Shown here: piece by piece, positions 1 to 12,815 of the stretch
How the letters are laid out: each line of letters starts with the position of its first letter
Position numbering within the stretch: position 1 is the stretch's first letter
Source: Halobacteriales archaeon SW_10_68_16
GTDB taxonomy: Archaea; Halobacteriota; Halobacteria; Halobacteriales; Haloarculaceae
Length of the DNA: 12,815 nt
Direction of reading: 5' to 3'
Assembly (NCBI GenBank): GCA_003023485.1
Contig: PXSG01000118.1
Span: 1-12,815 of the forward strand
Program-made: the position numbers and the translations under genes
The notes under the pieces: generated by a model
Told to the model about the DNA's origin: nothing
The model's database searches: none
The model's input: the letters and a program-made list of their open reading frames with translations, nothing else

Positions 1-159
1 ATGGAGGAACATCGGTCCGACCTGGGGGAGTTCGTCGTCGTGAACGTCTCCGGCCGGGGCGACAAGGACCTCGAAACTGTGGTCGAGGAGACCGGGGAGC
101 GCGACATCGACGCGGCGGCCGACATGGACCTGTTCCGGGAGATCGGGGGTGGCCTCTGA
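1..159 (+). CDS. trpB: Tryptophan synthase beta chain, C-terminal end (5' truncated by window)
   Basis: Frame 1 is open from the window edge to TGA at 157-159 and encodes the last 52 residues of TrpB, the PLP enzyme that joins indole and serine to make tryptophan. The motif [11 protein letters not shown] near fragment residues 13-23 is the family's conserved C-terminal signature. By family knowledge its Ser (codon 49-51) is the residue that contacts the PLP pyridine nitrogen. The remaining tail is acidic, as expected for a halophile. The first ATG at base 1 is probably internal, because the rest of the protein (about 350 residues) lies outside the window. The stop overlaps the trpA start by one base (TGATG), so the two subunits of the alpha2-beta2 complex are almost certainly co-translated. 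Confidence 0.93.
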
Positions 160-1028
160 TGGGCCTGGAGCGGGCCTTCGCGGACGGCCCGGCCTTCGTC
201 CCGTACCTCGCGGCGGGCGACCCCAGATACGAGGACTCGCTCGCCTACGTCGAGGCCCTCGCCCGCGGCGGCGCCGACGTCATCGAACTCGGCTTGCCCT
301 TCTCGGAGCCCATCGCCGAGGGGACGACCATCCAGGAGGCCATCGTCCGCGCGCTGGAGGCCGGGATGACTCCCGAACTGTTCTTCGAGTTCGTCGCGGA
401 GCTCGACGTCGACGTGCCGCTGGTCTGTATGACCTACTACAATCTCGTCTACCAGTACGGCAGCGAGGCGTCGAGCGCCTCGGGCGCGAGCGGTGAAAAC
501 GCGAGCGAGGATGGACCCCGACCGTTCGTTGAGCGTGCGGCGACCGAGGGTATCGAGGGGTTCGTGATTCCGGACCTGCCCGCCGAGGAGGCGGGGCCGC
601 TCCGGGCAGCTTGTGACGAGTTCGGACTCGACCTCGTGTTTCTCGTGGCGCCGACGACCACCGAGGACCGCCTGGCGCGGATGCGCGAGCAGGTCTCGGG
701 GTACGTCTACGTCCAGGCACGCCTCGGAACCACGGGCGCCCGCGAGGACGTCTCCGGCCGGATCGAGGAGTCGCTCGCCCGCATCGCTCACTGGGACGTC
801 CCCAAGGCCGTCGGCTTCGGTATCAAGACTGGCGACCACGCCGAGCGCATCGTCCGGGCGGGCGCCGACGGGGTCATCGTCGGGAGCGCGCTGGTGGACA
901 TCGTCGCAGAGGGCCACGAGAACGACGACCCCAGCGAGGCAGTCGCGGACCGACTCGAAGCGAAGGCACGCGAACTAAAGGAGGGTACACTCCGGGGCGC
1001 AGAGAAACTCGAAGCGGAGAGCGACTGA
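159..1028 (+). CDS. trpA: Tryptophan synthase alpha chain
   Basis: This 289-residue TIM-barrel protein cleaves indole-3-glycerol phosphate to indole and glyceraldehyde 3-phosphate and channels indole to TrpB. The N-terminal motif VPYLAAGDP (residues 14-22) and the active-site strand [18 protein letters not shown] (42-59) are clear. Glu43 aligns with the catalytic Glu49 of the E. coli enzyme. The position of E. coli Asp60 is Glu54 here; I believe this is shared by other haloarchaeal TrpA proteins. The phosphate-binding GFGI (about 222-225) and [12 protein letters not shown] (about 237-248) follow. A Ser/Glu-rich insert at about 102-121 makes it slightly longer than the usual 265-280. The ATG overlaps the trpB stop by one base, with a GGGGTGG stretch 6-12 bases upstream as a weak ribosome binding site. 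Confidence 0.95.
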
Positions 1029-1065
1029 TACCACCCTCGTGGTTCGCCGAGTCGTAATCGGAACG

Positions 1066-1074
1066 AACATAACG
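1066..1074 (+). promoter_or_regulatory. TATA-like box for the ADH synthase gene (leaderless)
   Basis: The AT-rich element AACATAACG is centred about 29 bases before the ATG at 1099. That is the distance expected when transcription starts at or next to the start codon. No Shine-Dalgarno sequence lies in front of the ATG, which also fits a leaderless mRNA. The gene may additionally be read through from trpBA, 70 bases upstream. Confidence 0.5.
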
Positions 1075-1098
1075 CTACTTGCCACACACTCACACACG

Positions 1099-1905
1099 AT
1101 GACAGCAGGGAAAGCGGCACGCATCGAGCGCATCGGCACAGGCGGGCGACACGTCATCATCCCCATGGACCACGGCATCACGATGGGCGCGGTCAAGGGA
1201 CTGGCCGACATCGAGTCGACCATCGACGCCGTCACGTCGGGCGGCGCGGACGCCGTCCTCACCCAGCGGGGCATCGCCCCCCGCGTCCACGACAGCAAGA
1301 ACGACGCCGGCTACATCGTCCACCTCAACGGGTCGACGAACATCGGCCCCGACGAGATGGACAAGCGCCCGACGGGCACCGTCGAGGACGCCGTCCGGGC
1401 GGGTGCCGACGCCGTCTCCTTCCACATCAACGTCGGCAGCGAGTACGAACCCGACCAGATCACCCAGTTGAGCGAGGTGACCAGCGCGGCCGACCGCCTG
1501 GGGATGCCCACCCTGGCGATGACCTACGCGCGGGGCCACGACGTCCGCGACGACGACCCCGAGGCCTTCGCGGAAGACCTGGGTCACGCCGCCCGGCTCG
1601 GCGAGGAACTGGGCGCGGACCTCATCAAGACCGCCTACTCGGGGACGCCCGAGACCTTCGAGCGTGTCGTCGAGTCGACGCGCCTGCCGGTCGTCATCGC
1701 CGGCGGGAGCAAGGGTACCGACGGGGAGACGCTGGCGATGGTCCGTGGCGCGATGGACGCTGGCGCCGCGGGCGTCTCGATGGGGCGCTCGATTTTCCAG
1801 CACGACGACCCCGGCGCCATCGCGGCGGCCGTCGCAGCGGTGGTCCACGACGACGCGGGCGCCAGCGAGGCCGTCGAGCGGTCGGGGCTCGCGGTCGAGG
1901 TCTGA
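1099..1905 (+). CDS. aroA': 2-amino-3,7-dideoxy-D-threo-hept-6-ulosonate (ADH) synthase, class I aldolase-like
   Basis: This 268-residue protein belongs to the DhnA/FbaB class I aldolase family (MJ0400 type; often annotated fba2 in haloarchaea). It makes the C7 amino sugar that starts the archaeal shikimate route in place of DAHP synthase. The sequence shows IPMDHGITMG (21-30) with the conserved Asp24, MTYARG (141-146) with Tyr143, and ADLIKTAYSG (173-182), whose Lys177 should form the Schiff base. VIAGGSKG (199-206) and SMGRSIFQ (227-234) form the C-terminal phosphate-binding strands. Pathway context supports ADH synthase over fructose-bisphosphate aldolase: trpBA is upstream and DHQ synthase II lies 2.2 kb downstream. 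An in-frame GTG at 1039 would add 20 residues, but the TATA spacing and the family N-terminus favour 1099. Confidence 0.9.
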   Translation: MTAGKAARIERIGTGGRHVIIPMDHGITMGAVKGLADIESTIDAVTSGGADAVLTQRGIAPRVHDSKNDAGYIVHLNGSTNIGPDEMDKRPTGTVEDAVRAGADAVSFHINVGSEYEPDQITQLSEVTSAADRLGMPTLAMTYARGHDVRDDDPEAFAEDLGHAARLGEELGADLIKTAYSGTPETFERVVESTRLPVVIAGGSKGTDGETLAMVRGAMDAGAAGVSMGRSIFQHDDPGAIAAAVAAVVHDDAGASEAVERSGLAVEV

Positions 1906-1955
1906 AATTCATAACTCGCCATCCAGCTCCAGCAGTTTCTGATAGTTGTTCGTTC

Positions 1956-1971
1956 CCCGGGGCAACCCGGG
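1956..1971. other. GC-rich hairpin with GCAA loop between convergent genes
   Basis: CCCGGG, loop GCAA, CCCGGG forms a 6-bp stem closed by a GNRA-type tetraloop. It lies between the stop of the ADH synthase gene (1905) and the stop of the facing minus-strand gene (1976). It could help end transcription from either side. There is no T tract after it in either direction, so a terminator role is only a guess. Confidence 0.3.
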
Positions 1972-1975
1972 ACGT

Positions 1976-2272
1976 CTACTTCCAGGTCACGTACAGCAGG
2001 ATGGCGATGGCGACGAACTGGAGGACGCGGAGGACGGCCACGACCGTATGCACCGCGGGCGTGGCGGCGTAGAGCATGTTCATACTGAACGAGAAGTAGA
2101 CGGCGACGAGGTTCTCGACGAGCAGGACGACGGCGAAGGCGACCAGGCCGAGGACGAGCGGCGTCCGGAAGGTGCGGTAGTTCCGGACCCAGATGACCGT
2201 GAGGACGGCCAGCAGGGCGGCGTTGAGTAGCGACAGGCCGCCGGCGGCCAGCAGTTGGGTGCTCATCGCCAT
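1976..2272 (-). CDS. Small three-TM haloarchaeal membrane protein
   Basis: A 98-residue hydrophobic protein with three predicted membrane helices at about residues 4-25, 35-59 and 75-95. They are joined by a short basic loop (VRNYRTFR) and an aromatic/Met-rich loop (VYFSFSMNMLYA). No catalytic motif is visible and the function is unknown. It resembles the small membrane proteins (possibly DUF7521) that recur next to short winged-helix genes in haloarchaea; that family name is from memory. The start is ambiguous. An ATG at 2272 follows the upstream stop by two bases. A GTG at 2278 would overlap that stop (GTGA), and a second ATG lies at 2266. All choices imply translational coupling to the regulator just upstream. 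Confidence 0.75.
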   Translation of the reverse strand: MAMSTQLLAAGGLSLLNAALLAVLTVIWVRNYRTFRTPLVLGLVAFAVVLLVENLVAVYFSFSMNMLYAATPAVHTVVAVLRVLQFVAIAILLYVTWK

Positions 2273-2274
2273 GG

Positions 2275-2550
2275 TCACTCGAGGTGTTCGGTTATCTCCT
2301 CGAAGGTCTCCCTGTGGTGTTCGAACCGGTCGGTGACGAAGTACAAGGCCCCGTAGTCGTCGCCGCTCGGTTCGACCACGTCGTGTTCTTCGAGCATGTC
2401 AAGGTGGTGTTTGATGGTGTTGTAGTCGAGGTCCAGTTCCTCCGCGAGCTGGTTGGGGTTGCGCGGGCGCTCCAGCAGGTGCCTGACGATGCGGGCGCGG
2501 TTCTCACCGCCCCGTGTGCCGGCGATCAGGTACCACAGCGCCTTCTCCAT
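2275..2550 (-). CDS. Short winged-helix (ArsR-like) DNA-binding protein
   Basis: A 91-residue protein that is essentially one winged helix-turn-helix domain. RARIVRHLLERPRNPNQLAEELDLDYNTIKHH spans residues 18-49, with the recognition helix at about 40-53, followed by the wing DYGALYFVTDRF (about 67-78) and an acidic C-terminal helix. It should be a dimeric transcription regulator. Its stop lies directly before the start of the three-TM protein, so the two form a regulator/membrane-protein pair, with the membrane partner perhaps sensing or sequestering the regulator (inference). The ATG at 2550 gives the MEKALWY start typical of this group as I know it. A GTG at 2571 would add seven residues. 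Confidence 0.8.
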   Translation of the reverse strand: MEKALWYLIAGTRGGENRARIVRHLLERPRNPNQLAEELDLDYNTIKHHLDMLEEHDVVEPSGDDYGALYFVTDRFEHHRETFEEITEHLE

Positions 2551-2624
2551 TTGCAGCCACGTACTCGCCACGTCGGGGGACCCTCACCTAACCGTTGTGA
2601 TTCCAGGAGTCTACCCCGACCGTC

Positions 2625-2942
2625 TCATCCCCGCACACTCCAGTACCACGCCACGGCGAGCAAGGCGAGGACGAACGCACCCCCGAAAAAGAAGGACAGG
2701 CCGGCGACGAGCGCGGGGTCCAGCCCACCCGCCGCGGCGACGGCGACATCGGCCGCCTCGGGATCCGGCGTCGGAGTCATCCCTGTCGGCGTCGTCCCGG
2801 TCGCGGTGTCGACGGCCCCCTCGGTGGCTTCCGGTGTCGCAATAGTGTCGGCCGTCTCATTGCTCCCGGTCCCGTTCGTCTCGTTGCCGCGCAGGGTCGC
2901 GTTTTCGGCGTCCATCTGTTCTGCGTCGGGCGTCTCCGCCAT
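2625..2942 (-). CDS. C-terminal part of a frameshifted membrane-anchored regulator (sequon-rich linker plus TM helix)
   Basis: This 105-codon frame starts inside the upstream winged-helix reading frame and runs one base out of phase with it. Its first 70 residues are Thr/Glu/Asp/Pro-rich low complexity, with four N-X-T sequons at Asn14, 20, 23 and 28. A single strong membrane helix follows (about 78-101), ending WYWSVRG. Composition is typical halophile coding, whereas the overlapping phase is Arg/Pro-rich noise. I read it as the displaced continuation of the regulator encoded at 2777-3517. Related haloarchaeal proteins, as I recall them, have this layout in one chain: winged helix, TM, low-complexity linker, TM. 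Independent translation from the ATG at 2942 as a tail-anchored protein cannot be excluded. Confidence 0.6.
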   Translation of the reverse strand: MAETPDAEQMDAENATLRGNETNGTGSNETADTIATPEATEGAVDTATGTTPTGMTPTPDPEAADVAVAAAGGLDPALVAGLSFFFGGAFVLALLAVAWYWSVRG

Positions 2943-3517
2943 CCCGCTATCTCCGCGGCCCCCTCCTCGCTCGACTCCCGCGGTGCCGCCTCCTCCTCGG
3001 TTTCGGCGGTTTCAGTACCGGCGCCTGCACCCGCGCTCTCGCCCGCGCTCTGGAACGACTGTGCGGAGTCGGGGGCAGTCAGGCGGTCCGCGAGGATTGC
3101 GACGACGGCGCTGCCGGGCAGCAGGACAGCGAGGACGCCGACGACCCGCTTGAGTAGCGAGCGCAAAGCGCCCTCGGTGTCCTCACCCGCCAAGAGGACG
3201 AGCGCCTCGTCCGTCGGAGCGTACACCTTCATCTCGGTGCCCCGCTCGGAGTACCAGGTGTCCACCACCTCGACGAGGTCGGCCGCGACCAGCTTTTCGA
3301 GGTGGTACTGGGCGTTCTGGACGGAGGTGTCGGTGACCTCCGCGAGGTCGGAGGCGGTCTGGGGGCTGGCGTGGAGTTCGGCGAAGATGGTCCGTGTCGT
3401 CCGCGAGGAGAGCGCGTCGAACACCTCGTCGGCGACGTCCTCGTCGAGTTCGATCAACCGCGGGTCGCGGTCCTCGCCGAGACTGACCGTCTCTCGCAGG
3501 GGGAAGATCCCGCCCAT
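2777..3517 (-). CDS. Winged-helix regulator with membrane helix, frameshifted near 2940
   Basis: The reading frame encodes an ArsR-type winged helix at about residues 28-85. TSVQNAQYHLEKL (64-76) is the recognition-helix region and DTWYSERGTEMKVYAP (86-101) the wing. A membrane helix follows at about 124-145, then an acidic linker to about residue 190. From about base 2942 onward this phase turns abruptly Arg/Pro-rich (GWRRRPTQ and on to the stop at 2777), while an acidic, Thr-rich frame begins one base out of phase. The natural protein is therefore probably about 295 residues with two TM helices, ending at 2625. The ATG at 3517 was preferred; a GTG at 3529 is also possible. TATA-like TGATTAC lies about 29 bases before the ATG. 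It acts at the cytoplasmic membrane as a putative one-component regulator with unknown signal. Confidence 0.7.
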   Translation of the reverse strand: MGGIFPLRETVSLGEDRDPRLIELDEDVADEVFDALSSRTTRTIFAELHASPQTASDLAEVTDTSVQNAQYHLEKLVAADLVEVVDTWYSERGTEMKVYAPTDEALVLLAGEDTEGALRSLLKRVVGVLAVLLPGSAVVAILADRLTAPDSAQSFQSAGESAGAGAGTETAETEEEAAPRESSEEGAAEIAGWRRRPTQNRWTPKTRPCAATRRTGPGAMRRPTLLRHRKPPRGPSTPRPGRRRQG

Positions 3518-3613
3518 CTCGGCAGCCACTACGACGGTGACTGTAATCAGGCTATCCGAAACGTAAAGAGTCGTTTTAGCGACCGACTGCGTCCAATCAG
3601 CGATGGGGGGCTA

Positions 3614-3834
3614 TCAGCCGGTCGTGACGTGGTCGGGACGGATGCGGAGGATGACCCGCGGGCCTGGGTCGGAGTCCCGGTAGGGGTACGCCTCGACGTC
3701 CATGTACTTCCTGGCGAGGGCGTCGATGTGTTCGTCGGCGTCACGTGGGGCATCCCGTCCGGGAGCAGCGTCGCGACGTGTGCGAACGTCGGGCGGTCCA
3801 CCAGATGGCGCGCGTCTTCGGGAATGGCTGGCAC
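3614..3834 (-). pseudogene. Remnant of a PPOX-type (F420-dependent) oxidoreductase with the middle deleted
   Basis: Two pieces of one family abut in different phases. From a GTG at 3834, IPEDARHLVDRPTFAHVATL continues into LPDGMPHVTP, matching the N-terminus of F420-binding pyridoxamine-phosphate-oxidase-like proteins. Immediately after, one base out of phase, comes DEHIDALARKYMDVEAYPY and then a strand ending IRPDHVTTG, matching the C-terminus, with TGA at 3614-3616. In intact members of about 130-145 residues these motifs are separated by several beta strands that bind the flavin or deazaflavin. Those are missing here, leaving about 73 codons. The junction falls around bases 3733-3745. The product cannot fold as the parent enzyme. 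The region 3530-3613 downstream of it holds only the promoter of the frameshifted regulator. Confidence 0.8.
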
Positions 3835-3903
3835 ACTCGGTCGGACGGCCCCCACCGGCAAAACGTTCCCGGGCGTCAGTCGCGCGTCCGACAGCCACAC
3901 CAG

Positions 3904-3910
3904 ACTTATG
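3904..3910 (+). promoter_or_regulatory. TATA box for the ribbon-helix-helix gene (leaderless)
   Basis: ACTTATG is centred about 29 bases before the ATG at 3936, the archaeal TATA-to-start spacing for a leaderless mRNA. No Shine-Dalgarno sequence is present before the ATG. Confidence 0.5.
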
Positions 3911-3935
3911 CCGAACAGGGTCCTCGCTCCGACAT

Positions 3936-4076
3936 ATGCACTCCGACAGGGAGCGTGTCGCCGTCGAGGTCGACCTGCCTGCACCTCTCCTCGCCGAACT
4001 CGATGCCTACGCGGCGACCAGGGGCTACGCGAGTCCGGACGCGGTCGTCAGCGAAGCCTTGGAGCGCCTGGAGTGA
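3936..4076 (+). CDS. 46-residue ribbon-helix-helix (CopG/Arc-type) DNA-binding protein
   Basis: A very small protein that is just one ribbon-helix-helix unit. The strand is RVAVEVDLP (residues 7-15), helix 1 is APLLAELDAYAATRG (16-30), and helix 2 is SPDAVVSEALERLE (33-46). The family binds DNA as dimers through the paired strands. The start is supported by a TATA-like box at the right distance for a leaderless transcript and by the domain beginning only six residues in. It ends 46 bases before the DHQ synthase II gene on the same strand. It could autoregulate or affect that gene, but no operator is evident. It is divergent from the PPOX remnant. Short RHH proteins also occur as antitoxins; no toxin-like partner was seen here. 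Confidence 0.75.
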   Translation: MHSDRERVAVEVDLPAPLLAELDAYAATRGYASPDAVVSEALERLE

Positions 4077-4122
4077 CCGGCAATCCGCCACGTTCAAGCC
4101 ACGCGGCCGCGAGCGTCCCCAC

Positions 4123-5292
4123 ATGACACGCGCCGTGTGGCTCAAGGCCGACGACGAGGTCGGCGACTGGGAGGACCGGAAGCGCCGCATCACGGCCGGA
4201 CTCGAGGCCGGCGTCGACTGGGTGCTCGTCGACGAGGCCGACATCGAGCGCGTCCGCGAACTCGGTGTCGTCAACGTTGCCGCCTTCGCCGGCGACGACG
4301 TCCACGTCATGGAGGCCGAACGCGAGGGCCCCGAGGCCGACGCCACCGTCGTCGGGAAGGACGGCGAGGGCGACGGCACCGTCTCCCTGCCCTCCGACTA
4401 CTCGGGGTCTGCCGACCTCTCGGCGCTCCGGAGCGACGGCGAGACGCCGATGGGCGGGTACGTCCGCATCCGCGACGAGAGCTACGAGGAGTTCGCCGCC
4501 GAGGTGGCACGCGAGGCCGAGTACACCATCGTCGTCGCCGAGGACTGGCAGATCATCCCGCTGGAGAACCTCATCGCCCGCATCGGCGACGAGACGACGC
4601 TCGTGGCGGGCGTCCGCTCGGCCGAGGAGGCACAGACCGCCTACGAGACGCTCGAACTCGGGGCCGACGCGGTCCTCCTCGATACGGACGACCCCGACGA
4701 GATCCGCGAGACCGTCGAAATCCGGGACGCCGTCGACCGCGAGACGCTCGATTTGGAGTACGCCGAGGTCACGGCCATCGAGCGGACCGGCAGCGCCGAC
4801 CGCGTCTGCATCGACACCGGCAACATGATGGACCACGACGAGGGGATGCTCGTCGGGTCGCTCTCGCGGGGACTCTTTTTCGTCCACGCCGAGACCGCCG
4901 AGTCACCCTACGTCGCCTCCCGGCCCTTCCGGGTGAACGCCGGCGCCGTCCACGCCTACGTCCGGGTGCCCGGCGGCGAGACGAAGTACCTCTCCGAAGC
5001 CGGCAGCGGGACCGAAGTCCAGGTCGTCGACACCGCGGGCAACACCCGCGAGGCGGTGGTCGGTCGCGCGAAGATCGAGAAACGGCCGATGTTCCGGATC
5101 CAGGCAGAGACCGAGGGCGGCGACCGCGTCGAGACGCTCCTTCAGAACGCCGAGACGATCAAGGTCCACACCCGCGAGGGCGGCCGAACCGCCGTGACCG
5201 ACCTCGAGGCTGGCGACGAGATCCTCCTCTACTACGAGGAGACCGCACGCCACTTCGGCGAGGCCGTCGAGGAGAGCATCATCGAGAAGTGA
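4123..5292 (+). CDS. aroB': 3-dehydroquinate synthase II
   Basis: This 389-residue protein is the archaeal NAD-dependent enzyme that oxidatively deaminates and cyclises the ADH product to 3-dehydroquinate, replacing bacterial AroB (MJ1249 family). Family landmarks are RKRRITAGLEAGVDWVLVDE (19-38), AEDWQIIPLENLIA (139-152), CIDTGNMMDHDEGMLVGS (229-246), then RGLFFVHAE (249-257) and RPFRVNAGAVHAYV (267-280). Length fits the family. The chosen ATG has the usual N-terminus MTRAVWLKAD. Only a weak TATA-like GTTCAAG lies about 27 bases upstream, so it may be leaderless or co-transcribed with the RHH gene. It works directly after the ADH synthase encoded at 1099. Its stop is one base from the stop of the convergent zinc-ribbon gene. 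Confidence 0.93.
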   Translation: MTRAVWLKADDEVGDWEDRKRRITAGLEAGVDWVLVDEADIERVRELGVVNVAAFAGDDVHVMEAEREGPEADATVVGKDGEGDGTVSLPSDYSGSADLSALRSDGETPMGGYVRIRDESYEEFAAEVAREAEYTIVVAEDWQIIPLENLIARIGDETTLVAGVRSAEEAQTAYETLELGADAVLLDTDDPDEIRETVEIRDAVDRETLDLEYAEVTAIERTGSADRVCIDTGNMMDHDEGMLVGSLSRGLFFVHAETAESPYVASRPFRVNAGAVHAYVRVPGGETKYLSEAGSGTEVQVVDTAGNTREAVVGRAKIEKRPMFRIQAETEGGDRVETLLQNAETIKVHTREGGRTAVTDLEAGDEILLYYEETARHFGEAVEESIIEK

Positions 5293-5293
5293 C

Positions 5294-5749
5294 CTATCCC
5301 GCGGTCGGTTCGTCGTCCTCGTCCGGTTCGACGAGGCGCTCGGTACACCACGGGCAGAAATCCAGATCCTCGTCGAGTTCCTTCCCACAGTGTGGGCAGT
5401 CCTCGGCCTGGACGCTCCCGTGTTCGTCAACGGGGTCGGCCATCTCGTTAGCGCGGTTGGCCAGCCAGTAGGCGTCGAGGACGCTCAGCATCGACAGCAC
5501 GAGGATGAGCAGGCTCACCTCGGCCGGGATGGCCTCGGCCGAGGCCACGATCGACTCGACCGACAGCCCAGAGGGGGCCGCACCGTCCGGGATCAGGAAC
5601 ATCGTCGAGGCGATGATCAGTCCGAACCACAGCAGTGCCCGCCCCCACTGACGGAGATAGACGTGTCCCAGCCCGGGGTAGACGATAGCCAGGAGCACCG
5701 CTAGCCAGGGCCGTTTCCGTCGCGTCTCGCCGGTGGGCCCGAGGTTCAC
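5294..5749 (-). CDS. Membrane protein with C-terminal zinc ribbon
   Basis: A 151-residue protein with three membrane helices at about 15-32, 38-54 and 78-97. A cytosolic tail carries a CxxC-x10-CxxC zinc ribbon: CPHCGKELDEDLDFCPWC, Cys118, 121, 132 and 135. The first helices contain YPGLGHVYLRQWGRALLW (24-41), reminiscent of TM2-like membrane hairpins. The function is unknown; the ribbon suggests protein or nucleic-acid contact at the membrane face. The GTG start at 5749 is the only sensible in-frame start and lies 25 bases after the aroD stop, so the two are probably one transcript. It ends in an acidic tail (EPDEDDEP) typical of halophiles. Confidence 0.82.
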   Translation of the reverse strand: MNLGPTGETRRKRPWLAVLLAIVYPGLGHVYLRQWGRALLWFGLIIASTMFLIPDGAAPSGLSVESIVASAEAIPAEVSLLILVLSMLSVLDAYWLANRANEMADPVDEHGSVQAEDCPHCGKELDEDLDFCPWCTERLVEPDEDDEPTAG

Positions 5750-5774
5750 GGTCCTACGTGCGTTCGCCTGCCGT

Positions 5775-6412
5775 CTAAAATGTTGTGTCCCGTTCTCCGC
5801 GCTGATCCGACGTCTCCGGCGGTCCCGAGTCGAGGCGTTCGATCAGTTCGGTGAGCGTCGCGAGGTCGAACTGTCCCGGTGCGGTCGCCTCGGCAGGGTC
5901 GACCGGGGCGTACCCGATCCGGGAGCCATAGAGCGGGGCCACGGCCCGGGAGTGGCGGCCGGCCTCGCCCATCGCCATCGTCGCGACCCGGGAACCGTTC
6001 TCCGTCTCCGACCAGGTCGCGGCCAGCAGGGCCAGCACGTCGCCGGGCGACTCGGCGGTGACGGCGAGTTTCCCCACGTCCCCGCGGTCGGCGGCCATCG
6101 CGAGCAGCGACTCCATCCGTTCTTGGGTGGGCGTTCGGCGTCGAGTTCGACGTCCACTGCCTCGACCTCGGGGTGTTCGAGTGCGGTCTCCAGCGTGTCG
6201 AGGCGCTCCTGACTGTCGGGTGCCTCGCCACCCTCCCACTCGACGCGGTTGGTCACGAGCAGCGGCAACTCCCCGTCGTAGGCGTCGAGGGGTGCCAGCG
6301 GGTCAGCGGCGAGGTCCATCCGCAACTCGACGGCGTCGGCGTGCTCGCGGGCGGCCGGTTCGTCCTCGAGGTCGGCCGTCGCCGCCGCGAGGACGAACGA
6401 CTCGAAGTTCAT
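5775..6412 (-). pseudogene. aroD: 3-dehydroquinate dehydratase (type I) with internal deletion and frameshift
   Basis: Type I dehydroquinase converts 3-dehydroquinate to dehydroshikimate through a Lys Schiff base. From ATG 6412 the first 94 codons match the N-terminal half (VELRMDL 28-34, PLLVTNRVEWEGG 50-62, VEAVDVELDAER 83-94). The match then stops at about base 6131. Starting at 6134 in the -1 phase, TPTQERMESLLA, GDVGKLAVTAESPGD with the Schiff-base Lys, VATMAMGEAGRHSRAVAPLYGS and ATAPGQFDL complete the C-terminal half. The strand carrying the HDF motif, whose His is the catalytic base (His143 in E. coli), is absent from all phases. About 30 residues are missing. A TATA-like T tract lies about 27 bases before the ATG. 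Neither half alone would be active. Confidence 0.82.
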
Positions 6413-6434
6413 GGATTCGCTATCGCCGGCCGGG

Positions 6435-6442
6435 ACAAAAAC
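6435..6442 (-). promoter_or_regulatory. T-rich element: aroD TATA-like box and possible tfb 3' terminator
   Basis: On the minus strand GGTTTTTG is centred about 27 bases before the aroD ATG (6412), the leaderless-promoter distance. The same T5 run lies 9-14 bases after the TFB stop (6451), where haloarchaeal transcripts often end at short T tracts. One element may therefore serve both roles. Confidence 0.4.
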
Positions 6443-6450
6443 CTACCTGG

Positions 6451-7422
6451 TCAGGCGACGGGGATGTCCTGCTCGGCCTCGAGGAGTTCGTGGTAGCGGT
6501 TGCGGATCGTCACCTCGGAGATGTCGGCGACCTCGCTGACTGCCGCCTGCGTGGTCTTCTCGTTGGTGAGGAGCGCGGCCGCGTACACCGCCGCGGCGGC
6601 GAGTCCAACGGGGGACTTCCCGGAGTGGACGCCTTGCTCTTTGGCGTTCGCGAGGAGCTGGCGCGCCCGTCGTTCGGACTCCTCGGAGAGTTCCAGGTCC
6701 GAGACGAACCGGGGCACGTAGCTCTCGGGGTCGGCCGGCTTGACTTCGAGGCCGAGTTCGCGCACGACGTAGCGGTAGGTGCGTGCGATCTCGCTTTTCT
6801 CGACGCGGGAGACGTCGGTAATCTCGTCGAGCGAGCGCGGAACGCCGGCCTGGCGGGCCGCGGCGTAGACCGCCGCCGTGGAGACGCCCTCGATGGAGCG
6901 ACCGGGCAGGAGGTTCTCGTCGAGCGCACGCCGGTAGATGACCGAGGCCGTCTCGCGGACGTTCTCGGGGAGCCCGAGCGCGGAGGCCATGCGGTCGATC
7001 TCGCCCAGCGCCTGCTTGAGGTTGCGCTCTTTGGAGTCCCGCGTCCTGAACCGCTCGTTCCACTTGCGCAGGCGCTGCATCTTCTTGCGCTGCTTGGCGC
7101 CCAGGGCGTTGCCGTAGGCGTCCTTGTCGCGCCAGTCGATGTTCGTCGAGAGGCCCTTGTCGTGCATCATGTTCGTCGTCGGGGCCCCCACTCTGGATTT
7201 CTCGTCTTTCTCGCGGGCGTCGAAGGCACGCCACTCGGGGCCGCGGTCGACCGACCCCTCTTCGACGACGAGGCCACAGTCCTCGCAGACTGTCTCGCCG
7301 TGTTCGTCGTCGGTGAGGAGTCGACCGCCACACTCCGGGCACGCGTGTCTGGCCGTCGCGTCTTCCTGTTCGTCGGTCCGTTCCCGCGTTGCGGTACGGG
7401 TTCGTGTGTTTGAGTCGCTCAT
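6451..7422 (-). CDS. tfb: Transcription initiation factor IIB (TFB)
   Basis: A 323-residue archaeal TFB, which binds the TATA/TBP complex and BRE and places RNA polymerase at the start site. The N-terminal zinc ribbon has Cys28, 31, 46 and 49 (CPECGG and CEDCGLV). The B-reader/linker follows (RGPEWRAFD, SRVGAPTTNMMHDKGLSTNI, WRDKDAYG, about 57-105). Two cyclin-like repeats span about 120-210 and 217-310, each with a typical core (STAAVYAAARQAG; GLAAAAVYAAALL). The second ends with a helix-turn-helix (VSEVADISEVTIRNRYHEL) that reads BRE. Haloarchaea carry several TFBs, and which paralogue this is cannot be told here. ATG 7422 was chosen because the zinc ribbon is correctly spaced; a GTG at 7455 would add 11 unremarkable residues. 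Confidence 0.95.
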   Translation of the reverse strand: MSDSNTRTRTATRERTDEQEDATARHACPECGGRLLTDDEHGETVCEDCGLVVEEGSVDRGPEWRAFDAREKDEKSRVGAPTTNMMHDKGLSTNIDWRDKDAYGNALGAKQRKKMQRLRKWNERFRTRDSKERNLKQALGEIDRMASALGLPENVRETASVIYRRALDENLLPGRSIEGVSTAAVYAAARQAGVPRSLDEITDVSRVEKSEIARTYRYVVRELGLEVKPADPESYVPRFVSDLELSEESERRARQLLANAKEQGVHSGKSPVGLAAAAVYAAALLTNEKTTQAAVSEVADISEVTIRNRYHELLEAEQDIPVA

Positions 7423-7482
7423 TGTCGGACTGGAGGGTAACCGGGCAGGAGTCACCTGTAAAATTCCCGGGGTTCGTTCGCT

Positions 7483-7493
7483 GATATATAAAT
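7483..7493 (-). promoter_or_regulatory. TATA box of the tfb gene
   Basis: ATTTATATATC on the minus strand is the strongest TATA box in the window, centred about 65 bases before the TFB ATG. A start about 27 bases downstream would give a leader of about 38 bases, so this gene is probably not leaderless from ATG 7422. Transcription would instead begin only about five bases before the alternative GTG at 7455. A second weaker AT stretch (AATTTTAC, about 7459-7466) lies nearer the ATG. Confidence 0.55.
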
Positions 7494-7537
7494 GGTTCGA
7501 TTACTACTTAAATTTTTTGCTATCTGTGTGTGTGACT

Positions 7538-7550
7538 GGCGTCTGACGCC
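7538..7550. repeat. GC dyad GGCGTC-T-GACGCC in the aglD-tfb spacer
   Basis: The 207-base spacer between the glycosyltransferase stop (7630) and the TFB ATG (7422) holds the tfb TATA box, AT-rich runs, and this perfect dyad, followed by a GGCGCC palindrome at 7555-7560. As RNA it could fold as a small hairpin just after the glycosyltransferase gene. The one-base centre makes a protein-binding dyad equally possible. No gene was recognised in the spacer. Confidence 0.3.
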
Positions 7551-7629
7551 GCGAGGCGCCGATTTTTCATTATCGTTTACGGGGTATTCAAATACGGCCT
7601 GGTGTCCCATGCCAGCCCCACCGGAGGCG

Positions 7630-9444
7630 TCACTCGTGTGGTTCGGCATCGACGTCGCGGCTCCGTTCGACGGCAGTGGTCAGCGAGACGTTCAGCCAGG
7701 CCATCGAGACGAGGCCGCCGGCCACCGTGACGGCGTTCTTGACCGCGTGGTCGACGATGGCGGCCGACAGCGCCGCCACGGCCCCGATGGGGGTCAGCGC
7801 CACTACCAGCAGGGTGAACGCCCCCTCGTAGAGCCCGATGCCACCCGGGGAGAGCGGGAGCACCTTCGCGAGGTTGCCGACGCTGACGGCGAAGAAGCCG
7901 ACCGCGAGCAGTGCCGGGACCGGGAGACCGACGTCGAAGGCCAGCAGGACGACGATGGCGGTGGCGGCGTCGAGCGACCAGATGAGGAGGCTCGCGGCGC
8001 CGACCCGCGCGAAGGCCGACCCGTCGCGGGCGACCGTCTGGACGTCCCCGGCGAACCCTTCGAGCTTGCCGGCCACGTAGTCCGCGTAGGCGTCGGAACT
8101 CAGCCGGCCGACGGCTCCCCTGACGTAGTTGCGCTCCGAGCGCGCGCTGGCGACGATGACGGCGACGGCGAGGACCGCCGCGAGTCCGACCCCCGCAGCG
8201 ACGGCGATGGCTGTCCGGCCGCTTGTGGCCTCCTCGCCGTCCAGAGCGCCGCCCAGCAGTGCCGCCTGGAGGTCGGCGACCGAGCCCGTGAGCACGAGGC
8301 CGATCAGGACACCACCCGCCAGTAGCGTGATGGTCAGGAGGTCGAACACGCGCTCGACGGCCAGCGACGCGAACCCCGAGGTGTATGGAATTCCCCGGCG
8401 GGCCTTCACGACGTATGCGCGGACGGCGTCGCCGGCGCGTGCCGGGAAGACGAGGTTGCCGGTCTGGCTGATGAACACCGCACCCGTCAGGAAGCCCCAC
8501 CGTTCGTGGTAGCCGATGGCGCCGAGAATCGCCCGGTACCGCAGGCCGCGCAACGGCCACGAGAGGAGGTAGACGAGGGCACTCAGAGCGACCAGCCCAG
8601 CGTCGGCCCCGGACATCCGCCGGAGGACCTCCGCGGGATCGAGATAGACCGTCATCAACAGGAGTGCGAGGACGACCAGTCCCGTGCCGGCCGCGAGGCT
8701 GACCCGCCGCGTAATCCGCGGGCTCACCGACAGTTGCCACCACGTCCGGAGGATCTGACTGCCCATCCCGAAGACGTCCCGGACGATGTCGACCTTCGAG
8801 TCACCCTTTGGTGTCCAGTCGACGGGGAACTCCCGCACGCGGTAGCCCGCCCGCTGGGCGCGCACCAGGACTTCGGTGTCCCAGAACCAGTGTTCGTCCT
8901 CGACGTCAGCCAGGACGTCGAACAGCACATCCCGGTCGAAGGCTTTGAAGCCACACTGGTGATCCCGCACGTCCGAGCGCAGGAACAGACCCACCAGCCT
9001 GTTGTACCCGAGGCTCGGCACCCCGCGCTTGGCCGGCCGGTCGGCCTCGCTGTCGGGGAGCCACCGCGAGCCCGTCGCCATATCGTACTCGCCCGAGCGG
9101 ACGCTCTCGACCAGTTCTTCGAGGTGGCGCATGTCCGTCGCCAGGTCGGTGTCGAAGTACACGAGCGTCCCGCCCCGGGCGTCCCGGAACGCGCGCTCCA
9201 GCGCCCCACCCCTGCCCAGTCGCTCCTCGGCGTGGGTGTGTCTGACCGCATCGTGTTCGGCTGCGAGTTCGTCGGCAATTTCCGGCGTCCGGTCCTCACA
9301 GCCGTCCTCGGCGACGATGACCTCGTAGGAACCCTCGGGGAGAAACGACGCCAGCGTCGCCAGCGTGGTCGCGACGGTGTCGGCCAGCGTCCCCTCCTCG
9401 TTGTACGCGGGAAGGACCACGCTGACCTCGACGCCGGCGCTCAT
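7630..9444 (-). CDS. aglD: AglD-like dolichol-phosphate hexosyltransferase fused to a flippase-like membrane domain
   Basis: A 604-residue two-domain protein. Residues about 5-240 are a GT2 glycosyltransferase of the dolichol-phosphate type: VVLPAYNEEGTL (9-20), VIVAEDGCED (43-52), the metal/sugar-nucleotide DxD in YFDTDLATD (96-104, Asp98 and Asp100), DHQCGFKAFDRDVLF (161-175) and HWFWDTEVLVRAQRAGYRV (185-203). From about 248 on, eight or so membrane helices form a UPF0104/LPG-synthase-like domain with ISQTGNLVFPARAGDAVRAY and SPGGIGLYEGAF. This fusion is the architecture of Haloferax AglD, which charges dolichol phosphate with the last hexose of the S-layer N-glycan. Start ATG 9444 has a TATA-like element about 26 bases upstream; a GTG at 9459 is less likely. 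The symbol is by homology, and the sugar specificity is not provable here. Confidence 0.85.
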   Translation of the reverse strand: MSAGVEVSVVLPAYNEEGTLADTVATTLATLASFLPEGSYEVIVAEDGCEDRTPEIADELAAEHDAVRHTHAEERLGRGGALERAFRDARGGTLVYFDTDLATDMRHLEELVESVRSGEYDMATGSRWLPDSEADRPAKRGVPSLGYNRLVGLFLRSDVRDHQCGFKAFDRDVLFDVLADVEDEHWFWDTEVLVRAQRAGYRVREFPVDWTPKGDSKVDIVRDVFGMGSQILRTWWQLSVSPRITRRVSLAAGTGLVVLALLLMTVYLDPAEVLRRMSGADAGLVALSALVYLLSWPLRGLRYRAILGAIGYHERWGFLTGAVFISQTGNLVFPARAGDAVRAYVVKARRGIPYTSGFASLAVERVFDLLTITLLAGGVLIGLVLTGSVADLQAALLGGALDGEEATSGRTAIAVAAGVGLAAVLAVAVIVASARSERNYVRGAVGRLSSDAYADYVAGKLEGFAGDVQTVARDGSAFARVGAASLLIWSLDAATAIVVLLAFDVGLPVPALLAVGFFAVSVGNLAKVLPLSPGGIGLYEGAFTLLVVALTPIGAVAALSAAIVDHAVKNAVTVAGGLVSMAWLNVSLTTAVERSRDVDAEPHE

Positions 9445-9464
9445 TGGTCGCACTTTCACCAGCG

Positions 9465-9472
9465 GATAGAAG
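9465..9472 (-). promoter_or_regulatory. TATA-like element for the AglD-like gene
   Basis: On the minus strand CTTCTATCC is centred about 25 bases before ATG 9444, consistent with a leaderless start. This supports ATG 9444 over the in-frame GTG at 9459, which would lie only about 10 bases from the box. Confidence 0.4.
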
Positions 9473-9492
9473 TACCTTCTGGAGCGGGCTCC

Positions 9493-9684
9493 TCAAGCGA
9501 ACAGGACGGCCACACCGAAGGTCAGCGCCAGCCCGATCAGCAACACCGCGTACCCGAAGACGACCTGTCCCATGGTGTAATCGCTCTGTGGTGCCGTACT
9601 GCGAAGCGGCGGTTCCCGCTCGGGCGGCGTCGGCGACCCCGGGTCATACGCCGGCCGTTCCTCCTCGTGGTGGTCGTCGGCCAT
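9493..9684 (-). CDS. Small acidic single-TM protein (tail anchored)
   Basis: A 63-residue protein with a hydrophilic N-terminal half rich in Glu, Pro and His (MADDHHEEERPAYDPG). One C-terminal membrane helix follows (about 38-62: MGQVVFGYAVLLIGLALTFG and on to the end). No signal peptide or enzymatic motif is seen. Halophile-like composition and a clean ATG make it a probable real gene. Short haloarchaeal proteins with this layout are common and uncharacterised; I do not assign a family with certainty. It ends 48 bases before the AglD-like start on the same strand, so a shared transcript or a structural partner role is possible but unproven. Confidence 0.65.
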   Translation of the reverse strand: MADDHHEEERPAYDPGSPTPPEREPPLRSTAPQSDYTMGQVVFGYAVLLIGLALTFGVAVLFA

Positions 9685-9807
9685 AGTCGGGCGTGTGCGC
9701 TCCGTTCACTTCGGTGTACCGGAACGCAGCGAGGCAGTGTTGACTCATCGACGATAGACGACCAGACAGTCCCGGCGTGCTCGGTTTCCGGGATCCAGCA
9801 CCTGCGC

Positions 9808-9886
9808 ATACTGTCGGCTATAAGCCCGTGAGCAATTTCGAGCCCCCGTGGGGCCAATATCTTCGCGTAGTTATAGCCGACAGTAT
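9808..9886. repeat. Perfect 16-bp inverted repeat enclosing an inner hairpin
   Basis: ATACTGTCGGCTATAA at 9808-9823 is exactly reverse-complemented at 9871-9886. The 47-base centre contains a second stem, GCCCC/GGGGC (9842-9846/9850-9854) with loop CGT. The right arm ends on the T of the TGA stop of the helix-turn-helix gene, read on the minus strand. The whole structure would therefore sit at the 3' end of that transcript and within the 201-base spacer before the small TM gene. No target-site duplication flanks it. Possible roles are an mRNA 3' structure, a small non-autonomous element, or a binding site; none is established. The rest of 9685-9807 holds no recognisable gene. Confidence 0.8.
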
Positions 9887-10701
9887 CACTCCGGGGAGGC
9901 ATCGACGACCTCGTAGGTGACGGAGCCGTCCTGGAGCTTGTCGGTGTGGGCCGAGAGCGCGTCCGCGACGACGAGCAGGAGGACGTCCATGCCCTTGGTG
10001 GCGGCCTCGCGGACGCCCTCGGCGGTCCCAAACCGGAGGTCGGGGTTCAGATTGGCTTCCCAGGCGACCGCGGCGGCCTCCGTACCGCTGACGGCGACGA
10101 TATCGTGGTCGGCCGCGAGGCGCGCGACCGTGCCGGCGTCGACCGTCGCGCTGCCGCCGTTGCGGACGGTCGGGACCGAGACGACCGTCACCGTCCCGAG
10201 TTCGTAGCCGACGACGCCCTCGAAGTCGGTGACGCCGACCTCGCGGTCCGCCTCGGCGTCGGTGACTGCCACAGCGGTCGCCGATCCGGCGTCGCCGGGC
10301 GTCGCCCGGAGGTAGCCGTCGCGCATCGTCAGCGAGACGCGGTCGCCCTCGTTCACCGGGGCGGTCGCAAGCGCGCTCTCGACCTCGACCTGTCCGATGA
10401 CGTCCTCGGAGACGTGGTCGACAAACGAGCGCAGGGCGTCGGTCTGTGACATCAGCCAGTCGACGCCCTCCTTCGTGACCTCGTAGCGGCCGCGCCCGTG
10501 TTTCTCGACGTGGCCCTGCTTGACCAGTTCCTGCAGGTAGTTGCTCACCGCCTGGGAGGTGATGCCGACCTCGTCCGCGATCTCCTGCTGGCTGACCGCC
10601 GGCTGGCGCTCCGCGATCCCCACCAGGATCTGGTACCGCGTCGCGTCGCGCTTGCTCCGGAGCACCCCCGACTCCGTTCCCGTCTGCACGTTCTCGGGCA
10701 T
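9886..10701 (-). CDS. MarR/IclR-like helix-turn-helix regulator with C-terminal effector-like domain
   Basis: A 271-residue protein. Residues about 15-75 form a winged helix: RYQILVGIAERQPAVSQQEIADEVGITSQAVSNYL places the recognition helix at about 47-60, and KHGRGRYEVTKEGVDWL is the wing. After a linker helix, residues about 115-270 form an alternating alpha/beta domain ending VLLLVVADALSAHTDKLQDG; it has no enzyme motif I recognise and may bind a ligand. The architecture matches an uncharacterised haloarchaeal family (DUF7839 in my memory). ATG 10701 has a TATA box about 30 bases upstream, supporting a leaderless start; the 84 codons open further upstream look non-coding. It diverges from the cbi operon across a 342-base spacer, so it is a candidate regulator of cobalamin synthesis. 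Confidence 0.82.
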   Translation of the reverse strand: MPENVQTGTESGVLRSKRDATRYQILVGIAERQPAVSQQEIADEVGITSQAVSNYLQELVKQGHVEKHGRGRYEVTKEGVDWLMSQTDALRSFVDHVSEDVIGQVEVESALATAPVNEGDRVSLTMRDGYLRATPGDAGSATAVAVTDAEADREVGVTDFEGVVGYELGTVTVVSVPTVRNGGSATVDAGTVARLAADHDIVAVSGTEAAAVAWEANLNPDLRFGTAEGVREAATKGMDVLLLVVADALSAHTDKLQDGSVTYEVVDASPE

Positions 10702-10727
10702 TACCGTTACTGTGTGCCGATAACTCA

Positions 10728-10736
10728 AGTATTTTT
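10728..10736 (-). promoter_or_regulatory. TATA box of the helix-turn-helix regulator gene
   Basis: On the minus strand AAAAATACT is centred about 30 bases before ATG 10701, with a purine/GC-rich GAGGGC in the BRE position just upstream. The spacing predicts a leaderless mRNA and fixes the start at 10701. Confidence 0.6.
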
Positions 10737-10951
10737 GCCCTCGAATCCGTGTGACGCCCGAAATCAGGAGTCTCCGGCAAATGAGATAAAATAAAATTGC
10801 ACAAGAGAAAGCAAGATAGGATACTCGGACAGACCAGGTTGGGAATACCGGATCGCAAATGCCCGGATCTGTCCCGGAGTCATCCCACGAATGACCCGTA
10901 CAAAACTGCCGTATAGAAGTATATTCGGGCGATCTGCGGCCTCTGACAGCC

Positions 10952-10987
10952 ACGGGAATCCGTGCGCGAGTGGTGACGGGAAACCGT
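10952..10987 (+). promoter_or_regulatory. Two tandem dyads ACGG-GAAW-CCGT upstream of cbiT
   Basis: ACGGGAATCCGT at 10952-10963 and ACGGGAAACCGT at 10976-10987 differ at one base and start exactly 24 bases apart. Each is a dyad: CACGG/CCGTG and GACGG/CCGTC stems around GAAT and GAAA. They lie 31-66 bases upstream of the cbiT TATA box, where an activator or repressor dimer pair would bind in archaea. The rest of the divergent spacer 10702-11043 holds the two promoters and AT-rich DNA, with no gene that I can support. Confidence 0.55.
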
Positions 10988-11014
10988 CCGCGACCACAAA
11001 TACAACCAAAATTG

Positions 11015-11022
11015 TTTTATGA
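11015..11022 (+). promoter_or_regulatory. TATA box of the cbi operon, flanked by an 8-bp inverted repeat
   Basis: TTTTATGA is centred about 26 bases before the cbiT ATG (11044), giving a leaderless transcript. The core promoter is flanked by AAATACAA (10998-11005) and its reverse complement TTGTATTT (11033-11040). The right half would cover the transcription start, so binding there could block initiation (inference). Confidence 0.6.
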
Positions 11023-11043
11023 TATACTGTACTTGTATTTCGC

Positions 11044-11694
11044 ATGGCACGGACGCGACTGCCACACGACGCGAAGGCAGGACCGACGAAGCCGGAGGTG
11101 CGAGCGGTGACGCTGTCGAAACTCGACCTCGGTCCGGCCGACCACGTCGCGGAGATCGGCTCCTGTACCGGTGCGGTGACCATCGAGGCCGCACGCCGGG
11201 CGGGTCGGGTGACCGCGCTCGAACGCAAGCCGGGCCGGGCCGAGACGACGGTCAAGAACCTCACAGCCAATGGAGTGGCGCTTCGGTCAGGCACGACCGC
11301 AGCAACCGACGGCGGGAGTCCAGCAACACGGAGCGACCGTGGAGACCACGCCGACGTGGAGGTCCGGGTCGCCGAAGCTCCCGAGGGACTTCCGGAGGAC
11401 GTCGACGCGCTCTTCCTCGGGGGCAGTCGGAACTACGAGGCCGTCCTCGACCACGCCGTCGCGACAGGGGTCGACCGCGTCGTGATGAACGTCTCCCGGC
11501 TGGAGGTCGCAGGCGCGGCGACGGAGGCCTTCCGCGACCGGGACTTGCTCGACGAGGTGGTGCAGTTCCAGGTCAGCCACGGGTACGAACTCGCTGGCGC
11601 GACCAGTTTCGATTCGGAGAACCCCGTCTACATGCTCGTGGGCGGCGTCGACGATGCGACGCCCGAGGTTGCGACCGACGGGGGTCAGCAATGA
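11044..11694 (+). CDS. cbiT: Cobalt-precorrin C15-methyltransferase (decarboxylating)
   Basis: A 216-residue SAM-dependent methyltransferase of the anaerobic corrin pathway. CbiT methylates C15 and decarboxylates the C12 acetate side chain of the cobalt-precorrin. GPTKPEVRAVTLSKLDL (13-29) is the CbiT N-terminal signature. HVAEIGSCTGAVTIEAA (34-50) is the SAM-binding loop, with GSCTG where many methyltransferases have GCGTG. DALFLGGSRN (121-130) and VVMNVSRLE (about 145-153) are further Rossmann strands. A Ser/Thr/Asp-rich insert at about 80-104 separates the SAM strands. It leads the operon; its stop overlaps the cbiL start in ATGA (11691-11694), so translation is coupled. The start at 11044 fits the TATA box at -26. 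Confidence 0.9.
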   Translation: MARTRLPHDAKAGPTKPEVRAVTLSKLDLGPADHVAEIGSCTGAVTIEAARRAGRVTALERKPGRAETTVKNLTANGVALRSGTTAATDGGSPATRSDRGDHADVEVRVAEAPEGLPEDVDALFLGGSRNYEAVLDHAVATGVDRVVMNVSRLEVAGAATEAFRDRDLLDEVVQFQVSHGYELAGATSFDSENPVYMLVGGVDDATPEVATDGGQQ

Positions 11695-12500
11695 CGCTGT
11701 ACGGTGTCGGGCTCGGTCCGGGCGAGGCGGAGTTGGTGACGGTCCGTGGAAAGCGCACCCTCGAATCGGCCGACGTCGTCTACTCGCCGGGCCGTCTCTC
11801 CCGGTCGGTCGCCACCGAGTACGTCCCCGAAGAGCGGATCGGCGACCTGGACTTCCCGATGACCCGCGACGAGGAGAAACTCCGCCGGGCCTGGAAGGAC
11901 GCCGCCGCCGAGGTTGCGCCCCGGGCACGCGACGGCGACGTCGCGTTCGTCACGCTCGGTGACCCCAACGTCTACTCGACGTTCGGGCACCTCCGGCGGA
12001 CGATGGCTGCGTTCCACGACGAGGTCGACCTGGAGATCGTCCCCGGCGTGAGCGCAGTGACGGCTTTCGCCACCGCGCTGGGTGTCGAAATCTCCTCGGG
12101 ATCGAGCCTCGCCCTCAGGGAGGCCGCGGGCGGTCACTCGCCGACCGGGCCGGATCGCATGATCCTGTTCAAGGTGACCGACGCGCCCGCGACCCACGAG
12201 GGACTCGTCGATGCGGGCTACGACGTCACGTACGGCCGGCGTCTCTACATGGAACAGGGCGAGACGGTGGTCACCGACGACCCCGCGGAGATCGAACAAC
12301 GGGACTACTACACGCTGGCCTACGCCGAGAAGCCCGGCACTCGCGATACCCGCGCCACCGCGAAGTTCGCCGCGGAAGAGCGGTCACCGCGGGCAACCAC
12401 CGACGGCGGCCAGATCGAGGGCGGCGAGGTCGCCGAACTGGAACGCTGGGAGAGCGTCCTCAGTGGCGACGACCCGCCGGAGGGAGGTGACTGGTGGTGA
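11691..12500 (+). CDS. cbiL: Cobalt-factor II C20-methyltransferase
   Basis: A 269-residue member of the uroporphyrinogen III/corrin methylase family, acting early in the corrin pathway to add the C20 methyl group to the cobalt-isobacteriochlorin. MTLYGVGLGPGEAELVTVRG (1-20) is the N-terminal SAM/tetrapyrrole-methylase motif. VTLGDPNVYSTFGHL (87-101) is the variant typical of CbiL/CobI, and LEIVPGVSAVTAFATALGV (114-132) the third conserved block. LSGDDPPEGGDWW forms an acidic halophile tail. Its ATG sits in the ATGA overlap with cbiT, and its stop overlaps the GTG of the next gene (GTGA). CobI (precorrin-2) is the alternative name; neighbouring cbiT and cbiF favour the cobalt-early route. Confidence 0.9.
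   Translation: MTLYGVGLGPGEAELVTVRGKRTLESADVVYSPGRLSRSVATEYVPEERIGDLDFPMTRDEEKLRRAWKDAAAEVAPRARDGDVAFVTLGDPNVYSTFGHLRRTMAAFHDEVDLEIVPGVSAVTAFATALGVEISSGSSLALREAAGGHSPTGPDRMILFKVTDAPATHEGLVDAGYDVTYGRRLYMEQGETVVTDDPAEIEQRDYYTLAYAEKPGTRDTRATAKFAAEERSPRATTDGGQIEGGEVAELERWESVLSGDDPPEGGDWW
12483..12490 (+). promoter_or_regulatory. Strong Shine-Dalgarno site for cbiF, inside the cbiL 3' end
   Basis: GGAGGTGA matches the anti-Shine-Dalgarno end of haloarchaeal 16S rRNA over eight bases and ends six bases before the GTG at 12497. It decides that start, contrasts with the leaderless first genes of other transcripts here, and marks cbiF as an internal operon gene. Confidence 0.7.
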
Positions 12501-12815
12501 CCGACGGCGAGAGGGCCGGAACTGACGCCGATCCGCAGGAAGCAATCGATGACGCGAGCGCCGAGCGCCGGGGGACCCGGCCGCATGGGTTCACCGCCGG
12601 CGATACGCCCGAAGGCATCCCCTTCATCGGCGCCGGCCCGGGCGACCCCGGACTGTTGACGGTCACGGGTCGGGAACTCTGCGAGGCCGCCGACCTCGTC
12701 GTCCACGCGGGGTCGCTCGTCAACAGCGAACTCCTGGACGCGTACTGCGACGACGCCGAGACCGTCTCCTCGATCGGCAAGGACCTCGAAGAGCTGATCC
12801 CGCTGATGCGCGACG
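12497..12815 (+). CDS. cbiF: Cobalt-precorrin-4 C11-methyltransferase, N-terminal part (truncated by window)
   Basis: The frame is open to the window end (106 codons). After a 41-residue acidic extension without recognisable domain comes IPFIGAGPGDPGLLTVTGRE (41-60), the SAM/tetrapyrrole-methylase motif. CEAADLVVHAGSLVNSELLD (62-81) follows; the HAGSLV block is characteristic of CbiF/CobM. The enzyme methylates C11 of the corrin precursor after ring contraction. The GTG start overlaps the cbiL stop by four bases (GTGA) and has a strong Shine-Dalgarno site six bases before it. The extension is longer than usual, but no internal start has comparable support. The usual neighbours cbiG and cbiH may follow beyond the window. 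Confidence 0.88.
   Translation, partial: MTDGERAGTDADPQEAIDDASAERRGTRPHGFTAGDTPEGIPFIGAGPGDPGLLTVTGRELCEAADLVVHAGSLVNSELLDAYCDDAETVSSIGKDLEELIPLMRD

Follow-up and report, generated by a model that had tools for sequence, protein, structure and literature searches.

A frame-broken aroD without its catalytic-histidine segment on a haloarchaeal contig, with an assembly fault or a newly arisen local deletion as the likeliest cause

When aroD (OE1477R) is deleted, Halobacterium salinarum can no longer grow unless aromatic amino acids are supplied (PMC4162585). In bacterial genomes, assembly errors commonly create false pseudogenes (PMC11017572). The DNA considered here, a stretch of 12,815 nucleotides assigned to Halobacteriales archaeon SW_10_68_16 (hereafter the window; GC 68%, zero N), probably belongs to a metagenome contig. 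It carries a haloarchaeal type I 3-dehydroquinase gene in two frames, and the gap in this gene most likely reflects a fault of assembly, or else a new local deletion, and not novel biology.

The broken aroD occupies positions 5775-6412 of the minus strand. In tblastn the intact AroD protein P0001 matches the window in two pieces that lie in different frames and contain no mismatch, residues 1-92 at 6412-6137 and residues 122-240 at 6134-5778 (119/119 identical). The N-terminal part (6137..6412) is read in the first frame and the C-terminal part, with the stop codon (5775..6134), in a shifted one; if one mismatch at residue 93 is allowed, the first piece reaches residue 94. The codon of A92 ends at 6137 and that of T122 begins at 6134, placing the junction at 6134..6137. 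Between these two codons there are 87 nt in P0001 and 2 in the window, so 85 nt (28 codons plus one base) are missing, a figure obtained by codon arithmetic against the P0001 protein and not its DNA. The position of the junction is probably ambiguous by about 1 nt.

The lost stretch includes the histidine that, in an alignment with solved type I dehydroquinases such as 1gqn, falls on the histidine of their HDF motif. We take this histidine and the lysine of GKLAV to be the catalytic pair, the lysine presumably forming the Schiff base; the lysine (K143 in P0001) is retained on the C-terminal half in the tblastn match. The Pfam family DHquinase_I (PF01487) matches each half separately and in different frames (19-100 and 128-229 of 230), and no single-frame match to the whole domain was found for the window gene. 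None of the three minus-strand frames between 5750 and 6420 contains the motif HDF. Both observations uphold the sequence-only reading of this DNA, which had described an aroD that lacks its catalytic-His segment, changes frame and has no HDF in any phase of the minus strand. Its further suggestion of a deletion between GAACGC repeats is unsupported: the lost end was expected to read HDFERTP, whereas P0001 has HDFEGTP.

Could the split gene work as it is, by frameshifting or as two assembling pieces? Both halves are open and conserved, but the strand with the catalytic histidine is missing from all three minus-strand frames of this region and the best-scoring related loci are unsplit, and such a scenario is hardly credible. 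An alignment with the AroD of relatives, proposed as a check in the sequence-only reading, comprised the best-scoring 80 of 149 confirmed loci, a ranking that could leave out a badly broken relative because of its low score; all 80 are unbroken through the gap region and carry residues 1-215 in one frame with histidine and lysine in place. Two of them lack a literal HDF, the histidine nonetheless being kept. Among the genome loci compared, the AroD closest to that of the window belongs to a Haloarculaceae archaeon (L001), with 66% over the best-matching segment.

P0001 itself comes from the JGI database, where it has one member sequence and is found on six contigs, the longest of 40,874 bases. 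It agrees with the window in every one of the 211 residues on either side of the gap, with zero residue changes outside it, and it contains the missing segment. The population from which the window derives, or an almost identical one, therefore carries a whole aroD. More widely, P0001 has a match in 142 of the 146 genomes of G001's family (in G142 and G107 a partial one), and none was found in G040, G100, G129 and G138. Base-by-base comparison with genomes of this family was discarded, since their best identity to P0001 is 71%, which is too distant. Two of the 142, G015 (C3) and G032 (C10), are counted on divergent copies: each gave a pair of type I dehydroquinase matches at 39-46% to P0001, with no close one among the candidates scored. 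A plasmid collection yielded only two aroD matches, both distant (71.6% and 69.3%), and among viral contigs 25 stretches matched a pattern, none of which encodes a relative of P0001.

A second dehydroquinase, of type II, was found in none of the 146 family genomes (0/146), in a search whose control matched in 7 of 14 named genomes. By analogy with these genomes, such an enzyme is unlikely in the window's organism. If the lesion were real, this absence and the H. salinarum deletion phenotype would make auxotrophy very likely, as a case of ordinary gene loss.

The aroD gap does not stand alone. Frame-breaking internal losses occur at about 2955, 3736 and 6135, in three minus-strand genes within 3.2 kb, and amount to 94 nt in an ArsR-type HTH membrane protein gene, 181 nt in a PPOX-class enzyme gene and 85 nt in aroD; the first two values, measured against proteins that are not identical to those of the window, may be off by a few codons. 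An intact and otherwise identical copy was found for aroD (P0001), while the best PPOX match reaches 90% and the HTH gene has only the near-identical P0127.

The PPOX-class gene (3614-3834, minus strand) is split across two frames. Its N-terminal part, residues 1-34 with a GTG as the probable start, lies at 3733..3834 and is matched in tblastn by P0121 (93.75% over residues 3-34) and P0123 (58.8% over residues 1-34). The C-terminal part, residues 93-133 plus stop, lies in the other frame at 3614..3739 (90.2% to P0121). At the junction (3733..3739) 7 nt are readable in both frames, and 181 nt are missing compared with P0121. This protein of 133 aa matches PF01243, and neither window frame of the gene matches any Pfam family. 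In the protein database no exact intact PPOX was found (five hits among 12 candidates); the query frame had 94 residues, about 43 of them in the true frame, and candidates were limited to proteins of about 52-164 aa, a range in which a copy whose annotated start lies much farther upstream would not appear. Because no exact intact copy turned up, although one would be expected on the 40,874-base contig that encodes P0001, the PPOX loss may be real in the population.

In the HTH gene (2625-3517, minus strand) the junction falls in a Gly/Asp-rich linker at 2954..2957, with 94 nt missing compared with P0127. The N-terminal part (2957..3517) corresponds to P0127 residues 1-183, with 183 identical residues and a 4-residue gap in tblastn (97.9%), and the C-terminal part (2625..2954) to residues 216-324 plus stop in the other frame, as judged by frame reading and tblastn. 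P0127 (JGI, 324 aa, on a contig of 3066 bases) is thus an intact copy, identical over 183 + 109 residues, and differs from the window only by a 4-residue in-frame indel and the lost stretch. No exact intact copy appeared among the 120 of 450 hits listed, where P0127 was the only near match; scoring was confined to the 7997 candidates with the most words in common, and the two-member P0127 cluster could conceal such a copy. P0126, the HTH protein of the window itself, is recorded from a contig of 20,003 bases, which suggests that the window is a section of a metagenome contig.

P0002, P0121 and P0128 represent the three genes in whole form, and the contig given for each is an NCBI one of 10,982 bases. 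We infer that this is one contig, i.e. a sister in which all three genes are whole. As queries for the rate of such lesions in relatives, P0121 matched none of 80 loci and P0128 matched 7 of 80, four of these seven in the N-terminal part only and none with an internal stop, and these searches are uninformative on HTH and PPOX.

At the three junctions the shared nucleotides would number about 1 in aroD, 7 in PPOX and about 1 in HTH. The lost length is 3k+1 nt at all three sites, three cases being too few to build on. A shared junction motif was considered and rejected: GCCG is present at all three, but it also occurs in 8-16% of 7-11-base stretches of these genes, and as evidence judged after looking it is at most weak.

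Nine further genes of the window have a Pfam domain above the cut-off. In eight of them it is near-complete, so there is no general decay of the contig. The eight encode the tryptophan synthase alpha chain TrpA (159..1028, plus strand; PF00290, 9-257 of 259), an aldolase of the DeoC/LacD family (1039..1905, plus strand; PF01791, 2-229 of 229, complete), for which ADH synthase is a name taken from the sequence-only reading and not from the Pfam match, a small HTH protein (2275-2571), 3-dehydroquinate synthase II (4123..5292, plus strand, probable start; PF01959, 1-344 of 344, complete), a DUF7575 protein, transcription factor B (6451..7455, minus strand; two TFIIB repeats, PF00382 in two stretches, and a zinc ribbon, PF08271), a glycosyltransferase fusion and a DUF7839 regulator. 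The ninth, a tetrapyrrole methylase gene, is matched over domain positions 1-136 of 212. ORF 11044-11694 has Pfam matches below the cut-offs only, and for ORF 1976-2278 no Pfam match was found. The glycosyltransferase fusion is a 609-aa ORF (7630-9459, minus strand) in which a family 2 glycosyltransferase is joined to a lysylphosphatidylglycerol-synthase-type membrane domain. The whole domains of TrpA, the ADH synthase-like aldolase and DHQ synthase II agree with the earlier view that these genes look intact.

Real and recent deletions in one strain, by end-joining or slippage, could have inactivated all three genes and left an aromatic auxotroph living on the amino acids of its neighbours. 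We regard this as possible, and as the main alternative to a technical cause. Points in its favour are the clean junctions without N, the 7 nt that can be read from either side at the PPOX junction, a protein-database search that yielded no exact intact PPOX (five hits among 12 candidates), the failure to find type II dehydroquinase in any of 146 family genomes, and an aroD mutant of H. salinarum that is viable but auxotrophic (PMC4162585). Yet three unrelated neighbours are affected, AroD is unchanged outside the gap compared with an intact copy, the best 80 of 149 related aroD loci show no frame break, and the other aromatic-pathway domains named above are whole in the window.

Haloarchaea are polyploid. 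In a mixed state, intact and deleted copies would coexist in a polyploid cell or in sister strains and the assembler would have kept the deleted path. The identical intact AroD on public contigs is compatible with this, but all three separate sites would have to resolve to the deleted path, and we consider it very improbable. A further scenario, which we rate as very improbable, invokes local multi-lesion repair: several deletions of 85-181 nt, their ends sharing a few nucleotides, would have arisen within 3.2 kb while intact copies persisted in the same polyploid or sister cells, an auxotroph thereby arising inside a prototrophic population.

An assembly or amplification fault is the probable cause of the aroD, PPOX and HTH losses. 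The source haloarchaeon, Haloarculaceae-like by its AroD, would then have an ordinary, intact aroD in its population, and the assembly, or amplified (chimeric) DNA behind it, would have joined sequence across short gaps in three genes. We infer that all three joins are technical. That three unrelated genes within 3.2 kb are hit while AroD is unchanged outside its gap is easier to reconcile with a technical cause than with ordinary decay. The intact P0001 and P0127, the sister with all three genes whole, the near-complete domains of eight other window genes, the unbroken best 80 of 149 related aroD loci and the false pseudogenes known from bacterial assemblies (PMC11017572) also speak for it. 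Against it stand the absence of N, junctions that share very little and the protein-database searches, which yielded no exact intact PPOX and, for the HTH gene, P0127 with its 4-residue indel as the nearest copy. Shared ends of about 1-7 nt would be too short for a k-mer repeat in the assembler to account for the joins.

The sequence-only reading had left three options for this organism. Its assembly gap is now favoured, given an otherwise identical intact AroD and two nearby genes with like lesions; another dehydroquinase, of type II, is unlikely by analogy with the 146 family genomes; and auxotrophy is weakened by the intact P0001, by the unbroken related loci (best 80 of 149) and by the two similar lesions nearby. 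The case warns that an auxotrophy call made on a single contig can be overturned by checking other contigs. If the deletions were real, a natural haloarchaeon would have lost the synthesis of aromatic amino acids very recently.

How does the locus compare with known systems? Both halves of the window gene match the PF01487 family of haloarchaeal AroD, to which H. salinarum OE1477R belongs, and the intact P0001. The gene lies near DHQ synthase II, as gene numbering and the legend of Figure 2, the parts of PMC4162585 that bear on this, suggest for H. salinarum. In contrast to haloarchaeal AroD, however, the window gene is without 85 nt including the catalytic histidine, and its frame is broken. 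With the spurious assembly pseudogenes described in PMC11017572, the locus shares a frame-broken gene, a near-identical intact copy and the occurrence of several such genes per contig; it differs from them in its larger internal losses (85-181 nt) and in being, probably, part of a metagenome contig.
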